Shown here one piece after another: positions 1-64,000 of a stretch of 64,000 bases of DNA; position 1 is the stretch's first letter; the number at the start of each line of letters is the position of its first letter. Origin of the DNA: Cellvibrionaceae bacterium. Lineage in GTDB: Bacteria > Pseudomonadota > Gammaproteobacteria > Pseudomonadales > Cellvibrionaceae. Location of the stretch: NCBI GenBank assembly GCA_028281575.1, contig JANQJP010000090.1, forward strand, positions 1 to 64,000, read 5' to 3'. A program made the position numbers and the translations under genes. The notes below the pieces were generated by a model. It was given only the letters and a program-made list of their open reading frames with translations, was not told the origin of the DNA and did not search any database.

Positions 1-2
1 GC

Positions 3-69
3 AACGCAGGAGCAGTTATCGACGACTGCATGGATGCAGGAGGTAGAATAACGCAGGAGCAGTTATCGA
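3..69. repeat. Tandem-spaced copies of a short repeat at the left edge
   Basis: The 20-base word AACGCAGGAGCAGTTATCGA occurs at 3-22 and again at 50-69. Between them, at 26-39, is a small palindrome (CTGCAT-GG-ATGCAG) followed by GGAGGTAG. A diverged copy of the word lies at 6262-6280. This looks like a REP-like dispersed element with a small hairpin. The window starts inside it, so its left end is not visible. Confidence 0.7.
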
Positions 70-185
70 GATGAATTTGCACAGCTACAGAAATGAAGCG
101 GATTCAAGCGAAGCACTGTTTCGTTCCGCGTAACGACCCTTATCTATGATTTTGGACCGGGCCTGCTCGCAGGTATTCATGCGCT
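50..185. repeat. Dispersed repeat, copy A
   Basis: About 135 bases here align with 6262-6403. Both copies begin AACGCA(G/A)GAGCAGTT(A/G)TCG. Both then carry GAAGCACTG(T/C)TTCG, CCCTTATCTATGATT and GG(A/G)CCGGG(C/T)CTGC(T)(C/T)GCAGGTAT in the same order. The similarity is well above chance, but the copies differ at many positions. No open frame is conserved between them, so this is probably a non-coding intergenic repeat family. The rest of 186-284 shows no gene or recognisable signal. Confidence 0.65.
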
Positions 186-284
186 TTTTGAAAGTATTAT
201 CAGCGCGCAAACAATTCGAAGGCACATATACTTAAAATTTTAAACCAAATGTCACTTGGGTTTAAATAAATAATGAAAAATTTT

Positions 285-1547
285 CTAGTCGTCGAAGGCG
301 CCAGTAAATAATTGCACGTAAGTGCGCGCTTCCTCGAGAATATCTTGAACCAAGTTGGGGTTATTCGCATCAAAGCCGAGGCGTTTAAATGCTGGTAGCT
401 CGGTAATTTCTCCGGCCGGTAGTTTGCGATAAGACGTCATACGTATTAACAGCCGGGCAACGCACACTATGTCACACAGATCTGCGTTATCAACGTCTCT
501 CTCGTAGTCGTCACTATTTTCCAATGCATCAATAATACTTGACGGAAATTTCCAATGCAGTAGTAAATTTTTGCCTAATTTCTTTTTTATTTTTGCTGAC
601 GATAATATTTGTTCACTCAAATGGTTCATCGTCGCAGGAAATTTATCCAGATAGGCAATAATAACAAGCAAGCCGATGTCACACATCAAGCCCGCTAATA
701 ATAATTGGCCCTGTTGTAATTTCACCGAACTGCGTCGACCGACAACAACAGAGTATGTTGCAAGCTTTAATGAACTTTTCCAAAGTGCACGCATCGCCTC
801 ATGCAACGATTCTTTTTTTGAATCAAATACTTCTTTTACAACCATAACAGTGACTAACTGAATGGTTAAGTCCAGCCCTAAACGCACAACAGCACTGCGA
901 ACGCTGTCAACTTTTGGCATGCCACCAAAAAAGGCACTGTTAGCCGACTTAATTAATTTTGCAGAGATAGCAGCATCTAATTGGACCGCACTTGTTACCG
1001 TATCGAGCGCAACGTCTTTATCTTGAATAACTTTATAAATAGTCGTCGACACATTGTCGAAATTAGATATTGTCAGTCGATTTTCGGTGATGGCATTCGA
1101 AGCGCCGATCAAAAATTTTCGAATGGCGTCTGTTCCACTTCGAGCGCTATCTAAAATAGACTCACTTTTCACAGGTGAAAACGCGGAAAAAGAATCGCCT
1201 ATTACCGGGATCGTACCGCGCAGCTGGCGCAACACGTCAACTTCGATATTCATTAGTTGCGCGTTTTCGGATATTACCTTCGCGCTAAATTTTCGGGGTC
1301 TCAGTAAGGCCAGCGGAAACTTTGCCGCGGAATCTCCCGCTAAAATGCGTTTGGTAACGCCATCAGTGGCAACCAATTCAACTTCACCGTCAAGTAGGAA
1401 ATATTCGAGCGTATCTTCGTCACCAACGTCAAACAGCTGAACACCTTTTTTCACGGTATTCAATACCATCAATTTGGCAGCGACGATTTTGCTCTGTTCG
1501 TCCAGATCGTGGAAGGGCTCAAACTTGGATATCTGTTGGGGATTCAT
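285..1547 (-). CDS. HDOD-domain signalling protein with N-terminal cyclic-nucleotide-binding-like domain
   Basis: The roughly 420-residue protein has two parts. Residues about 10-120 resemble a cNMP-binding/CRP-like beta-roll (FDVGDEDTLEYFLLDGEVEL). Residues about 145-350 form an HDOD domain, a catalytically dead relative of HD hydrolases (SANSAFFGG, VRSAVVRLGL, LAGLMCDIGLLVIIAYL). HDOD proteins act as cytoplasmic regulators in stress, motility and c-di-GMP or phosphorelay circuits; the specific target here is unknown. I chose the ATG at 1547 over a TTG two codons upstream. Neither has a convincing ribosome site. It follows parB by 42 bases on the same strand and could be the last gene of the rsmG/parA/parB run. 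Confidence 0.85.
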   Translation of the reverse strand: MNPQQISKFEPFHDLDEQSKIVAAKLMVLNTVKKGVQLFDVGDEDTLEYFLLDGEVELVATDGVTKRILAGDSAAKFPLALLRPRKFSAKVISENAQLMNIEVDVLRQLRGTIPVIGDSFSAFSPVKSESILDSARSGTDAIRKFLIGASNAITENRLTISNFDNVSTTIYKVIQDKDVALDTVTSAVQLDAAISAKLIKSANSAFFGGMPKVDSVRSAVVRLGLDLTIQLVTVMVVKEVFDSKKESLHEAMRALWKSSLKLATYSVVVGRRSSVKLQQGQLLLAGLMCDIGLLVIIAYLDKFPATMNHLSEQILSSAKIKKKLGKNLLLHWKFPSSIIDALENSDDYERDVDNADLCDIVCVARLLIRMTSYRKLPAGEITELPAFKRLGFDANNPNLVQDILEEARTYVQLFTGAFDD

Positions 1548-1589
1548 ATTCAATTAGCGTTTGAGCTCATATTGTAAGTAAGGACAGCG

Positions 1590-2498
1590 CTACGATGGTT
1601 TAAAATTGAGATGGTCTAGAATGCCATCGAGTTCGTCCAAATTGTTGTATTTTAATATTAGCTTACCATTACCCTTTTTACTGTGTTGAATTTCGATTGG
1701 GACACCAATTTTTTCACCGAGCTGCTCTTGCAAGTGTTTTATGTCACGGTTTTCTTCTTCAGCGATATGTTCAAACGCAACCGTTTGCGCTTTTTTTGCA
1801 AGCGCTTCGGCCTGGCGGACAGATAAACCCTTTGCTACAACAGTTCGAGCCATTTCTCGCTGTTTATCGGGTTCAAGTGTAAGCAAGCAGCGCGCGTGTC
1901 CCATTTCGAGATCCCCGTGCTCAAGCATTGTTTTCACCTCATCGACAAGGTTTAACAAACGCATAATATTGGTCACGGCGGTGCGTGATTTGCCAACCGC
2001 CTCGGCAACTTCTTTTTGCGTCAGCTCAAATTCGTCTTGCAGGCGTTTGAGCGCAAACGCTTCTTCCATAGGATTTAAATCTTCACGCTGAATATTTTCG
2101 ATTAGCGCGAGTGCGATGGCTGTTTCGTCAGGCACATCACGAATAACGGCGGGTATCCTATCGAGCCCGGCAATTTGACACGCGCGCCAGCGACGTTCAC
2201 CGGCAATAATTTCATAGCGATGCGTATCAATTGGGCGCACGACGATCGGTTGCATTACCCCCTGATGGCGAATAGATTCTGCAAGCTCTTCAAGTGCAAG
2301 TTGATCCATATCGCGACGCGGTTGATACTTACCCCGCTGAAGTTGTTCCACTGGAATTTTTTTCAAAGTGCCATCAATGTCATTTGAACTGTCCAGAGCG
2401 ATCTCACCTTCCAAACTTACATGCTCTTGGGACAGCGTATCCTGGGAAGCGGATAGCAGCGCGTCTAAGCCTCTACCCAATCCACGTTTTTTGGCCAT
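1590..2498 (-). CDS. parB: Chromosome partitioning protein ParB
   Basis: This 302-residue CTP-dependent DNA clamp binds parS sites near the origin and works with ParA to segregate new origins. The start MAKKRGLGRGLDALL is typical of chromosomal ParB. Residues about 45-135 form the ParB/sulfiredoxin-like N-domain with the GERRW motif used in CTP binding. A helix-turn-helix follows (TQKEVAEAVGKSRTAVTN, about 155-172). The C-terminal part is the dimerisation region. It sits 22 bases after parA, as in most bacteria. Two perfect parS palindromes in recF (14531-14544 and 15209-15222) are its probable targets. Confidence 0.97.
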   Translation of the reverse strand: MAKKRGLGRGLDALLSASQDTLSQEHVSLEGEIALDSSNDIDGTLKKIPVEQLQRGKYQPRRDMDQLALEELAESIRHQGVMQPIVVRPIDTHRYEIIAGERRWRACQIAGLDRIPAVIRDVPDETAIALALIENIQREDLNPMEEAFALKRLQDEFELTQKEVAEAVGKSRTAVTNIMRLLNLVDEVKTMLEHGDLEMGHARCLLTLEPDKQREMARTVVAKGLSVRQAEALAKKAQTVAFEHIAEEENRDIKHLQEQLGEKIGVPIEIQHSKKGNGKLILKYNNLDELDGILDHLNFKPS

Positions 2499-2520
2499 AC
2501 TTACCTCGTATTATTTTGTG

Positions 2521-3318
2521 TTAACCAACGATCGCAGCGGGCGCTTCAGCGTGGCTATTTTGGCGACGAATAATTTCTCCCGCGAGAGCCAAATAGGCCA
2601 GAGCCCCTTTGGACTGCTTGTCATAGGCTATAACAGGCATACCGTAGCTGGGCGCTTCGGCGAGGCGAACATTTCTGGGAATACAGGTGCGATAAACATT
2701 GTCACCAAAATATTCTTTCAGTTGGTCAGACACGTCGTTGGTCAGGCTATTGCGGGGATCGTACATGGTGCGCAATATGCCTTCAATTTTGAGATTGGGG
2801 TTTAATACACTTTGAATAGAGTTGATCGTGTTGATCAACGCCGAAAGACCTTCGAGTGCGTAATACTCGCACTGCATTGGAATAAGCACACCGTCACATG
2901 CCGTCAGCGCATTTACAGTAAGCATGTTCAGCGAGGGCGGGCAATCGATTAGCACAAATTCAAAGTCGTCGTGAAAATCTTCCAGGGCAGATGCGAGACG
3001 TTTTTCTTTGTTCGGCATCGATAGCAATTCAACCTCGGCTGCGGTCAAATCACCATTAGCAGGCAGGACAGCAAATTTTCCCTGCTCGGACAGACAGGTG
3101 ACGCTTTCTGGATCAGCCGTACCCGCCAACACATCATAAACCGAAAGTTGTAATGCATTTTTATCAATCCCACTGCCCATTGTCGCATTTCCCTGCGGAT
3201 CGAGATCTATCAGTAAAACTCTGCGTTTTGTTGCTGCAAGCGACGCTGCCAGGTTAACGCAGGTGGTTGTTTTGCCCACGCCGCCTTTTTGGTTAACAAC
3301 CGCTAAAACCTTAGCCAA
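2521..3318 (-). CDS. parA: Chromosome partitioning ATPase ParA (Soj)
   Basis: This is a 265-residue deviant Walker ATPase. The Walker A' motif KGGVGKTTT is at residues about 11-19, Walker A-prime DLDPQGN is near 39, and the Walker B-like VLIDCPPSL is near 122. It binds DNA non-specifically as an ATP dimer and moves ParB-parS complexes. The length is normal for chromosomal Soj/ParA. It is the gene upstream of parB in a parA-parB pair and lies downstream of rsmG, the classic origin-proximal order rsmG-parA-parB. No unusual residues were seen. Confidence 0.97.
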   Translation of the reverse strand: MAKVLAVVNQKGGVGKTTTCVNLAASLAATKRRVLLIDLDPQGNATMGSGIDKNALQLSVYDVLAGTADPESVTCLSEQGKFAVLPANGDLTAAEVELLSMPNKEKRLASALEDFHDDFEFVLIDCPPSLNMLTVNALTACDGVLIPMQCEYYALEGLSALINTINSIQSVLNPNLKIEGILRTMYDPRNSLTNDVSDQLKEYFGDNVYRTCIPRNVRLAEAPSYGMPVIAYDKQSKGALAYLALAGEIIRRQNSHAEAPAAIVG

Positions 3319-3404
3319 AATATATACCCCTAGTTAAGCGCTGCCGCTGTTTTGCCAACAACTTGCATTCTTCTCACTCTTCGCGACGCCCAAAAGTGAG
3401 CACG

Positions 3405-4079
3405 CTACGTTAATGCGCGCGCGCTTTTGCATCGAATTTGTATCAGACAGCGTTCGCAGTCAAGGCCGGGAACACCGAGGTGATGATGTTGATGGACGAT
3501 ATAGTGTTTTTGCAATTCGCTCAACTCTTCTCCCGGAAATAGGCCTTTCATCGCCCAAAATTGCCCTTCGCTTCCAACCAGGTGTTCACACAACGATGTG
3601 AAGTTTGCGATCGACGCGAATGCCCGGCTAATCACAATATCGAACGGGTTTTCCGGCGTGTACGCTTCTACGCGGCAATTTTCCAGTTCGACGTTGTCGA
3701 GCCCAAGTGCGGTTTTTACCTGAAATAAAAAACGCATCTTTTTCCCGGCAGAATCCAGCAAGGTAAATGCTTTGTCCGGAAAACAAATGGCCAGTACGAC
3801 ACCGGGCAGCCCTCCTCCAGTGCCGACATCGATACAGCGTTCCGCACCCGGATTAAGCGCTAAATGAGGCACCACTGTCAGGCAGTCGAGCAGGTGCTTG
3901 TAGATAATCGCGCGCGGATTCCGCACTGACGACAGATTGTAGCTGGCATTCCATTTCATGAAGAGCTGCCAATAATGCCGTAATTGCTCGATTTGTTTTG
4001 GGCTCAACACAACACCTAACGCGCTGCAGCCATCTGCGATGTGCGTATCGAAATCGGAGTTGTGATCGGAATGCTGCAC
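3405..4079 (-). CDS. rsmG: 16S rRNA (guanine-527-N7)-methyltransferase RsmG (GidB)
   Basis: This 224-residue S-adenosylmethionine-dependent enzyme makes m7G527 in 16S rRNA. The SAM-binding motif CIDVGTGGGLPGVVLAI (residues about 82-98) and the downstream DIVISRAFAS (about 148) are characteristic. The apparent GTG start at 4079 overlaps the mnmG stop by one base (TAG/GTG), so translation is probably coupled to mnmG. An internal ATG would remove the conserved N-terminus, so the GTG is preferred. The length is slightly longer than the 207 residues of the E. coli enzyme. Confidence 0.95.
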   Translation of the reverse strand: MQHSDHNSDFDTHIADGCSALGVVLSPKQIEQLRHYWQLFMKWNASYNLSSVRNPRAIIYKHLLDCLTVVPHLALNPGAERCIDVGTGGGLPGVVLAICFPDKAFTLLDSAGKKMRFLFQVKTALGLDNVELENCRVEAYTPENPFDIVISRAFASIANFTSLCEHLVGSEGQFWAMKGLFPGEELSELQKHYIVHQHHHLGVPGLDCERCLIQIRCKSARALT

Positions 4080-5971
4080 TAGACAGCCAAGTCTCGCTTA
4101 TTGAGCGCACTGTGTTTTTTCAAATATATTAATAACAGCGATATCGCCGCTGGAGTGACACCGGGAATGCGCGCGGCCCGCGCCAGCGTTTCCGGTTTTG
4201 CCGCTGCGAGCTTTTCCTGTAGCTCGTTGGACAAACCTTCGACGGAGCTGTAGTCGAAGCTCTCAGGTATACGGGTATTTTGCTGCGCCTTGAGCCGTTC
4301 GATCTCTTCCTGCTGACGCGCAATATAACCAGAATATTTTGCAGCAATTTCTACCTGCTCTGACACTTGTTCTACCTGCTGGCCTTCACCGACAAGCCAG
4401 GCGACATCTTTGTAGTTGAGCTCTGGACGCTTGAGCAAGTCCATCATGGAATACTCGCGACTGAGCGGGCTATTGGTTTTTTGCTCGAGCTCACGCGCCT
4501 GCGGGCTACCCGCCTGAATCCAGGTAGACTGCAAACGCTGAGTTTCTCGCTCTATCGCTTCTCGCTTGGCTGAAAACACCTGCCAGCGCTTATCGTCGAC
4601 CAAACCCAAGTTGCGGCCTTTTTCAGTCAAACGCAAATCCGCATTGTCCTGGCGCAGCAGCAAGCGATATTCGGCACGACTGGTAAACATGCGATAGGGC
4701 TCGTTCGTGCCCATCGTAATCAGATCATCCACCAACACGCCGATATAAGCTTCGTCGCGCTCCGGACACCACATGTCCAGTTGCCGGCTTTTTCGCGCAG
4801 CATTGAGACCAGCGAGCAAACCCTGGGCGGCCGCTTCTTCATACCCCGTAGTGCCGTTGATTTGACCGGCGAAAAACAAGCCCTCTATGGCCTTGGTTTC
4901 CAAGCTGTAATTCAGGTCTCGCGGATCAAAAAAATCGTATTCAATTGCATAACCCGGCCGGCTGATATGGGCATTTTCGAAACCTTTAATCGAGCGCACA
5001 AATGCCAGCTGAATATCAAATGGCAGGCTGGTCGAAATACCATTGGGGTAAAGCTCGTTAGTATTCAGACCTTCCGGTTCGATAAAAATCTGGTGGCTGT
5101 CCTTATCGGCAAAACGATGTATTTTGTCTTCTATTGACGGGCAGTAACGCGGTCCAACCCCCTCTATCACGCCGGTAAACATTGGCGAGCGGTCAAAGCC
5201 TTTTCTAATCACATCATGGGTGGCGGCGTTGGTATGGGTAATCCAGCAACAGGTTTGCTGAGGGTGATCCGCTTGGGAACCGAGATAGGACATCGTCGGC
5301 ACCGGGTCGTCCCCCCACTGCTCTTCGAGACCGTCAAAATCAACCGTGCGCGCATCTATTCGCGGTGGCGTACCCGTTTTTAAGCGGCGCACATTCAATG
5401 GCAACTCGCGCAGTCGGTCGGCAAGTGCAATTGCTGGAGGGTCCCCAGCACGACCACCGGAATAATTGTCCATGCCGATGTGGATGCGTCCACCCAAAAA
5501 CGTACCCGTGGTAAGCACAACGGCTTCAGCGCGAAAGCTCAGCCCCATTTGTGTCCTCACCCCAACCACACGACTACCTTCGACAATCAAGTCGTCCGCC
5601 GCCTGCTGGAAAATCCATAAATTTTCCTGGTGCTCCAGTATGCGTCGAATAGCGGCTTTATAAAGTGAACGGTCAGCCTGTGCACGCGTCGCGCGAACAG
5701 CTGGCCCTTTGCGGCTGTTGAGCGTTCTAAACTGAATACCCGCGTGATCTGTGGCGATAGCCATTGCACCACCGAGCGCATCGACCTCCATGACCAGGTG
5801 GCTCTTGCCGATACCGCCTATTGCCGGATTGCAGCTCATTTGCCCCAAGGTATCGATATTATGCGTTACCAACAGCGTGCGAGCGCCCGTGCGTGCGGCT
5901 GCCAGGCACGCTTCTGTGCCGGCGTGACCTCCGCCGATCACAATAACGTCAAACTGATTCGGGTAATTCAT
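4079..5971 (-). CDS. mnmG: tRNA uridine-34 5-carboxymethylaminomethyl modification enzyme MnmG (GidA)
   Basis: This 630-residue FAD protein partners with MnmE to form cmnm5U34 in tRNAs. The N-terminal dinucleotide-binding motif [10 protein letters not shown] (residues 12-21) is clear. So are the family signature [11 protein letters not shown] (about 273-283) and the C-terminal helical domain that contacts MnmE ([16 protein letters not shown], about 598-613). The length matches the family. It heads the run mnmG-rsmG-parA-parB-HDOD on the minus strand, and its promoter must lie in the long gap 5972-6905. Confidence 0.98.
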
Positions 5972-6072
5972 GCTGTCGATGCATCAAAATAATTGGGGGG
6001 TGCATTATAGAGAGAGTTGTTTAAAAAAAGAACTCTTCTAAATGCCAATTCTTCGTATGTACCTTTGAAACG

Positions 6073-6176
6073 TTCGCACGCCGATGACAGGTTCAAAAAA
6101 CGCATGAATACATCCCTGTAGCTCCGCCAATTCATCCATGAATTGACGGTTTTTGAACCTGTCATCGGCGTGCGAA
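6073..6176. repeat. Long inverted-repeat element (MITE- or REP-like)
   Basis: A perfect 27-base arm (6073-6099, starting TTCGCACGCCGATGACAGG) is repeated in inverse orientation at 6150-6176. The 50-base spacer contains a second, smaller perfect palindrome, CAATTCAT-CC-ATGAATTG (6128-6145). It also contains ATACATCCCTGTAGCTCCGCC, which is typical of palindromic intergenic repeats in marine gammaproteobacteria (from memory). No transposase is present. It could fold into a long hairpin and might end or stabilise transcripts. Confidence 0.8.
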
Positions 6177-6261
6177 TTCGAATGTGCCAACATTGAGAGG
6201 AAAGTTTTCTAAGTTCCTTACATAGGTTAATTTGTACCTATGAATTACTATTCGTTAGAAC

Positions 6262-6403
6262 AACGCAAGAGCAGTTGTCGGGACGCTGGTGCAGAGTCTA
6301 CATGGGTGAAGCGAAGGATTAAAGTGAAGCACTGCTTCGCTCCTGGAAACGCGCCCTTATCTATGATTCTGGGCCGGGTCTGCTTGCAGGTATGCACGGC
6401 GTG
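6262..6403. repeat. Dispersed repeat, copy B
   Basis: Diverged copy of the element at 50-185. The shared words occur in the same order: AACGCAAGAGCAGTTGTCG, GAAGCACTGCTTCG, CCCTTATCTATGATTCTGGG, and TGCTTGCAGGTATGCA. It is in the same orientation as copy A and 6.2 kb away. Both copies flank the parB-to-mnmG block, so they could recombine to delete or duplicate it, although their divergence makes that inefficient. Confidence 0.65.
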
Positions 6404-6905
6404 TCTCTAATACAAGCACCCAATTCTTGTCTCGTTCTCTTTTTTATCCTACTGAAATATAAATCTATATACATATAAGTAATGTTCTTTGAAATATAGG
6501 TAGTTTTATTGTTGTTATTGTATTTAAGGGCAGCCTTTTCTGTGAGTAAGTAGGTAAAGGTGAGTTAAATCAGTAGGTTACAGTTTAGATAAGTCGGCGG
6601 AATTCACTTGAATTGACTGGTGGAAATATGTGACCTGGCGGTGTTTAAACTTGGGGCTTTTGCACAGGTATCGTGAAAAGTGTTTTATCCCCAAAACCGT
6701 CCACAGTTATATGCAGGCTTTATCCGAAACATTATTCCCGGTTTACACAGCTGAAAATCGCAGGTTGAAAGATGCGATGAATAGGTGGTGAATTTGTTGT
6801 GAGTCTTTTGGCTAGGTGCGCTAGTTTGGGAGTAAGTAAGGTAAAGCGCTTGGAGAGCATGTGCGTTAGATGTGCACAAGTTGTATTTGGTATCGACACA
6901 GCGGT

Positions 6906-8294
6906 TTATTTGCCGATACAAAAACTCGAAAATATTTTGCCCAGCAATTCATCGGGGCTCAACTTGCCAGTAATTTCGCCCAGACAATCCTGCGCCAAAC
7001 GCAAGTCTTCAGCGAGCAGTTCTCCAGCGGCGTGCTGCAGTTGTGACTTGCCGGCGTTTAAATAATTTAAGCAGCGCTCCAGCGCATCTAAATGTCGGCG
7101 CCGCGCACTGAATTGTCCCTCCGAGCTTTGCTCTCGTCCCATGACTTCACTCAGGTGTTGTCTCAGTGTGTCCAAACCCTGGCCGGATTTGGCGCTTAAC
7201 AACACAGCCGGATGTCCGTTAGCGATGCTGGTGGCAAAGTCTGGATGCAAGTCAATTTTATTGACGACAAGCGTGAGCTTGTTTTGCAGTGACGAAGTGT
7301 CAAAAAACGTGGGCCACTCGTGTTTGATATTGGTGAGTGGGTCACTGTTATGTTGTTGAAACTCTGCTGCATCGACAAGCAGAAGGATTCTGTCCGCAGC
7401 TTCAACAGCCTGCCAGGTTTTTTGAATACCGATGCGTTCGACTTCGTTCTCCGTAGCGCGAATGCCCGCTGTGTCGGTGACGTGGAGTGGCATTCCATCG
7501 ATGTAGATCGACTCGCGCAATGCGTCCCGAGTTGTGCCGGCGATGTTTGTCACGATAGCGACTTCGCGTTCCGCGAGGGCATTTAGCAGCGTTGATTTCC
7601 CCGAATTTGGGCGTCCCGCGAGCACGATGTTCATTCCTTCCTGGATAATTGCCCCCTGAGCTGCGGCGTGGTTCACCTGTTTTACCTGGTCGAGAATACG
7701 GTTTAGTTTGCCGTCGACAACGCCGTCGCTAAGAAAATCGATTTCCTCTTCGGGAAAATCGATTGCTGATTCGACGTAGAGCCGCAAGTCTGTGATTGCA
7801 TTGAATAGGCGATGGACTTCGGTTGAAAACGCGCCTTTTAATGAGTTAAGGGCAAGCTTGGCGGCCTGCCGGGAATTTGCATCAATGAGGTCGGCAATGG
7901 CTTCTGCCTGCACAAGGTCGAGTTTGTCGTTGAGGAAGGCGCGTTCAGAGAATTCTCCAGGTCGCGCCAGGCGAGCGCCACAAGAAATACATGCTTCAAC
8001 AATAAGGTCGAGAATGATCGGCCCGCCGTGAGCCTGGAATTCAAAAATATCTTCGCCGGTAAAGGAATTTGGCCCCGGGAAAAAAAGCGCGATGCCACGA
8101 TCGACTACTGTGTCATCGGCGCCCTTAAAATCACATAGATGCGCGTGACGCGGTTTTAAGCGAATGTTAACGCTGGTTTCGCCGATTGTTCGAGCGTCCG
8201 GGCCTGACACTCGAACAATACCTATGCCGCCGCGGCCGGGTGCTGTGGCCGTGGCGCAAATAGTATCCGTGTCTGTTTGAACGCCGCTTGAAAT
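6906..8294 (-). CDS. mnmE: tRNA modification GTPase MnmE (TrmE), start codon uncertain
   Basis: This potassium-activated GTPase partners with MnmG in tRNA U34 modification. The G-domain is evident from the G1 motif GRPNSGKST, switch TTRDALRE, G3 DTAG and G4 NKID. The C-terminus FCIGK is the catalytic cysteine motif of the family. The conserved N-terminus TDTICATATAPGRGGIGIV lies upstream of the first GTG (8210), so the gene must begin near 8297-8274. No ATG, GTG or TTG exists there before an in-frame TGA that lies inside the end of yidC. An ATT at 8294 (or 8297), preceded by AAGG, is the best candidate and would overlap or abut the yidC stop. The alternative is a sequence error near the start. 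Confidence 0.9.
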   Translation of the reverse strand: MSSGVQTDTDTICATATAPGRGGIGIVRVSGPDARTIGETSVNIRLKPRHAHLCDFKGADDTVVDRGIALFFPGPNSFTGEDIFEFQAHGGPIILDLIVEACISCGARLARPGEFSERAFLNDKLDLVQAEAIADLIDANSRQAAKLALNSLKGAFSTEVHRLFNAITDLRLYVESAIDFPEEEIDFLSDGVVDGKLNRILDQVKQVNHAAAQGAIIQEGMNIVLAGRPNSGKSTLLNALAEREVAIVTNIAGTTRDALRESIYIDGMPLHVTDTAGIRATENEVERIGIQKTWQAVEAADRILLLVDAAEFQQHNSDPLTNIKHEWPTFFDTSSLQNKLTLVVNKIDLHPDFATSIANGHPAVLLSAKSGQGLDTLRQHLSEVMGREQSSEGQFSARRRHLDALERCLNYLNAGKSQLQHAAGELLAEDLRLAQDCLGEITGKLSPDELLGKIFSSFCIGK

Positions 8295-8296
8295 AA

Positions 8297-10006
8297 TTAA
8301 CCAGCCTTTTCAATCTGTCGTGTAATTAAATATTGTTGCACAATGGAAAGCGTGTTGTTGACGACCCAATAAAGTACGAGACCCGCAGGGAACATTAAAA
8401 ATAGCACGGTGAAAAAGATCGGCATCATTTGCATGATTTTCGCCTGCATTGGATCGGGCGGTGTCGGGTTAAGTTTTTGTTGGATGAACATCGTTGCGCC
8501 CATAATAAGTGGCAATATAAAGAATGGATCCTTGACGCTCAGATCATTAATCCAAAAAATAAATGGCGCATGCCGAAGCTCAACGCTTTCCATGAGTACC
8601 CAATAAAGTGCTATAAAAACAGGCATTTGTAATAAAATTGGTAAACAACCACCAAGTGGATTTACTTTTTCTTTGCGGTATATTTTCATTAATTCCGCAG
8701 ACATTTTTTGCCGATCATCGCCAAAACGTTCTTTCAGCTCTGTCATCATGGGTTGCAGCTTGCGCATTTTTGCCATGGAGCGATAACTCATTGCTGACGG
8801 GTAGTAGAAAATAATTTTTATACACAGAGTTAATAAAATAATAGCTAGGCCCCAGTTATGGACAAGGCCGTGTATATAATCCAGACCGAGAAATAGAGGT
8901 TTGGCAATAAACCAAAGCCAACTGTAGTCGATAGTTAAATCGAGATAAGGTGAGATTTTTTCGAGTTCTTTAATATATTTTGGTCCCGCATAAAATGCGC
9001 TTTGAACCTTACCTTGTTCACCTGGTTCGACCGAATGCCACGCTCCGGCGTATTCAAGAATATAGAGGTCCTGATTTTTTTGCTTACGTAATTTATAGTG
9101 GTTGGTACTTTCTTGGTCGGGTATCCAGGCACTAATAAAATAGTGTTGAACCATGGCGACCCAACCACCGACTTTTTCTACTTTTATTTCTTCATCTTCG
9201 AATTTTGAGAATTTATATTTTGCGTAATTTTTTTCGCGTGTTGTAATTGCAGCGCCGAGAAAAGGTTGCATACCAAAGCCAACTTCTGATGCAACTTTAA
9301 AATCGCTGCGCCGAATTTGACCATAGGGTACTGCTCGCCACAAAGCGTTTGATTGATTATCGACGAGGTAATCAATATTGATTAAGTAGGAGCCGCGTTT
9401 AAACGTAAATCGTTTGGTAATTTTAACTTCGCCCTGGTCGAGAAATAAATCGACGAAAAGCGAATCGTCAGACTCGCTCATAACAAAGTTGGTTTGCTGT
9501 GTTCGGTAGTTTGGCCGATCTAAGCTAGATTTATCTGTGCCGTTTGGGCCTAACAAACCGGATTGAGCCACGTAGGTTTTTGAATTTGTTTGGTTCATTA
9601 ATTCAAATGAAGAACCGGTTTCTTTTAGTTTGGCAAGGTGCTGGGGTAGCGAGAGTTTGACGATGTCGCCCCCGCGTGTGTCGATAAGAATGTCGAAAGT
9701 ATCAGTTTTTACAGCGATGAATTGTCCTGTGTCTGTTTTTGGAGTGACGACCGGAGTCTCCGGTCTTTCCGCGGCAATCATCGGCAAGTCATTATTTGCT
9801 GCAGGTGGGTTTGGCAGAGTGCTGGAGTTGTCCGTAAGCTCAGTGGGCAGATCTGACGGGGGTGTGGGAAGCGAATAGCTTGAAAGTGTTTCTTCAGCAA
9901 CTTGTCTAGACGCGATTTCGGCTTCCTGGAATTTGTTCCATTCTAAAAAGAGCATGTAGGAGACCAGGAAGATACCTGCGATTAAGGCGTAACGAAGCCA
10001 ATTCAT
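8297..10006 (-). CDS. yidC: Membrane protein insertase YidC
   Basis: This 569-residue inner-membrane insertase works alone or with SecYEG. It has an N-terminal membrane anchor (residues 4-20), a low-complexity Pro/Thr-rich stretch (about 45-95) and the large periplasmic beta-sandwich domain of Gram-negative YidC (about 95-345). The conserved 60KD_IMP transmembrane core follows ([50 protein letters not shown]). A basic C-tail is present. It lies between yidD and mnmE, the standard order. The stop codon overlaps the likely mnmE start region. Confidence 0.98.
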
Positions 10007-10026
10007 GTTTCACTTACCGTATGTGT

Positions 10027-10302
10027 TTAGGGTTGTTTGGTGTTGGGTGGCACAGGGTCGCATCCACCTGGGTGCCATGGATGACATTTGCGTACGCGGT
10101 TTATGCTCAAGGCCAAACCTTTCAATAAACCGTGAGTAACTAAGGCTTCTGCAGCGTAGGCGGAGCAGCTGGGTTCAAATCGGCAATGCGGTCCAAGCAT
10201 TGGGCTTATGCAATATTGATAGAAGCGAATAAGCGCTACGAAGGGAGCTATGGTGGCGAACCGCAACGCATCTTTGAATGTTTTTTGATTACTCGCTTCC
10301 AT
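10027..10302 (-). CDS. yidD: Membrane protein insertion efficiency factor YidD
   Basis: This 91-residue small amphipathic protein of the YidD family assists YidC-dependent insertion. The signature [20 protein letters not shown] (residues about 28-47), followed by a conserved Cys and [12 protein letters not shown] near the C-terminus, is diagnostic. It overlaps the 3' end of rnpA by 55 bases in another frame, which is common for this pair, and is 20 bases upstream of yidC. Translational coupling is likely. Confidence 0.95.
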
Positions 10303-10664
10303 AAGCTATTTAGGATTGAAAGGATTTCGTCGTTCTCGAGCTCGCAGGCCCCTTTGCGCGCGAGCACTATAACATCTATTCCCCCAAGATGCTGGGTGCG
10401 AAAGGATTCTCGGATCAATCGTTTTAACCGGTTTCGCTGAACAGCTTTCTTGACATGTTTTTTAGCGATGACAAGCCCTAAACGTTGCGCATTTCGGCGA
10501 TTGGGTTTCGCGAGAATAAGAATAGATGGGTGGGGAGCGCGAATGGGCGGTTTATCAAATACGCGCTGAAAATCCGACGATGTGAGCAGCCGGTTGTGCT
10601 TACCAAACTCAAAGCGGACTTCTAATGTAGTGTTTGCCACCAAGAACTCGGTTAAGCCACGCAT
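10248..10664 (-). CDS. rnpA: Ribonuclease P protein component
   Basis: This protein subunit of RNase P helps mature tRNA 5' ends. The family core is clear: [13 protein letters not shown], then [20 protein letters not shown] containing the RNR motif, and DVIVLARKG. From the ATG at 10664 it would be 138 residues, longer than usual (about 120-135). A TTG/GTG pair seven and eight codons in (10643 and 10640) would give a more typical N-terminus. The ATG lies inside a 12-base inverted repeat. The gene follows rpmH by 43 bases, so the two are probably co-transcribed. Confidence 0.94.
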
Positions 10665-10699
10665 ATAAAATTGACTGTAAAAATCAGTTTTATATGCGT
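10659..10699. promoter_or_regulatory. Hairpin between rpmH and rnpA
   Basis: ACGCATATAAAA at 10659-10670 and its exact complement TTTTATATGCGT at 10688-10699 form a 12-base perfect stem, extended by CTG/CAG inside the loop. On the minus-strand transcript it lies just after rpmH and covers the first possible rnpA ATG (10664-10662). It may protect the rpmH message, be an RNase site, or lower rnpA translation relative to rpmH. There is no U-run, so it is not a standard terminator. Confidence 0.6.
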
Positions 10700-10707
10700 T
10701 TTCTCAA

Positions 10708-10842
10708 TTACGCAGAAAGTTGTTTACGGCCTTTGGCGCGGCGGCGAGCAAGGATCTTGCGGCCATTTTTGGTTGCCATGCGCGCGCGAAAGCCGTGAGT
10801 ACGTTTGCGTTTTAGGTTACTGGGTTGGAATGTGCGTTTCAT
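10708..10842 (-). CDS. rpmH: Large ribosomal subunit protein bL34
   Basis: This 44-residue basic protein starts [20 protein letters not shown] and ends GRKQLSA, the unmistakable bL34 sequence. ATG is at 10842-10840 and the stop at 10710-10708. It is the first gene of the leftward rpmH-rnpA-yidD-yidC-mnmE run, divergent from dnaA, with the probable origin between them. Its promoter should be just upstream, in 10850-10950. Confidence 0.98.
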
Positions 10843-11089
10843 ATCAATTCAATCGTTGCTAGCAGTTATATGTGGCAAATTAGGCAAGCTGCAGTGTGCT
10901 TGCATCGAAAATGACGCGCGATTCTATGCGAGAAACCTTGCAAAATCAATTGGATTTACAGCTTTTTTAAGGTGTCTAAATCTGTTTGAAGCGTAGCAAG
11001 TCCCGATTGTGGAAAAAAGCAGTTACAGTGCGGCTTGTAGCGGTATGTGAACCTATATTAAACAGTTTTTTCACTTTTTATACACGTAT

Positions 11090-11098
11090 TTATCCACA
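11090..11098 (+). promoter_or_regulatory. DnaA box 1
   Basis: Perfect TTATCCACA consensus, at the left edge of the AT-rich stretch in the presumed oriC. Confidence 0.85.
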
Positions 11099-11199
11099 GA
11101 TTTTTGGGCGATTGCAATATTTTTTTAATGCAAAAATATATGTGTAAGTGGTTGAATTTATTGGTAAAAATAAAAAACAAATTTTTTTTTGCATCTCCC

Positions 11200-11208
11200 T
11201 GTGGATAA
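11200..11208 (-). promoter_or_regulatory. DnaA box 2
   Basis: TGTGGATAA, the exact complement of the TTATCCACA consensus, at the right edge of the AT-rich stretch, facing box 1. Confidence 0.85.
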
Positions 11209-11270
11209 GCTAGACTGATTAAGTTAGGATGATCGGCCCGTTTTGAAAGGCCAATCAAACCACTGGGGAC

Positions 11271-11279
11271 TTATCCACA
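11271..11279 (+). promoter_or_regulatory. DnaA box 3
   Basis: Perfect TTATCCACA consensus 59 bases before the dnaA start. Its position suits both origin function and autoregulation of dnaA. Confidence 0.85.
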
Positions 11280-11337
11280 TCTCGCCATCGAAGTCAATGG
11301 CTGAATTAATATAATTTCTATAAAACGGAGAGCGCCG

Positions 11338-12894
11338 TTGCTAGCTTCAATTTGGGACGAATGCATTAATCATTTGCAGCGTGAGTTGCCCGAGCAGCAG
11401 TTTAACACCTGGATTCGTCCGCTGCAGTTTAATGATACGGATACAAGCGCAAGCACGCTGACTTTAATCGCGCCGAATCGCTTTGTCCTGGATTGGGTTA
11501 ATGATAAGTTTCGCTCGCGTATCGAAGATTTGGCAAAGCAGTTGAGTAGCGAAGGTGGTCCCCTGCAGGTCGAGATAGTTGCCGCCAGCCGCACGCCGGC
11601 CTTTGCCGCGCCGCTTAATGGCGGAGTAAATGAAGCTGATAAAACTCTTGGTCTGGCGACAAATGGTGCATCTGCTCATCTCGCATCGGCGGCCGCAATT
11701 CAACCCATTCATAACTCTTTAAATTACGGAGGTGCGTCCGAGTTTGATGGCCTCAACAGTGACAGGGCCAGTTATTCAACCCCTAAAGCCTCGGTATCCA
11801 ACAATGTTATAGCTATTGAAACGCCCCAGGTTCAACGCGTGTCTAAAGCAGATGTGGAGGGGGGTATATTACATAAAACGAATTTAAATGAAGATTTCGT
11901 TTTTAATAATTTTGTCGAGGGTAAATCTAATCAGCTTGCACTCGCGGCGGCGACTCAGGTTGCAGAAAATCCCGGTGGGGCATATAACCCTTTATTTATA
12001 TACGGAGGCGTTGGTCTCGGTAAGACACATTTAATGCATGCTGTTGGTAACGCGCTTAATCGTCGCGCTGTCGGCGCGAAAGTTGTGTACTTGCATTCGG
12101 AACGTTTTGTTGCTGACATGGTGAAGGCATTGCAATTAAATGCGATTAACGATTTTAAACGTTACTATCGCTCAGTCGACGCACTATTGATTGATGATAT
12201 ACAGTTTTTCGCCGGCAAGGAGCGCAGCCAGGAAGAGTTTTTTCATACTTTTAATGCGTTGCTCGAGGGCGGCCAGCAGATTATCGTTACTTGTGATCGC
12301 TATCCCAAGGAGATTAATGGCTTGGAAGAGCGTTTAAAGTCTCGTTTCGGTTGGGGTTTGACGGTGGCAATTGAGCCCCCGGAATTAGAGACGCGAGTGG
12401 CGATTTTGATGCGTAAAGCGGAGCAGGCTAATATGGATCTGCCTCATGATGCCGCCTTTTTTATTGCTCAGCGTATACGATCAAATGTGCGCGAATTAGA
12501 AGGTGCATTAAAACGCGTGATTGCTAATGCGCAGTTTACGAATCGCCCCATCACTGTTGAGCTTGTGCGCGAGGCGCTCAAAGACTTACTCGCGTTGCAG
12601 GATCGTTTGGTCAGCATCGACAATATACAAAGAGTTGTAGCGGAATATTATAAAATAAAGGTTTCCGATCTCCATTCAAAAAGGCGCAGCCGTTCGGTTG
12701 CTAGGCCCCGACAAGTGGCCATGTATCTAGCGAAGGAGCTCACTAATCACAGCTTGCCGGAAATTGGGGATACTTTTGGTGGGCGTGACCATACCACCGT
12801 TTTGCATGCCTGTCGAAAAATTAAGGAGTTGATAGGTACTGACGGTGATATTAATGAAGACGTAAAAAATTTATTGCGCACCCTGACGACATAA
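11338..12894 (+). CDS. dnaA: Chromosomal replication initiator DnaA
   Basis: This 518-residue AAA+ initiator binds DnaA boxes and melts oriC. Domain I (residues 1-85, [21 protein letters not shown]) is followed by an unusually long variable linker (about 90-185). The AAA+ core has Walker [10 protein letters not shown] and Walker [10 protein letters not shown]. The C-terminal box-binding helix-turn-helix contains [11 protein letters not shown]. The start is TTG at 11338 with an upstream CGGAGAG ribosome site; no ATG lies before domain I. The protein is about 50 residues longer than the 467 of E. coli, all in the linker. Confidence 0.98.
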
Positions 12895-12924
12895 TAACCT
12901 TTCTTTCTTTTACGGACCATATAC

Positions 12925-14031
12925 ATGAAATTTTCAGTAAAACGTGAGGCTATCTTAAAACCATTGCAGCTAGTCAGCGGCGTTGTCGAACGACGACATA
13001 CGCTTCCGGTGTTGGCAAATATATTGATAAGTATTAACGATGGGCAGCTTTCGCTTACAGGCACTGATCTGGAAGTGGAAATTGTAGCCAGGTTGAATTT
13101 GGATAGCAGTAGCGGCGATGGCGAAATTACGGTACCAGCGCGAAAGTTCGTCGATATATGCCGAGCGCTGCCCGAGGAATCGGATATTGATTTTCAGTTG
13201 GAAGATCAAAAAGTTGTGCTTAGAAGTGGCAAGTCACGCTTTACACTGTCGACCCTGGCCGCGAGCGAGTTTCCCGCCGTTGAGGAAGGCGCTGAAGAGT
13301 TACGTTTTTCGAGCGAGCAGGCACTGATTAAATCGTTGATAGATAAGACCGGCTTTGCGATGGCTCAACAAGATGTTCGTTATTACCTTAACGGTATGCT
13401 TTGGGAGTTGGGCAATGATTCGTTGCGAGTGGTGGCGACCGACGGCCATCGCTTGGCATTGGCGACTAAGCCAATTAGTGGCTTAAGCTCAAACGAACTT
13501 GTTCAGGCGATACTCCCGCGCAAAGGAGTGATTGAACTCAGCCGCTTGGTAGAAGATAGCGACGAGCTGGTAGAGATTGTTATGGGTAAGAATCATATTC
13601 GGGCAAAAACGCCAGCGTTCACGTTTACATCAAAGCTCGTTGAAGGAAAGTTTCCGAACTATGAGCAGGTGATTCCAAAGGGCGGTGACAAGATTGTTGT
13701 TGGCGATCGCAATGAACTCAAACACGCCTTTGGTCGCACAGCCATTCTCTCTAACGAAAAATATCGCGGCGTTCGTTTATTGGTGGAGCCAAACCAGTTG
13801 ACCCTCGTTGCGAACAATCCAGAGCAGGAAGAAGCAGAGGATCACGTTGTTGTGGACTATGCTGGCGAAGCGTTGGAAGTTGGTTTTAATATCAGTTACT
13901 TGCAGGACGTGACCAACGTCTTGGATTCAGAAAAAATCAAAATTACCCTGTCGGACGCTAACAGCAGTGCACTTTTGCAAGATCTAGAAAATGACGATGC
14001 ATCTTATGTTGTGATGCCAATGCGTCTGTAA
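12925..14031 (+). CDS. dnaN: DNA polymerase III sliding clamp, beta subunit
   Basis: This 368-residue clamp subunit forms a ring dimer that tethers polymerases to DNA. The start MKFSVKREAILKPLQLV, the internal VATDGHRLAL and the C-terminal YVVMPMRL (the clamp loader/peptide-binding tail) are hallmark sequences. The length matches the family (366-368). It lies 30 bases after dnaA and is probably co-transcribed with dnaA and recF. Confidence 0.98.
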   Translation: MKFSVKREAILKPLQLVSGVVERRHTLPVLANILISINDGQLSLTGTDLEVEIVARLNLDSSSGDGEITVPARKFVDICRALPEESDIDFQLEDQKVVLRSGKSRFTLSTLAASEFPAVEEGAEELRFSSEQALIKSLIDKTGFAMAQQDVRYYLNGMLWELGNDSLRVVATDGHRLALATKPISGLSSNELVQAILPRKGVIELSRLVEDSDELVEIVMGKNHIRAKTPAFTFTSKLVEGKFPNYEQVIPKGGDKIVVGDRNELKHAFGRTAILSNEKYRGVRLLVEPNQLTLVANNPEQEEAEDHVVVDYAGEALEVGFNISYLQDVTNVLDSEKIKITLSDANSSALLQDLENDDASYVVMPMRL

Positions 14032-14105
14032 AAGGTCTTTGACGGCGCGCTTAATCGGCTGAATTTTATTCTAGGTTTGATTGAAGCGCGCTAATTACAC
14101 TTGCT

Positions 14106-17707
<3,602 letters not shown>

Positions 17708-17738
17708 ATAACGCTAAAACATTCGATTAGGAGTGATT

Positions 17739-18275
17739 ATGATCAAACGTTTAATCTTTGCTACTGCGCTTGCATCAACCGCAATAGCAGCTGTCGCTGA
17801 TAACCGCGAGGGTTTTTACGCGGGCGGTGGTATTACCTACATAAACTCGGGTGTTGCTGCGTCTGACGGTGGTGATATCGGTTTTACCACCATCGAGTTT
17901 TACGGCGGCTATAAATACAACGACTATATCGGTGGTGAGCTCCGCGTGGGCACAGGCTTAAATGGTGACGATAATACGGTAAATGATGTTGTATTCGAAA
18001 ACAGTATTAGTCATTACGAAAGCATCTATTATCGCATTGAGTCGATCAACCAAGTTGCCAAGATATACGGCTTGCTCGGTTATACCAACCTGGAAGTTGA
18101 TATCGATTCTCCTACAGGTACCGATAGTGGTTCTGATTCCGGTGCATCGTGGGGCGTAGGTGTAGGTTTTGTCACCAGCCCCAATATGAATTTGAATTTT
18201 GAATACAAAACTATATTGCAATCAGGGGACAATGATTTCACCGGCATTTCGGTAAATCTCGACTATCGGTTTTAG
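17739..18275 (+). CDS. Small outer-membrane beta-barrel protein
   Basis: This 178-residue exported protein has a signal peptide (MIKRLIFATALASTAIAAVA, cleavage likely before DNREG) and alternating beta-strand pattern (FYAGGGITYI, EFYGGYKYNDYIGGELRVG, SWGVGVGFVTS). It ends in an aromatic residue (NLDYRF), the outer-membrane insertion signal. It resembles the OmpA-like/opacity porin group (OMP_b-brl). The ribosome site AGGAG at 17729-17733 fits the ATG at 17739 rather than the GTG at 17733. Its exact role is unknown. Confidence 0.85.
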   Translation: MIKRLIFATALASTAIAAVADNREGFYAGGGITYINSGVAASDGGDIGFTTIEFYGGYKYNDYIGGELRVGTGLNGDDNTVNDVVFENSISHYESIYYRIESINQVAKIYGLLGYTNLEVDIDSPTGTDSGSDSGASWGVGVGFVTSPNMNLNFEYKTILQSGDNDFTGISVNLDYRF

Positions 18276-18362
18276 CGAGTTTTTCTTTTCTATTCGTGCG
18301 TCCGGCCCAACCCGGTTTCCGGGCGTGCCCTCAATCAGCCTGGCTGAGCAGACGACCTTTCG

Positions 18363-18787
18363 TTAATTTTCTACATCATCAACGTCGAGCTGGCCTGTCA
18401 TTTTTCGCCGGATATGTGACCAAGAAAGTCCGGTCGCCAAAATGAGTGAAAGCGCAAAATTAACAATCCATGCAGTAATTGTCAGGTTAGTAAGTGATAA
18501 CAAACCCAAGTCTCAAAACAGCCAGATTAACGCTGCCAACAACGCGATCAGCAGCATAAGACCCGCACTGCCCAACGACCGCACTGACGCGCGAATAAAT
18601 ATCGCCCAGCCGATGACCAGTACCACCGCGCATACCGCGAAAATCGGGCTAATTTGGGGAAATATTGAGAGAAGCCTGTGAAGCTAACGAATATCCTATA
18701 GCGTTATATGTTGCGCTTACCAGGAAGGGCTATTGCAATTAAAAACCGAATGCCGAAATCTGCGAAACCGAACGATCGCTGGGCCAT
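18363..18787 (-). pseudogene. Decayed small membrane-protein gene (DUF6524-like)
   Basis: On the minus strand, a ribosome site AGGAA and ATG (18787) open a frame reading MAQRSFGFADFGIRFLIAIA. The reading then continues in a second frame with SATYNAIGYS after about 18728. It moves to a third frame after about 18650 (VVLVIGWAIFIRASVRSLG). After an internal TGA at 18515-18513 it ends GLSWSHIRRKMTGQLDVDD at 18363. Put together this matches a roughly 140-residue protein with four hydrophobic segments, which I recognise as DUF6524-like. Two frameshifts plus a stop indicate true decay rather than a single error. Confidence 0.75.
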
Positions 18788-18811
18788 GGGTTTATTTCCT
18801 GGGGATTGAAT

Positions 18812-19579
18812 TCAGATCTCGCCATTATAAATTTTAAGCTGGGTCGATTCTATCCAGTCCTCAACGCGCCGAGTAAGCGTTTTGCTGTCACCACTGTCAT
18901 AAGAAATGGGCGGGCCGATAACAATTACAATTGTCCCGCGGCGTTTTAGGATATTTTTGCCGCTACCCCAATACATGCCCGCGTTGTGCGCGACCGGGAC
19001 GATAGTTTTCTTTGCCTTGATTGCGATATCCGCGCCGCTGCGGGCGTAGGTGCCACGTTTGCCCACCGGTACGCGAGTACCTTCGGGAAACAGGATGAGG
19101 TTAATATTCTGGGAAAGGCGATCAAGACCCTGCGTTTTTACTTGTCTTAATGCCTCTCTGGGCTTTGAGCGGTCGATGGCTATTGGTTGCAACGCTGCCA
19201 AACCCCAACCAAAGAATGGGATTCGGAGCAGCTCTTTCTTCAAAATTGTCGATGACGGTCGGAAAACCCCCTGCAGAAAAAACGTCTCCCAGGCGCTTTG
19301 GTGTTTGGAAAGCACAACCACCGGGCGTTTAACCTGCTCTATGTTTTCCAGCCCAACGACGCGGTATTTCACACCGCAGATGATCTTGGCCAAATAGCAG
19401 ACAAGGTGGGTCCAGCTGATGATAATCCGATGGCGGCGGTGCTTGGATAGCAGTGCCAGCGGCACGCTGAGTGCACCGTAAAGGATTGTCAGCGTCGCGT
19501 AGCAGGCCGAAAAAACAATCGACAAAACATATTGGAACGCTGGCGCCTGAGTTTTACTCACATCCGTTGAAGCTGTCAT
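18812..19579 (-). CDS. plsC: 1-acyl-sn-glycerol-3-phosphate acyltransferase
   Basis: This 255-residue inner-membrane enzyme acylates lysophosphatidic acid to phosphatidic acid. An N-terminal membrane anchor (residues about 17-45) precedes the PlsC domain. The catalytic box is HQSAWE (residues about 98-103, an H-x4-E variant of the usual H-x4-D) and the substrate-binding box is FPEGTR (about 162-167). It lies two bases after the glyS stop. The plsC-near-glyS/glyQ order also occurs in Pseudomonas. Confidence 0.93.
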   Translation of the reverse strand: MTASTDVSKTQAPAFQYVLSIVFSACYATLTILYGALSVPLALLSKHRRHRIIISWTHLVCYLAKIICGVKYRVVGLENIEQVKRPVVVLSKHQSAWETFFLQGVFRPSSTILKKELLRIPFFGWGLAALQPIAIDRSKPREALRQVKTQGLDRLSQNINLILFPEGTRVPVGKRGTYARSGADIAIKAKKTIVPVAHNAGMYWGSGKNILKRRGTIVIVIGPPISYDSGDSKTLTRRVEDWIESTQLKIYNGEI

Positions 19580-19581
19580 GT

Positions 19582-21654
19582 TTATTTCGCTGGGACGAGA
19601 TAAGAAATATCAGCGACCTCCAGGAATAGCGATCGCAACTCGCCGAGCAGAGCAATACGGTTTGTCTGTAGCTCGGGTTGATCGGCCATGACCAGAACAT
19701 TGTCAAAAAAAGCATCCACCGGTTCGCGCAGAGTGGCCAGTTCTGAGAGTGCTTTGCCGTAATCTTTACTGGCAAACAAGGGCTCTACCCGCTCCTTCGC
19801 TTTAAAGAGCGCTTTCGCGAGCGCTTGTTCTTTCTTGTCCACCAGTAGGGAAGCATTGATCTCAGCGCGTTGTGCAGACTTTTGTTTGGTGAGAATATTT
19901 GCAACACGTTTGTTGGCAGAGGCCAGGCTCGCGGACTCCTCTCGTTGCGCAAAGGCGTTAACGGCGTTGACGCGCTGCTCGATATCTAAAGGGCGGCTCG
20001 GTTTAAGGCTGGCGACTGCACGATACACTTCGGGTGATATGCCTTTGTCTTCAAACAGCGCGCGCAAACGCTCAAGCACGTAGTCCAAGGCGGCTGTCGA
20101 TGCGGCTTCGGGATCGTTGAGGTTCGAATGCTCTGACGCAACCCGCCCGATTAGGCTGCGCAGGTCGAGGTCATAACCTGATTCAATCAGGATTCTGAGT
20201 ACACCCAGGGAAGCGCGTCGCAAGCCAAAGGGATCTTTTGATCCGGTGGGAATCTGTCCGATGCCAAAAATGCCGACGATGGTATCCAGGCGGTCAGCGA
20301 GCGCCAGGATTGCCCCCAGATCGGAGGAAGGGATTGCGTCGCCGGCAAATTTAGGCTGGTAATGTTCGCGAATACCCACGGCCACGTGTTCAGGCTCGCC
20401 GTCGCTAAGCGCATAGTGATAGCCGGCTATCCCCTGCATTTCAGGAAATTCATAGACCATGGCGCTGACTAAGTCTGATTTGCACAGTTCTGCTGCACGC
20501 GCGACCCCTTCTGTGCTGAGGCCCAACTCTTTGCAAAGGTGCCCGACCAGGGATTTGATGCGCTCCGTTTTATCAAAGATGGAACCGAGTTGGGCCTGAA
20601 ATACAACGTTCTTGAGCTTATCTCGTCGAGCATCCAGTGTGGTTTTCTTATCCGTATCAAAAAAGAACGCCGCATCAGCCAGGCGGGGTCGAATCACTTT
20701 TTCGTTACCCTGCCGGATATAGCGGTAATCGGCGCTTTCAATATTCGAAACCGTGATGAAGTGAGGCATCATGGTGCCTTTGGCATCGACAACATGAAAA
20801 TACTTTTGGTGCTCTTTCATTGAAGAAACGAGCGCTTCAGCCGGAACAGCCAGAAATTCTGGATCGAAATCACCAGCCAACGCAACGGGCCATTCGACTA
20901 ACGCCGTGACCTCGTCCAAGAGTGCGTCATCGATGGCCGCTGTGCCACCCAGCTTTGTCGCGACCTCTTCTATTTGCGCGCGGATCATTGTGCGTCGCTC
21001 AGAGAAGTCGGCGATAACCTTGCCCTCCTTTTTAAGCGAAGCCGCGTAGTCTTGTGCGTGGGAAATGCTTACGTTTTTTTGCGCGAGAAAGCGGTGCCCT
21101 CGTGTTTCGCGTCCGCTTCGTTTACCGAGCAGCGTTGCGTCGATAATTGCGTCATCGCGCAGCAGCACAAGCCAATGAACCGGGCGGACAAACTCGGTCC
21201 GCGATGCACCCCAGCGCATGCGCTTGGGAACTGGAAGTTTGGCGAGGGCGTCGGCCAAAAAAGTTGGCAACAAGGTGCTGGTTTGCTCTCCGCCACGTTC
21301 GCTGAGGCAGCACACTTTTTCAGTTTTGCCGTCTGACTCGATTACCAGCTCGGTGGCTTCTATATTATTGCGTTGACAAAATGCGAGGGCTGCCTTGGTG
21401 GGTTTTCCATCTGAATCGAATGCAACTCGCGCCGGAGGCCCCCAAACTTTTACCACTTCCTTAGGTGTTTCGTCGGCTAATTCTGTGAAAAGTAAGGCCA
21501 TGCGCCGCGGTGTTGCGAATGTGCGAACATCGGCATAATGTAAACCGCTCTCCCGAAGTGATTTACCTACCTGTTCACACAGCGATAGCGAAAGATTTTT
21601 CAATGCAGTTGGCGGCAGCTCCTCTGTGCCGATCTCAAATAGGTAGCTGCTCAT
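19582..21654 (-). CDS. glyS: Glycyl-tRNA synthetase beta subunit
   Basis: This 690-residue tRNA-binding subunit of the tetrameric alpha2beta2 enzyme has the start [20 protein letters not shown] and internal PKRMRWG and [13 protein letters not shown] signatures. The HD-like domain and the C-terminal anticodon-binding DALR-type region (about 580-680) follow. It overlaps glyQ by four bases (ATGA), so subunit synthesis is coupled. The length matches the family (about 690). Confidence 0.98.
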
Positions 21655-22607
21655 TTAGCCTTCTCCTGTGCAGCTTGAACACGCCGGGTAACTTCGTCTC
21701 TCATTGCCGCATCCGCAAGCGGAAAGCCCAACGCATAACGGGCATCGAAGTAGGCCTGGGCAACGCTGCGTGCGAGCGTTCTGACCCTGAGAATGAAGCG
21801 CTGTCTCTCGGTGATTGATATGGCTTGTCGGGCATCGAGCAGATTGAATGCGTGAGACGCTTTGATAACCAGCTCATAGGCGGGCAGGGGCAGGCCTTCG
21901 GTGATCAGACGTTGAGCTTCCGTTTCATATTTATCAAAGCTTGAAAACAAGAACTCGGTATCTGCTTCATCAAAGTTGTAGCGCGACATTTCTACTTCGT
22001 TTTGATGAAAAACATCGCCGTAGCTCACTTGATTGCCTTCTGTGTCTTCGGTCCAAACCAGATCGTAGATGGAGTCGACATTTTGCAAGTACATCGCGAT
22101 GCGCTCTAAGCCGTAGGTAATTTCGCCGGTGACGGGAAAACATTCGATGCCGCCGACCTGCTGAAAATAGGTAAACTGCGTGACTTCCATGCCGTCTAAC
22201 CAGACTTCCCAACCAAGCCCCCAGGCCCCCAAGGTGGGTGATTCCCAGTTGTCTTCCACAAAACGGATGTCGTGCCTGAGCGGATCTATGCCGAGGTGCT
22301 CGAGCGAGGCTAAATAAAGATCTTGAATATCTTCTGGCGACGGCTTTAGAACAACCTGAAACTGATAGTAATGCTGTAGGCGGTTTGGATTTTCGCCGTA
22401 GCGGCCATCGGTCGGCCGTCGGCAGGGCTGCACATAGGCGCTGCTCCAGCGCTCAGGCCCCACCGCGCGCAAAAACGTTGCGGGATGAAATGTTCCAGCG
22501 CCAACCTCGAGGTCGATGGGTTGCAAGATAACGCAACCGTGTTGGGCCCAGTAATTCTGAAGAGACAGAATTAAACCCTGAAAAGTAGAGACGTTTACGT
22601 CTGACAC
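21651..22607 (-). CDS. glyQ: Glycyl-tRNA synthetase alpha subunit
   Basis: This 318-residue catalytic subunit carries the class II core. Signatures include [17 protein letters not shown] (residues about 9-25), [17 protein letters not shown] and [19 protein letters not shown]. It is the first gene of the glyQ-glyS-plsC unit. Upstream, 22608-22718 should hold the promoter; a small hairpin GCGCTTCT-CA-AGAAGCG is visible around 22656-22672. Confidence 0.98.
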
Positions 22608-22718
22608 AATAAGCCTTAATCGCGTAGAGGATACGATGCGCTCACTTCGGTGAACGCTTCTTGAGAAGCGCGCAATTATAGCGATTTGGCTGATCTTGAG
22701 CCATGCCTCTGCCGAGCA

Positions 22719-23762
22719 TTATTCACTGAATAGCAATTGATGCGTTTCCGCTATTTTTTGTTTGAGTTGCACAATGTTGTTGTCGAGCCGTGGAAAGTGT
22801 AGGTCAATCGCACCGGCAATCTGCTCGAGCCGCCAGCGCCAATCCAGTTTTTCCAATGAGCGCAGATAATTTAATTGCGCTTTGCGTGGGGTCCATTCTT
22901 GCAAGGCTTCGGCGATGCGACCAATGCCGTGATCCAAATCTGTCGATTCAAACTCGATAACCGCTTCTGGCCAAAGGCAGTTTTGAAAAGCGTGATCTGT
23001 GCGCGGCTGTACACCTGCAACGATGCATCCGCAGGCAAGAGAATCGGTCCAGCGTCCCGTCAAATACTCTTTGGTTTTGTGCGTATAGCGGGTCGAGTCG
23101 ACCAGGTTGCTCTGGGCAAGGACGTATTTTGATCGTTTCAGGTAGGATTGAACCAATAAATTATTTTCGTGGAGTGCGTTTTCATTTCGTGGCGGTCGGC
23201 CTTGGTAGCGAATATCACGCTTGAGAAATGCCGCCGCGTTTTTGTTGTCATCTAACCAGGTATCGGGTTGTCGCCCCAGACGCAGCACATCGATATTCCG
23301 ATCAACACTGTTTGAGCCGCGTAAAAGCACGTCCGCGCCCCAGGGTACGATCGTCGTTTCGGAGTTCACTCTTTGCCGGTAGATTATTTGATCCGCGGGT
23401 CCAGTTGTTATAAAAATTCCGTCAATATGAGAGCGATTGATGCACCGTGGAATATCCTCTGTATGGAAGGAGTCGATCAGCCAGAGAAAAACTCTGTTAA
23501 ACGCGTGCTTCCAGTCGTCGTCCATGTAGAGAGACCAAAAATGTGCCATTGTTGGAACGATGAACAAAGCATCTGGCTTTAAACGGTTTTTCGTTCTTTT
23601 GGCAAAAAGCGTTTTTAACTTATCGATCCTGGCGCGTGATGCGGGGGCAAGAGAGACATAGTCGGCTTCGAAAAGATCCGCAGTGAGTTCGGTCAGGTAT
23701 TTAACCGGCATCCACCCGAGTTGGTTTGGAACCCCGTCAATGATTACGATACTTTTCGTCAT
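22719..23762 (-). CDS. Glycosyltransferase-like protein (CgeB/GT1_2 type)
   Basis: This 347-residue protein is not confidently named. The C-terminal half has YLTGRWTDSLACGCIVAG (residues about 233-250) and a following acidic patch (VIEFESTDL). These resemble the nucleotide-sugar-binding region of CgeB-like/Glyco_trans_1_2 glycosyltransferases. IFITTGPADQIIYRQR and PWGADV also fit the GT-B fold. No membrane segment or signal peptide is seen, so it is presumably cytoplasmic. It is a lone insertion between glyQ and trkH, a position without glycan genes nearby. The acceptor and sugar are unknown. Confidence 0.7.
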   Translation of the reverse strand: MTKSIVIIDGVPNQLGWMPVKYLTELTADLFEADYVSLAPASRARIDKLKTLFAKRTKNRLKPDALFIVPTMAHFWSLYMDDDWKHAFNRVFLWLIDSFHTEDIPRCINRSHIDGIFITTGPADQIIYRQRVNSETTIVPWGADVLLRGSNSVDRNIDVLRLGRQPDTWLDDNKNAAAFLKRDIRYQGRPPRNENALHENNLLVQSYLKRSKYVLAQSNLVDSTRYTHKTKEYLTGRWTDSLACGCIVAGVQPRTDHAFQNCLWPEAVIEFESTDLDHGIGRIAEALQEWTPRKAQLNYLRSLEKLDWRWRLEQIAGAIDLHFPRLDNNIVQLKQKIAETHQLLFSE

Positions 23763-23820
23763 GGTTTTTTAGGGTGTGCACTTGCAATCAATGCGCTTTC
23801 GCGTTGAGCTAACTGTGCTG

Positions 23821-25269
23821 CTATCTGCGCCAAAACGCGGGCGTAAACAGGACTAACAACGTAAATACTTCCAACCTCCCCAGCAGCATGGCGAAGCAAA
23901 GCAACCATTTGGCTGCAGAATTTATGTTTCCATAGTTTGCCGAAACGTCTCCAAGACCCGGGCCAAGATTGTTGATACACGCACCCACGGCGGTAAATGC
24001 TGTGAGGAAGTCTAAACCCGTGGCGAGTAGCAATATGCACAAGACCAGATAGGCGATGACGTAGATGGCAAAAAACCCCCACACGGCTTCGATAACACGA
24101 TCAGATACGGATTTATTACCAATTTTGATTGGCAGTACCGCGTTGGGGTGAATTAGCCGGTGAATTTCACGGCTGCCCTGCTTCATGATTAATAAGACCC
24201 GAATCATTTTTATCCCGCCGCCGGTGCTGCCTGCGCAGCCGCCCATAAACGCGAACATAAAAATGAAGAAAGGCAAAAAAGTTGGCCAAATACTGAAATC
24301 CGCTACCCCGAAGCCGGTGGTCGTCAGAATGGACACGAGTTCAAAGGTGCCCAAGAGCACACTTTCGTAATAACCATAGGTGCCTGAATAACTCAAAAAT
24401 ATACAGGTTATCGTAATGCCGATAATCAGCATGGTTGAATAGAATTGAAACTCGGGGTCGCGAAAGTAGTGGCGATAACTGCGTTCCCGCCAGGCAAAAA
24501 AATGCAACGCAAAATTAATGCCTGACAACGTCATAAATATAATGGCAACCATGTAAATTGCGGCGCTGTCAAAAAACGCCATACTCGCATCGTGAGTGGA
24601 AAAGCCACCAATGGCAACAGTTGAAAAAGCGTGGCCAACCGCATCGAATAAGCTCATACCCGCCAGGTAATACGCCAGTGCGCAGGCGCACGTAAGTGCC
24701 AAATAGATAAGAAATAGTGCTTTGGCTGTTTCAGTAATACGGGGAGTAAGCTTGGAGTCCTTTACTGGGCCTGGCGTTTCTGCGCGATACAACTGCATAC
24801 CTCCGATGCCCAGCATTGGCAGAATCGCCACAGCGATAACAATAATTCCTATCCCGCCAAGCCACTGGAGTTGCTGTCGATAGTAGAGCATGGCTTTCGG
24901 CAGAGCATCTAAATTAGTGACGACGGTCGCACCGGTTGTCGTTAAGCCGGAGACGGATTCAAACATCGCGTCTACCAGACTCAAATGCGTCGTATCGGCG
25001 AGCATAAACGGTAATGAACCAAATGCGCCGAGGACCAGCCAAAACAATGCCGTGACCAAGAACCCATCTTTGGTATGCAATTCCCGCCTTACCCGGTAGA
25101 CGGGTAACCATGTAACCAGGCCGGCGCTAAAGCTGATGCCAAAGGCGATGGTGAAGCTCAGATAGGCACCGTCTTTGAAATAAAATGAGACGAAAATAGG
25201 TGGCAGCAAGGTCAGGCTAAAGAGCATGAGTAGCATACCAAGTATTTTTGCAATGACTGCTAGGCGCAT
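23821..25269 (-). CDS. trkH: Trk potassium uptake system membrane subunit TrkH
   Basis: This 482-residue polytopic potassium channel-like protein has four M1-P-M2 repeats. Pore-loop signatures such as ESVSGLTTTGATVV (residues about 103-116), LVSILTTTGFGVADF and TAVGACINNLGPGLG contribute the selectivity filter. It needs TrkA as the cytoplasmic gate; trkA lies 11 bases upstream on the same strand, so the two form an operon. The length is typical (480-485). Confidence 0.97.
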   Translation of the reverse strand: MRLAVIAKILGMLLMLFSLTLLPPIFVSFYFKDGAYLSFTIAFGISFSAGLVTWLPVYRVRRELHTKDGFLVTALFWLVLGAFGSLPFMLADTTHLSLVDAMFESVSGLTTTGATVVTNLDALPKAMLYYRQQLQWLGGIGIIVIAVAILPMLGIGGMQLYRAETPGPVKDSKLTPRITETAKALFLIYLALTCACALAYYLAGMSLFDAVGHAFSTVAIGGFSTHDASMAFFDSAAIYMVAIIFMTLSGINFALHFFAWRERSYRHYFRDPEFQFYSTMLIIGITITCIFLSYSGTYGYYESVLLGTFELVSILTTTGFGVADFSIWPTFLPFFIFMFAFMGGCAGSTGGGIKMIRVLLIMKQGSREIHRLIHPNAVLPIKIGNKSVSDRVIEAVWGFFAIYVIAYLVLCILLLATGLDFLTAFTAVGACINNLGPGLGDVSANYGNINSAAKWLLCFAMLLGRLEVFTLLVLFTPAFWRR

Positions 25270-25280
25270 CGTCTACTCAT

Positions 25281-26750
25281 CTAAAAGAAGGTAAAGCCGA
25301 CCTGAAACAGGCGTTCGATATCGCGGGTGTAGCGTTTGTCGATAACGAAGACGATGACATGGTCGCCCGATTGAATAATGAGATCATCATGCGCGATAAG
25401 CACTTCGCGAGATTGCGCAGGCTCGGTTGAGTTTTCATCGCGGTTCATGCCAAAAGCCAATTCCGGTGAGCGGAGGATGGTGTCGTGATGATCGCCAGGC
25501 TCAGTATCGCGGATGATTGCGCCAATCGTTGCACCTTCGGGGAGATCAATATCTTCAATTGCGCGCCCTACAACCTTGGACGTTTTCTCGTCACCGTGTG
25601 CGATGACTTCAATGGCTTCCGCCGCGCCGCGTCTCAGTGAGTGAACATTGACGATATCACCGCGTCGGACATGGGTGAGCAAGGTGCCGATGGTGATCTG
25701 CTGGGGCGATATCGCGATATCGATATCGCTGGCTTGCACCAGATCCACGTAGGCGTGTTTATTAATCAGCGTGATAACTTTATGGGCCCCGAGCTTTTTG
25801 GCCAGCATACTCGCCATAATATTGGCTTCGTCGGAGTTTGTAAGGGAGAGAAATATATCGGTATCTTCGATATTTTCTTCAAGCAGGAGTTCCTGGTCCG
25901 ATGCGCTGCCAGTAAGAACGATGGTTTGTTGGAGGTTTTTAGCCAAATATTCCGCGCGCTTTTTACTGTATTCAATCATCTTAACGGAATAGTGGCTTTC
26001 CAGCCTTTTCGCGAGGCGCATTCCGATGTTGCCGCCGCCGGCGATAATAATGCGTTTATAAGGTCGGTCAGCGCGACGAAACTCTGAGACCACGGCGCGA
26101 ATATCATCTTTTGCTGCAACGAAGAATACTTCATCGTCCGCTTCGATGTTGCTGTTACCGGTCGGCATAATCGCCCTATTTTTGCGATATATTGCAGCGA
26201 CACGTGTATCAACGTTGGGGATATGTTTGCGGATATATCTCAGTTGTTGTCCGACCAGCGGACCGCCGTAGTAGGCTTTTACTGCAACGAGTTGGGCCAA
26301 GCCATCAGCAAAATCCAGCACCTGCAGCGCGCCGGGCTGATCTATTAAGCGGCTAATGTGATCGGAGACGAGTTGCTCGGGGCTAATGATCACATCGACG
26401 GGGATTGCTTCGTTGCGAAACAGCCCGTCGTGCGAGGCATACTCGGTTGAGCGAATCCGTGCGATTTTTGTCGGTGTGCGAAACAGACTGTGGGCAATTT
26501 GACACGCGAGCATATTAATTTCATCGATGCCGGTAACTGCGATCAGGATATCGGCGTCTTCAATGCCCGCTTGCAGCAGTACCTCTGGGTATGAGGCATG
26601 ACCCGAAACCACACCAATATCGATGCGGTCTTGCAGCGCTCGCAAACGGCTTTCTTCGCTGTCGACAACGGTAATGTCATTTGCCTCGCTACTCAAACTG
26701 GTAGCGAGGGTGCCCCCAACGCGGCCTGCGCCTAAGATAATAATTTTCAT
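25281..26750 (-). CDS. trkA: Trk potassium uptake system NAD-binding protein TrkA
   Basis: This 489-residue cytoplasmic regulator of TrkH has two tandem RCK modules. The nucleotide-binding motifs are [10 protein letters not shown] (residues 7-16) and [11 protein letters not shown] (about 237-247). It is about 30 residues longer than E. coli TrkA (458). The extra sequence is a polar insert near residues 425-452, containing [16 protein letters not shown], within the last TrkA_C domain. It follows rsmB by 28 bases in the same direction, as in Pseudomonas, and is itself followed by trkH. Confidence 0.96.
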
Positions 26751-26778
26751 TAATTATAAAAATGAAACCCTTGGCAAT

Positions 26779-28083
26779 TTATGAGAGTGCCGTCTTGCGA
26801 AGGCGCGCGTAGTAAAAGCCATCATGTCCCCCAAGCTGTGGAAAAAGCTGGCGGCCAATCGAGCGCTTGGCTCCCCACTCGGCATCAATTTGCTCATGCT
26901 CCGCGTCCTTGTGTGACGCTAAAAAGGCAGCGACAACCCGCTCATTCTCTGCCTTAAGAATAGAACAGGTAACGTATAACAGCTGCCCACCAGGTTTTAG
27001 CAGCGGCCAAAGTGTCTGTAATAACGCCATTTGTGTCTTCGCAAGCTTATCAAGATCGCTTTCACGCCGCAGTAATTTTATATCGGGGTGGCGGCGAATC
27101 ACGCCGGTGGCTGAACAGGGAGCGTCGAGTAATATCCGATCATAAGCTTCGCCGTTCCACCAGGTGTTCGGAGCACTGGCATCACCCACAATCACCTCAG
27201 CCTCCAGTCTCAATCGACTGAGATTGGTGTGGATCTTTGCTGCGCGCTCTGCACTGAGCTCGACGGCGTGAAGGTATTCAAGTTCGGGTTCGCGTTCCAG
27301 AATATGGCAGCTTTTACCGCCCGGTGCCGCGCAGGCATCGAGTACACGCATTCCAGGAGAGGTTTTTAGCAGGTCCGCGGCAAGTTGGGCAGCGTCGTCC
27401 TGCACGCTCAACCAACCTGCGGCAAATCCGGGCAGCTGCGCAATATTTGTTGCACGCTTGAGCATCAGTGAACTTTTGTTCAGACGAGTTTCTATCGGTT
27501 CGCAATTGTGTGCGTCAAGCTCCGCGCGTGCTTCATTTAGAGATACTCGCCGAGTATTAATGCGTACATATATCGGTGCCTGAGCGTGCGATGCGTCGGC
27601 AATGGATTGCCAGTAATCAGGCCAATCAACACGAATTCGATTGAGTAACCACCCTGGCAACCGGTGCTCGGCTTCCGGTTGTTTGAGAGCTGCAGTGTCC
27701 AGCTGAATTTTATTGCGAATATAGTTTCGCAGCACACCATTTATAAAACCCTTAGCCCAGAGTTTTCGGATGACTTTGGCCGCGTTTACAGTTTCTGAAA
27801 GTGCAGCGTGATCGGGGATGCGCAAAAAATGGATTTGGTATAAGCCGAGCAGTATAAGTGCGTAAATATCAGAATCTTTTGCTTTAAGTGGCTTGTTGAG
27901 TAAGGCGTTCGCGATGGCATCCAGGTATTCGTAATGCCTGAGGCAGCCATAACAGAGCTCGTGAAATAGTGCGCGGTCTCGATCTGGAATGCGCTCAATT
28001 TGAGAGTCAAATGTTGTTTGTAACGACTGCTCGCCTTGTAGAATGGGCGCGAGCACCGTTGCCGCATGTGCGCGTATATTCAT
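26779..28083 (-). CDS. rsmB: 16S rRNA (cytosine-967-C5)-methyltransferase RsmB
   Basis: This 434-residue enzyme methylates C967 of 16S rRNA. The N-terminal NusB-like RNA-binding domain covers residues 1-140. The SAM-binding motif is LDACAAPGGKSCHILE (about 250-265). The catalytic cysteines lie in DAPCSATGV (about 317) and YVTCSIL (about 371). It directly follows fmt with one base between stop and start and precedes trkA, the conserved def-fmt-rsmB-trkA order. Confidence 0.97.
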   Translation of the reverse strand: MNIRAHAATVLAPILQGEQSLQTTFDSQIERIPDRDRALFHELCYGCLRHYEYLDAIANALLNKPLKAKDSDIYALILLGLYQIHFLRIPDHAALSETVNAAKVIRKLWAKGFINGVLRNYIRNKIQLDTAALKQPEAEHRLPGWLLNRIRVDWPDYWQSIADASHAQAPIYVRINTRRVSLNEARAELDAHNCEPIETRLNKSSLMLKRATNIAQLPGFAAGWLSVQDDAAQLAADLLKTSPGMRVLDACAAPGGKSCHILEREPELEYLHAVELSAERAAKIHTNLSRLRLEAEVIVGDASAPNTWWNGEAYDRILLDAPCSATGVIRRHPDIKLLRRESDLDKLAKTQMALLQTLWPLLKPGGQLLYVTCSILKAENERVVAAFLASHKDAEHEQIDAEWGAKRSIGRQLFPQLGGHDGFYYARLRKTALS

Positions 28084-28084
28084 C

Positions 28085-29035
28085 TCAACTAGTTTGAGAC
28101 CCGAATTTAACCAAATCGATATGCTGGCCTGGACCGTTCAGAAAGTCTTTTATTTGCATCGTTTTTTTCCCGGGAAGCTGTAACTCTTCGATCGCGATAA
28201 GTCCTTTGCCACAGTGCACGAGCATCTGCTCACCACTTATCCCTATGTTCCCAGGCTCGGTGTGTGGCATCAAATTGGATTCCTCGAGCACGCGGGCGCG
28301 GTGAATTTTTATGCGTTGGTCGTTAAGCAGGCAATAACACACCGGAAATGGATTAAATGCGCGGATTTTTCTAGCGATGATATGCGCTGCTTCGTGCCAC
28401 TGAATCTGAGCTTCGGACTTTTCTATCTTGTGAGCGTAAGTGGCATTGCTGTGGTCTTGCGGGGTTGGCGTCGCCGTGCCTGAGGCAAGTTGATCTATCA
28501 CCGTTAACAGCGCATTGGGGCCGATGTCGCAGAGTTTATCGTGCAGGTCTGCTGAATTATCGGTATTGCTGATGTCGCAGTGCGCTTTAAGTAACATCGC
28601 GCCCGTGTCCAGACCTTCATCCATTTGCATAATGGTCACGCCACCAGTTGTATCACCTGCTTCAATCGCACGCTGGATTGGTGCTGCCCCGCGCCAGGCG
28701 GGAAGAATTGAGCCGTGCACGTTGATGCAGCCGAGACGGGGTGCCTCGAGCACCGTGGCTGGGAGAATCAGTCCGTAGGCGACAACTACCATGAGGTCGG
28801 CGTTTAGCTCAGAGAGTTCGCGCTGAACTTCGGCAGGTTTTAAGCTTGCCGGTTGAAAGACCGGAATGTGAAAGCTTGTCGCCAGTTGTTTAACAGGACT
28901 GGCCTGAACCTTTTTACCACGGCCCGCCGGGCGGTCCGGTTGTGTATAAACAGCGCAAACGTCATGTGCGCTATCGACAAGTACTTCGAGATGCTTTTGA
29001 GCAAAAACAGGTGTCCCGGCGAATATAAGTTTCAA
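28085..29035 (-). CDS. fmt: Methionyl-tRNA formyltransferase
   Basis: This 316-residue enzyme formylates initiator Met-tRNA using 10-formyl-tetrahydrofolate. The N-terminal IFAGTPVFA, the catalytic/folate motif HGSILPAWRGAAPIQ (residues about 109-123) and the downstream MDEGLDTGAM complete the active site. A C-terminal OB-like tRNA-binding domain (about 205-310) is present. It lies 15 bases after def. Confidence 0.98.
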   Translation of the reverse strand: MKLIFAGTPVFAQKHLEVLVDSAHDVCAVYTQPDRPAGRGKKVQASPVKQLATSFHIPVFQPASLKPAEVQRELSELNADLMVVVAYGLILPATVLEAPRLGCINVHGSILPAWRGAAPIQRAIEAGDTTGGVTIMQMDEGLDTGAMLLKAHCDISNTDNSADLHDKLCDIGPNALLTVIDQLASGTATPTPQDHSNATYAHKIEKSEAQIQWHEAAHIIARKIRAFNPFPVCYCLLNDQRIKIHRARVLEESNLMPHTEPGNIGISGEQMLVHCGKGLIAIEELQLPGKKTMQIKDFLNGPGQHIDLVKFGSQTS

Positions 29036-29050
29036 CAGCAGGCCCCTATT

Positions 29051-29557
29051 CTAGGCGCGCACTTTGTGCTGTTTTTCGAGCTTTTTACGAATACGCTGTC
29101 GCTTAATATTGGAAATGTAATCGACAAATAGCTTGCCATTCAGGTGGTCAATTTCGTGTTGAATACACACCGCGAGCAAACCCGTTGGCTCAATGGTGAA
29201 TTCATCGCCATTTTTGTCTAATGCTGTGACGCGCACATGCTCTGGTCGTGTGACTTCCTCATAAAAACCGGGAACCGACAAGCAGCCCTCTTCATAGGTA
29301 AATGCATCCGCGTCGAGCGCTTCGATTTTGGGGTTGATAAACACCAGAGGTTCGCTTTTGTCCTCGCTCACGTCGATAACAATAATCTGCTGGTGCACAT
29401 CGACTTGAGTGGCTGCCAGACCAATACCTGGAGCCGCGTACATTGTTTCAAACATGTCATCTATCAGCTTTTGAATACTGGTATCGACAGTTTTGACAGG
29501 TTTGGCCAGGGTGCGCAAACGCGGATCAGGGAACTCTAAAATTGGTAATAACGCCAT
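29051..29557 (-). CDS. def: Peptide deformylase
   Basis: This 168-residue metalloenzyme removes formyl groups from nascent proteins. All three motifs are intact: [10 protein letters not shown] (residues about 45-54), EGCLSVPG (about 90-97, metal-binding Cys) and QHEIDHLNG (about 132-140, two metal His and catalytic Glu). It pairs with fmt downstream and is divergent from the LysM gene. Confidence 0.98.
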
Positions 29558-29724
29558 TACGTGACAAACTTCTAGTTCTTAACTAACTTTCACAGCTAAC
29601 ATAATGATGGAGAAGGGTTTATACTAATTTTTAATTAATAGAACGCGAGCCGTTTCTTCATCTTTAACGCTGACATTATACTTAATTTATGATCGCGCCG
29701 CCGAATACTACGGGAATTAATACA

Positions 29725-30750
29725 ATGAGAATGCACATTATTGGACTCTTGGCCGCGTTGGTACTGATGAATTCAAGTGCTAGTGCTGACGAACCGCTGC
29801 TGCGAGACGATGTGCCAGATACACACACTGTCGTAAAAGGCGACACGCTTTGGGATATCTCAGCGACATTTTTACGAAACCCTTGGCTTTGGCCCGAGAT
29901 TTGGCATGTAAATGCGCAAATTGAAAACCCTCATTTAATTTATCCCGGCGATGTGATTCGCCTCATCTATTTAGATGGAAAACCGCGTTTGACGCTGGAT
30001 AATTCCGGTCGTATTTTCAAGCTTGAACCAAAAGCCCATGTCATCTCTGCTGGTGATGCCATCGAGACTATCCCGCTCGACGAGATCAACAGCTTTTTAT
30101 CGAGAAGCCGCATTGTTGGTAAAGATGAGCTCAAGCTCGCACCCTACGTTATTTCTGGTATGGATCAGCACCTTATCGTTGGTGCAGGTGACAAAGTCTA
30201 TGTGCGCGGTGACGTAGCTGAAGCGGCGACAGTTTATGGTGTATATCGCGTCGGAGAAACATTTGTTGACCCGGAAACGGACGAGTTTTTAGGTATCCAG
30301 GCGCTTGATATTGGCACGGCGTCGGTAGAAAGTAAAAAGGGTGAGGTGGCCACGCTAAAAGTCACGCGAACCACCGAAGAAATGCGCATAGGTGATCGGC
30401 TTTTACGTGAAGAGGAGCGATCAATTGATTCGACATTTTTCCCATCGGCGCCATCTGAAGAGATAGAAGGTGTGATTCTTGCGGTTGAGGGCGGTGTCAG
30501 TCAGGTGGGTAAAATGGATGTTGTGGTCATTAATCGCGGCGAGCGCGAATCGATGGCCGCAGGGAATGTACTGGCGGTATACAAGCGCGGTGGCTCCATT
30601 GTCGATCGCGTTTCAGGAGATAGGATAGCGCTGCCCGACGAGCGCGCGGGTTTGTTAATGGTCTTTCGCGTTTTTGATAAAGTAAGCCTAGGTTTAGTGC
30701 TGGAAGCCAACAAAAGCCTAAAAGTAAACGATATCGTTAAAAACCCTTAA
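29725..30750 (+). CDS. Secreted LysM peptidoglycan-binding protein
   Basis: This roughly 341-residue exported protein has a signal peptide (MRMHIIGLLAALVLMNSSASA) followed by a LysM domain (HTVVKGDTLWDIS to GDVIRL). The remainder is a beta-rich domain of unknown function with no obvious catalytic motif. The same architecture and position, between def and dprA, is found in Pseudomonas and Vibrio. I prefer the ATG at 29725, which has GGGA upstream and starts directly at the signal peptide, over an ATG at 29689. Confidence 0.9.
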   Translation: MRMHIIGLLAALVLMNSSASADEPLLRDDVPDTHTVVKGDTLWDISATFLRNPWLWPEIWHVNAQIENPHLIYPGDVIRLIYLDGKPRLTLDNSGRIFKLEPKAHVISAGDAIETIPLDEINSFLSRSRIVGKDELKLAPYVISGMDQHLIVGAGDKVYVRGDVAEAATVYGVYRVGETFVDPETDEFLGIQALDIGTASVESKKGEVATLKVTRTTEEMRIGDRLLREEERSIDSTFFPSAPSEEIEGVILAVEGGVSQVGKMDVVVINRGERESMAAGNVLAVYKRGGSIVDRVSGDRIALPDERAGLLMVFRVFDKVSLGLVLEANKSLKVNDIVKNP

Positions 30751-30817
30751 TATTTAAAAGCCTCGCAATTTGCCGGGTTCATAAATTAGTTCGCACAGTA
30801 TTTTCAAGGAAGAAAAT

Positions 30818-31939
30818 ATGCTCAGTCCTCTACAACAATCGTTAGCGTTAATGTTATGCCCGCGAATTGGCGCAGGCAGCTATTGGGAGCTGGTCGAGCA
30901 TTTCGGATCGCTCAGCACTGCATTTGCAAACGACCTTTCGCAATTCCCACGTTTAAATACATGTGCTGCTGCGCTATACGATTTGCAGCGCAATGGTTGT
31001 TCCAGCGCGCTTTTTGAGCGCGTGTCGGCAGAGCAGGAACATGCGCAGCGCGAAGGGATTCGCCTTTTACATATCGACGATCCCGATTATCCCCCACTAC
31101 TGGGGCAGATCAGGCGCGCACCGCCGCTGCTCTACGTCAGGGGTGACATTTCGGCGCTGAGCTGCCCTCAAATGGCGATAGTTGGCAGTCGCACGCCGAC
31201 AGCCACAGGCAAAGCACTCGCCTGGCGTTTTGCCAGCGAACTCGCCACCAGTGGATTTACCATCACCAGTGGTTTGGCGCTGGGCATCGATGGGGAAGCC
31301 CATCGTGGCGCGATAGAGACCGGTGGTCGCAGCATCGCCGTGCTGGGCTCCGGTTTAAATCGGTGTTATCCCAAAAAACATGTGGCGTTGGCTCAGTCTA
31401 TGTGTGAGCAGGGTGGTGCACTCATCTCTGAGTTTCCATTAAATACGCCACCAAAACCTCAGCATTTTCCCCAGCGTAATCGTGTAGTAAGTGGGCTGTC
31501 CTGCGGAACCCTGGTGGTCGAGGCAGCCTTAAAAAGTGGATCACTGATCACTGCGCGCTACGCGCTTCAGCAAAATAGAGACGTTTTTGCTGTTCCCGGT
31601 TCGGTGCGCAATGAAATGGCGCGAGGCTGCCATGCAATGATTAAAAGTGGCGCGAAGTTAGTTGAATGCAGCGCAGATATTGTCAGCGAGTTGCATGGTG
31701 TGCTCGGCTATTTACGTGAAAACCTGCGCGAGGCTGGAGGTGATACCGTTACCGAGGCCGGTGTGGAGCTTACAGAAGACGAGAAAGTGGTTTTAGATGC
31801 AGTCGGTTTTGAATCTACCCCGCTTGATTTGATTGCAGATCGCTCCGCAATGAACATCGATGTACTCACGTCAATTCTCATTAATTTAGAGTTAAAAGGT
31901 GTGCTGGAAAATACCGGGTTAGGTTATATTCGTGCATAA
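30818..31939 (+). CDS. dprA: DNA-processing/uptake protein DprA (Smf)
   Basis: This 373-residue protein loads RecA onto incoming single-stranded DNA during transformation. The N-terminal SAM-like region covers residues 1-75. The Rossmann-like core carries GSRTPTATGKALA, SGLALGIDGEAHRGA, AVLGSGLNRCYP, SEFPLNTPP and FPQRNRVVSGLS. A C-terminal winged-helix domain is present (about 315-373). An AAGGAAG site precedes the ATG. Confidence 0.97.
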   Translation: MLSPLQQSLALMLCPRIGAGSYWELVEHFGSLSTAFANDLSQFPRLNTCAAALYDLQRNGCSSALFERVSAEQEHAQREGIRLLHIDDPDYPPLLGQIRRAPPLLYVRGDISALSCPQMAIVGSRTPTATGKALAWRFASELATSGFTITSGLALGIDGEAHRGAIETGGRSIAVLGSGLNRCYPKKHVALAQSMCEQGGALISEFPLNTPPKPQHFPQRNRVVSGLSCGTLVVEAALKSGSLITARYALQQNRDVFAVPGSVRNEMARGCHAMIKSGAKLVECSADIVSELHGVLGYLRENLREAGGDTVTEAGVELTEDEKVVLDAVGFESTPLDLIADRSAMNIDVLTSILINLELKGVLENTGLGYIRA

Positions 31940-32021
31940 CACTTGCTGCCTTAGTGCTTTTCAAGTAATTTCTCGCTTCACGTTTGCATCAGCACAATCT
32001 TCCAAGTCCAAAGGGCGCTCA

Positions 32022-32095
32022 ATGAGTACACTGTTTGTTGCAATTTTGATGGGTTCAGATTCCGACCTACCGGTTGTGGACACAGACCAGCATTG

Positions 32096-32096
<1 letters not shown>
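32022..32096 (+). pseudogene. purE: 5' remnant of purE (N5-carboxyaminoimidazole ribonucleotide mutase)
   Basis: An ATG at 32022 opens a 24-codon frame reading MSTLFVAILMGSDSDLPVVD and ending TDQH-stop. The first 19-20 residues match the start of PurE, including the substrate-binding GS-x-SD motif, but the other 140 or so residues are gone. The relic stop (32094-32096) overlaps the tsaC ATG by one base. In Vibrio, purE/purK lie between dprA and tsaC, so this looks like the scar of a purEK deletion. The old purE translation start may now feed tsaC by coupling. Confidence 0.8.
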
Positions 32097-33584
<1,488 letters not shown>

Positions 33585-33589
33585 CGCGA

Positions 33590-34426
33590 ATGACAAAAAA
33601 CGGCCACTATGCGGTGTTCGGCAACCCCATTAGCCAGTCGAAGTCCCCCCAAATTCACCATATTTTTGCTCGCCAGACAGATGAAGCCATTAGCTACACC
33701 AAACAGTTGGTCGAACTTGGTGATTTTGCTGAAGCAGCCCGGGAGTTCTTTGAGCTGGGTGGGCGCGGTCTCAATGTGACCGTGCCTTTTAAAGAGGATG
33801 CCTTTGATTATGCGGATGAACTCAGCGAGCGGGCAAAAACGGCAGGAGCTGTAAATACCCTGGCGCTGCGTGACGACGGCTCTGTGTTCGGTGATAACAC
33901 AGATGGTGCCGGCCTGGTCTGGGATATTTCTCAACGTTTAGGTTGGCCACTTGAGAGGCGGCGTGTGCTCATGCTTGGGGCTGGTGGTGCTGTGCGAGGG
34001 GTGTTACTGCCGCTAATGCAAGCTGGGCCAGGAGAACTGGTCATTGCCAATCGGACGGAATCAAAGGCAAATCAATTGGCCGAGACATTTAGTGGCCTGG
34101 GTAATATCGGTGCATGCGCATTTCAGAGTTTAAGTGAGCTCCCGGCCTTTGATGTCATTATTAATGGCACCTCTGCCAGCCTTGCCGGCGCCGTTCCAGA
34201 TATTCCTCGGTCGAGTTGCGATGCGCAGACCAAGGTCTATGACATGGCCTATGCAGATACCTTAACGCCCTTTTTAGCGTGGGCCGAAGACCAAGGCTGT
34301 GATGAGTTCGCCGATGGGTTTGGTATGCTTGTCGCCCAGGCCGCTGAGAGCTTTTACCTTTGGCGGGGTAAGCGACCCCGTATTGAGGTCACAATTAAAG
34401 AGCTGAGGCCTGTTCGTACGATATAG
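33590..34426 (+). CDS. aroE: Shikimate dehydrogenase
   Basis: This 278-residue NADP-dependent enzyme reduces 3-dehydroshikimate. Motifs are NPISQSKSPQIH (shikimate binding, residues about 12-23), NVTVPFKED (catalytic Lys, about 63), NTDGAG (catalytic Asp) and the nucleotide loop GAGGAVRGVL. The ATG at 33590 is five bases after the hemF stop. It is the last gene of the rightward block and is convergent with the large cytochrome gene, only 12 bases apart. Confidence 0.97.
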   Translation: MTKNGHYAVFGNPISQSKSPQIHHIFARQTDEAISYTKQLVELGDFAEAAREFFELGGRGLNVTVPFKEDAFDYADELSERAKTAGAVNTLALRDDGSVFGDNTDGAGLVWDISQRLGWPLERRRVLMLGAGGAVRGVLLPLMQAGPGELVIANRTESKANQLAETFSGLGNIGACAFQSLSELPAFDVIINGTSASLAGAVPDIPRSSCDAQTKVYDMAYADTLTPFLAWAEDQGCDEFADGFGMLVAQAAESFYLWRGKRPRIEVTIKELRPVRTI

Positions 34427-34438
34427 GCCCCAGCAAAT

Positions 34439-37400
34439 CTAGCCAGTTTTTTTGCGTCGACGCCGCAGACCCAAGGCCGCTGCTGCTAGGCCAGTGATTA
34501 GCAGCAGATCTGAACTACCGCCACCAGAACTCCCTCCCGAGCCTGGGATTAAACTGCCACCGCTGCCATTGCCCGATACAGAATTTGGTTCAGATTCGTC
34601 ATCTGCTACTGCGGGGTCCTCCGCAGGTTCAGGTGCGTCAGGGTCTGGAAGTGATGGTGGTGGCGACGCTGAGCCGTCAGGTCCGGGCAAACTCGGTGTA
34701 GGCGCAGGGTTTGGCTCTTCGTCGCCTGATGGTATTACTGTCGTGACATCAATACCCAAGTCTGTTTCGTCGCTTGGCGCGCTATTCGTATCAAGTTGCA
34801 GCAGGAACTGGATAAGCGATGCTTTGTTGGATGCCGACAAGTTGAGCACTTTAGTGTGCGCCTCGGCGGAAGTGATGTCCTCGCTCGTGCTCACCGTAAG
34901 GTCATCGATGGTGATGTACATATCGCTGGTGCCGCCTGGGTAGGTGAGCACGACTGAATTATCCGTGCCCGCGTTCAGTTCGACCTCGATCGCCGAAGTC
35001 TCGCCGTAATTACCTCTGCGCCAATCGAGTGGCGGCGTATGTTCCAGTTCCACTTGGTAGTCGGCTCCGTTAACACGCACATTTACCGTGCGTTCAGTTT
35101 CAGATTGAACGCCGGTATAGCGAAAGCGCAGGAACGCCTGGCCGCCTTCTCCACCATCGATGTTTTCGAAGGTGAGGCTGTTGTTATTGTTGCCTCGAAT
35201 AGAATGCCCGTTCGAGCCGCGAAGATATTCGTGTCCGCGGATCTGGGCGGTGCCAGAGCGGATTGCGTCTTCAGCCTGGTATACGGCACCGCCTACAGTG
35301 CTAAAAACATCGTTTATCGTTTTAGCGCTGCCATCATGCAAGTAGGGTGCGGATGCAAAAACACCGAGTAAGGTGGGTGTTTTCAAGCCAGGTAGTTTTT
35401 CGCCCAGACGCATACCCGAATAAGTGCGCATGCTGCCGACATCGTGCAGCAGGCCGTCGGTAAAAGCATCACCCTGGTGGCAGGTATGACAGCCCTGATC
35501 GATAAAGGTTTGTCGACCAGAAAGTGCTTGGGCTGTCAGTCCTCCGGTACTCGTGCGGTGAGGGCTTTTCGGAAGAGACGCTTTACCTAATGAGCTGACG
35601 TAAGCTGCGAGTGCATCCAAGTCACTACTCATTCCTGCTTTTGGTGCTCCCAACGTCGTGTTAGCAGCGCTAAACTGCTCGTCGCTTAAGAAACCTTCGC
35701 CGAGAAAGGCGCCGCGTATATCGTGCTCAAAATCCTGGATTTCATCAAAATTCCCCGACCAGTGGGCAGCGCCAAAGCGCACGCCTCCTTTACCAAGCAG
35801 CGATGTTGTATTTCTTAAGCCTTCGCCGCGCCCGGTAAAGTCCCAGGTACGGCCATCGTGGCCGCCGTCGACGTGGCAGGTCGCACAGCTGATATAGCCT
35901 TCAGCGCTCATGCGTTCGTCCGCAGCGTTATAGAAGATACGTTTCCCGCGCAACACCGTCTCTGGTAGTGCTTCGTCGGCGACTATGGGAATATGCTGGG
36001 CCGCTGGGCTGGTATTGCCCTGTCCAATGAACGCGCTCATATCGAGGCGAGTGACGGACCGGTCCATAAAGTTTTTAACGTAGAGTTTTTCGTTCCGGGT
36101 ATCGAAGCATAGGCTCTGCGGTGCATGCTCTGCGGGCAAATGCGCGATGACGTTGCCGAGGTTGCCGTCGACACCGTGATTAATCATATCCAGGGCCTGC
36201 ACGGTGTTGGTACCCTGGAAGGCAACAAATAGATATTCGCCGTTGGGTGAAAACTGCAGGGCTGAAGGAGAATCGGCGTTGTCGAAGTCAATGCGCAGGT
36301 CGTACATATCGACACCCTGTTCTCCACTCATGTCGAGCGTTGCCATCACGGTGCGTACGGTATTGTCGTCGTCCAAATCATTGGTTGTATCGATCCCTGA
36401 CCAAAGAATCAGGCTTCGATCAACATTGTCCTTTTTACCGACGACGTAGGCGCGTGAACCATCTGGGCTGAAGGTAATTCCGGCGAGATAGTTCGGCACG
36501 CCGCGACCGCTTTGCAAGGTGTCCGCGCCGTAGTCTTTTATGAGTCTGATAGTGCCTTCAAGTTCGAGTGTCGACGCGTTTAGTTGCCACACCTCGCCCC
36601 AATTAAGGTCGGAAATAAAGCGTGTAACGAGCAACGTTTCACCATCTGGTGACAGCGCCATCGCCGCTGCGAAAGGCCCTAGCTCGGTTTGAGCAGTGAT
36701 TTCACGGTTCAAGGTGTTTATCGCGATGACTTCGCCGGAACCGTAGAGGCTCACATAGGCGGTGAAACCATCCGGGCTCATAACCAATCCATAAGGTGAT
36801 GAGCCGTACCCGGTGTCAACTGAGTCAATGACCTCTCCGTCAGCATTGAGAATGGTGATAGCGTCATCGGTAAAGCTGGTAACCCATGTTTCATTCAAGC
36901 TCGTAACGGCTACGGATTTTGGCTTCGCCCCTGTGTTGTACTCGCCGACGAGTTCAGAGGTCTGGCTATTTATCGCGGTGACGGTGTTGTTATCAGGGTT
37001 AACTGCGTAGACCAGGTCGTTCTCGATATCACAGGCGAGCTGAGAAGAGCTCAAAAACCGGTTTTCGTCTGAACCATCACTAATTGCCGTGAGTACAGTA
37101 ACGTTTGTACTGCCCAATACTTGTTCGGAGGATGAGTCGCGCACTTGAACATTTATGCGATAAAAGCCCGGCTCATCGTAGGTGATAGAGGCAATACTCG
37201 ACGTGGTCCAATCACCGTAACCATTGCCATCAGCGAGATTAAAGCGGTATTCGATGGCGTCGCCGTCGGGATCGCTAGCAAGTGCTCGCACTTCGATTTC
37301 GGTTCCGAGAGCTACGGTGTTTGCAGGAATGGCAACAACTGAATCTACTACTGGAGCAGCGTTTATCGGCTCTGGAGTAGGCGCAGGGGTTGGCGTGGGT

Positions 37401-38869
37401 GTAGGGGTCGGTGTTGGCGCCGGGCTCGGTGTAGGTGTCGGCGCTGGCGTTGGGTCTGGCGTAGGTGAATTGTCGATTTCTCCTCCAGTAGAGAACCTGA
37501 AGCTAAGACCCTGCATGCCGTTGTTCGCTGCATCCAGGATGCCACCCTCAACAAAGGTTACCTCGTAAGTAGCGTTATTTTCCAGATAATCGATTGGGTC
37601 TATCGTCAAGACACCGCTGTGGTTAAGCACATATTGGAACGGTACCAGCGCGCCACCGACTTCGCGCAGAATTAAATTCTCACCAGGCACGATTGTCTCG
37701 GTTTGTAGTGTTTCGGGAATCGTTGCGGTTATTGGCGCAAAGACGGGGTAATCTTCCTGCCCATCCCGCGGAATATGATAGTTGACATAGGGGCCGCGCA
37801 AATCGGGTTCAGCCTGATGCGCAAAGATGGACATCCCCGCAGTATTGTTGCCTGCATCCCAGCGGCTCATTCCTCCAAAAACAACCAAATTGCCCAGCGG
37901 CATCGAAAACTGGTTAGTACCGACAGCGGTGGGGTTGTCGATATCGAATTCGAGTACGACTTCGCAGGCCTCTATATCTATTTTCCAATGAGCTGTGAAG
38001 GCATATTCATCCTGAAAGTTGACATACATCGGTGTGTTAGATGGGTGATCGAGCGATAGATCACAGGTCATGCGCAGATTGGTAGGGTCTGAGAAGTCGA
38101 CAGCGATAAAGCGGTTGGGGCTGCGCGAAGCGAAAATAACGTGGTGTCCCCAAATTTCAGTCCAATAACCGCCGATATTATTCTCTTTCAGTACATCGAG
38201 CAGCTTCGGGTTTGATGGGTCAGAAACATCGTAGGTGGCAACACCAGAATTTGTCTGGTCTGAAGCGTAGATCATGAGATTGCCGATAAAATGAGGAAAG
38301 CCTTGGACGCCGGTGAGGCCCAGGTGGTCCCATTCGGCGACGCGTTCGCCGTCCAGCTCAATCCACGAGAAACCAGAGGGGTTGTTATAACTCCAAAAAG
38401 TGCGTGCAGCCCAGGGGCGCATCATTGCACTGCTTTCCCAGTGTCCGTCTGGGCCAGTCCATTCGACGTGCTCTAATGGCCCGTCGCCAGTATATCTTAG
38501 GGCATTTCTAGGAAAGCCTCCGATATAGAGTTCGTTACCGCTTTTTATCAGGCCGTGGGCGCGAAACGGGTGCTTGGTATCTTGAAATGTGTTGAGTTGC
38601 CGTGGACTGCGCGGTTCGGAGATATCCCAGGAACGCACGAGAAAATCGCTGCCTGGGGGGCTAGACGGTTTTTCCGGGACCGTGACCACACGCCCGCCTA
38701 TGTATTCGATGATGGCTAGGCGCCCCATTTGAGGAGCAACGGGTCCGGCTAGCCGTTCACCCGGGGTTTGGGGCTCGTTTGGAAAACCTTGAGAGTGAAC
38801 GGTTTGACTGACTGCCACCGCCAATAATGCGGGGCTAAACCACTTAAAGAGCTTAGGGTTAGGTAACAT
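34439..38869 (-). CDS. Giant secreted beta-propeller / di-haem cytochrome protein with CBM-like domain and C-terminal sorting tail
   Basis: This 1476-residue protein starts with a signal peptide (to about residue 26). Residues about 40-390 look like LVIVD/choice-of-anchor repeats ([25 protein letters not shown]). A bacterial Ig-like domain (about 375-460) and a Pro-Thr linker (about 466-500) lead to a PKD/Ig-like domain (about 505-590). A YVTN-type beta-propeller follows (about 610-930). Two c-type haem motifs, C995-ATCH and C1127-HTCH, sit in a di-haem peroxidase/MauG-like region that includes [17 protein letters not shown]. Residues about 1195-1326 resemble a CBM6/35 carbohydrate-binding domain. 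The tail is Gly/Ser-rich, then a hydrophobic helix ([14 protein letters not shown]) and RRRRKK, like GlyGly-CTERM proteins handled by rhombosortase. A surface redox role is inferred; the substrate is unknown. Confidence 0.85.
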
Positions 38870-39185
38870 CTCTATACCAAAGATTTGCAGATTAAAGACT
38901 GATTATAGGTGGGCAAATATGGGCGCTAAGAGGATTTTGATGACAGGCCGCGCATTTTGTGAATTTGCTCGAAGTCGCTATTTCAAAGCGTGATGGGCTG
39001 CTCAAATTATTAATAACACTAGTTGTTTGGCACGCATCGTCTCCCGATGTTTTGGTTATAAAAATATGACTGTACCGAAGTCAGCTATGATCATAGTGGC
39101 TGCTGCATGAAATCAGCTTTGTTTCGTAACAATAAAAAAGCAATAATGTCACGGCTTTTTTATTCATAAGTTTCCGGGGGTTTCG
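38870..39185. other. Divergent intergenic region upstream of the cytochrome gene and rmlA
   Basis: This 316-base gap must contain both divergent promoters. The visible structure is one 11-base inverted repeat (39131-39141 with 39154-39164). No JUMPstart/ops word (GGCGGTAG) and no gene were seen. Confidence 0.6.
39131..39164. promoter_or_regulatory. Inverted repeat in the rmlA leader
   Basis: AATAAAAAAGC (39131-39141) and GCTTTTTTATT (39154-39164) are exact complements separated by 12 bases. The element lies 22 bases before the rmlA start. Its right arm has a T-run, so it could act as a weak terminator/attenuator in the leader or as a protein-binding palindrome. Confidence 0.5.
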
Positions 39186-40064
39186 TTGAGGAAGGGAATA
39201 ATTTTGGCTGGTGGCAGTGGGACGCGATTGTATCCGCTGACCATGGTTGTCAGTAAACAGCTAATGCCCGTTTACGACAAACCCATGATTTATTATCCGC
39301 TTGCGACTTTGATGCAGGCAGGGATTCGCGAAATTCTCATCATCAGTACTCCTGTTGAGCTGCCGCGTTTTCAGGCGCTCCTTGGTGACGGTTCGGCCTG
39401 GGGCATCAGCCTTAGCTATGCGGAGCAGGCGCGACCAGAGGGTCTGGCTCAAGCTTTTTTGATAGGCAAGGCATTTTTGGCTGGCTCAGCAGCAGCACTT
39501 GTGCTGGGCGATAACCTCTTTTATGGCCACGACCTTGTTGTTTCGCTTAAACGTGCAAATGAGCGAATGGCAGGTGCTACTGTCTTCGGTTACCATGTTG
39601 CCAATCCGCGCGCCTACGGTGTGATCGATTTTGACGCCGATGGTAAAGCGCTCTCAATTGAAGAAAAACCCGCTGAACCAAAATCAAATTACGCGGTTCC
39701 TGGCTTGTATTTCTTTGATGAGCACGTCTGTGACCTTGCATCTAAGGTCAAACCTTCCCAAAGGGGGGAGTTGGAAATTACTGATGTCATCGAAACCTAT
39801 CTGCACCGCGGTGAGCTGAGGGTTGAAATCATGGGGCGTGGTACGGCATGGCTCGATACTGGTACCCATGACAGCCTGTTGGATGCAGCGCAATTCATAG
39901 AGACCATTGAAAAGCGGCAGGGCCTCAAGGTGAACTGCCCGGAAGAAGTTGCATTTCGCGCTGGGTTTATTAGCGCAGATCAGCTGCGAGAGCTCGCAGC
40001 GCCTTTGCGAAAAAGCGGTTACGGCGAGTACCTGCTCAACCTGCTTGAGACCAAGGTGTTTTAA
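39186..40064 (+). CDS. rmlA: Glucose-1-phosphate thymidylyltransferase
   Basis: This 292-residue enzyme performs the first step of dTDP-L-rhamnose synthesis. The nucleotidyltransferase motif [20 protein letters not shown] (residues about 9-28) and later [14 protein letters not shown] and EEKP are intact. The start is TTG at 39186 with CCGGGGG upstream; no ATG precedes the conserved glycine loop. It overlaps rmlC by one base, and all four rml genes follow in the order A-C-D-B. Confidence 0.97.
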
Positions 40065-40612
40065 TGCAGTTTATCGAAACCGCGATTCCCGACGTAAAAA
40101 TTATAGAAACCAAGGTTTTTGGCGACGCGCGCGGCTTTTTTATGGAGACGTTCCGCACCGAAACCTTTAACAAAAATTGCGGTCAGCGAGATTTTGTACA
40201 AGAAAACCACAGCATGTCTACGGCCGGTATCTTGCGAGGACTGCATTATCAAATTCAGCAAACTCAAGGCAAGCTGGTGCGTGTGACGCGCGGTAGCGTT
40301 TTTGATGTAGCCGTTGATATGCGTCAATCCTCAGTGACGTTCGGCAAATGGGTTGGTGTGGCGTTATCTGCTGAAAACAAGCGCCAGCTCTGGGTACCAG
40401 AAGGGTTTGCACACGGCTTTTATGTCACTAGCGAGGAAGCGGAGTTTGTATATAAGTGCACAGACTACTATGCTCCAGAATTTGAACGGTCTCTGCGCTG
40501 GAATGACCCGAGTGTCGGGGTCGATTGGCCTTTGCTCGATTCTGCCGCTCCCAAACTATCTGCGAAAGATGAGGCAGGTATGGATTGGGAAAGCGCCGAT
40601 AAATTCGATTAG
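40064..40612 (+). CDS. rmlC: dTDP-4-dehydrorhamnose 3,5-epimerase
   Basis: This 182-residue cupin enzyme performs the third step of dTDP-rhamnose synthesis. Conserved stretches include GDARGFFMETF, FVQENHSMSTAGILRGLHYQ (catalytic His region), VAVDMR and PEGFAHGFYV. ATG at 40064 overlaps the rmlA stop (TAATG), so the genes are coupled. Confidence 0.97.
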   Translation: MQFIETAIPDVKIIETKVFGDARGFFMETFRTETFNKNCGQRDFVQENHSMSTAGILRGLHYQIQQTQGKLVRVTRGSVFDVAVDMRQSSVTFGKWVGVALSAENKRQLWVPEGFAHGFYVTSEEAEFVYKCTDYYAPEFERSLRWNDPSVGVDWPLLDSAAPKLSAKDEAGMDWESADKFD

Positions 40613-40624
40613 ATTTCTATTCTG

Positions 40625-41500
40625 ATGAAAATACTTGTTACTGGTGCTTCAGGTCAATTAGCTCGTGAACTTGAATTGACAGTGCCCACCAATGTCGAGC
40701 TCATTAGCGCCTCGAAAAGCGAGTTGGACATTTCCGATTTGGCGAGTGTGCGAGCATACCTGGACCGCTATTCCCCCAACGCGATTATCAATGCTGCTGC
40801 GTATACGGCCGTGGATAAAGCAGAAGAAGATGTGGAACGCGCCTACGCAGTAAATCAAAATGGTCCGGCCAATCTGGCGCAGGCGAGTGCAAATCATTGC
40901 TATGTATTGCATGTATCGACAGATTTTGTTTTTGATGGCACACGAAATACCCCTTACCGGCCTGACGACGCGCCCGCGCCGCAGAGCGTATATGGTAAGA
41001 GCAAGTGTGCTGGAGAAATTAAGTTGGCCGAGCATAAAGCATCCAATTGGGCGATTATTCGCACCTCCTGGGTTTACTCGGTACACGGCAGTAATTTTGT
41101 GAAATCCATGTTGCGCTATATGGCGGAGCGGCCCGAGCTGAATATAGTTGTCGACCAAGTTGGCAGTCCGACGTGGGCGAAAGGCTTGGCGCAGGTTTGC
41201 TGGCAAGCTGTGGCCAACGGCATCCAGGGAATATATCACTGGAGCGATGCCGGTGTAGCGAGTTGGTATGACTTTGCAGAAGTCATACAGTCTTTGGGTT
41301 TGGAATATGGTTTGCTGGACGCAACGGCGAGGCTTAATGCCATTCCAACGGAAGCTTACCCGCTGCCTGCCACTCGACCCGCATACAGCGTGCTGGATAA
41401 GTCGAAGATACTAAAGGCGTTGCCTGAGTTGAAAAACCTGCATTGGCAAAAGCAGCTCAGGTCCATGTTTGACGAAATGAAGAGATTGAGTAATAGCTGA
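40625..41500 (+). CDS. rmlD: dTDP-4-dehydrorhamnose reductase
   Basis: This 291-residue short-chain dehydrogenase performs the last step to dTDP-L-rhamnose. The nucleotide-binding motif is TGASGQLAREL (residues about 6-16). The catalytic YGKSK lies near 122. STDFVFDG and RTSWVYS are typical of RmlD. It is 12 bases after rmlC and overlaps rmlB by one base. Confidence 0.97.
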   Translation: MKILVTGASGQLARELELTVPTNVELISASKSELDISDLASVRAYLDRYSPNAIINAAAYTAVDKAEEDVERAYAVNQNGPANLAQASANHCYVLHVSTDFVFDGTRNTPYRPDDAPAPQSVYGKSKCAGEIKLAEHKASNWAIIRTSWVYSVHGSNFVKSMLRYMAERPELNIVVDQVGSPTWAKGLAQVCWQAVANGIQGIYHWSDAGVASWYDFAEVIQSLGLEYGLLDATARLNAIPTEAYPLPATRPAYSVLDKSKILKALPELKNLHWQKQLRSMFDEMKRLSNS

Positions 41501-42603
41501 TGGCAAGAGTGCTTTTGGTGACCGGCGGTGCGGGTTTTATCGGCGCAAACTTTGTTCACTATTGGTTGGCAAAGTACCCCGAGGACAACGTTGTTGTGCT
41601 TGATGCACTGACATATGCGGGTAACTTAGCGAGTTTGGATGCTGTTAAAGACGCTGCCACTTACACGTTTGTGCGCGGTGACATATGTGATCAGGCGCTG
41701 ATCGAAAAGTTATTGCGTGAGCACGGGGTCGATACCTTGGTGCATTTTGCTGCAGAATCTCACGTTGATCGGTCAATTACGGGTCCAGACGCGTTTATAG
41801 AAACCAACGTTATTGGCACCCACAGTTTGTTGAAGGCCGCGAAAAAGATTTGGTTAGATGAGGGACAGAACCCCGAAAATCACCGCTTTCACCATGTTTC
41901 TACTGACGAAGTTTACGGCACACTCACCGCCGATGATCCGGCGTTCAGTGAGACCACAGCCTACGCCCCGAATTCTCCCTATTCCGCGAGTAAGGCCGCA
42001 TCCGACCACCTGGTCCGAGCCTACCATCATACCTATGGGCTCAAGGTTACGACGTCAAACTGCTCAAATAACTATGGCCCATTTCACTTCCCTGAAAAGT
42101 TGATTCCGCTTGTAATTACGAATATTTTGCATAACAAAGCCCTCCCGATTTATGGTGATGGTCAGCAGGTTCGCGATTGGCTTTATGTTGTCGACCACGC
42201 CCGCGGTATAGATCTCATTCTTGAAAAGGGTGTGATTGGTGAGACCTATAACATTGGTGGAATCAACGAATGGGCGAATATTGATATTGTAAAACTCATA
42301 TGCGAATTGATGGACAAAGCTTTCGCCAGTGACCCTGCGCTTGCACAACGCTTCCCAGCTGCCGTTGCAGCCAATGCGGGCGATTCGCAAAGCCTTATTA
42401 CTTACGTCAAAGACAGGCCCGGTCATGATCGCCGCTATGCTATTGATCCTGCCAAGGCAAATAGTGAACTTGGCTATCAACCGGCGGAGACTTTTGAGAC
42501 AGGCATACGCAAGACGCTGAATTGGTATATAGATAACACTGATTGGTGGGAAAAGGTAATGGATGGTTCGTATCGAAACTGGATTGAAAAGCAATACGGA
42601 TAA
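41500..42603 (+). CDS. rmlB: dTDP-glucose 4,6-dehydratase
   Basis: This 367-residue extended short-chain dehydrogenase performs the second step of dTDP-rhamnose synthesis. Motifs are GGAGFIGANFVHYW (NAD binding), HFAAESHVDRSI, the catalytic YSASKAASDHLV and NCSNNYGPFHFPEKLIPL. It ends the A-C-D-B run. Having rmlB last is less common than the rmlBDAC order. A 134-base gap then separates it from the export genes. Confidence 0.97.
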   Translation: MARVLLVTGGAGFIGANFVHYWLAKYPEDNVVVLDALTYAGNLASLDAVKDAATYTFVRGDICDQALIEKLLREHGVDTLVHFAAESHVDRSITGPDAFIETNVIGTHSLLKAAKKIWLDEGQNPENHRFHHVSTDEVYGTLTADDPAFSETTAYAPNSPYSASKAASDHLVRAYHHTYGLKVTTSNCSNNYGPFHFPEKLIPLVITNILHNKALPIYGDGQQVRDWLYVVDHARGIDLILEKGVIGETYNIGGINEWANIDIVKLICELMDKAFASDPALAQRFPAAVAANAGDSQSLITYVKDRPGHDRRYAIDPAKANSELGYQPAETFETGIRKTLNWYIDNTDWWEKVMDGSYRNWIEKQYG

Positions 42604-42737
42604 TATTGGCGTAGAATCTGCAGGCTCGGTGGATATTTTAATAATTGGGTGTATTGACCGCGTATATAAGTGACTTCGCATAAAAAATACGTCGGTATTC
42701 CTTACATTTGTACAACTTCGTTTTTGAGGACTTGATA

Positions 42738-43355
42738 ATGAATAAGCTCAAGATGGCATTTTTGTGTGTGTTGTCGCTAGTTATTGTTGGCTGCGGTTCC
42801 AACCAGATCGCATCCAGCTCTGCACCCGCAGAGGTTGGCGATAAGTATGCGGTATACAAAATAGGTGTGGGCGACCAACTGACAGTCAGCGTTTGGCGTA
42901 ACCCAGAGTTGAGTTTGGATGTCCCTGTGCGTCCAGATGGAAAAATTTCGATGCCGCTTGTTGGGGATATTGAAGCGGCGGGCCATTCGGCTGCCGAGCT
43001 GAGTGAAGCTCTGAGAGCGGAGTTGGTAAATTATATTCGCAATCCGCAAGTCGCGGTTATTGTTACCAGCGCGACTAGCACCGATTACCAGAGACGAGTG
43101 CGAGTAACGGGCGCGATTGAAAAGCCCTTGTCCCTGCCCCATCGCGACGGAATGACGGTACTGGATCTTGTGTTGGAAGCGGGCGGTTTAACAGAATTTG
43201 CGGTACCAAACCGGGCGGTGCTTTACCGTAAAACTGGAGAAGGCGTACAAGCTCATAGTGTGAGACTTGGAGATATTCTCAACAAGGGAAAATTAGAAAC
43301 GAACTATAATCTGGCGCCTTCCGATATCGTTTCTGTTCCCGAGAGAACGTTTTAA
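42738..43355 (+). CDS. Polysaccharide export outer-membrane lipoprotein (Wza/EpsE-like)
   Basis: This 205-residue protein starts MNKLKMAFLCVLSLVIVGCGS, a lipoprotein signal with the lipobox VVGC-type cysteine. A poly-export domain follows (IGVGDQLTVSVWRNPELS; RPDGKISMPLVGDIEA) and then one SLBB domain (RVTGAIEKPLSLPHRDGMTV). It lacks the long C-terminal barrel helix region of E. coli Wza, resembling the short exporter found with XrtA-type EPS systems. A GAGGA site 8 bases upstream of the ATG supports the start. Confidence 0.92.
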   Translation: MNKLKMAFLCVLSLVIVGCGSNQIASSSAPAEVGDKYAVYKIGVGDQLTVSVWRNPELSLDVPVRPDGKISMPLVGDIEAAGHSAAELSEALRAELVNYIRNPQVAVIVTSATSTDYQRRVRVTGAIEKPLSLPHRDGMTVLDLVLEAGGLTEFAVPNRAVLYRKTGEGVQAHSVRLGDILNKGKLETNYNLAPSDIVSVPERTF

Positions 43356-43372
43356 TTACTGGTTAAATATCT

Positions 43373-44911
43373 ATGGATAACGTCGATTTTTTAAAAGAAG
43401 TATTGATTGCGCTTAAGTTTGAGCTGATTCGCTATCGTATGGCAGTCGCTGCGCTGGCAGTCCTTGTGCTTTTTTCTGTGTTGGCGCTCGGCTGGCATTG
43501 GCAGAGTATGTATGTCAGTCACGCCACTCTCGCTGTGGAAGTTAACAAAATTTTTCAGCCCCTACTCAAAGGCAAAACCGATAACAGTAAAATCGACCAT
43601 TTAGCGCAAGCGACCGACCTAATCACTTCGAGCGCAGTGCTAGAAGAGGCGGCACGTAAACTGGGTTACATCGATGATCAGAGCTCAGTAGAAGATGTCG
43701 GTGAAGTGATTTCAGTGATGAAGTCGGGTATTGAGATACAAAACAACAAAAATCGTAAAAACTTTCTCGATATTTCCTTTAGCAGCGCCGACGCAAGTGT
43801 CAGTTACGAAACCTTGAAGGTTTTAGTGGAACTTGTGGTAGAACACCATCGACTTGCGACTAAAGCAGAAGAGCAAAGCGAATACGAGTTTTATTCAAAG
43901 CAGGTCAAAATTTACGAGGAGCGTCTGATTCAATCTGAAGATGCAATACGAGAGTTTAAGCTCCGCAGTAAAGAGCTCGATGAAGACGCTGCACAGGATC
44001 GCGTTGCAAAGCTGACCCAGGAAATCCAAGACTTAAAGCTCGGTATTCAAGAAACTGAAACAAAAATTGATACAACTCGCTCGCAACTTGGTAATGAAAG
44101 TGAATACCTTGGTATCCAGGGGCGCTTGTTTAATTTAAAACAGCAGCGTTTTACGCTCCAAAATGAATTGAGTTCGTTGCGCATGCAGTTTCAGGAGTCT
44201 TATCCCGATATTGTTTCAATTAAACAGCAGCTAAATGAAATAGATAGCCAGATAAAATCGATTACTGACGAATACGGTGCGCATATTACAACCTTTGGCA
44301 TCGGTGAACAGAACGAATCGAACCCAGAAGTTCTTTACGATGAGCTCAGACGAGAATTAGCTGATTCCGAGCGACAGCTCAAAGCACAGAAACAGCGTTT
44401 GGTTTCACTCGAAGGTTTGCTCGAGGAACAGTATGAACGTATTAGTGTTGTTGCAGCGAATCAGGTTGAACTCGCCGATTTATTGCGCGACTACAATGTC
44501 ACCAAGGATACGCATGCCGAGTTATTGAGCCGAAAAGAAAACGCTGAAATTTCTGTTGCCGGAACCAAGATTGGTCAGGGTCTAACATATCGTGTTGTCA
44601 ACGAACCCTCTTTTCCGTTGGGTCCATCGGGTTTAACGTTTAAGCACTTTCTAATTGTTGCTCCAGTATTGGCGATGGGGGCTCCAATCGGCTTGTTGCT
44701 CGCTTTAATTATTTTGGATCCTCGCGTAAGAACGCCGAGTAATTTGTCTCAGGGTACGCTTCAGGATTTTGGTGTTCTCGCTGTTATTCCCCATTATCAT
44801 TCGATGTTTAGCCACCGGCTTCTTAGGAAAGATATGTTGATACTGTCGATAGCCGCGGCAGTCAGCATTATGCTATTCGTGTATATTGCAGTTTTAGGAT
44901 TAAGCGCTTAA
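43373..44911 (+). CDS. Polysaccharide chain-length determinant (Wzz/GumC family, EpsF-like)
   Basis: This 512-residue inner-membrane protein has a transmembrane helix near residues 22-43 and a second near 415-437. Between them is a large periplasmic coiled-coil domain rich in Glu/Gln/Lys (about 165-385). A third hydrophobic helix lies at the C-terminus (LILSIAAAVSIMLFVYIAVL). There is no Walker motif, so it has no fused tyrosine-kinase domain. Layout and size resemble the chain-length regulator of XrtA/PEP-CTERM EPS loci. It lies 17 bases after the exporter. Confidence 0.9.
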   Translation: MDNVDFLKEVLIALKFELIRYRMAVAALAVLVLFSVLALGWHWQSMYVSHATLAVEVNKIFQPLLKGKTDNSKIDHLAQATDLITSSAVLEEAARKLGYIDDQSSVEDVGEVISVMKSGIEIQNNKNRKNFLDISFSSADASVSYETLKVLVELVVEHHRLATKAEEQSEYEFYSKQVKIYEERLIQSEDAIREFKLRSKELDEDAAQDRVAKLTQEIQDLKLGIQETETKIDTTRSQLGNESEYLGIQGRLFNLKQQRFTLQNELSSLRMQFQESYPDIVSIKQQLNEIDSQIKSITDEYGAHITTFGIGEQNESNPEVLYDELRRELADSERQLKAQKQRLVSLEGLLEEQYERISVVAANQVELADLLRDYNVTKDTHAELLSRKENAEISVAGTKIGQGLTYRVVNEPSFPLGPSGLTFKHFLIVAPVLAMGAPIGLLLALIILDPRVRTPSNLSQGTLQDFGVLAVIPHYHSMFSHRLLRKDMLILSIAAAVSIMLFVYIAVLGLSA

Positions 44912-44931
44912 AAACTTTTTTCGAGCCCATT

Positions 44932-46236
44932 ATGGAATCTAAAAACTATAAAATTGCGCTGCTGGCAGCGTGTGCTTGGTCAGCGCCGTCAATACACGCA
45001 CAAGAGTCCGAAACCGGATTTGATGCATCGATCTTGATTGAAACGCGTTACGATACGAATGCGAATAGAGTTCCTGCTGGAGAGGCGTCGTTAAAAGAAC
45101 GACAAGGTGTTTACACCCTCGATGTTGGCTATTCACATGTATCATCGAACGTTAATTTTGATGGCGGCTATCGGATATTTTATGAGGAATATGCCGAAGA
45201 TAGCCAAGACAGTGACACGAATTTTGCCGGCAATTCGGGAATTGTTCTGGGAACGGAAACATCCCTTTTTGGTTTGACCGCCGAGCATGGCCTCAGCCGA
45301 GTATTGCAGTCCCCTGAGAACGAAGACACTACGGCTAATCTAACGGATAGAGAGGACCTTTCTTTTACGCCTCACCTGCGCTTGCGGCCATCCAAAGTCG
45401 ATTCGATACTCATTTCCACTGCTTATTCTCAGACGGAGTTTGAAGACTTTCAGCGTAATAATACTTCTACGTTAAGCACCAGTGTGCATTGGGAGCATGA
45501 TATTTCCGCGACACAATCTGCGGGTCTTATTCTCACGCAACATGAGACCGAGTTTGATGATAACCCAACACTTGATTACGAATACCGAGCGTTGGGACTC
45601 ACGTATACCAGTGAGCAACGCGCGCTTAGTTATGCCTTGCAAGCTGGAGTCAATGAGATAAAGCCGAAAGAAGCCGGTGATGCTGAGACGAGTGTCTTTT
45701 ATAGTGCAGACATAGAATACGAAACACCCACAACAGTGTTTTTATTTAAATTTAATCAAGAGCTCACCGATACTGGAAATAAAAACAGTTTGGCCGACCC
45801 GACAAGTGAAACTGGCATTGCCGGGGATTTGCAGGTTCAAGACCGAATTGATTGGCGTCTTTATCAGTTTGAGTTAGTGTTGAAATCTGTTTTCGGGTGT
45901 GTGCGATGTGAGGCTAGAGGGTTAGTTGAAAGCCAGGAATTGCAATATCTAAATTTAGATGTAAATGACAATGATGTAATGCAGTTTTTAACCAGCTTCT
46001 CATATCGAATCTCCAGCCAATCTTTAGTGAAGGCGAGTTACCAGGATCGCTCTGTCACCTATGAAAACAACGCTGCGCGAGATGTCGATATTGAACGTTA
46101 TCGCTTTGCCTATGAGCGAAGGGTTGGTCGCGATATAGATATTGCTTTGTTCTATGAATATTATCAGCAGGAACAGGAAGTTCGAGAATATGATTACGAC
46201 CGGTTCGGCGCTTCATTGAGATATGAATTCCGCTGA
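44932..46236 (+). CDS. Outer-membrane beta-barrel protein of EPS locus (TIGR03016-like)
   Basis: This 434-residue exported protein has a signal peptide ending near ACAWSAPSIHA and a long series of alternating amphipathic beta-strands. It ends with an aromatic C-terminus (GASLRYEFR, odd in closing with Arg after Phe). It contains an unusual CVRCEARG pair of cysteines (around residue 324-327). The composition and location resemble the PEP-CTERM-associated outer-membrane protein family, which probably helps polysaccharide cross the outer membrane. The assignment is by style, not by a diagnostic motif. Confidence 0.8.
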   Translation: MESKNYKIALLAACAWSAPSIHAQESETGFDASILIETRYDTNANRVPAGEASLKERQGVYTLDVGYSHVSSNVNFDGGYRIFYEEYAEDSQDSDTNFAGNSGIVLGTETSLFGLTAEHGLSRVLQSPENEDTTANLTDREDLSFTPHLRLRPSKVDSILISTAYSQTEFEDFQRNNTSTLSTSVHWEHDISATQSAGLILTQHETEFDDNPTLDYEYRALGLTYTSEQRALSYALQAGVNEIKPKEAGDAETSVFYSADIEYETPTTVFLFKFNQELTDTGNKNSLADPTSETGIAGDLQVQDRIDWRLYQFELVLKSVFGCVRCEARGLVESQELQYLNLDVNDNDVMQFLTSFSYRISSQSLVKASYQDRSVTYENNAARDVDIERYRFAYERRVGRDIDIALFYEYYQQEQEVREYDYDRFGASLRYEFR

Positions 46237-46262
46237 ACGAAATGCGTGTGTACTTGTAAGTT

Positions 46263-46877
46263 ATGAAGAAAGATTTTTTTTTCATTCTCGCAGTATTTTT
46301 GGTTGGCGTAGTTGGCATTATTTATTCAAAAACTAATCACAACGACGTTCTTACTGAAAAACAAAAAGCGAGTCTTGCAGAGAGTGAAGCGCAAGAAGCT
46401 GGCAAGCCTGAAGGCCGATTGGAAATAAAATATCAATCTGCACGGATTTACTCGCCTCGTTACAGTAGTGACACAGACGGCCTGACTGCGGATATTAAGG
46501 AATATGAGCGCGATCAGAAACTGGATGAGCTTAGCCGAGTCGATTGGGATGCGCCTACCGGCGGTAGTGAAAGTACCACTGCCAGTTGGTCGGAATTATT
46601 TAACGCCTGGTATGTCGTTATGGTGGATAGTGCTTCGGCAGAGACCAACATTGAAGCGGTGACAAGCAGGCGTGAATGTGAACTGATTTTCGAGTTTAAG
46701 GACCAGGATCTGGCGGTGCTAAGGCTTGCGGAAACAGCAGTTGTGGGCCGGGATGAAAAAAGAATATGGATTGAGCCAGAAGTGGGTAATCGTGTAGATA
46801 TTCTTCATCTCTTGTCCCCGGCTGAGCTTAAATCTGCGTCAGAAACACTTAAGCTTTTCTGTTCAAAAAATCAGTAA
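46263..46877 (+). CDS. Unrecognised single-span membrane protein in EPS locus
   Basis: This 204-residue protein has one N-terminal hydrophobic helix (FFFILAVFLVGVVGIIYS, residues 5-22) followed by a polar, acidic periplasmic or cytoplasmic part. I do not recognise the family. There are two cysteines (SRRECEL about 140 and LKLFCSK near the end). It lies 27 bases after the beta-barrel gene and reads in the same direction, so it is likely a locus-specific accessory or anchoring factor. Confidence 0.7.
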   Translation: MKKDFFFILAVFLVGVVGIIYSKTNHNDVLTEKQKASLAESEAQEAGKPEGRLEIKYQSARIYSPRYSSDTDGLTADIKEYERDQKLDELSRVDWDAPTGGSESTTASWSELFNAWYVVMVDSASAETNIEAVTSRRECELIFEFKDQDLAVLRLAETAVVGRDEKRIWIEPEVGNRVDILHLLSPAELKSASETLKLFCSKNQ

Positions 46878-46971
46878 GTTCTTTTGTTCAATGCTTCCAT
46901 ATTTGTGCCGTGATTCAGGCTGGTGGCGTTCCAGATAGAAATTATCCTTTTCACGTGTTGTCGATAAAGGT

Positions 46972-48348
46972 ATGCCAAATTTATTTGCTTATATTGTTCT
47001 ACTGGCTTGGCCAATAGTCATTATTGTTTTATTTAACAAGCTGCCTGTTACCAAAGCTGTCATTTGGTCGATGTTGCTTTCGTATATGATATTGCCGGCC
47101 AGAACCCTCATAGACTTGCCGCTGGTTCCCCCGATAGATAAAAAAACTCTGCCGCCAATTGTCATGTTTGCTGTCTGCATAATGAAGTACAAGGATTTTA
47201 AAATAGCACCCTCTGACGACACAGCCAGGCGATTGCTGTTACTGTTTTTAATTACCCCTATTTTTACCATCGCCACCAACGCCGATACGCTCTACTTTGG
47301 CGATGTCATTATTCCTGCACTCACTTATTACGACATGATTTCAATCACGTTTAATAACATCTGTGAGTTTGTGCTTCCATTTCTTATTGGACGCTATTTT
47401 CTCGCTTCGCAAGAAGCGCATAAAGAGTTGTTGATAGCCATCGTCATAGCTTTTTTCTTTTACAGTCTGCCGATACTGTGGGAGATACGGATGAGTCCCC
47501 AGCTGCACGTAAATTTCTATGGGTTTTTCCCGCACGATTTTCGTCAACAAATGCGCGGAGATGGTTTTCGACCCGTCGTCTTCATGGGGCACGGGCTCTT
47601 GGTGGCATTTTTTGTCAGTACAGCTCTGGCCGCAGCCATTGTTTTGCATGCAAAAAAAATAAAACCCATGATCAACATGGGGGCGCTCAAACTTGTCTTT
47701 ATTTCTGTTGTATTGGTTCTGTCCAAAACGGCATCTGCGTTGATATATGGCGTATTTTTCTTTCTTGCGCTGCGTTTTGTCAGTCCCAAGATGCATGTTC
47801 GTATTTCTCTGGCCGTGGCTCTGCTCGTCTTGGCTTTTCCTGTCATGCGTACAGAGAAAATTATTCCGACCGAAGAACTTGTCGCCTACGCCGCGACGAA
47901 AAGTGAAGAGCGTGCCCAGTCGCTTGAATATAGGTTTGATAATGAAGATATTCTTCTCGACAGAGCGAATTTGAGGAAATATTTTGGTTGGGGGACTTGG
48001 GGAAGGAACCGTGTCTATGATCCCAATACTGGTTACGATATTAGTGTGACCGACGGTATTTGGATAATTGTGCTGGGCATGTACGGTTATACGGGCTTTT
48101 TTGCGCTGTTTGGCCTTTATGCTTACGTTTTATTAAAAATGCACTTATCTGTTCGCAAAACCAAAGGCGATGAACTTTCGATTTTTACCTCGGGCATTTG
48201 TTTGATATACGCAGTAAATTTATTTGATTTGCTGCCAAATTCGTCCCTGTCTATGTTAACAATCGCTATGGGAGGGGCGCTATTGGGTTATGCAGAAAGT
48301 CTTAAAGAAAAAAAAGCCGCTGATTTACAGCAACCAGCTTCTCGCTAA
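46972..48348 (+). CDS. Polytopic O-antigen polymerase/ligase-like membrane protein
   Basis: This 458-residue integral membrane protein has about ten hydrophobic helices and a larger soluble loop around residues 300-350 (EERAQSLEYRFDNEDILLDR). The layout resembles Wzy polymerases and WaaL-type ligases, which are highly diverged. In this locus a Wzy-like role, polymerising repeat units in the periplasm, is the likely one. No Wzx flippase candidate was found in the window. Confidence 0.75.
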   Translation: MPNLFAYIVLLAWPIVIIVLFNKLPVTKAVIWSMLLSYMILPARTLIDLPLVPPIDKKTLPPIVMFAVCIMKYKDFKIAPSDDTARRLLLLFLITPIFTIATNADTLYFGDVIIPALTYYDMISITFNNICEFVLPFLIGRYFLASQEAHKELLIAIVIAFFFYSLPILWEIRMSPQLHVNFYGFFPHDFRQQMRGDGFRPVVFMGHGLLVAFFVSTALAAAIVLHAKKIKPMINMGALKLVFISVVLVLSKTASALIYGVFFFLALRFVSPKMHVRISLAVALLVLAFPVMRTEKIIPTEELVAYAATKSEERAQSLEYRFDNEDILLDRANLRKYFGWGTWGRNRVYDPNTGYDISVTDGIWIIVLGMYGYTGFFALFGLYAYVLLKMHLSVRKTKGDELSIFTSGICLIYAVNLFDLLPNSSLSMLTIAMGGALLGYAESLKEKKAADLQQPASR

Positions 48349-48387
48349 ATCACATATATTGTCTGGTCAATATTCTCGGAGTCTAAA

Positions 48388-50166
48388 ATGGCAATTCGCA
48401 ATCTAATTGCTGTGTTTATAGTGGTTTCCCTATCCGCAATTTTTGTTGGTGGATATTTTGCTGATGCAAAAGCTTCCCGTGACCGCCAATTAAATGAAGT
48501 TGGCGCGAGTGATTTACCAGCTGCACAGCGAGACACCGATATAAACGTTCGGTCGGAAATTACTTTTGATGGCCCAGCCAAGCAAGCGTCACTGGGTATA
48601 GGCTTATCGATAGTCAGAGATTGGTCTACGGCGATGCCCTTTATCGATTTGATGAAACAATCACGCAAGTGGCACGATTGGGACAATAAAATACAGGGCT
48701 TTGATGTCGATAGTGATGGTTGGATACGTTCGCTAAAACCGAACCAAACTGCCGGTACAGTTTTTCTCGCTGTTAGCCAACCGGAACAGGTAGCGTATGA
48801 GCGTGTCGTTGTCACCTATGACGGTAAAGGCGCAGTGGAATACGCATGGTCCGCCAAAAAAGTTCCAGAGCTATCTACACATGGCCGCGATGTTGTAAAA
48901 ATTGGTAAAGGTAATCACCTGCTAAAAATTACCAAGACCGACCCACTCGATCCGATAAGAAATATCAAGATTCTAATTGAAGACCATATTGATCTCGCGA
49001 AAACAGGCGAAATATTTAATCCCGATTGGGAGAGCAAAATCGAAGGTTTTTACGCTGTGCGCTTTATGGACTGGATGAATACCAACCAATCTAATCAAGA
49101 GCGCTGGTCAAAACGTCCACGCGTTGAACAGAGGACCTGGGCTATCGACGGTGTGCCAGTGGAAGTCTTGGTTCGGCTGGCGAACAAGCATCGCTTTGTC
49201 CCTTGGTTTAACATACCTCACAAAGCAGATGAGTTGTACATAGAACGCTTCGCACAGATGATAAAACGCGATTTGGACCCCGCCCTGCCGTTTTATATTG
49301 AACATAGTAACGAAGTTTGGAATTGGCAGTACCAGCAGGCGCATGATGCGCGTGATTTGGCCAAGGAGCTTTGGGGAGTCGATGGCGATGGGTTTATGCA
49401 GTGGCACGGCGTGAGAACTGCGCAAATGTGTGAGATTTTTAAGAAGCGCGTTTTTACCGAGCAAACGCATCGGGTGCAATGCGTTGTTGGCGTGCAGACG
49501 GGATGGCATGGGCTAGAGACAGCGGCACTGGAATGTAAGGCATGGCGTAAACTTGGTAATCCGGCTTGCTTTACTTATGGTATCGATTACATTGGGATTA
49601 CGAGTTATTTTAGTGGCGGCTTAAATGGTCCTCATGATCGCAAGGATGAAGCGTATAAGCGAATAATCCTCGATATGGCGTCTAGCGGAGCCAAAGGGCT
49701 GGATAGAGCGTTTAAGCAGTTAAACTCCGGGGGTGAGCTCAGGAGCGTCAAAAAGTACCAACACTTTACGGGTGCTAGTGGCCGTCTATTGGAGCAGCTG
49801 AATTATTGGTCGGGAGTGGGCGATAAATATGGTTTGGGCCTTGTTGCCTACGAAGGAGGTCAACATATTACCGCTAACGCTTACGCCCTGCAGGAAAACG
49901 AGGACGTTATCGATTTTCATATTGCGATTAACCGCGATAAACGAATGAAACCCCTATATACGGATATTCTTCACGCATGGAAGGATGGAGGGGGTGAGCT
50001 GCATATGCTCTTTGATGACTTTAGATCGCCATCCAAATGGGGTGCCTGGGGCGCTTTAGAGCATTTGAATCAAGATTCTTCGCCAAAATATGATGCTTTG
50101 ATTGAGTTTAATCGATCGGTTACTTGTTGGTGGTATGGCTGTGCCATACCCGCTCCTGCAAATTAG
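48388..50166 (+). CDS. Exported glycoside-hydrolase-like protein of EPS locus
   Basis: This 592-residue protein has an N-terminal signal/anchor helix (residues 5-25). A beta-rich domain follows (about 60-220), then a TIM-barrel-like region. The SNEVWN motif places N308-E309 where clan GH-A enzymes keep the acid/base Glu, and LVAYEGGQH provides E489 as a plausible nucleophile. The substrate is unknown. EPS loci often carry such enzymes to trim or process the polymer. It also resembles proteins annotated as cellulose-binding. The gene lies 39 bases after the polymerase-like gene. Confidence 0.72.
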   Translation: MAIRNLIAVFIVVSLSAIFVGGYFADAKASRDRQLNEVGASDLPAAQRDTDINVRSEITFDGPAKQASLGIGLSIVRDWSTAMPFIDLMKQSRKWHDWDNKIQGFDVDSDGWIRSLKPNQTAGTVFLAVSQPEQVAYERVVVTYDGKGAVEYAWSAKKVPELSTHGRDVVKIGKGNHLLKITKTDPLDPIRNIKILIEDHIDLAKTGEIFNPDWESKIEGFYAVRFMDWMNTNQSNQERWSKRPRVEQRTWAIDGVPVEVLVRLANKHRFVPWFNIPHKADELYIERFAQMIKRDLDPALPFYIEHSNEVWNWQYQQAHDARDLAKELWGVDGDGFMQWHGVRTAQMCEIFKKRVFTEQTHRVQCVVGVQTGWHGLETAALECKAWRKLGNPACFTYGIDYIGITSYFSGGLNGPHDRKDEAYKRIILDMASSGAKGLDRAFKQLNSGGELRSVKKYQHFTGASGRLLEQLNYWSGVGDKYGLGLVAYEGGQHITANAYALQENEDVIDFHIAINRDKRMKPLYTDILHAWKDGGGELHMLFDDFRSPSKWGAWGALEHLNQDSSPKYDALIEFNRSVTCWWYGCAIPAPAN

Positions 50167-50233
50167 TATTAACAGGAAGGCCCTATTGGCCAACCTATTT
50201 CATTTATTTAGTTTTTAAGAACAGATCACGCTT

Positions 50234-51649
50234 ATGACAATTGCTACACGACGCCGACGCCTTTTGCAAAATCACGACACTCTCGTTCAGTGGGTTCAGC
50301 ACATTTTAAATGCTTTGGTTGTTGTTGGTACGCTCGTTATGTTTGCTTATTGGCGAGACGGTGAAGTTGGACCTCAATATCGCTCGATGCTGGTATTCGC
50401 GGTGTTGGTGATGTTGATTACCTACCATATTTTTGGTGTGCATCGAAAATTCGAAAACTCATTGGGTGGTATTCAGCACCTGGCTCGCGCGTGGGGCGTT
50501 GTGATTATTATTTTGGCCTGGGTGGCATTTTTGACAAAAACATCCGAGCAATATTCACGGCAAATCATCGTCTATTGGGCGATATGGGCGTTTATTGGGC
50601 AGGCAGCAGTGCAGCTCGTGGTATTGAAGGTTTATCGTATTTATAGCACTAAATTTCGTGAGCGAGTGCCAGCAGTGGTTGTCGGGACCGGGTCCGTAGC
50701 AAAGCATCTTGCAAAAAGTATTAGCAAAAATATCTGGTTGCGCGATCAAATGGTTGGCGCAGTTGCCATCGATATGGATACAGAAGTCGATTGGTCAATA
50801 GAAGATATTCCAATTTTAGGTTCCACCAAAGAGTTATTGGAAATTGTTGAGCAGCATGGCATACGCAGAATTTATCTCGCACCAAAATTTGAGCAAAACG
50901 CTCAAATTAAAGGCTTGCAAGAAATGCTTATTGATACCAATATCGACTTGGTCTGGGCCCCGGATATTTTTGAATTCCGCCTGCTAAATCACAGTGTTAG
51001 AGAAGTAGCGGGTGTGCCGTTGATCACTATTAACGAGACGCCACTTATGTCGGGAGGTCCGGCATTTATCAAAATGTTAATGGATCGATCCGTGGCGCTA
51101 TTGCTTATTCTGATGTTTTCGCCAGTGCTTATCGCAGTTGCAATTGCGGTCAAATTTTCCTCCAAGGGGCCGATCATTTTTAAGCAGGTGCGAGACGGTT
51201 GGGACGGCAAGAAGTTTCACGTCTATAAATTCCGCAGTATGTACATGCACCAATCGGAAACCATCGTTAAACAGGCGACCAAGGGTGATCCCAGAATTAC
51301 AAAAGTAGGCGCGTTTATACGCAAGACAAGTTTGGATGAATTACCTCAATTATTTAATATTTTAGAAGGCAGTATGTCATTAGTTGGTCCGCGGCCTCAC
51401 GCTGAATCCCACAACGAATTTTATTCGGATAAAGTAAAAGAATATCTGGCGAGACATCGTATTAAACCGGGTATGACGGGCCTGGCCCAAATCAACGGCT
51501 TTCGGGGAGAAACCGATACGATTGAAGCGATGGAGCGGCGTGTTGAGTTTGACCTGGAATATATTAGTAACTGGTCGCCATTACTGGATATCAAAATACT
51601 TTTTTTGACTCCAATAGCATTGTTCACTAAAAACCAAGGCGCCTACTAG
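50234..51649 (+). CDS. Undecaprenyl-phosphate sugar phosphotransferase (WcaJ/WbaP type)
   Basis: This 471-residue initiating transferase starts lipid-linked repeat-unit assembly. The N-terminal half has four to five membrane helices (about 20-125), then a Rossmann-like region (VVVGTGSVAKHLAKSI). The C-terminal catalytic domain has the fifth helix and KFRSMYMHQSE, TSLDELPQLFNILEG and VGPRPH, then KPGMTGLAQINGFRG. The substrate is probably UDP-glucose or UDP-galactose, by family. It ends the first EPS gene set. Confidence 0.94.
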   Translation: MTIATRRRRLLQNHDTLVQWVQHILNALVVVGTLVMFAYWRDGEVGPQYRSMLVFAVLVMLITYHIFGVHRKFENSLGGIQHLARAWGVVIIILAWVAFLTKTSEQYSRQIIVYWAIWAFIGQAAVQLVVLKVYRIYSTKFRERVPAVVVGTGSVAKHLAKSISKNIWLRDQMVGAVAIDMDTEVDWSIEDIPILGSTKELLEIVEQHGIRRIYLAPKFEQNAQIKGLQEMLIDTNIDLVWAPDIFEFRLLNHSVREVAGVPLITINETPLMSGGPAFIKMLMDRSVALLLILMFSPVLIAVAIAVKFSSKGPIIFKQVRDGWDGKKFHVYKFRSMYMHQSETIVKQATKGDPRITKVGAFIRKTSLDELPQLFNILEGSMSLVGPRPHAESHNEFYSDKVKEYLARHRIKPGMTGLAQINGFRGETDTIEAMERRVEFDLEYISNWSPLLDIKILFLTPIALFTKNQGAY

Positions 51650-51676
51650 GGACTGAATAATTAGCGCCAACAAATC

Positions 51677-52216
51677 CTACGTGGCTAGATAGTGATTTTT
51701 CAACTCGACGTAGTTTTGTGCGGAGTAGCTAAAAAAGCTTTTTTCCGTCTCTGTCAGCGGGCGGATTTTTTTTGCTGGAGATCCCACATAAAGAAAGCCC
51801 GATTCGAGGGTTTTTCCTGGCGGGACTAGACTGCCAGCGCCAAGTATGACCCTGTGCTCAATGATGGCGCCGTCGAGCACAATGGCGCCTATACCTATGA
51901 GCGCTTCGTTACCTATCGCGCACCCATGAAGGCATGCCTGATGGCCGACCGTAACGTCGTCCCCAACGGTAAGTGGCCATCCATTGGGGTTATAGCTACT
52001 TTTATGCGTCACATGCAAAACCGCACCGTCCTGAATACTGGTTCGCTTGCCAACGTGGACTTCATGCATGTCTGCGCGAATAATTGCGCCCGGCCATATG
52101 GAGCTGTCGTCACCGATTGAGGCTGCGCCGATAACAACGGCGGAATCGTCAATGTATACCCGATGTCCTAATTCAGGCTTTTGGTCGAGATAGTGTTTGT
52201 ATTTGCTATTACTCAC
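51677..52216 (-). CDS. Gamma-class carbonic anhydrase-like protein (YrdA/PaaY)
   Basis: This 179-residue left-handed beta-helix protein is built of hexapeptide repeats (VVIGAASIGDDSSIWPGAII). Its metal-binding histidines lie in HVTHKSSYN and VGHQACLHG. Family members bind zinc or iron; some hydrate CO2, while others are thioesterases. Convergent with the EPS transferase, it is a housekeeping gene and not obviously part of the EPS set. Confidence 0.9.
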   Translation of the reverse strand: MSNSKYKHYLDQKPELGHRVYIDDSAVVIGAASIGDDSSIWPGAIIRADMHEVHVGKRTSIQDGAVLHVTHKSSYNPNGWPLTVGDDVTVGHQACLHGCAIGNEALIGIGAIVLDGAIIEHRVILGAGSLVPPGKTLESGFLYVGSPAKKIRPLTETEKSFFSYSAQNYVELKNHYLAT

Positions 52217-52340
52217 GTTGATTAATCCGAGTGCCTATATGAATTTATTCGCTGCGACAAATGCGCTGAAGCATGTTGAACTGAGCGCATTTCTGTATAT
52301 TCGGGTACAGTTATATCACAGCTGTTAACAGGAGACTAAC

Positions 52341-52535
52341 TTGCCAAAACGCCGATTTATCGCGGGTGCAGAGTGCCCGTCCTGTAAAGCGCTGGATACA
52401 GTTTTTGTTTATTTGGACAGCCGCTTGCCTACATTCGAATGCGCCAAATGCGGCCACAAGGAAGTGCTTGTTCCGTCCGAGACAGTTGATGAAAAACAGG
52501 CAAATGTTGATGTTGTGAAGATAATTGAGCCTTGA
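52341..52535 (+). CDS. yheV: YheV-family putative zinc-ribbon protein
   Basis: This 64-residue protein has a four-cysteine ribbon: CPSC and, 18 residues later, CAKC. The start MPKRRFIAGAECP is typical of the YheV/DUF2387 family of gammaproteobacteria. The start is TTG at 52341 with AGGAG at 52331-52335. Its function is unknown. Confidence 0.88.
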   Translation: MPKRRFIAGAECPSCKALDTVFVYLDSRLPTFECAKCGHKEVLVPSETVDEKQANVDVVKIIEP

Positions 52536-52882
52536 TGGCAGCTAAATTATGCTAGGCTTCTAAATGCCGGGCATATAGAAGCACAACGATGAGCCCCCAA
52601 ATGTTTTATATATCCGTGTGCGCTATTGCATGGTTGGCAATTTGAAGAAATATATTTAGGTCTGCTGTTAATCCGATAATTTTCACCTAATGTTTTTGAT
52701 GTATAGAGTGCTTTGCGTTAAGTGCTGACAAGGGAATGCGCGTCGAGGAATCTGCGATTGGGAATGAGCGGTGCTCTGAAGCAATCGTTATAATTCAGCA
52801 GTCAACATGTTTGCGGGTGCGCGCTTTCGTCAACGTGGGTTGGCACCTTCAGTAGTAATTAAATAAAAGGGTTTTATAAGTC
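52536..52882. other. Gene-free region upstream of the oxidoreductase cassette
   Basis: This 347-base gap has no credible open frame, strong inverted repeat or RNA-like fold that I could see. It is the only place for the promoter of the following four-gene cassette. An AAAAGGG ribosome site lies at about 52867-52873 before the ATG at 52883. Confidence 0.6.
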
Positions 52883-53899
52883 ATGGTCAGAGTGGCGCTT
52901 ATTGGTGTGGGTAAGATGGGTTTGTCTCATTTTGCGATTCTTTCAGCCCACCCCGAAGTTGAGATTGCTGCGGTATGTGATAACGCCGCGTATCTCACAT
53001 CCACAATCAGTAAACAGTTGGGCGTTAAAACCTACAAAGATCACAAAAAAATGTTTAAGGAGTGTGAGTTTGATGCGGTTGTTATTTCGACCCCTAATTC
53101 CACACATTACCCGTTGGGCAAGATGGCTCTCGAAAAAGGCATACACGTTTTTCTTGAAAAGCCTCTGTGTTTAGATCCGCAAGAAGGCCAGGAATTGGCG
53201 CGGATTGCCAAGCAACATAACCTGGTTAACCAGGTCGGCTATCACAATCGTTTTATTGGCACGTTTCAGGAAACTCGTCGTTTAGTGAAGGCAGGCGCGA
53301 TTGGCGATGTCCATCATGTGGAGGGAAAGGCCTTTGGTCAGGTGGTGATCAGGCCAAAAACAGGGAAAACTTGGCGCTCAAAGAAATCTGAAGGAGGCGG
53401 CTGCCTTCACGATTACGCCTGCCACGTGCTCGATCTTATGAACTTTATTGTCGGCCCGCCGAACGCGGTCAAATCTGCGCAGCTACAGTCGATTTTTTCG
53501 ACAGATATTGAAGACGCCGTTTACGCGACGATGGACTACCCCTCTGGAGCGACGGGGCTATTGGAAGCTAATTGGAGTGATCAGTCCTACCGCAAGATGA
53601 GCACGACAATTTCGGTATATGGCAAGAAAGGGAAAATTGTTTGTGACCGCCAGGAAATGAAAGTCTACCTCGCTCCAGGTGAAAGTTTTGAATCACTCGG
53701 TGATGGATGGAGCATTAAATACATTACTGAGTTACAGAAACCCGTTAATTTTTATATGCGTGGAGAAGAATATTCTGCGCAGCTCGATCATTTCGTTGAC
53801 CTAATACAAGGGCGAGAGGGAGCGGTTGAAACGGCGTTTGATACAGCAGCGGAAACGGATTTGGTTATCGAGAAAATAGCAGCGTTAGGAAGTAAGTAA
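52883..53899 (+). CDS. Gfo/Idh/MocA-family oxidoreductase
   Basis: This 338-residue NAD(P)-dependent sugar dehydrogenase-like enzyme has the nucleotide-binding loop VALIGVGKMGLSH (residues 3-15), the EKP motif (FLEKPLCLDPQE, about 93), YHNRF (about 122) and a C-terminal alpha/beta domain. Typical family members oxidise or reduce a nucleotide sugar or inositol ring. It is two bases before the next gene and probably supplies or modifies a sugar used by the downstream glycosyltransferase. Its precise substrate is unknown. Confidence 0.9.
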   Translation: MVRVALIGVGKMGLSHFAILSAHPEVEIAAVCDNAAYLTSTISKQLGVKTYKDHKKMFKECEFDAVVISTPNSTHYPLGKMALEKGIHVFLEKPLCLDPQEGQELARIAKQHNLVNQVGYHNRFIGTFQETRRLVKAGAIGDVHHVEGKAFGQVVIRPKTGKTWRSKKSEGGGCLHDYACHVLDLMNFIVGPPNAVKSAQLQSIFSTDIEDAVYATMDYPSGATGLLEANWSDQSYRKMSTTISVYGKKGKIVCDRQEMKVYLAPGESFESLGDGWSIKYITELQKPVNFYMRGEEYSAQLDHFVDLIQGREGAVETAFDTAAETDLVIEKIAALGSK

Positions 53900-53901
53900 T
53901 T

Positions 53902-54771
53902 ATGACTTTGCAACGAGTACTTTTTGGGGATAACCAATTCTTTGGTGTCAACCACATGTCCGAGGAGAAAGCGCGGGCGCTTTCGATGAAGTTTCGAGAT
54001 ACGCAGTCGATTATGCGCGTATTGGACGACGCCTATGATGCTGGCATAAAAGTTTTCATGTGCACGACCTATGATCGTGTCGCCGAAATAGCACAAATAG
54101 TCAAAGACAATCCAGAGCGCTATCCGGACTTTGAATTCTATCCTTGCATGCCCTACGCACATAAATACGCGAACTCTGTCGGCGAGATAGGTATTTTGGA
54201 AACGCTGAAAAAGTTTTCCCCGTCTGGCGTAATAGACACCATGTTCACTGGTGCGTTATCGGTGGTTCGGCAGGATGTGAACAAAATGCTGCAGATGCTG
54301 GTCGATGCTGAAATGAAGCATTTCGAGGGTGTTAAAACACCTGTGATATTCCTGCAGAATGTTATCACTGACCTTATTCTGGGTGTAAAGGGCTACCAGT
54401 TTCTCGGCGAGTTTCATCGGTATATCAAAGAAAAGTATCAAGCCGAAGCCGGTTTTATCACCATGAATTTGCCGCTTTTGCTGCGCGTGCTTAAAGAACA
54501 GGGTATTGAGTCTCCAATTGTGTGTGCGAACATCAATAAGATTGGTTTTCGTATGTGCGGTGGCGTGGAGGAGTACAAAAACGTTATTGCTGAATCTGAT
54601 GCACGCGTTATTGCAATGTCGATATTTGCTTCTGGTGCGATCGCGCCGAGCGAGGCCATTGATTGGGTATGTGGGTTGGAGGGTTTAGACTCTATTGTTT
54701 TTGGCGCCTCCTCGAAAGCCAATATCGTTCAGTCGATGAGCTTGATTCACGAGCGCTGGAACATTGCTTAA
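53902..54771 (+). CDS. Unrecognised TIM-barrel-like protein in sugar cassette
   Basis: I do not recognise this 289-residue protein. It begins QRVLFGDNQFFGVNHMSEEK. The pattern of alternating strands and helices and the C-terminal SIVFGASSKANIVQSM look like an aldo-keto-reductase or aldolase-type TIM barrel, but the usual AKR catalytic tetrad is not evident. There is no signal peptide or membrane helix. The gene is two bases after the oxidoreductase and overlaps the next gene by eight bases, so co-translation and a shared pathway are likely. Confidence 0.75.
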   Translation: MTLQRVLFGDNQFFGVNHMSEEKARALSMKFRDTQSIMRVLDDAYDAGIKVFMCTTYDRVAEIAQIVKDNPERYPDFEFYPCMPYAHKYANSVGEIGILETLKKFSPSGVIDTMFTGALSVVRQDVNKMLQMLVDAEMKHFEGVKTPVIFLQNVITDLILGVKGYQFLGEFHRYIKEKYQAEAGFITMNLPLLLRVLKEQGIESPIVCANINKIGFRMCGGVEEYKNVIAESDARVIAMSIFASGAIAPSEAIDWVCGLEGLDSIVFGASSKANIVQSMSLIHERWNIA

Positions 54772-55249
54772 ACCTCGCGCTTCAAAAAAATTAAAAGTTT
54801 GTGTCGGCGCTTCATCCGGCGGTCATATGACCGAGTTACTCGGTTTATTGAGCACGTCGGAAACCTGGCCCGTTCAGCCCTCAGTTTATGTGACAACACG
54901 CGAAATTTGGGCGCAAAAACTTCGCCAGCGAGGCCCCACTTACGTCGTGGGTGAATGTGATCGAAATAAACCGATAAAAATGCTCATGACTTTCTGGAAG
55001 TCGCTTTTTTTTGTTATCGTTGAGCGCCCCGATGTGGTCATAACCACCGGCTCATTGCCGATCGCAATTGTCTGTGTGATAGCAAAGTTCTTTGGCAGCA
55101 AAACCGTTTGGATAGACAGCGTTGCCCAATTGGACGACCTTTCGATGAGTGGCAGGCTAATGCTAAATCGTGCGGACCTCTTTTTGACTCAGTGGCCCGA
55201 AGTCGCGGAGCGCTATGAAGCTGCCCGCTATGTCGGAGAGTTGCAGTGA
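54764..55249 (+). CDS. Alg14/PssD-like glycosyltransferase subunit
   Basis: This 161-residue protein resembles the membrane-associated half of the bipartite Alg13/Alg14-type transferase. The motif VCVGASSGGHMTELLGLL (residues about 11-28) is the SGGH-x4 acceptor-side signature, and a membrane-dipping hydrophobic stretch lies near 80-110. The TTG start at 54764 overlaps the upstream gene by eight bases and its own end overlaps the next gene by four (GTGA). In PssD/PssE systems the pair adds a uronic acid or hexose to a lipid-linked sugar. Confidence 0.88.
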   Translation: MLKPRASKKLKVCVGASSGGHMTELLGLLSTSETWPVQPSVYVTTREIWAQKLRQRGPTYVVGECDRNKPIKMLMTFWKSLFFVIVERPDVVITTGSLPIAIVCVIAKFFGSKTVWIDSVAQLDDLSMSGRLMLNRADLFLTQWPEVAERYEAARYVGELQ

Positions 55250-55740
55250 TCTTCGTGACATCGGGTAGCATGTTGCCTTTCGATCGTCTGTTTAAGATTG
55301 TTGATTCGGCCGTTGAGTCTGGCCTGATTAAAGATCAAGTCTTTGGCCAAATTGGTGAGGGTAGCTATGAGCCAAGACACTTTGATTACACACGGTTTTT
55401 AGATAAAACAGAATTTGACCAGCGTGTGAAATCGGCCTCATTGGTTATTGGTCACGCGGGCATTGGCGTTATTATTCAAGCCTTAGACTCTAAGACTCCA
55501 CTTTTAGTGTTGGCGCGCAGGTCCGAGTTTGGCGAGCACGTTAACGATCACCAGGTCGCCACGGCCAATAAGTTTGAAGAGCTTGGCCATATTTTGTCGT
55601 TTGACGAAGATTCGCTCGCGACAAAATTGCGTCAGGTTGCTTCCTTTACTCCTGTCCCGAGAACGCCGAATGTAAAAGGCGTGGGAGAAGCGGTCAGCGA
55701 TTTCCTGCAAACGCTAGTGCATGACCCAAGCCGCGCGTAA
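55246..55740 (+). CDS. Alg13/PssE-like glycosyltransferase subunit
   Basis: This 164-residue protein is the nucleotide-sugar-binding half of the split GT28-like transferase. It starts MIFVTSGSMLPFDRLF. The C-domain signature GHAGIGVIIQALDSKTPLLV and later EFGEHVNDHQ match the Alg13/MurG donor-binding region. The GTG start overlaps the Alg14-like stop by four bases, which favours equal production of the two subunits. It completes the four-gene cassette. Confidence 0.9.
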   Translation: MIFVTSGSMLPFDRLFKIVDSAVESGLIKDQVFGQIGEGSYEPRHFDYTRFLDKTEFDQRVKSASLVIGHAGIGVIIQALDSKTPLLVLARRSEFGEHVNDHQVATANKFEELGHILSFDEDSLATKLRQVASFTPVPRTPNVKGVGEAVSDFLQTLVHDPSRA

Positions 55741-55833
55741 ATATTTATAAATTAAATAGAAAAATCTGAAACAGCTTTCCATAACAACGTTTCAAGATCG
55801 TCAAAAAGTCTGACGAGAATTTATTGAAAAATA

Positions 55834-56520
55834 TTAATGGAACGACGCAGGATCAGGACGGTTTTCCAAGTTCAATTTTATTGACGAATCGCCAGCGAGG
55901 CAGGGCCATTCGTGCAACAAATCATTCCAGCCCTCGGCTTTGTGCAGACGGATATAATCGTTAAACGGCGCATTTTTAATAATGCGGTCGTCTTCGAAGA
56001 ATACCTCGACGGAATAGTGCACAGCGAGATCTAGCTCGTTTGCAAACTCGTCGCCGATAAGGTGGTGCACGACAATGTTGGATAGCGTCATATCCATAGG
56101 CACCAATGGGATACCGCAGTTCATCATGATTCTGTCGTTGACCTCCTCCATCAGGCGATGGGCCAAATACGCCTCGTCGATTAGCGCGTGCAAGCCACCG
56201 TGATTGGATACCAGTTCGGGCGGCGAAGCAAAATAGGACTGAGCGATATCAATCAGCTTCTTGAGAAACTGATATATTCCCGCGCTTTTGGCAAGCTCAA
56301 CCAGGGCTTCAATGAAGTCGGGCACATGGTCAATATACCGGGTGAGGAAGTCTGTGAGGTATTCGGTTTGTCCCTGGGCTGGGAGTTTAATCGAGTGGTG
56401 CAGTCCGTCCAGGCGCGATTCAACGTAATTCTTGAGCGAATGTGTACGTGTTTCTAATTCCCTTGCTCTGTCGATGGATGCGCGTATCTGCAAGTTTACT
56501 TCAAAGCTCATGTCGTGCAT
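55834..56520 (-). CDS. Unrecognised cytoplasmic protein
   Basis: This 228-residue protein has no signal peptide, no membrane helices and no recognisable motif. It is mostly helical and acidic in composition (SFEVNLQIRASIDRARELET; FLTRYIDHVPDFIEALVELA). It is convergent with the Alg13-like gene and divergent from coxB, with no operon partner. It could be a lineage-specific regulator. The start ATG at 56520 has no strong ribosome site and an internal ATG (fourth codon) is possible. Confidence 0.6.
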   Translation of the reverse strand: MHDMSFEVNLQIRASIDRARELETRTHSLKNYVESRLDGLHHSIKLPAQGQTEYLTDFLTRYIDHVPDFIEALVELAKSAGIYQFLKKLIDIAQSYFASPPELVSNHGGLHALIDEAYLAHRLMEEVNDRIMMNCGIPLVPMDMTLSNIVVHHLIGDEFANELDLAVHYSVEVFFEDDRIIKNAPFNDYIRLHKAEGWNDLLHEWPCLAGDSSIKLNLENRPDPASFH

Positions 56521-56908
56521 TGTGGGTCTAGCTAAAGGATTCTAGGCTCAGGAACTGGCGCTAAAATTCCCCATATGTCTTAAAAACTTAATGCAAAATG
56601 CGCGAGTTACAAGTCATAGAGCATATTTGACTAGATCGGGTGATTCTTAGAAGGCGGACCCGCCGGGTTGTTGAGTTAGAAGAGACCCAAGCGCATTTGA
56701 AATATCAGTAATCATTATCAAAACTAAGGATATGTAGTTATAATCTGCGCGTTGCGGCAATTTGTCGCAGAAATTGGCATCATGAGCTGATCTAGTGACG
56801 TTTACTTGGGCGCGTTTAGGTCTATCCGCCCGGCATAGTTGCCAGGGTGATCGATGGCCATTAGAGAATAATCTATAAATAAAAACTAGTGACTAATGGA
56901 GACGGGCG
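56521..56908. other. Promoter region of the cytochrome oxidase operon
   Basis: This 388-base gene-free gap contains a consensus TATAAT at 56739-56744, correctly placed for a promoter reading right, though its -35 match (TATCAA, 56716-56721) is weak. Just upstream (56701-56719) is a partial match to the Fur box. No RNA gene or repeat is visible. Confidence 0.55.
56739..56744 (+). promoter_or_regulatory. Candidate -10 element for the cox operon
   Basis: Perfect TATAAT with a 17-base spacer to a poor -35 (TATCAA). It lies about 165 bases upstream of the coxB start. The weak -35 suggests activator dependence, if this is the real promoter. Confidence 0.4.
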
Positions 56909-58039
56909 ATGAGGTTTCCCCTAAGAACACCCATTGCGCTGTGCGTGCTTTTGTTTTTTGTTTTGTCAGCTTCGATCTCGTACGCGAGTGAATGGCGGCT
57001 CAATATGACAGAAGGCGTCACGGCTGTAAGCCAGGAAGTATTCAGCCTGCATATGCTGATTTTCTGGATTTGTTGTGGCATTGGCGTTGTCGTATTCGGG
57101 GTGATGTTCGTCAGCATGTTCCTGCACCGAAAATCACGTGGTGCTGTTGCAGCAAATTTTCACGAGAGCACGGCGCTCGAATTCGTTTGGACAATTATTC
57201 CTCTTCTTATTCTTGTTGGCATGGCCTACCCTGCCACGACCACGCTCATGAAAATCTATGACACTGAAGATGCCGAAGTCGATGTGCTCATCACTGGTTA
57301 TCAATGGAAGTGGAAGTACGATTTCCCCGAACAGGGAGTATCCTTCTTTTCAAATATGAGTACACCCAAAGAGCAGATTTTAGGGGGTGCTGAAAAAGGT
57401 GAGCACTACCTGCTTGAAGTTGACGAACCGCTATTGATTCCCGTCGACAAAAAAGTCCGTTTTTTAGTGACGGCCGCAGATGTCATCCACAGTTGGTGGG
57501 TGCCCGACTTAGCGGTTAAACGCGATGCCATCCCCGGCTATATCAACCAGGCCTGGACGAAAGTGCAGGAGCCAGGTGTGTTTCGTGGGCAGTGTGCTGA
57601 GCTTTGCGGAAAAGACCACGGCTTTATGCCAATTGAAGTTCACGCCGTTTCACAAGACGAATTCGATCAGTGGATAGCCGCGAAGCAGGCGCGTGCTCAA
57701 GAGATTGCTGAAGCGGCGAAACAGACGTTAAGCTTCGACGAACTCTATACCCAGGGTGAAGCTATTTACGCTAATCAATGCGCAACCTGTCACCAACCGA
57801 ACGGAGAAGGTGTCGCAGGTGTTTTCCCAGCAATTGCTGGCAGCCCGATAGCATTGGGAGCGCTGGATGAACATTTGAGTCGGGTTGTGAAAGGGCTGGG
57901 CGCAATGCCCGCCTTTGGTGAACAGCTCACGCCAGTTGAACTCGCGGCAGTTGTCACGTTTCAGCGTAACGCTTTTGGCAATAACATGGGCGACATAGTA
58001 CAGCCCATTGATATTGTTAATTACAAGCAAGGCCAATAG
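56909..58039 (+). CDS. coxB: Cytochrome c oxidase subunit II with fused cytochrome c domain
   Basis: This 376-residue caa3-like subunit II has a signal/transmembrane hairpin (residues about 10-25, 45-68 and 85-105) and then the cupredoxin CuA domain. CuA ligands lie in HSWWVPDLAVK and RGQCAELCGKDHGFM (C-x3-C). An extra C-terminal cytochrome c domain has one haem motif CATCHQPNGEG (about residue 291). It delivers electrons to haem a of CoxA. ATG at 56909 has a GGAGACGGG ribosome site. Confidence 0.97.
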   Translation: MRFPLRTPIALCVLLFFVLSASISYASEWRLNMTEGVTAVSQEVFSLHMLIFWICCGIGVVVFGVMFVSMFLHRKSRGAVAANFHESTALEFVWTIIPLLILVGMAYPATTTLMKIYDTEDAEVDVLITGYQWKWKYDFPEQGVSFFSNMSTPKEQILGGAEKGEHYLLEVDEPLLIPVDKKVRFLVTAADVIHSWWVPDLAVKRDAIPGYINQAWTKVQEPGVFRGQCAELCGKDHGFMPIEVHAVSQDEFDQWIAAKQARAQEIAEAAKQTLSFDELYTQGEAIYANQCATCHQPNGEGVAGVFPAIAGSPIALGALDEHLSRVVKGLGAMPAFGEQLTPVELAAVVTFQRNAFGNNMGDIVQPIDIVNYKQGQ

Positions 58040-58051
58040 GAGAATAAAACA

Positions 58052-59602
58052 ATGGCACATGGTCCTGCGAAAGGTTTAAGTCGGTGGTTGTTCACAACCA
58101 ACCATAAAGATATCGGTACGATGTACCTGTGGTTTAGCTTCCTGATGTTTTTCCTTGGAGGCCTATTTGCGTTGGTTATTCGGGCAGAGCTATTTCAGCC
58201 TGGTCTGCAAATTGTTGAGCCCGCATTTTTTAATCAGATGACAACGCTGCACGGTTTGATCATGGTATTTGGTGCCGTCATGCCAGCCTTTGTTGGCTTA
58301 GCGAACTGGATGCTTCCGATGATGATCGGAGCGCCGGACATGGCGCTACCGCGTATGAACAACTGGAGTTTCTGGATTCTGCCGTTCGCGTTTGCGGCGC
58401 TGGTGTCTACTTTGTTTATGGAAGGGGGTGCGCCCGATTTTGGTTGGACTTTCTATGCGCCTCTGTCTACGACCTATGCACCACCCAGCGTCACCCTGTT
58501 TATTTTCTCTGTGCATATCATGGGTGCCAGCTCGATTATGGGTGCGATCAATATTATCGCGACTATTCTGAATATGCGTGCACCGGGCATGACTTTGATG
58601 AAGATGCCGCTGTTCGTTTGGACCTGGTTAATCACAGCCTATCTGCTGATCGCGGTGATGCCTGTGTTAGCAGGTGTTGTCACCATGATGTTGATGGACA
58701 TCCATTTCGGCACCTCATTTTTTGATGCTGCTGGTGGCGGTGATCCGGTGTTGTTCCAACACATATTTTGGTTCTTTGGTCACCCCGAAGTGTACATCAT
58801 GATTCTGCCGGCCTTCGGAATTGTCAGTGCCATTATTCCCACGTTTGCGCGTAAGCCCCTGTTTGGATATTCGTCCATGGTCTACGCGACCGCATCCATT
58901 GCCTTCTTGAGTTTTATCGTTTGGGCGCACCATATGTTCACAGTGGGCATGCCGCTTGCGGGTGAATTAATTTTTATGTATGCGACGATGTTGATCGCTG
59001 TTCCTACGGGTGTGAAGGTGTTTAACTGGGTGACCACGATGTGGCGCGGTGCGATGACTTTTGAAACGCCAATGCTCTTTTCGATCGCTTTCGTTATTTT
59101 GTTTACCATCGGTGGCTTTTCAGGTTTGATGCTCGCGATTGCGCCCGCTGATTTTCAATATCATGATACCTACTTTGTCGTTGCGCATTTCCATTATGTG
59201 TTAGTCCCCGGTGCAATTTTTTCGATTACCGCTGCTGTCTACTATTGGTTGCCTAAGTGGTGCGGTCGTATGTATGACGAAGCCATGGGTAGAGTACATT
59301 TTTGGATTGCGTTTATTGGTTTAAATGTCACGTTTTTTCCGATGCATTTTTCCGGCCTTGCAGGTATGCCGCGGCGTATCCCCGACTACAATCCACTGTG
59401 GGCAGATTGGAATATGATTTCGTCCGTTGGTGCGTTTTTATTTGGCGCTGCGCAAGTGCTGTTTTTGTATATTGTTATTCGAACGATTATCGGTGGAAAA
59501 AAAGCCAGCGACGAAGTTTGGGAAGCCTCACACGGTTTGGAGTGGACGGTTGCTTCACCTGCCCCCTACCATACCTTTTCTACACCCCCGGAAGTGAAAT
59601 AA
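58052..59602 (+). CDS. coxA: Cytochrome c oxidase subunit I
   Basis: This 516-residue, 12-helix subunit carries haem a, haem a3 and CuB and pumps protons. Diagnostic sequences are TTNHKDIGTMYL at the start, MTTLHGLIMVFGAVMPA, the CuB/His-Tyr motif WFFGHPEVYIMILP, and the haem ligand region DTYFVVAHFHYVL. It is 12 bases after coxB in the same operon. Confidence 0.98.
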   Translation: MAHGPAKGLSRWLFTTNHKDIGTMYLWFSFLMFFLGGLFALVIRAELFQPGLQIVEPAFFNQMTTLHGLIMVFGAVMPAFVGLANWMLPMMIGAPDMALPRMNNWSFWILPFAFAALVSTLFMEGGAPDFGWTFYAPLSTTYAPPSVTLFIFSVHIMGASSIMGAINIIATILNMRAPGMTLMKMPLFVWTWLITAYLLIAVMPVLAGVVTMMLMDIHFGTSFFDAAGGGDPVLFQHIFWFFGHPEVYIMILPAFGIVSAIIPTFARKPLFGYSSMVYATASIAFLSFIVWAHHMFTVGMPLAGELIFMYATMLIAVPTGVKVFNWVTTMWRGAMTFETPMLFSIAFVILFTIGGFSGLMLAIAPADFQYHDTYFVVAHFHYVLVPGAIFSITAAVYYWLPKWCGRMYDEAMGRVHFWIAFIGLNVTFFPMHFSGLAGMPRRIPDYNPLWADWNMISSVGAFLFGAAQVLFLYIVIRTIIGGKKASDEVWEASHGLEWTVASPAPYHTFSTPPEVK

Positions 59603-60232
59603 ATGTCAGCGCGGACGGAAGGTAAAGCGGTTAAACGCACCACTGTAAAGCTGGTGCTGTTGGCCGTGTCTATGTTCGCGTTTTGTCTTTTTGTGCTGCC
59701 GCCGATGTACACGCTGTTTTGCGAAATTACGGGTATAAACGGTAAAACATCCAGTAAACCCTATACTGCTGTTCCAGCAGGCGTGGACACGACGCGCACA
59801 GTAAAGGTGAAGTTTATCGCGACGAAAAATTCGGCGATGCCCTGGGAGTTTTTTCCTATGAACTACTCCATAGATGTGCATCCCGGTCAAGCAATGACAA
59901 CACATTTTGTCGCACAAAACCCGACGGCGAAATACATGGTTGGTCAGGCTGTGCCGAGTATGGCGCCCAAAAATGCTATCGACTATTTTCATAAAACAGA
60001 GTGTTTTTGCTTTAACCAGCAGACACTTGCCCCGGGTAAAAGCGCCGAGCTTGGCTTGCGCTTTATCGTAGATCAGGATCTACCCAAAGCGGTTAAAAGC
60101 ATTACTCTGTCGTACACATTATTTGATGTGACTGCGTCCTCGGCTGAAATAATTGAAGCCGAAAAAAACGCAGTGCAAGAAGCATCTTCTAATGAGCAAC
60201 CTACGGTAGGCCAATATTTAGCGAATCTTTAA
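59603..60232 (+). CDS. ctaG: Cytochrome c oxidase assembly protein CtaG (Cox11)
   Basis: This 209-residue single-span copper chaperone delivers copper to the CuB site of CoxA. The N-terminal membrane helix spans residues about 15-36. The periplasmic Cox11 domain holds the conserved CFCFNQQTL copper motif (about 134-142) and YTLFDVT near the end. The ATG immediately follows the coxA stop (no gap), so it is coupled. Confidence 0.96.
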   Translation: MSARTEGKAVKRTTVKLVLLAVSMFAFCLFVLPPMYTLFCEITGINGKTSSKPYTAVPAGVDTTRTVKVKFIATKNSAMPWEFFPMNYSIDVHPGQAMTTHFVAQNPTAKYMVGQAVPSMAPKNAIDYFHKTECFCFNQQTLAPGKSAELGLRFIVDQDLPKAVKSITLSYTLFDVTASSAEIIEAEKNAVQEASSNEQPTVGQYLANL

Positions 60233-60277
60233 TAGCACGCAGTATAAAAATTAGAAGATATAGCGGAGTTTAGAGCT

Positions 60278-61351
60278 ATGGAACAAAAATACGAACCGTA
60301 CTACGTCCCCGAACAAAGCAAATTTCCATTATTTGCAACGATTGGGCTTTTCCTTACGGTTATGGGCCTCGGCAATTGGCTAATGGAAATGTCCAATGGT
60401 ACTGAGGGCAAAGGTCAGCAGGTTTTTCTATTGGGCCTCGTCATTTTGCTGTTTGTCATGTGGAAATGGTTTGGCCAGGTGATAAAAGAAAATCATGCCG
60501 GTTTGAATAGTGCTCAGCTAAAGCGCAGTTATGTTTGGGGCATGGGTTGGTTTATTTTTAGTGAAGTCATGTTTTTTGCCGCGTTCTTCGGCGCACTGTT
60601 TTACGTACGTACTTTTGCGCTGCCCTGGTTGTCGGAAGGCCCTACCGCCGAATATCTTTGGAACGATTTTGAAGCCGAATGGCCGCTTATGACGACGCCG
60701 GACATGGCGGCAAACGGGGAGGCAGCAACTGTGCTCGGCCCTGAGAAAAATATGAGCAACCCGGGCATTGCCAATTGGTTTGGCTGGCTGCCGTTTTGGA
60801 ATACTGCATTGCTCTTGGCGTCAAGTGTGACGGTGCATTTTGCTCACACATCTTTAAAAAGCGGTAAGAACCAGCGTCAATTTAATCTGTGGCTCGCCGT
60901 TACTGTTTCGCTCGGTTTTTTGTTTTTGGTCCTTCAGGCGGAAGAATATATTGAAGCTTATGAGCATCTCGGCCTGCAGTTAAATTCAGGTATCTATGGC
61001 ACGACGTTCTTTATGCTCACCGGTTTTCACGGTGCGCACGTGACGCTGGGTACTATTATGCTGCTGGTTCAGCTCGCTCGCTCGGTAACGTCCTGGGCCT
61101 GGCGCTTGCCACCCATAATCGCTTTGATTGTTGCGTTTTACGTGGCTTTGTTTGGCGGGCACTTTGCACTTTCAATTAAACTGGCGATGGTCGGTGCTGC
61201 GTGCGGCTTGTTAATTTTTGTTGCCGCGATGAAACCAAATGGTATTTTCCATCACGACGACTGCTTTGGGTTTGAAGCTTCCAGCTGGTATTGGCACTTT
61301 GTTGACGTTGTTTGGCTTGGCTTGTTTATCTTTGTTTATATTCTCGGCTAA
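60278..61351 (+). CDS. coxC: Cytochrome c oxidase subunit III
   Basis: This 357-residue, seven-helix subunit stabilises subunit I. Family stretches include GWFIFSEVMFFAAFFGALFY, YEHLGLQLNSGIYGTTFFMLTGFHGAHVTLG and SSWYWHFVDVVWLGLFIFVYI. It is longer than the usual about 295 residues because of a polar insert around residues 112-165 (EAEWPLMTTPDMAANGEAA). A strong terminator follows the stop. Confidence 0.96.
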   Translation: MEQKYEPYYVPEQSKFPLFATIGLFLTVMGLGNWLMEMSNGTEGKGQQVFLLGLVILLFVMWKWFGQVIKENHAGLNSAQLKRSYVWGMGWFIFSEVMFFAAFFGALFYVRTFALPWLSEGPTAEYLWNDFEAEWPLMTTPDMAANGEAATVLGPEKNMSNPGIANWFGWLPFWNTALLLASSVTVHFAHTSLKSGKNQRQFNLWLAVTVSLGFLFLVLQAEEYIEAYEHLGLQLNSGIYGTTFFMLTGFHGAHVTLGTIMLLVQLARSVTSWAWRLPPIIALIVAFYVALFGGHFALSIKLAMVGAACGLLIFVAAMKPNGIFHHDDCFGFEASSWYWHFVDVVWLGLFIFVYILG

Positions 61352-61373
61352 GCGATATGAATAGGGCATGATG

Positions 61374-61401
61374 AAAACCCGGCGTATGCCGGGTTTTTTT
61401 T
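61374..61401. terminator. Rho-independent terminator, shared by convergent genes
   Basis: The stem AAAACCCGGC (61374-61383) pairs with GCCGGGTTTT (61388-61397) around a GTAT loop, with a T-run to 61401 and A-run on the other side. It therefore can end both the coxC transcript and the opposite DUF2909 gene, whose stop overlaps the T-run. Confidence 0.92.
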
Positions 61402-61636
61402 ATTGTCTGCTCGGGATGACACTTCTGTCCCACGGTGCGGTGCTGCCGAGTTGACCTGTGTGCAAACCGTAGGCTATGAGGCCGAGTAGCACGCTGGCCA
61501 AACTAATGCGAATACCCAGTGCGTAGAGTGTGCGCTTGGCTTCGGGCGCGCCCATATCTTTGAGTAAAAACACGAGGCCGCTGCTCAAGCTCACAATGAC
61601 GGCGATAAACAAAATGATGATTAAAATTTTTAGCAT
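61400..61636 (-). CDS. DUF2909 twin-transmembrane protein
   Basis: This 78-residue protein has two hydrophobic helices (residues 3-24, and about 44-62) joined by LKDMGAPEAKRTLYALGIRI, the family pattern. It always sits near coxC/SURF1 in Pseudomonas-like oxidase loci, so a role in oxidase assembly or membrane organisation is suspected. It is divergent from the SURF1 gene, 11 bases apart. Confidence 0.88.
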   Translation of the reverse strand: MLKILIIILFIAVIVSLSSGLVFLLKDMGAPEAKRTLYALGIRISLASVLLGLIAYGLHTGQLGSTAPWDRSVIPSRQ

Positions 61637-61647
61637 TGTGGCTCACC

Positions 61648-62394
61648 ATGGATAGTGGCGTGACTAGGTTTAAGTGGCAAATCAATGTAAGGCTCAGCAT
61701 TTTTACACTGTTGTTTTTGCCGCTATTGACGACGCTGGGTTTTTGGCAACTGCATAGAGCAGATGAAAAACAAACCATACTCGAAAACCACAGTGCGCAA
61801 CAAGCATTGCCGACGTTGGCGCTGTCGAGCAACACCGTTGAATACCTTAGCAAGTTCAGGCGGGTGAGCGCGAGTGGTGAGTTTGTTGTGGACCGCTACT
61901 GGCTGCTCGAGGGGCGAATTCGACACGGCGTGCCGGGTTATGAAATCATGGTTGCATTTGCGCCTGACGAGACGAGTGATAAGTTATTACTTGTTAATCG
62001 AGGTTGGGTTGAGGCTGCGCAGGACAGGACAGTATTGCCTGACATTGTTCATCCCCACGGTGAGGTGTGGCTCGAAGGTTATGTGCTGGCTCCTTATGAT
62101 TCGCCGCTTATTGATGAGCGTAAAAATACACTTTTCTCATGGCCGCACCGAATCTTAGAAGTAGATTTCGATATAATGCGCGACCAAATAGGAGAAGATT
62201 TGTACCCTTTTGTTTTGCAGCTTGCCGAAGACGACCCACTCGCCTTTGATGTCATGTATGTGCCGACAAACATGCCTCCGGCAAAACATCGCGGCTATGC
62301 AATGCAGTGGTTTGCGATGGCGTTTGCACTGATGTTGCTCTGGCTGTTCGCAAACTCGAACCTTTGGCTCTTAATTAAACACAAATTGCAGTAG
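61648..62394 (+). CDS. SURF1-family cytochrome oxidase assembly protein
   Basis: This 248-residue membrane protein has two terminal transmembrane helices (residues about 15-35, and 220-243) flanking a periplasmic domain. SURF1 signatures are LGFWQLHRADEKQ, RYWLLEGRIRHGVPGYEIMVA and LLVNRGWVEA. It helps insert or protect haem a3 in subunit I. I chose the ATG at 61648; a TTG four codons upstream is also possible. Confidence 0.94.
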   Translation: MDSGVTRFKWQINVRLSIFTLLFLPLLTTLGFWQLHRADEKQTILENHSAQQALPTLALSSNTVEYLSKFRRVSASGEFVVDRYWLLEGRIRHGVPGYEIMVAFAPDETSDKLLLVNRGWVEAAQDRTVLPDIVHPHGEVWLEGYVLAPYDSPLIDERKNTLFSWPHRILEVDFDIMRDQIGEDLYPFVLQLAEDDPLAFDVMYVPTNMPPAKHRGYAMQWFAMAFALMLLWLFANSNLWLLIKHKLQ

Positions 62395-62398
62395 ATCT

Positions 62399-62998
62399 AT
62401 GACAGATAGCAAAACAATGAAAAAGAAAAATTACACTATTTGGTTGATTCTCGCAGTGGCTATCTTGCCCATGGCTTCTGCATACATCGTATTTTTTACC
62501 GGTTTGGGCGTACCGAAACACACAGTGAATGCGGGACGTTTGCTCAGTCCCGCTCAGCACATCGCCGATTTGGTGGGTGAAGACGCTATGCAGGCTTATG
62601 CGCGAGAAAAAAAATGGCGTCTGCTATTGCCGGTTATGGCGGAATGCGATGAAGCCTGTGAACGCAATCTCTATACTTCGCGTCAAGTACATATTCGCCT
62701 GGCCCAAAAAAGCGAGCGCTTGGAACGCGTTGCCGTGCTCGGTGAAGACCAGATATCTGAGGAGCGCTTAAATACCTTGGCGCTTGAGCATCCGCGGCTT
62801 AAATTTGTAGAGGTGCCAAGCGAGACATGGACAACTTGGTTGTCCAATATGGCTTTGGGGGCCGCCGCCGGCGAGAAACTCTACTTTTTGGTGGATCAAG
62901 AGGGCTTCGCCATGATGGCGTATTCGAGCGACGTCCATGGAAACGACCTGTTGAAAGACTTAAAGCGCGCACTAAAATTCTCTATCGACTACCAATGA
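62399..62998 (+). CDS. Membrane-anchored SCO-like protein of oxidase locus
   Basis: This 199-residue protein has an N-terminal membrane helix (residues about 12-33) and a periplasmic part with thioredoxin-like strand pattern. It carries AECDEACERN, a C-x3-C like the copper-binding CxxxC of SCO proteins, but lacks the rest of the classical SCO signature. The gene starts four bases after SURF1 and overlaps ctaA (ATGA), the place where Pseudomonas keeps a similar uncharacterised gene. Copper delivery is inferred, not shown. Confidence 0.8.
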   Translation: MTDSKTMKKKNYTIWLILAVAILPMASAYIVFFTGLGVPKHTVNAGRLLSPAQHIADLVGEDAMQAYAREKKWRLLLPVMAECDEACERNLYTSRQVHIRLAQKSERLERVAVLGEDQISEERLNTLALEHPRLKFVEVPSETWTTWLSNMALGAAAGEKLYFLVDQEGFAMMAYSSDVHGNDLLKDLKRALKFSIDYQ

Positions 62999-64000
62999 TG
63001 TTGTTTCAGCCCACACTGCGCGTCCTGGCGACGCTTATGCTGCTCGCGGTCATCGTGGTTGTGGTTTTGGGTGCGTATACGCGCCTGGTAGATGCGGGGC
63101 TCGGTTGTCCGGATTGGCCAACCTGCTATGGCCATTTGTGGGTGCCCGACAGTGCAGAGGAAATTGCCGCAGCGAATCAGGCCTTCGTCGATACACCTGT
63201 GGAGACCCACAAGACATGGCCTGAGCAGATTCACAGGATATTCGCATCGAGCCTTGGCCTGCTTGTCCTGATATTCTTTTTCTTTGTAAACCGTGGTTTT
63301 GCTAAAGCACGTGATTTTAGTGTTTGGAACAGTGTGTCGCTTTCATTGATTTTACTGGTTGTCGGCACATTTGCTCGTGTGGCTTTCGGCAGTGTGGTTG
63401 AACCGCTGCTTGGTCTCCTCGTCTTTGGCTATTTTGCGAATGTGCTGCGACTTCGGTTTGCGCTTAAGGAGCGCTCACCCCAGCAGTTTATCTTTGTGAT
63501 TACTGCGATTCTCGCCGGTTTAGTCATTGTGCAGGGGCTGTTCGGCATGTGGACGGTTACGCTCAAGCTTTGGCCCCAGGTCGTCACCGCGCATTTGCTC
63601 GGAGGTTTCGCAACCTTATGTCTGATAAGTCTTATTTGGATCACACTGGTGTGGCCTAAAGCCAGGGTGCGAGTGAGCAGTGGTTATATCGCACGATTTT
63701 CATTCATCGTTTTGTTGGTCGTCATACTGCAAGTGAGCCTCGGAGGATGGACGTCGAGCAATTATGCTGCACTGGCGTGTCCCGACTTTCCCAAATGCCA
63801 GAATAGCTGGTTGCCGGAAATGGATTTGGCGGGTGGTTTTAATATATTTCAGGGCCTTGGGCCAAACTACCTGGGAGGCCAGTTGGACAACCTATCGCGC
63901 GTTGCCATTCACTATGCTCATCGCCTTGGCGCATTGCTGACAAGCGCGATGGTCCTTGGTTTGTGTGTGTATTTGTGGCGATTGGGCGCGCGGCGTGTTG
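62995..64000 (+). CDS. ctaA: Haem A synthase CtaA (COX15), cut by window end
   Basis: The window holds the first 335 or so residues of this polytopic haem a synthase, which oxidises a methyl of haem o to a formyl group. Diagnostic pieces are YTRLVDAGLGCPDWPTCYGH (residues about 27-46), the haem-binding HKTWPEQIHRIFAS, and the second half copy with HYAHRLGALL. Either of two adjacent ATGs (62995, 62998) could be the start; the first overlaps the upstream stop as ATGA. No stop codon appears before 64000, so the 3' end is outside. Confidence 0.95.
   Translation, partial: MMLFQPTLRVLATLMLLAVIVVVVLGAYTRLVDAGLGCPDWPTCYGHLWVPDSAEEIAAANQAFVDTPVETHKTWPEQIHRIFASSLGLLVLIFFFFVNRGFAKARDFSVWNSVSLSLILLVVGTFARVAFGSVVEPLLGLLVFGYFANVLRLRFALKERSPQQFIFVITAILAGLVIVQGLFGMWTVTLKLWPQVVTAHLLGGFATLCLISLIWITLVWPKARVRVSSGYIARFSFIVLLVVILQVSLGGWTSSNYAALACPDFPKCQNSWLPEMDLAGGFNIFQGLGPNYLGGQLDNLSRVAIHYAHRLGALLTSAMVLGLCVYLWRLGARRV

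Follow-up and report, generated by a model that had tools for sequence, protein, structure and literature searches.

What does a single bacterial polypeptide that combines propeller modules, a pair of haem-binding motifs and a sugar-binding-type domain do? The question is raised by a gene in a 64,000-nt stretch of Cellvibrionaceae DNA (the window). A sequence-only reading of this stretch had suggested that the product couples extracellular electron transfer or oxidative attack to polysaccharide at the cell surface. It had overlooked three features described below: an insert inside the haem domain, a core resembling hydrazine synthase, and the fusion of that core to galactose oxidase in relatives.

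The gene encodes a member of a widespread family

The open reading frame (1476 aa, ATG start, 34439..38869 with the stop codon) lies on the minus strand, as do all features below. It is genuine, as the earlier reading had it, with full-length relatives at E=0, far beyond chance. One scan confirmed 323 loci of the family, and the full-length relatives, 31–96% identical to one another, come from at least five phyla. Conservation was scored in a 67-row alignment of loci with a query start at or before residue 40 and an end at or after residue 1340; 69 loci qualified, L001 (self), L009 (same protein as L039) and L064 (near L063) were left out, and the 1476-aa protein was added. The tree was built from length-filtered ORFs, 22 of the 67 coverage-selected sequences and 27 others. 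The 1476-aa protein is a member of a conserved, uncharacterised family. In open-licence PMC text, we found no description of an LVIVD or galactose-oxidase module joined to a propeller and a di-haem domain. Nor did this text yield a fusion of galactose oxidase, cytochrome c peroxidase and beta-propeller, of LVIVD and cytochrome c peroxidase, or of a copper radical oxidase and a c-type cytochrome in bacteria.

By eye, residues 1–26 (38792..38869) form a probable signal peptide, and family conservation starts at about residue 28. From there to residue 355 (37805..38788) runs an LVIVD-type beta-propeller-like module, all-beta in the predicted model and assigned from matches in relatives. The LVIVD repeats reported earlier hold in part: the LVIVD model PF08309 was over its cut-off in three relatives (L133, L134, L143) but gave no match to the 1476-aa protein at E<=1. 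Foldseek and VIA-align searches with the model of residues 28–1200 returned mostly YVTN/WD40 rows and barely probed the LVIVD part. Next come an Ig-like Big_5 domain (residues 359–461, 37487..37795; Pfam 39.4 bits, cut-off 23.6), a Pro-Thr linker (residues 467–500, 37370..37471) and a PKD domain (residues 503–584, 37118..37363; Pfam PKD_4 over cut-off). Both domains agree with the earlier description, but the linker, missing from most relatives, is not a family trait. A Pfam scan found no Glyoxal_oxid_N or GO-like_E_set domain in the 1476-aa protein. We do not claim the propeller and Ig domain as a hidden galactose-oxidase-like metal oxidase, because H105 and Y282 were the only invariant His or Tyr of the LVIVD module in 77 sequences; no invariant Trp/Tyr/Cys cluster stood out there either.

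The core resembles hydrazine synthase beta and gamma

Residues 609–949 (36023..37045) form the YVTN propeller that the earlier reading had proposed, with TIGR03866-like and beta_rpt_yvtn matches and seven blades in the predicted structure. Its best PDB match was hydrazine synthase beta (Z 38.1). The first part of a di-haem MauG/CCP domain follows (residues 966–1193, 35291..35974), identified by Pfam and phmmer. CCP_MauG was over its cut-off at residues 975–1045 (38.7 bits, cut-off 25.6). With residues 960–1200, phmmer matched 5c2v_C (E 9.4e-12) and 3o5c (E 2.1e-10), and among PDB sequences the haem domain was closest to hydrazine synthase gamma. In the family core, a seven-bladed YVTN propeller precedes a MauG/peroxidase domain with two haems, and the closest resemblance is to hydrazine synthase beta plus gamma.

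The protein contains exactly two CxxCH motifs, at C995 and C1127, both kept in 67/67 rows as expected of a two-haem module. In the haem 1 motif CATCH (residues 995–999, 35873..35887) both Cys and the His are invariant (67/67), as is the haem 2 motif CHTCH (residues 1127–1131, 35477..35491; 67/67). His1036-Trp1037 (35759..35764) is likewise invariant at both positions (67/67), and this HW pair was kept in 20 of 20 non-distant relatives among the matches listed. From its spacing, we take Trp1037 to occupy the inter-haem Trp place of MauG/CCP; the adjoining H1036 could cap haem 1 and block the peroxidase site. A PYLHDG motif (residues 1175–1180, 35330..35347) carries another invariant residue, His1178 (67/67), and the surrounding residues 1163–1189 matched RoxA-like_Cyt-c slightly under the Pfam cut-off (25.2 bits, cut-off 26.7). 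Conservation is by far the strongest in the haem domain, where 69 columns are at least 95% identical compared to 23 in the longer LVIVD part.

A CBM35-like domain is inserted next to the predicted haem 2 ligand

The haem domain is interrupted by a CBM6/CBM35-like beta-domain (residues 1194–1327, 34889..35290; structure prediction, profile matches) and is completed by C-terminal helices (residues 1328–1362, 34784..34888; alignment, structure prediction). In the model, the insert is a beta-domain, followed by a helix starting at residue 1336. Directly 3′ of the insert lies His1338 (34856..34858), invariant in 67/67 rows and the predicted distal ligand of haem 2. The carbohydrate-binding domain had been noted before; that it interrupts the haem domain shortly ahead of H1338 had been missed. 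The assignment itself depends on the family: CBM_6 was under its cut-off in the 1476-aa protein alone (22.4 bits, cut-off 28.9), but a family profile of 53 rows matched 5x7o (E 1.3e-15) and Xyn30D (E 1.2e-11), in domains that we take to be CBM35.

The distance from PYLHDG to the downstream His varied with architecture. It was +148 to +180 in 67/67 rows with the insert, +16 or +17 in 12/12 LVIVD-type relatives without it (+16 in one further), and +14 in 12/12 copper-oxidase-type relatives. The distal ligand of the second haem in bacterial cytochrome c peroxidases is Met. The His at +14 aligned with a Met of 1iqc, which we take to be the Nitrosomonas peroxidase and this Met its haem ligand. No Met was found at this position in the family, which had His in 67/67 sequences with the insert and 25/25 without it. 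By this alignment, H1338 is predicted to replace the distal haem 2 Met of bacterial peroxidases.

One small subclade in the tree (L127, L132, L165) has lost the insert, which is therefore not essential to the fold. The 67 rows were chosen for coverage, so the presence of the insert in 67/67 is partly a product of selection; three of 80 loci (L101, L114, L117) matched only up to about residue 1190–1216. A sugar-binding-type domain was over its Pfam cut-off in 16 of 22 scanned relatives.

Surface anchoring and genomic neighbourhood

The protein ends in a Gly-Ser-rich, hydrophobic, Arg/Lys-rich tail (residues 1437–1476, 34442..34561) that resembles a sorting signal. The tail described earlier is present and GlyGly-CTERM-like, but the GlyGly_CTERM model (TIGR03501) gave no match to the 1476-aa protein at E<=10, and the alignment shows that the tail is not conserved family-wide. 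Three of five gamma relatives tested (L038, L010, L011) passed this model. The genome carries the rhombosortase gene that the earlier reading had suggested looking for (139.2 bits, cut-off 84). Other proteins with the same tail did not turn up: searching the tail against the genome recovered its own gene alone, and a six-frame GlyGly_CTERM search of this genome gave nothing over the cut-off with a weak, 22-position model whose second-run control passed in one genome only. The protein is probably secreted and held at the surface.

The gene does adjoin an EPS locus (rmlA, rmlC, rmlD, rmlB, Poly_export), as had been pointed out. No EPS cluster was evident, by eye, in the flanks of the three closest named relatives (L038–L040), which held housekeeping genes, in L039 pseudopilin genes of a type II secretion-like kind, or others. 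Clustering the flanking ORFs of 79 loci (without L064, a near copy) showed no recurrent EPS family or enzyme partner; kinase-like ORFs recurred in 14 loci and sigma-factor-like ORFs in 8, named by eye. We therefore set the EPS adjacency aside as a functional clue. No porin-cytochrome neighbours were seen, and the gene stands alone. Promoter and terminator scans gave counts close to those of shuffles, and tRNA and Rfam scans of the window found nothing.

A sister clade joins this core to galactose-oxidase-like enzymes

Nearly all Pfam-scanned relatives join the core to a second large module. In a sister clade (support 100/100), this module is a galactose-oxidase-like copper enzyme: nine such proteins were over the Pfam GO-like_E_set cut-off, and three further ORFs came from two other genomes. 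The five catalytic positions of galactose oxidase, Cys228, Tyr272, Tyr495, His496 and His581, were kept in 10/10 fusions checked. One such paralogue, L126, lies in the same genome as the 1476-aa protein; it matched 9g8h at E 5.4e-93, indicating galactose oxidase homology, and has all five catalytic equivalents. Joined as it is to a galactose/glyoxal-oxidase-type copper radical enzyme whose catalytic residues are intact, the core probably originated as a built-in peroxidase partner or was put to this use later.

According to PMC9770985, copper radical oxidases depend for activity on a one-electron oxidation, for which horseradish peroxidase is the usual in vitro agent. The same paper describes a fungal tandem peroxidase-AlcOx pair (Colletotrichum, Magnaporthe) in which the peroxidase activates the paired copper radical oxidase, a coupling to an activating haem peroxidase like that proposed for the sister clade. 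The fungal pair consists of two genes with a class II-type peroxidase (PMC9770985), whereas the sister clade has one chain and a di-haem core; and the fungal pair includes an oxidase, while the 1476-aa protein has no oxidase domain. A separate MauG-like two-haem gene adjoins 5 of the 9 galactose-oxidase-type loci and could be the true activator of these enzymes.

Proposed function and alternatives

We give about even weight to the reading that the 1476-aa protein is a di-haem oxidoreductase in the MauG/bacterial cytochrome c peroxidase superfamily, secreted and probably anchored at the surface, tethered to carbohydrate and evolved to work as an integral partner for extracellular oxidases. Haem 1 (C995-H999) would bind and activate H2O2, haem 2 (C1127-H1131, with H1338 as second ligand) would be a six-coordinate relay, W1037 would couple the two, and oxidising equivalents would travel across the protein and reach a bound substrate. 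A glycan would be gripped by the inserted CBM35-like domain, which may also tune haem 2. The sister clade's core would activate the fused oxidase, consume its H2O2, or both; in the 1476-aa protein the LVIVD propeller and Ig domain would occupy the oxidase slot, probably docking a separate partner or substrate. Between the two roles named by the earlier reading, the relatives favour oxidative chemistry aimed at polysaccharide, because of the sugar-binding-type domains in 16/22 and the galactose-oxidase-like sister clade.

The other role, that of a cytochrome for extracellular electron transfer or docking through which respiratory electrons reach or leave the surface, appears improbable. A surface-type protein with two haems in a widespread family would suit it, but there are only two haems, with a bridging-type Trp, in a stand-alone gene that has no porin-cytochrome neighbours and beside which no redox partner recurs across 79 loci, and relatives carry sugar-binding or oxidase domains. 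We see a somewhat better but still low chance for a maturase, a MauG/MbnH-like core that makes a cofactor by oxidising a side chain, either of its own propellers or of a partner, instead of acting on a glycan or small molecule. The 1476-aa protein shares with bacterial di-haem CCPs and MauG/MbnH two CxxCH motifs about 130 residues apart, an inter-haem-type Trp and PY-HDG, and differs from CCP/MauG in having His for the distal Met/Tyr of haem 2, fused propellers and a CBM in that loop. The MauG and MbnH models gave weak but real matches (34.9 and 34.4 bits), the former against an equivalog cut-off of 443.85 (TIGR03791), and the second large module in nearly all scanned relatives would fit a maturase with its client attached. 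The Tyr-Cys cofactor of galactose-oxidase-type enzymes also counts in favour. MauG and MbnH, however, have Tyr at the haem 2 distal position where this family has His, the LVIVD module shows no evident invariant Trp/Tyr/Cys cluster, and the MauG-like gene beside 5/9 galactose-oxidase-type genes could do the maturation. A RoxA-like dioxygenase, in which a polymer is cleaved with O2 bound at haem 1 and haem 2 is bis-His, is unlikely. The second haem of RoxA is indeed also bis-His and the RoxA-like_Cyt-c piece came close to its cut-off, but this piece is a short stretch at the PYLHDG motif, common across the superfamily, and the RoxB/RoxC models reached 18.3 bits against a cut-off of 900.

The likeness to hydrazine synthase raises the further option of a nitrogen-chemistry enzyme functionally related to it, which we regard as very improbable. 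Propeller and haem domain find their best matches in the beta and gamma subunits, in the order of the fused beta-gamma subunit (fused in Scalindua): both systems have a seven-bladed propeller and then a MauG/CCP-type di-haem domain, and the second haem is bis-His in hydrazine synthase and predicted to be so here. Hydrazine synthase, however, has a third haem 1 Cys and a nearby His. No Cys occurs between H999 and C1127 in 67/67 rows, so that these proteins lack the third Cys that forms a thioether bond to gamma haem I; Trp stands near haem 1 instead of His. The 1476-aa protein also differs in its N-terminal LVIVD/Ig/PKD part, inserted CBM35-like domain and sorting-type tail, it scored far below the cut-offs of the hydrazine synthase NCBIfam models (42.3, 40 and 37.8 bits; cut-offs 625, 1250 and 560), and the core is fused to copper-oxidase-type domains. 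In PMC12758564, non-anammox beta-gamma homologues (clades I–IV) from various phyla likewise have a fused propeller and di-haem domain and keep the Trp rather than His. Those detailed there adjoin an alpha-subunit homologue, and the main text has no mention of LVIVD, galactose oxidase, PKD or carbohydrate. A structural adhesin with a haem domain that is no longer catalytic would account for the many adhesion-type modules and for the low-complexity linker and tail, but it sits poorly with a haem domain that is the most conserved part, and we think it has little probability.

Implications

The fusions in relatives suggest a single chain that holds both an oxidase and the peroxidase that works with it. 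More broadly, we tentatively propose that the hydrazine-synthase-like core may be a general and dedicated redox partner of extracellular oxidases, fused in one clade to a copper radical oxidase as a self-activating oxidase-peroxidase and in the other to an LVIVD module that docks a separate partner; in the clade of the 1476-aa protein, the CBM at the haem 2 distal ligand would switch the haem pair on binding glycan. A natural oxidase-peroxidase fusion would open the question of the partner to direct tests and would be of use for biocatalysis. Hydrazine synthase beta-gamma, with its sparse kin, gains many relatives through this family, in which a carbohydrate-binding domain placed at a predicted haem ligand is an unusual arrangement. 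If the proposed function is right, bacteria in several phyla carry single-chain surface machines that combine a di-haem peroxidase core with sugar-binding modules and, in the sister clade, with a copper radical oxidase.

The window protein and its relatives

The gene of the window protein (34439-38869, minus strand; 1476 aa) is convergent with aroE and divergent from an adjoining dTDP-rhamnose/EPS cluster (rmlA, C, D, B, Poly_export), the EPS locus of the sequence-only reading. The two CxxCH haem motifs proposed in that reading lie at C995 and C1127 and nowhere else in the protein, and the domain search for haem-protein homology placed CCP_MauG over the Pfam cut-off at residues 975-1045, while a RoxA-like cytochrome piece (1163-1189) narrowly missed its own. 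The expected Ig/PKD domains were recovered as Big_5 (residues 359-461) and PKD (503-584), both over the Pfam cut-off, and the YVTN propeller as NCBIfam YVTN/PQQ-propeller similarity at 612-749 and as a predicted propeller. The proposed LVIVD repeats matched no LVIVD model in the window protein, but relatives did match. The EPS cluster also encodes a 592-aa secreted-looking protein (48388-50166, plus strand). A cytochrome c oxidase operon was read by eye at 56909-61351 (plus strand), in the order subunit II with a fused CxxCH cytochrome domain, subunit I, CtaG-like, subunit III.

The window protein belongs to a family and is not a singleton. Scanning genome contigs with a pattern yielded 323 confirmed related loci, and the 80 best of these were retained; the taxa represented include Acidobacteriota, Verrucomicrobiota, gamma-Pseudomonadota, Myxococcota, Hydrogenedentota, Sumerlaeia and others. 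Distribution within the order was patchy, with 21 ORFs in 19 of 390 genomes (profile of residues 28-1200, E ≤ 1e-100). Among 67 full-length sequences, whose rows were picked for coverage, pairwise identity had a median of 41% (range 31-96%). The haem domain was the most conserved: 69 of the 241 positions from 960 to 1200 were at least 95% identical, compared to 22-23 per propeller; the sugar-binding insert had 5 such positions. C995, C998, H999, H1036, W1037, C1127, C1130, H1131, H1178 and H1338 were invariant in all 67, and the Pro-Thr linker and tail showed no conservation across this alignment. By eye, a Ser/Thr-kinase-like ORF recurs alongside 14 of 79 family loci (e.g., L080:312-2850, minus strand; L048, L049, L050) and a sigma-factor-like ORF adjoins 8 of 79.

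The N-terminus of the window protein is signal-peptide-like, and the Gly-Ser, hydrophobic, Arg tail is present as described, although it did not match the GlyGly_CTERM model. Three gamma relatives (L038, L010, L011) matched this model and two (L039, L040) did not; the search for rhombosortase found a gene over cut-off in the window genome and in the genomes of four of these five. C-termini in other phyla are quite different. Because they differ so widely, we infer that anchoring varies between relatives around a constant core (YVTN propeller plus di-haem domain), with an extracellular location as the probable common denominator.

The core resembles hydrazine synthase and di-haem peroxidases

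An AlphaFold model of residues 503-1365, built on the 67-sequence alignment, had a mean pLDDT of 86.9 and a pTM of 0.89. The top PDB match of the propeller was hydrazine synthase beta by both Foldseek and VIA-align; in the latter it scored Z 38.1 over 308 aligned positions (rmsd 1.9), level with 1l0q, a YVTN S-layer protein (Z 38.0). Residues 960-1200 best matched hydrazine synthase gamma (E 9.4e-12) and next cytochrome c551 peroxidase 3o5c (E 2.1e-10), and NCBIfam gave weak similarity of the window protein to the beta, gamma and fused beta-gamma subunits. Fused beta-gamma homologues beyond anammox bacteria are described as widespread in an earlier report, with a Trp near haem 1 where true hydrazine synthase has His (PMC12758564). 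The window family likewise keeps this Trp, and all 67 sequences lack a Cys between H999 and C1127. Judged from these two features, the window protein is not a hydrazine synthase.

A carbohydrate-binding-type domain interrupts the haem domain

In all 67 insert-bearing sequences, H1338, the predicted distal ligand of haem 2, sits +148 to +180 from the PY-HDG His. We compared this spacing with 25 relatives lacking the insert (including the near copies L165 and L166), accepting any His 8-29 residues downstream. The His was at +14 in 12 of 12 relatives of the galactose-oxidase type, which carry a copper-oxidase-like domain, and at +16 or +17 in 12 of 12 of the LVIVD type, plus one further relative. 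The +14 His aligns with the Met of di-haem peroxidase 1iqc that is the distal ligand of the second haem in such enzymes. The carbohydrate-binding-type domain is thus threaded into the haem domain directly ahead of the predicted haem-2 ligand and not appended.

The inserted 130-odd residues form an all-beta domain in the AlphaFold model. Their profile has matches in Xyn30D, at its CBM35 (E 1.2e-11), and in a GH31 enzyme (E 1.3e-15), both to CBM35-type domains. The CBM6/35-like assignment of the sequence-only reading thus stands for CBM35 at the level of the family profile, but CBM_6 remained below cut-off in the window protein alone; it was matched at E ≤ 0.01 by 20 of the 53 members scanned out of the 67. 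Insert-bearing rows form one group in the tree together with three rows without the insert (support 85/95), which is most simply explained by a single gain and a single loss.

A sister clade carries a galactose-oxidase-like enzyme on the same core

The second core gene of the window genome (L126, G000:C16; 2061 aa) begins with a galactose-oxidase-like enzyme, with GO-like_E_set at 76.4 bits (cut-off 25), kelch repeats, a sub-cut-off Glyoxal_oxid_N and a match to galactose oxidase 9g8h at E 5.4e-93. Among 22 core-bearing ORFs scanned with Pfam, nine were of this type (L126, L128, L135, L138-L142, L147) and ten of the LVIVD and/or Big_5 type (L127, L129-L134, L136, L137, L143; L132 was assigned from its BLAST match to the window module); L148, at a contig edge, has three CBM6 repeats, and L144 and L146 are distant. 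With L145, L144 and L146 form a group of 880-905 aa proteins with YVTN and two haems, 23-28% identical to the core, in which no LVIVD or oxidase domains were found and which branches separately (100/100). Elsewhere in the class, three further oxidase-core fusions occurred in two genomes (one in G460, two in G605), and the LVIVD type in G671 and in one G766 gene. At least one sugar-binding-type domain was over cut-off in 16 of the 22 (CBM2, CBM6, ricin, F5/8C, malectin, L-type lectin, LamG, NPCBM or PA14), and none in L127, L130, L132, L142, L144 and L146.

All five copper-radical positions were retained in the ten fusions checked, namely the nine above and the one in G460. In a 49-row tree of cores, the 12 oxidase-type cores formed one group (100/100) and the 33 LVIVD-type rows required one change (100/100). 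GO-like_E_set was present on 27 ORFs in 26 of the 390 genomes of the order, eight of them carrying the core; for 11 examined of the other 19, no core lay within or beside the ORF; one of the 11, L155, is truncated at the edge of its contig.

A separate two-CxxCH ORF lies near five of the nine galactose-oxidase-core genes (L126:2-1213, minus; L128:5976-7460, plus; L135:2358-3737, minus; L138:13192-14430, plus; L147:3-1103, minus). A small ORF (139-186 aa) intervenes at L126, L135, L138 and L147, and the two neighbours scanned were MauG/MbnH-like, sub-cut-off. Directly upstream of two galactose-oxidase-core genes, ORFs resembling SCO/thioredoxin-fold copper chaperones by eye (L139:2526-3131, plus; L140:6853-7536, minus) gave on scanning a weak thiol peroxidase match only (L139) or none (L140).

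Proposed working

Copper radical oxidases produce H2O2, and their inactive resting form can be oxidized by a peroxidase; in plant-pathogenic fungi, a co-expressed haem peroxidase oxidizes the resting form of its paired oxidase (PMC9770985). Where an intact oxidase of this kind is fused to a di-haem peroxidase-type core, the simplest reading is that a single chain unites such a pair. The core of the window protein bears the sugar-binding insert, and an LVIVD-Ig module occupies the slot that the oxidase has in the paralogue. The window protein would then be a glycan-tethered peroxidase-type oxidase that H2O2 and substrate reach from outside, possibly from a galactose-oxidase-type copper oxidase. 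We infer its haem spin states, H2O2 use, glycan ligand and partner.

The observation of the sequence-only reading is thus confirmed and its interpretation partly supported. The di-haem superfamily is already known; this set of domains, the place of the insert and the fusion to an oxidase appear to be undescribed in the literature searched.

Follow-up and report, generated by a model that had tools for sequence, protein, structure and literature searches.

The window, a stretch of 64,000 nucleotides of the Cellvibrionaceae bacterium contig JANQJP010000090.1, carries four plus-strand ORFs at 52883-55740. The first (52883..53899, 338 aa, ATG start) encodes a Gfo/Idh/MocA dehydrogenase (Pfam PF01408, 1e-28; PF22725, 1.7e-25), denoted Gfo below, and the second (53902..54771, ATG) encodes a 289-aa protein of an unnamed family, denoted U289. 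The third and fourth encode the halves of a split glycosyltransferase: an Alg14/PssD-like membrane-anchor half (54764..55249, 161 aa, TTG; PF08660, 7.9e-21) and an Alg13/PssE-like catalytic half (55246..55740, 164 aa, GTG; Glyco_tran_28_C PF04101, 6.5e-12). A gap of two bases separates the first two genes, and overlaps of eight and four bases follow. The initial annotation had described a four-gene cassette with junctions of +2, -8, and -4, and strands, starts, and spacing all match that description. The ORFs and junctions are thus real, but the conserved unit comprises only the first two genes.

Upstream of the cassette lies an exopolysaccharide region with rmlA, rmlC, rmlD, and rmlB for dTDP-L-rhamnose supply (39186..42603, plus strand, assigned by Pfam), an export gene at 42708, a polymerase-like gene at 46972, and a WcaJ-type undecaprenyl-phosphate glucose phosphotransferase gene (50234..51649, plus strand; TIGR03023, 466 bits, passing the cut-off of 411), which is likely the maker of the lipid-linked primer. 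Three proteins of this region (434, 204, and 592 aa; 44932-46236, 46263-46877, and 48388-50166) have no confident Pfam match. Between the region and the cassette are a carbonic-anhydrase-like gene on the opposite strand and a small plus-strand ORF that, by eye, is of the YheV zinc-ribbon type (52341-52533). The cassette is directly followed by a 228-aa minus-strand protein without a Pfam match (55834-56520), beyond which lie genes that look by eye like those of cytochrome oxidase.

Gfo has both domains, a Rossmann N-terminal and a C-terminal alpha/beta domain (PF01408 and PF22725, both over cut-off), and keeps GxGxxG (G8, G10, and G13). Its catalytic residues are retained: E92-K93-P94, with the EKP lysine, and H181 are invariant in 51 of 51 members, and position 177 is D in 49 and E in two. 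In these domains, in GxGxxG, in EKP, and in the Asp/Glu plus His motif, it resembles Gfo/Idh/MocA oxidoreductases such as DgpA and the inositol and UDP-GlcNAc 3-dehydrogenases; unlike the named enzymes, it belongs to a subfamily of its own that is tied to U289. No named functional subgroup (iolG, UDP-GlcNAc 3-dehydrogenase, and others) accommodates it, every NCBIfam equivalog score being far below cut-off (best score 138 bits, against a cut-off of 355). Its PDB profile matches include DgpA-type glycoside dehydrogenases, inositol dehydrogenases, a glucuronide 3-dehydrogenase, and glucose-fructose oxidoreductase, and its product would be a keto-sugar.

U289 had been described in the initial annotation as TIM-barrel-like and without a nameable family, and both points hold. 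No match was found in Pfam, NCBIfam, PHROG, PADLOC, or PDB sequences. A match to a known family unrelated to sugars, which would have counted against the initial annotation, did not appear. The two AlphaFold models (pLDDT 81 and 83; pTM 0.82 and 0.83), the second built without three plasmid-derived homologues, predict a TIM barrel of eight strands with helices, with low confidence at residues 90-118 (about 29 residues after strand 3) and in parts of 11-30. The top Foldseek matches are aldo-keto reductases (AKRs) or the homologous Kv-beta, as is every VIA match listed (best Z 18-19; best match Z 19.1, rmsd 3.2, 232 residues aligned), and the predicted model has the AKR-type (beta/alpha)8 barrel. 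The resemblance to AKRs such as YghZ/AKR14A1, Kv-beta, and L-galactose dehydrogenase covers residues 1-288 and includes a GASS-type loop after strand 8 and an SxxxxG loop after strand 7; in the profile comparison, the strand-7 loop IAMSIFASGAIA aligned against LAYSPLAFGVLS. Profile matches to AKRs were obtained at two independent places, near the N-terminus (residues 1-52, pairwise E = 6e-5) and near the C-terminus (residues 245-282, pairwise E = 8e-5), these E-values being from single comparisons of shallow profiles. The central part of a full-length profile alignment to AKRs cannot be relied on. By resemblance, U289 appears to keep the cofactor-side loops of AKRs, and to judge by its strand 7 and 8 motifs it may bind NAD(P).

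The catalytic Asp and Tyr of AKRs are, in contrast, replaced, and identity to AKRs is only 8-15%. Because the N-terminal alignment stops at F52, the position of the catalytic Asp falls at M53 (V in three members); that of the catalytic Tyr is D58 (E or A in other members). Near the AKR Lys (strand 3) and His (strand 4), which the profile alignment does not cover, the strand ends of U289 read C/G-M-P-Y-A-H-K and Q-N, the latter being the invariant Q152-N153 at the end of strand 4. Across members as far apart as those of Bacteroides and the window, 39 columns are invariant, mostly directly after strand ends, and they include D10, N11, Q12, N17, H18, P84, Y85, H87, K88, Y89, Q152, N153, N189, N212, M239, G268, and S270; the motifs DNQFxGxNH, PYxHKYA, and QN are almost invariant. 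Active sites of TIM barrels sit just after strand ends, and in the predicted model these columns look like a catalytic site. PF00248 matched neither U289 nor any of 36 members, whereas the same model detected four AKRs in this genome. U289 is thus classed here as AKR-like in predicted fold and probably in origin, yet outside the AKR enzymes proper, given the replaced Asp and Tyr, the invariant set of its own, and the lack of a PF00248 match. With the AKR tetrad apparently missing, U289 may work by something other than hydride transfer.

Relatives of U289 are encoded in at least 226 stretches from many phyla (one scan of a species-genome collection). We fetched the best 80 of these at least 226 loci (54-82% identical to U289), many of which are metagenome-assembled genomes. 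They come from Beta-, Gamma-, and Alphaproteobacteria and from Mycobacterium, Nocardioides, Microbacterium, Acidobacteria, Acidimicrobiia, Myxococcales, Sedimentisphaerales, Prosthecobacter, Rokuibacteriota, and Eisenbacteria records. A member 44% identical to U289 lies on a Bacteroides thetaiotaomicron plasmid (NZ_CP103120.1), and further members lie on Rhodobacterales plasmids; RefSeq labels these plasmid-borne members "hypothetical protein", as it does U289. The distribution is patchy: each of three samples (58, 369, and 398 genomes) contained, apart from the window's own genome, a single relative, which suggests that U289 has spread horizontally. No relatives were found in viral contigs, and a phage or defence origin was rejected on this ground together with the lack of PHROG and PADLOC matches.

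A Gfo gene lies directly upstream of U289 in all 79 fetched loci that reach upstream; the 80th was left out of this count because its contig starts at U289. The arrangement is thus not due to chance. The upstream genes all belong to one subfamily, 45-74% identical to the window's Gfo, and the spacing from the Gfo stop codon to the first U289 motif is 18-152 bases, mostly a few dozen. Reciprocal scans gave the same picture: among 274 genomes of the class, Gfo orthologues occurred just in the window's genome and in one other (G074), as for U289, and among 398 genomes of the phylum both genes occurred only in the window's genome and in one other (G608), about 50 bases apart. Positive genomes are few in these scans, yet the agreement is without exception. 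The distance matrices of the two partners are strongly correlated (Mantel test with two divergent members left out: r = 0.92, 0 of 2000 permutations as high), and part of this correlation stems from shared descent. Divergent pairs also keep the order, both in locus L093 (Gfo and U289 34 and 39% identical, respectively) and on the Bacteroides plasmid (34 and 44%). A fusion of the two genes, sought as proof of joint action, was not found; L043 and L059 contain long ORFs, but these are out-of-frame overextensions. The neighbours of the pair are glycosyltransferase, export, polymerase, and sugar-nucleotide genes. The unknown protein thus has a neighbourhood conserved in other genomes, within polysaccharide clusters, and its constant partner there is the Gfo/Idh/MocA gene.

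The split transferase behaves differently. The check suggested in the initial annotation, whether U289 always co-occurs with the other three genes, came out positive for Gfo (79/79) but negative for Alg14/Alg13, found within 8 kb of the pair in 22 of 80 loci, either downstream (6), upstream (6), or on the opposite strand (10, mycobacterial). The order seen in the window, with Alg14/Alg13 directly after U289, recurs in only five loci besides the window's, namely L004 and those of four Azohydromonas species. When presence of Alg14/Alg13 is mapped on a quick U289 tree, 10 changes are needed, at least four of them forced by well-supported branches. Such varied placement and the roughly 10 changes in presence mean that Alg14/Alg13 is an exchangeable partner of the pair, and a single unit of all four genes, as initially annotated, is rejected because the transferase has been gained or lost repeatedly. 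In its place other loci have a DUF354 protein (18 loci), WecG/TagA (16 loci), or a GT4 or PF13524 transferase. In the window, the Alg14 and GT28 C-terminal domains fall in two adjacent genes (PF08660 and PF04101, over cut-off), and these halves, on separate genes that overlap by four bases, resemble PssD/PssE and Cps14F/Cps14G. In contrast to PssD/PssE proper, they score just under the NCBIfam cut-offs (PssD: 103 bits, cut-off 110; PssE: 96 bits, cut-off 120).

We propose that Gfo and U289 together constitute a two-enzyme keto-sugar module that serves exopolysaccharide synthesis, in which Gfo oxidises a sugar, U289 converts the product, and the adjacent transferase adds the resulting sugar; we put the chances of this reading at about even. 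Its substrate, position, reaction type, and order of steps, as well as cofactor binding by U289, are what we infer from the two families and their surroundings. Gfo would oxidise one hydroxyl, most likely at C3, of a nucleotide sugar with NAD+, and U289 would take the keto intermediate and, probably by non-canonical reduction with the other stereochemistry or by isomerisation, yield an uncommon sugar as the net product. Its putative site would comprise D10-N11-Q12..N17-H18, Y85, H87, K88, Y89, Q152, N153, N189, and N212. The adjacent transferase, here Alg14/Alg13 (PssD/PssE-like), would attach this sugar to undecaprenyl lipid that the WcaJ homologue at 50234 has primed with glucose, so that the pair would make the donor for Alg14/Alg13. 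In characterised PssD/PssE relatives, glucose-PP-undecaprenol is the acceptor that receives the second sugar, and for this reason a PssD/PssE-like pair fits the WcaJ-type gene. We know of no precedent to cite in which two enzymes act in this way as a redox epimerase on nucleotide sugars. The wider claim is more tentative, and we lean slightly against it: that U289 represents a new enzyme family, an AKR barrel in which a new active site has been built (Y85/H87/K88/Y89 after strand 3 and Gln-Asn after strand 4), which together with Gfo gives bacteria of many phyla a rare exopolysaccharide sugar by a route not yet described.

The sugar itself could not be named from neighbouring pathways. Sugar-nucleotide genes near the pair vary between loci (rml; wecB with ugd-like and manC; or none), so that no substrate is fixed. 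That no single sugar-nucleotide pathway adjoins the pair, whereas second-sugar transferases do in many loci, is what would be expected if the pair modified a sugar already on undecaprenyl diphosphate or on the growing repeat, the varied transferases making or extending the lipid-linked acceptor; the PssD/PssE and WecG/TagA families transfer the second sugar onto a primer that is already lipid-linked, and PDB relatives of Gfo include oxidisers of intact glycosides. We regard a lipid-linked substrate as unlikely, although worth weighing, since the transferase families differ and do not require a common acceptor, and both proteins, judging by family and model, look soluble and bear no sign of a lipid site. 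If the pair were instead catabolic, oxidising and cleaving glycosides through a 3-keto intermediate during polymer turnover as in the DgpA/DgpBC or BT_2158 group, one would understand why Gfo scores (far below cut-off) against NCBIfam glycoside 3-dehydrogenases and has DgpA among its PDB matches. By analogy, those keto-glycoside systems also join a Gfo dehydrogenase with a second protein acting on the keto-sugar. Their second protein, in contrast, is a lyase, whereas U289 resembles AKRs and not AP-endonuclease-type lyases, and the loci here are biosynthetic (priming, transfer, export, and polymerase genes), with no recurrent lyase or hydrolase partner found in the neighbourhoods; a catabolic role is very improbable.

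Two further readings concern U289 itself. Its strict one-to-one pairing and strong co-divergence with Gfo, as well as its replaced catalytic Asp and Tyr, would also suit a protein that assists Gfo as a subunit or redox helper (forming a complex, recycling NADH, or releasing product), with a degenerate AKR barrel serving as scaffold. This is decidedly unlikely in our judgement, as the 39 invariant columns, many of them just after strand ends, look catalytic. Least probable of all is a divergent but ordinary aldo-keto reductase with the usual chemistry: the fold and the profile matches at both ends of U289 speak for it, but PF00248 misses U289 where it detects four AKRs of this genome, the Asp position holds Met or Val, the Tyr position holds Asp, Glu, or Ala, and strand 4 ends in the invariant Gln-Asn.

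Returning to the keto-sugar module, its parts are of known kinds, whereas the U289 family, its altered active site, and its fixed pairing are, as far as searched, undescribed in the libraries and open literature; searches of open-licence papers turned up none that describes two such proteins together. With identity of about 40% or more between Bacteroides and marine Proteobacteria, and never found here without Gfo, U289 marks a step that polysaccharide chemistry still lacks. If U289 is an enzyme, there would be a new sugar to seek in exopolysaccharides and an example of an AKR barrel given a new active site. Because it is small, with two proteins, the module is directly testable.

Several neighbours of the pair deserve mention in their own right. 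A DUF354 gene (of unknown function in Pfam) lies directly upstream of Gfo in 18 loci (L022:5819-6841 and 17 others), and the fact that glycosyltransferases fill the same slot elsewhere suggests that the DUF354 proteins at these loci are glycosyltransferases. Another possible sugar-oxidising partner is a GMC oxidoreductase similar to pyranose oxidase, encoded close to the pair in 21 of 81 loci (L005:11617-13152, L004:12793-14268, L063:1152-2867, and others). A PF13524 transferase and an epimerase-like SDR stand beside the pair in L039, L047, L058, L068, L093, and the Bacteroides plasmid. This SDR might be a WbiB-type dTDP-rhamnose 4-epimerase, a point that NCBIfam and PDB searches did not decide. 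The plasmid (L125:829-10023, NZ_CP103120.1) carries a polysaccharide cluster with the pair, PF13524-type transferases, a GNAT gene, and the C-terminal part of the epimerase-like SDR. Finally, eight loci of the Mycobacterium colombiense group (L026, L030, L032, L036, L048, L050, L060, and L076) carry the pair together with sugar phosphotransferase, chain-length-like, polymerase-like, and flippase-like genes, in what looks like a Wzx/Wzy-type exopolysaccharide locus.
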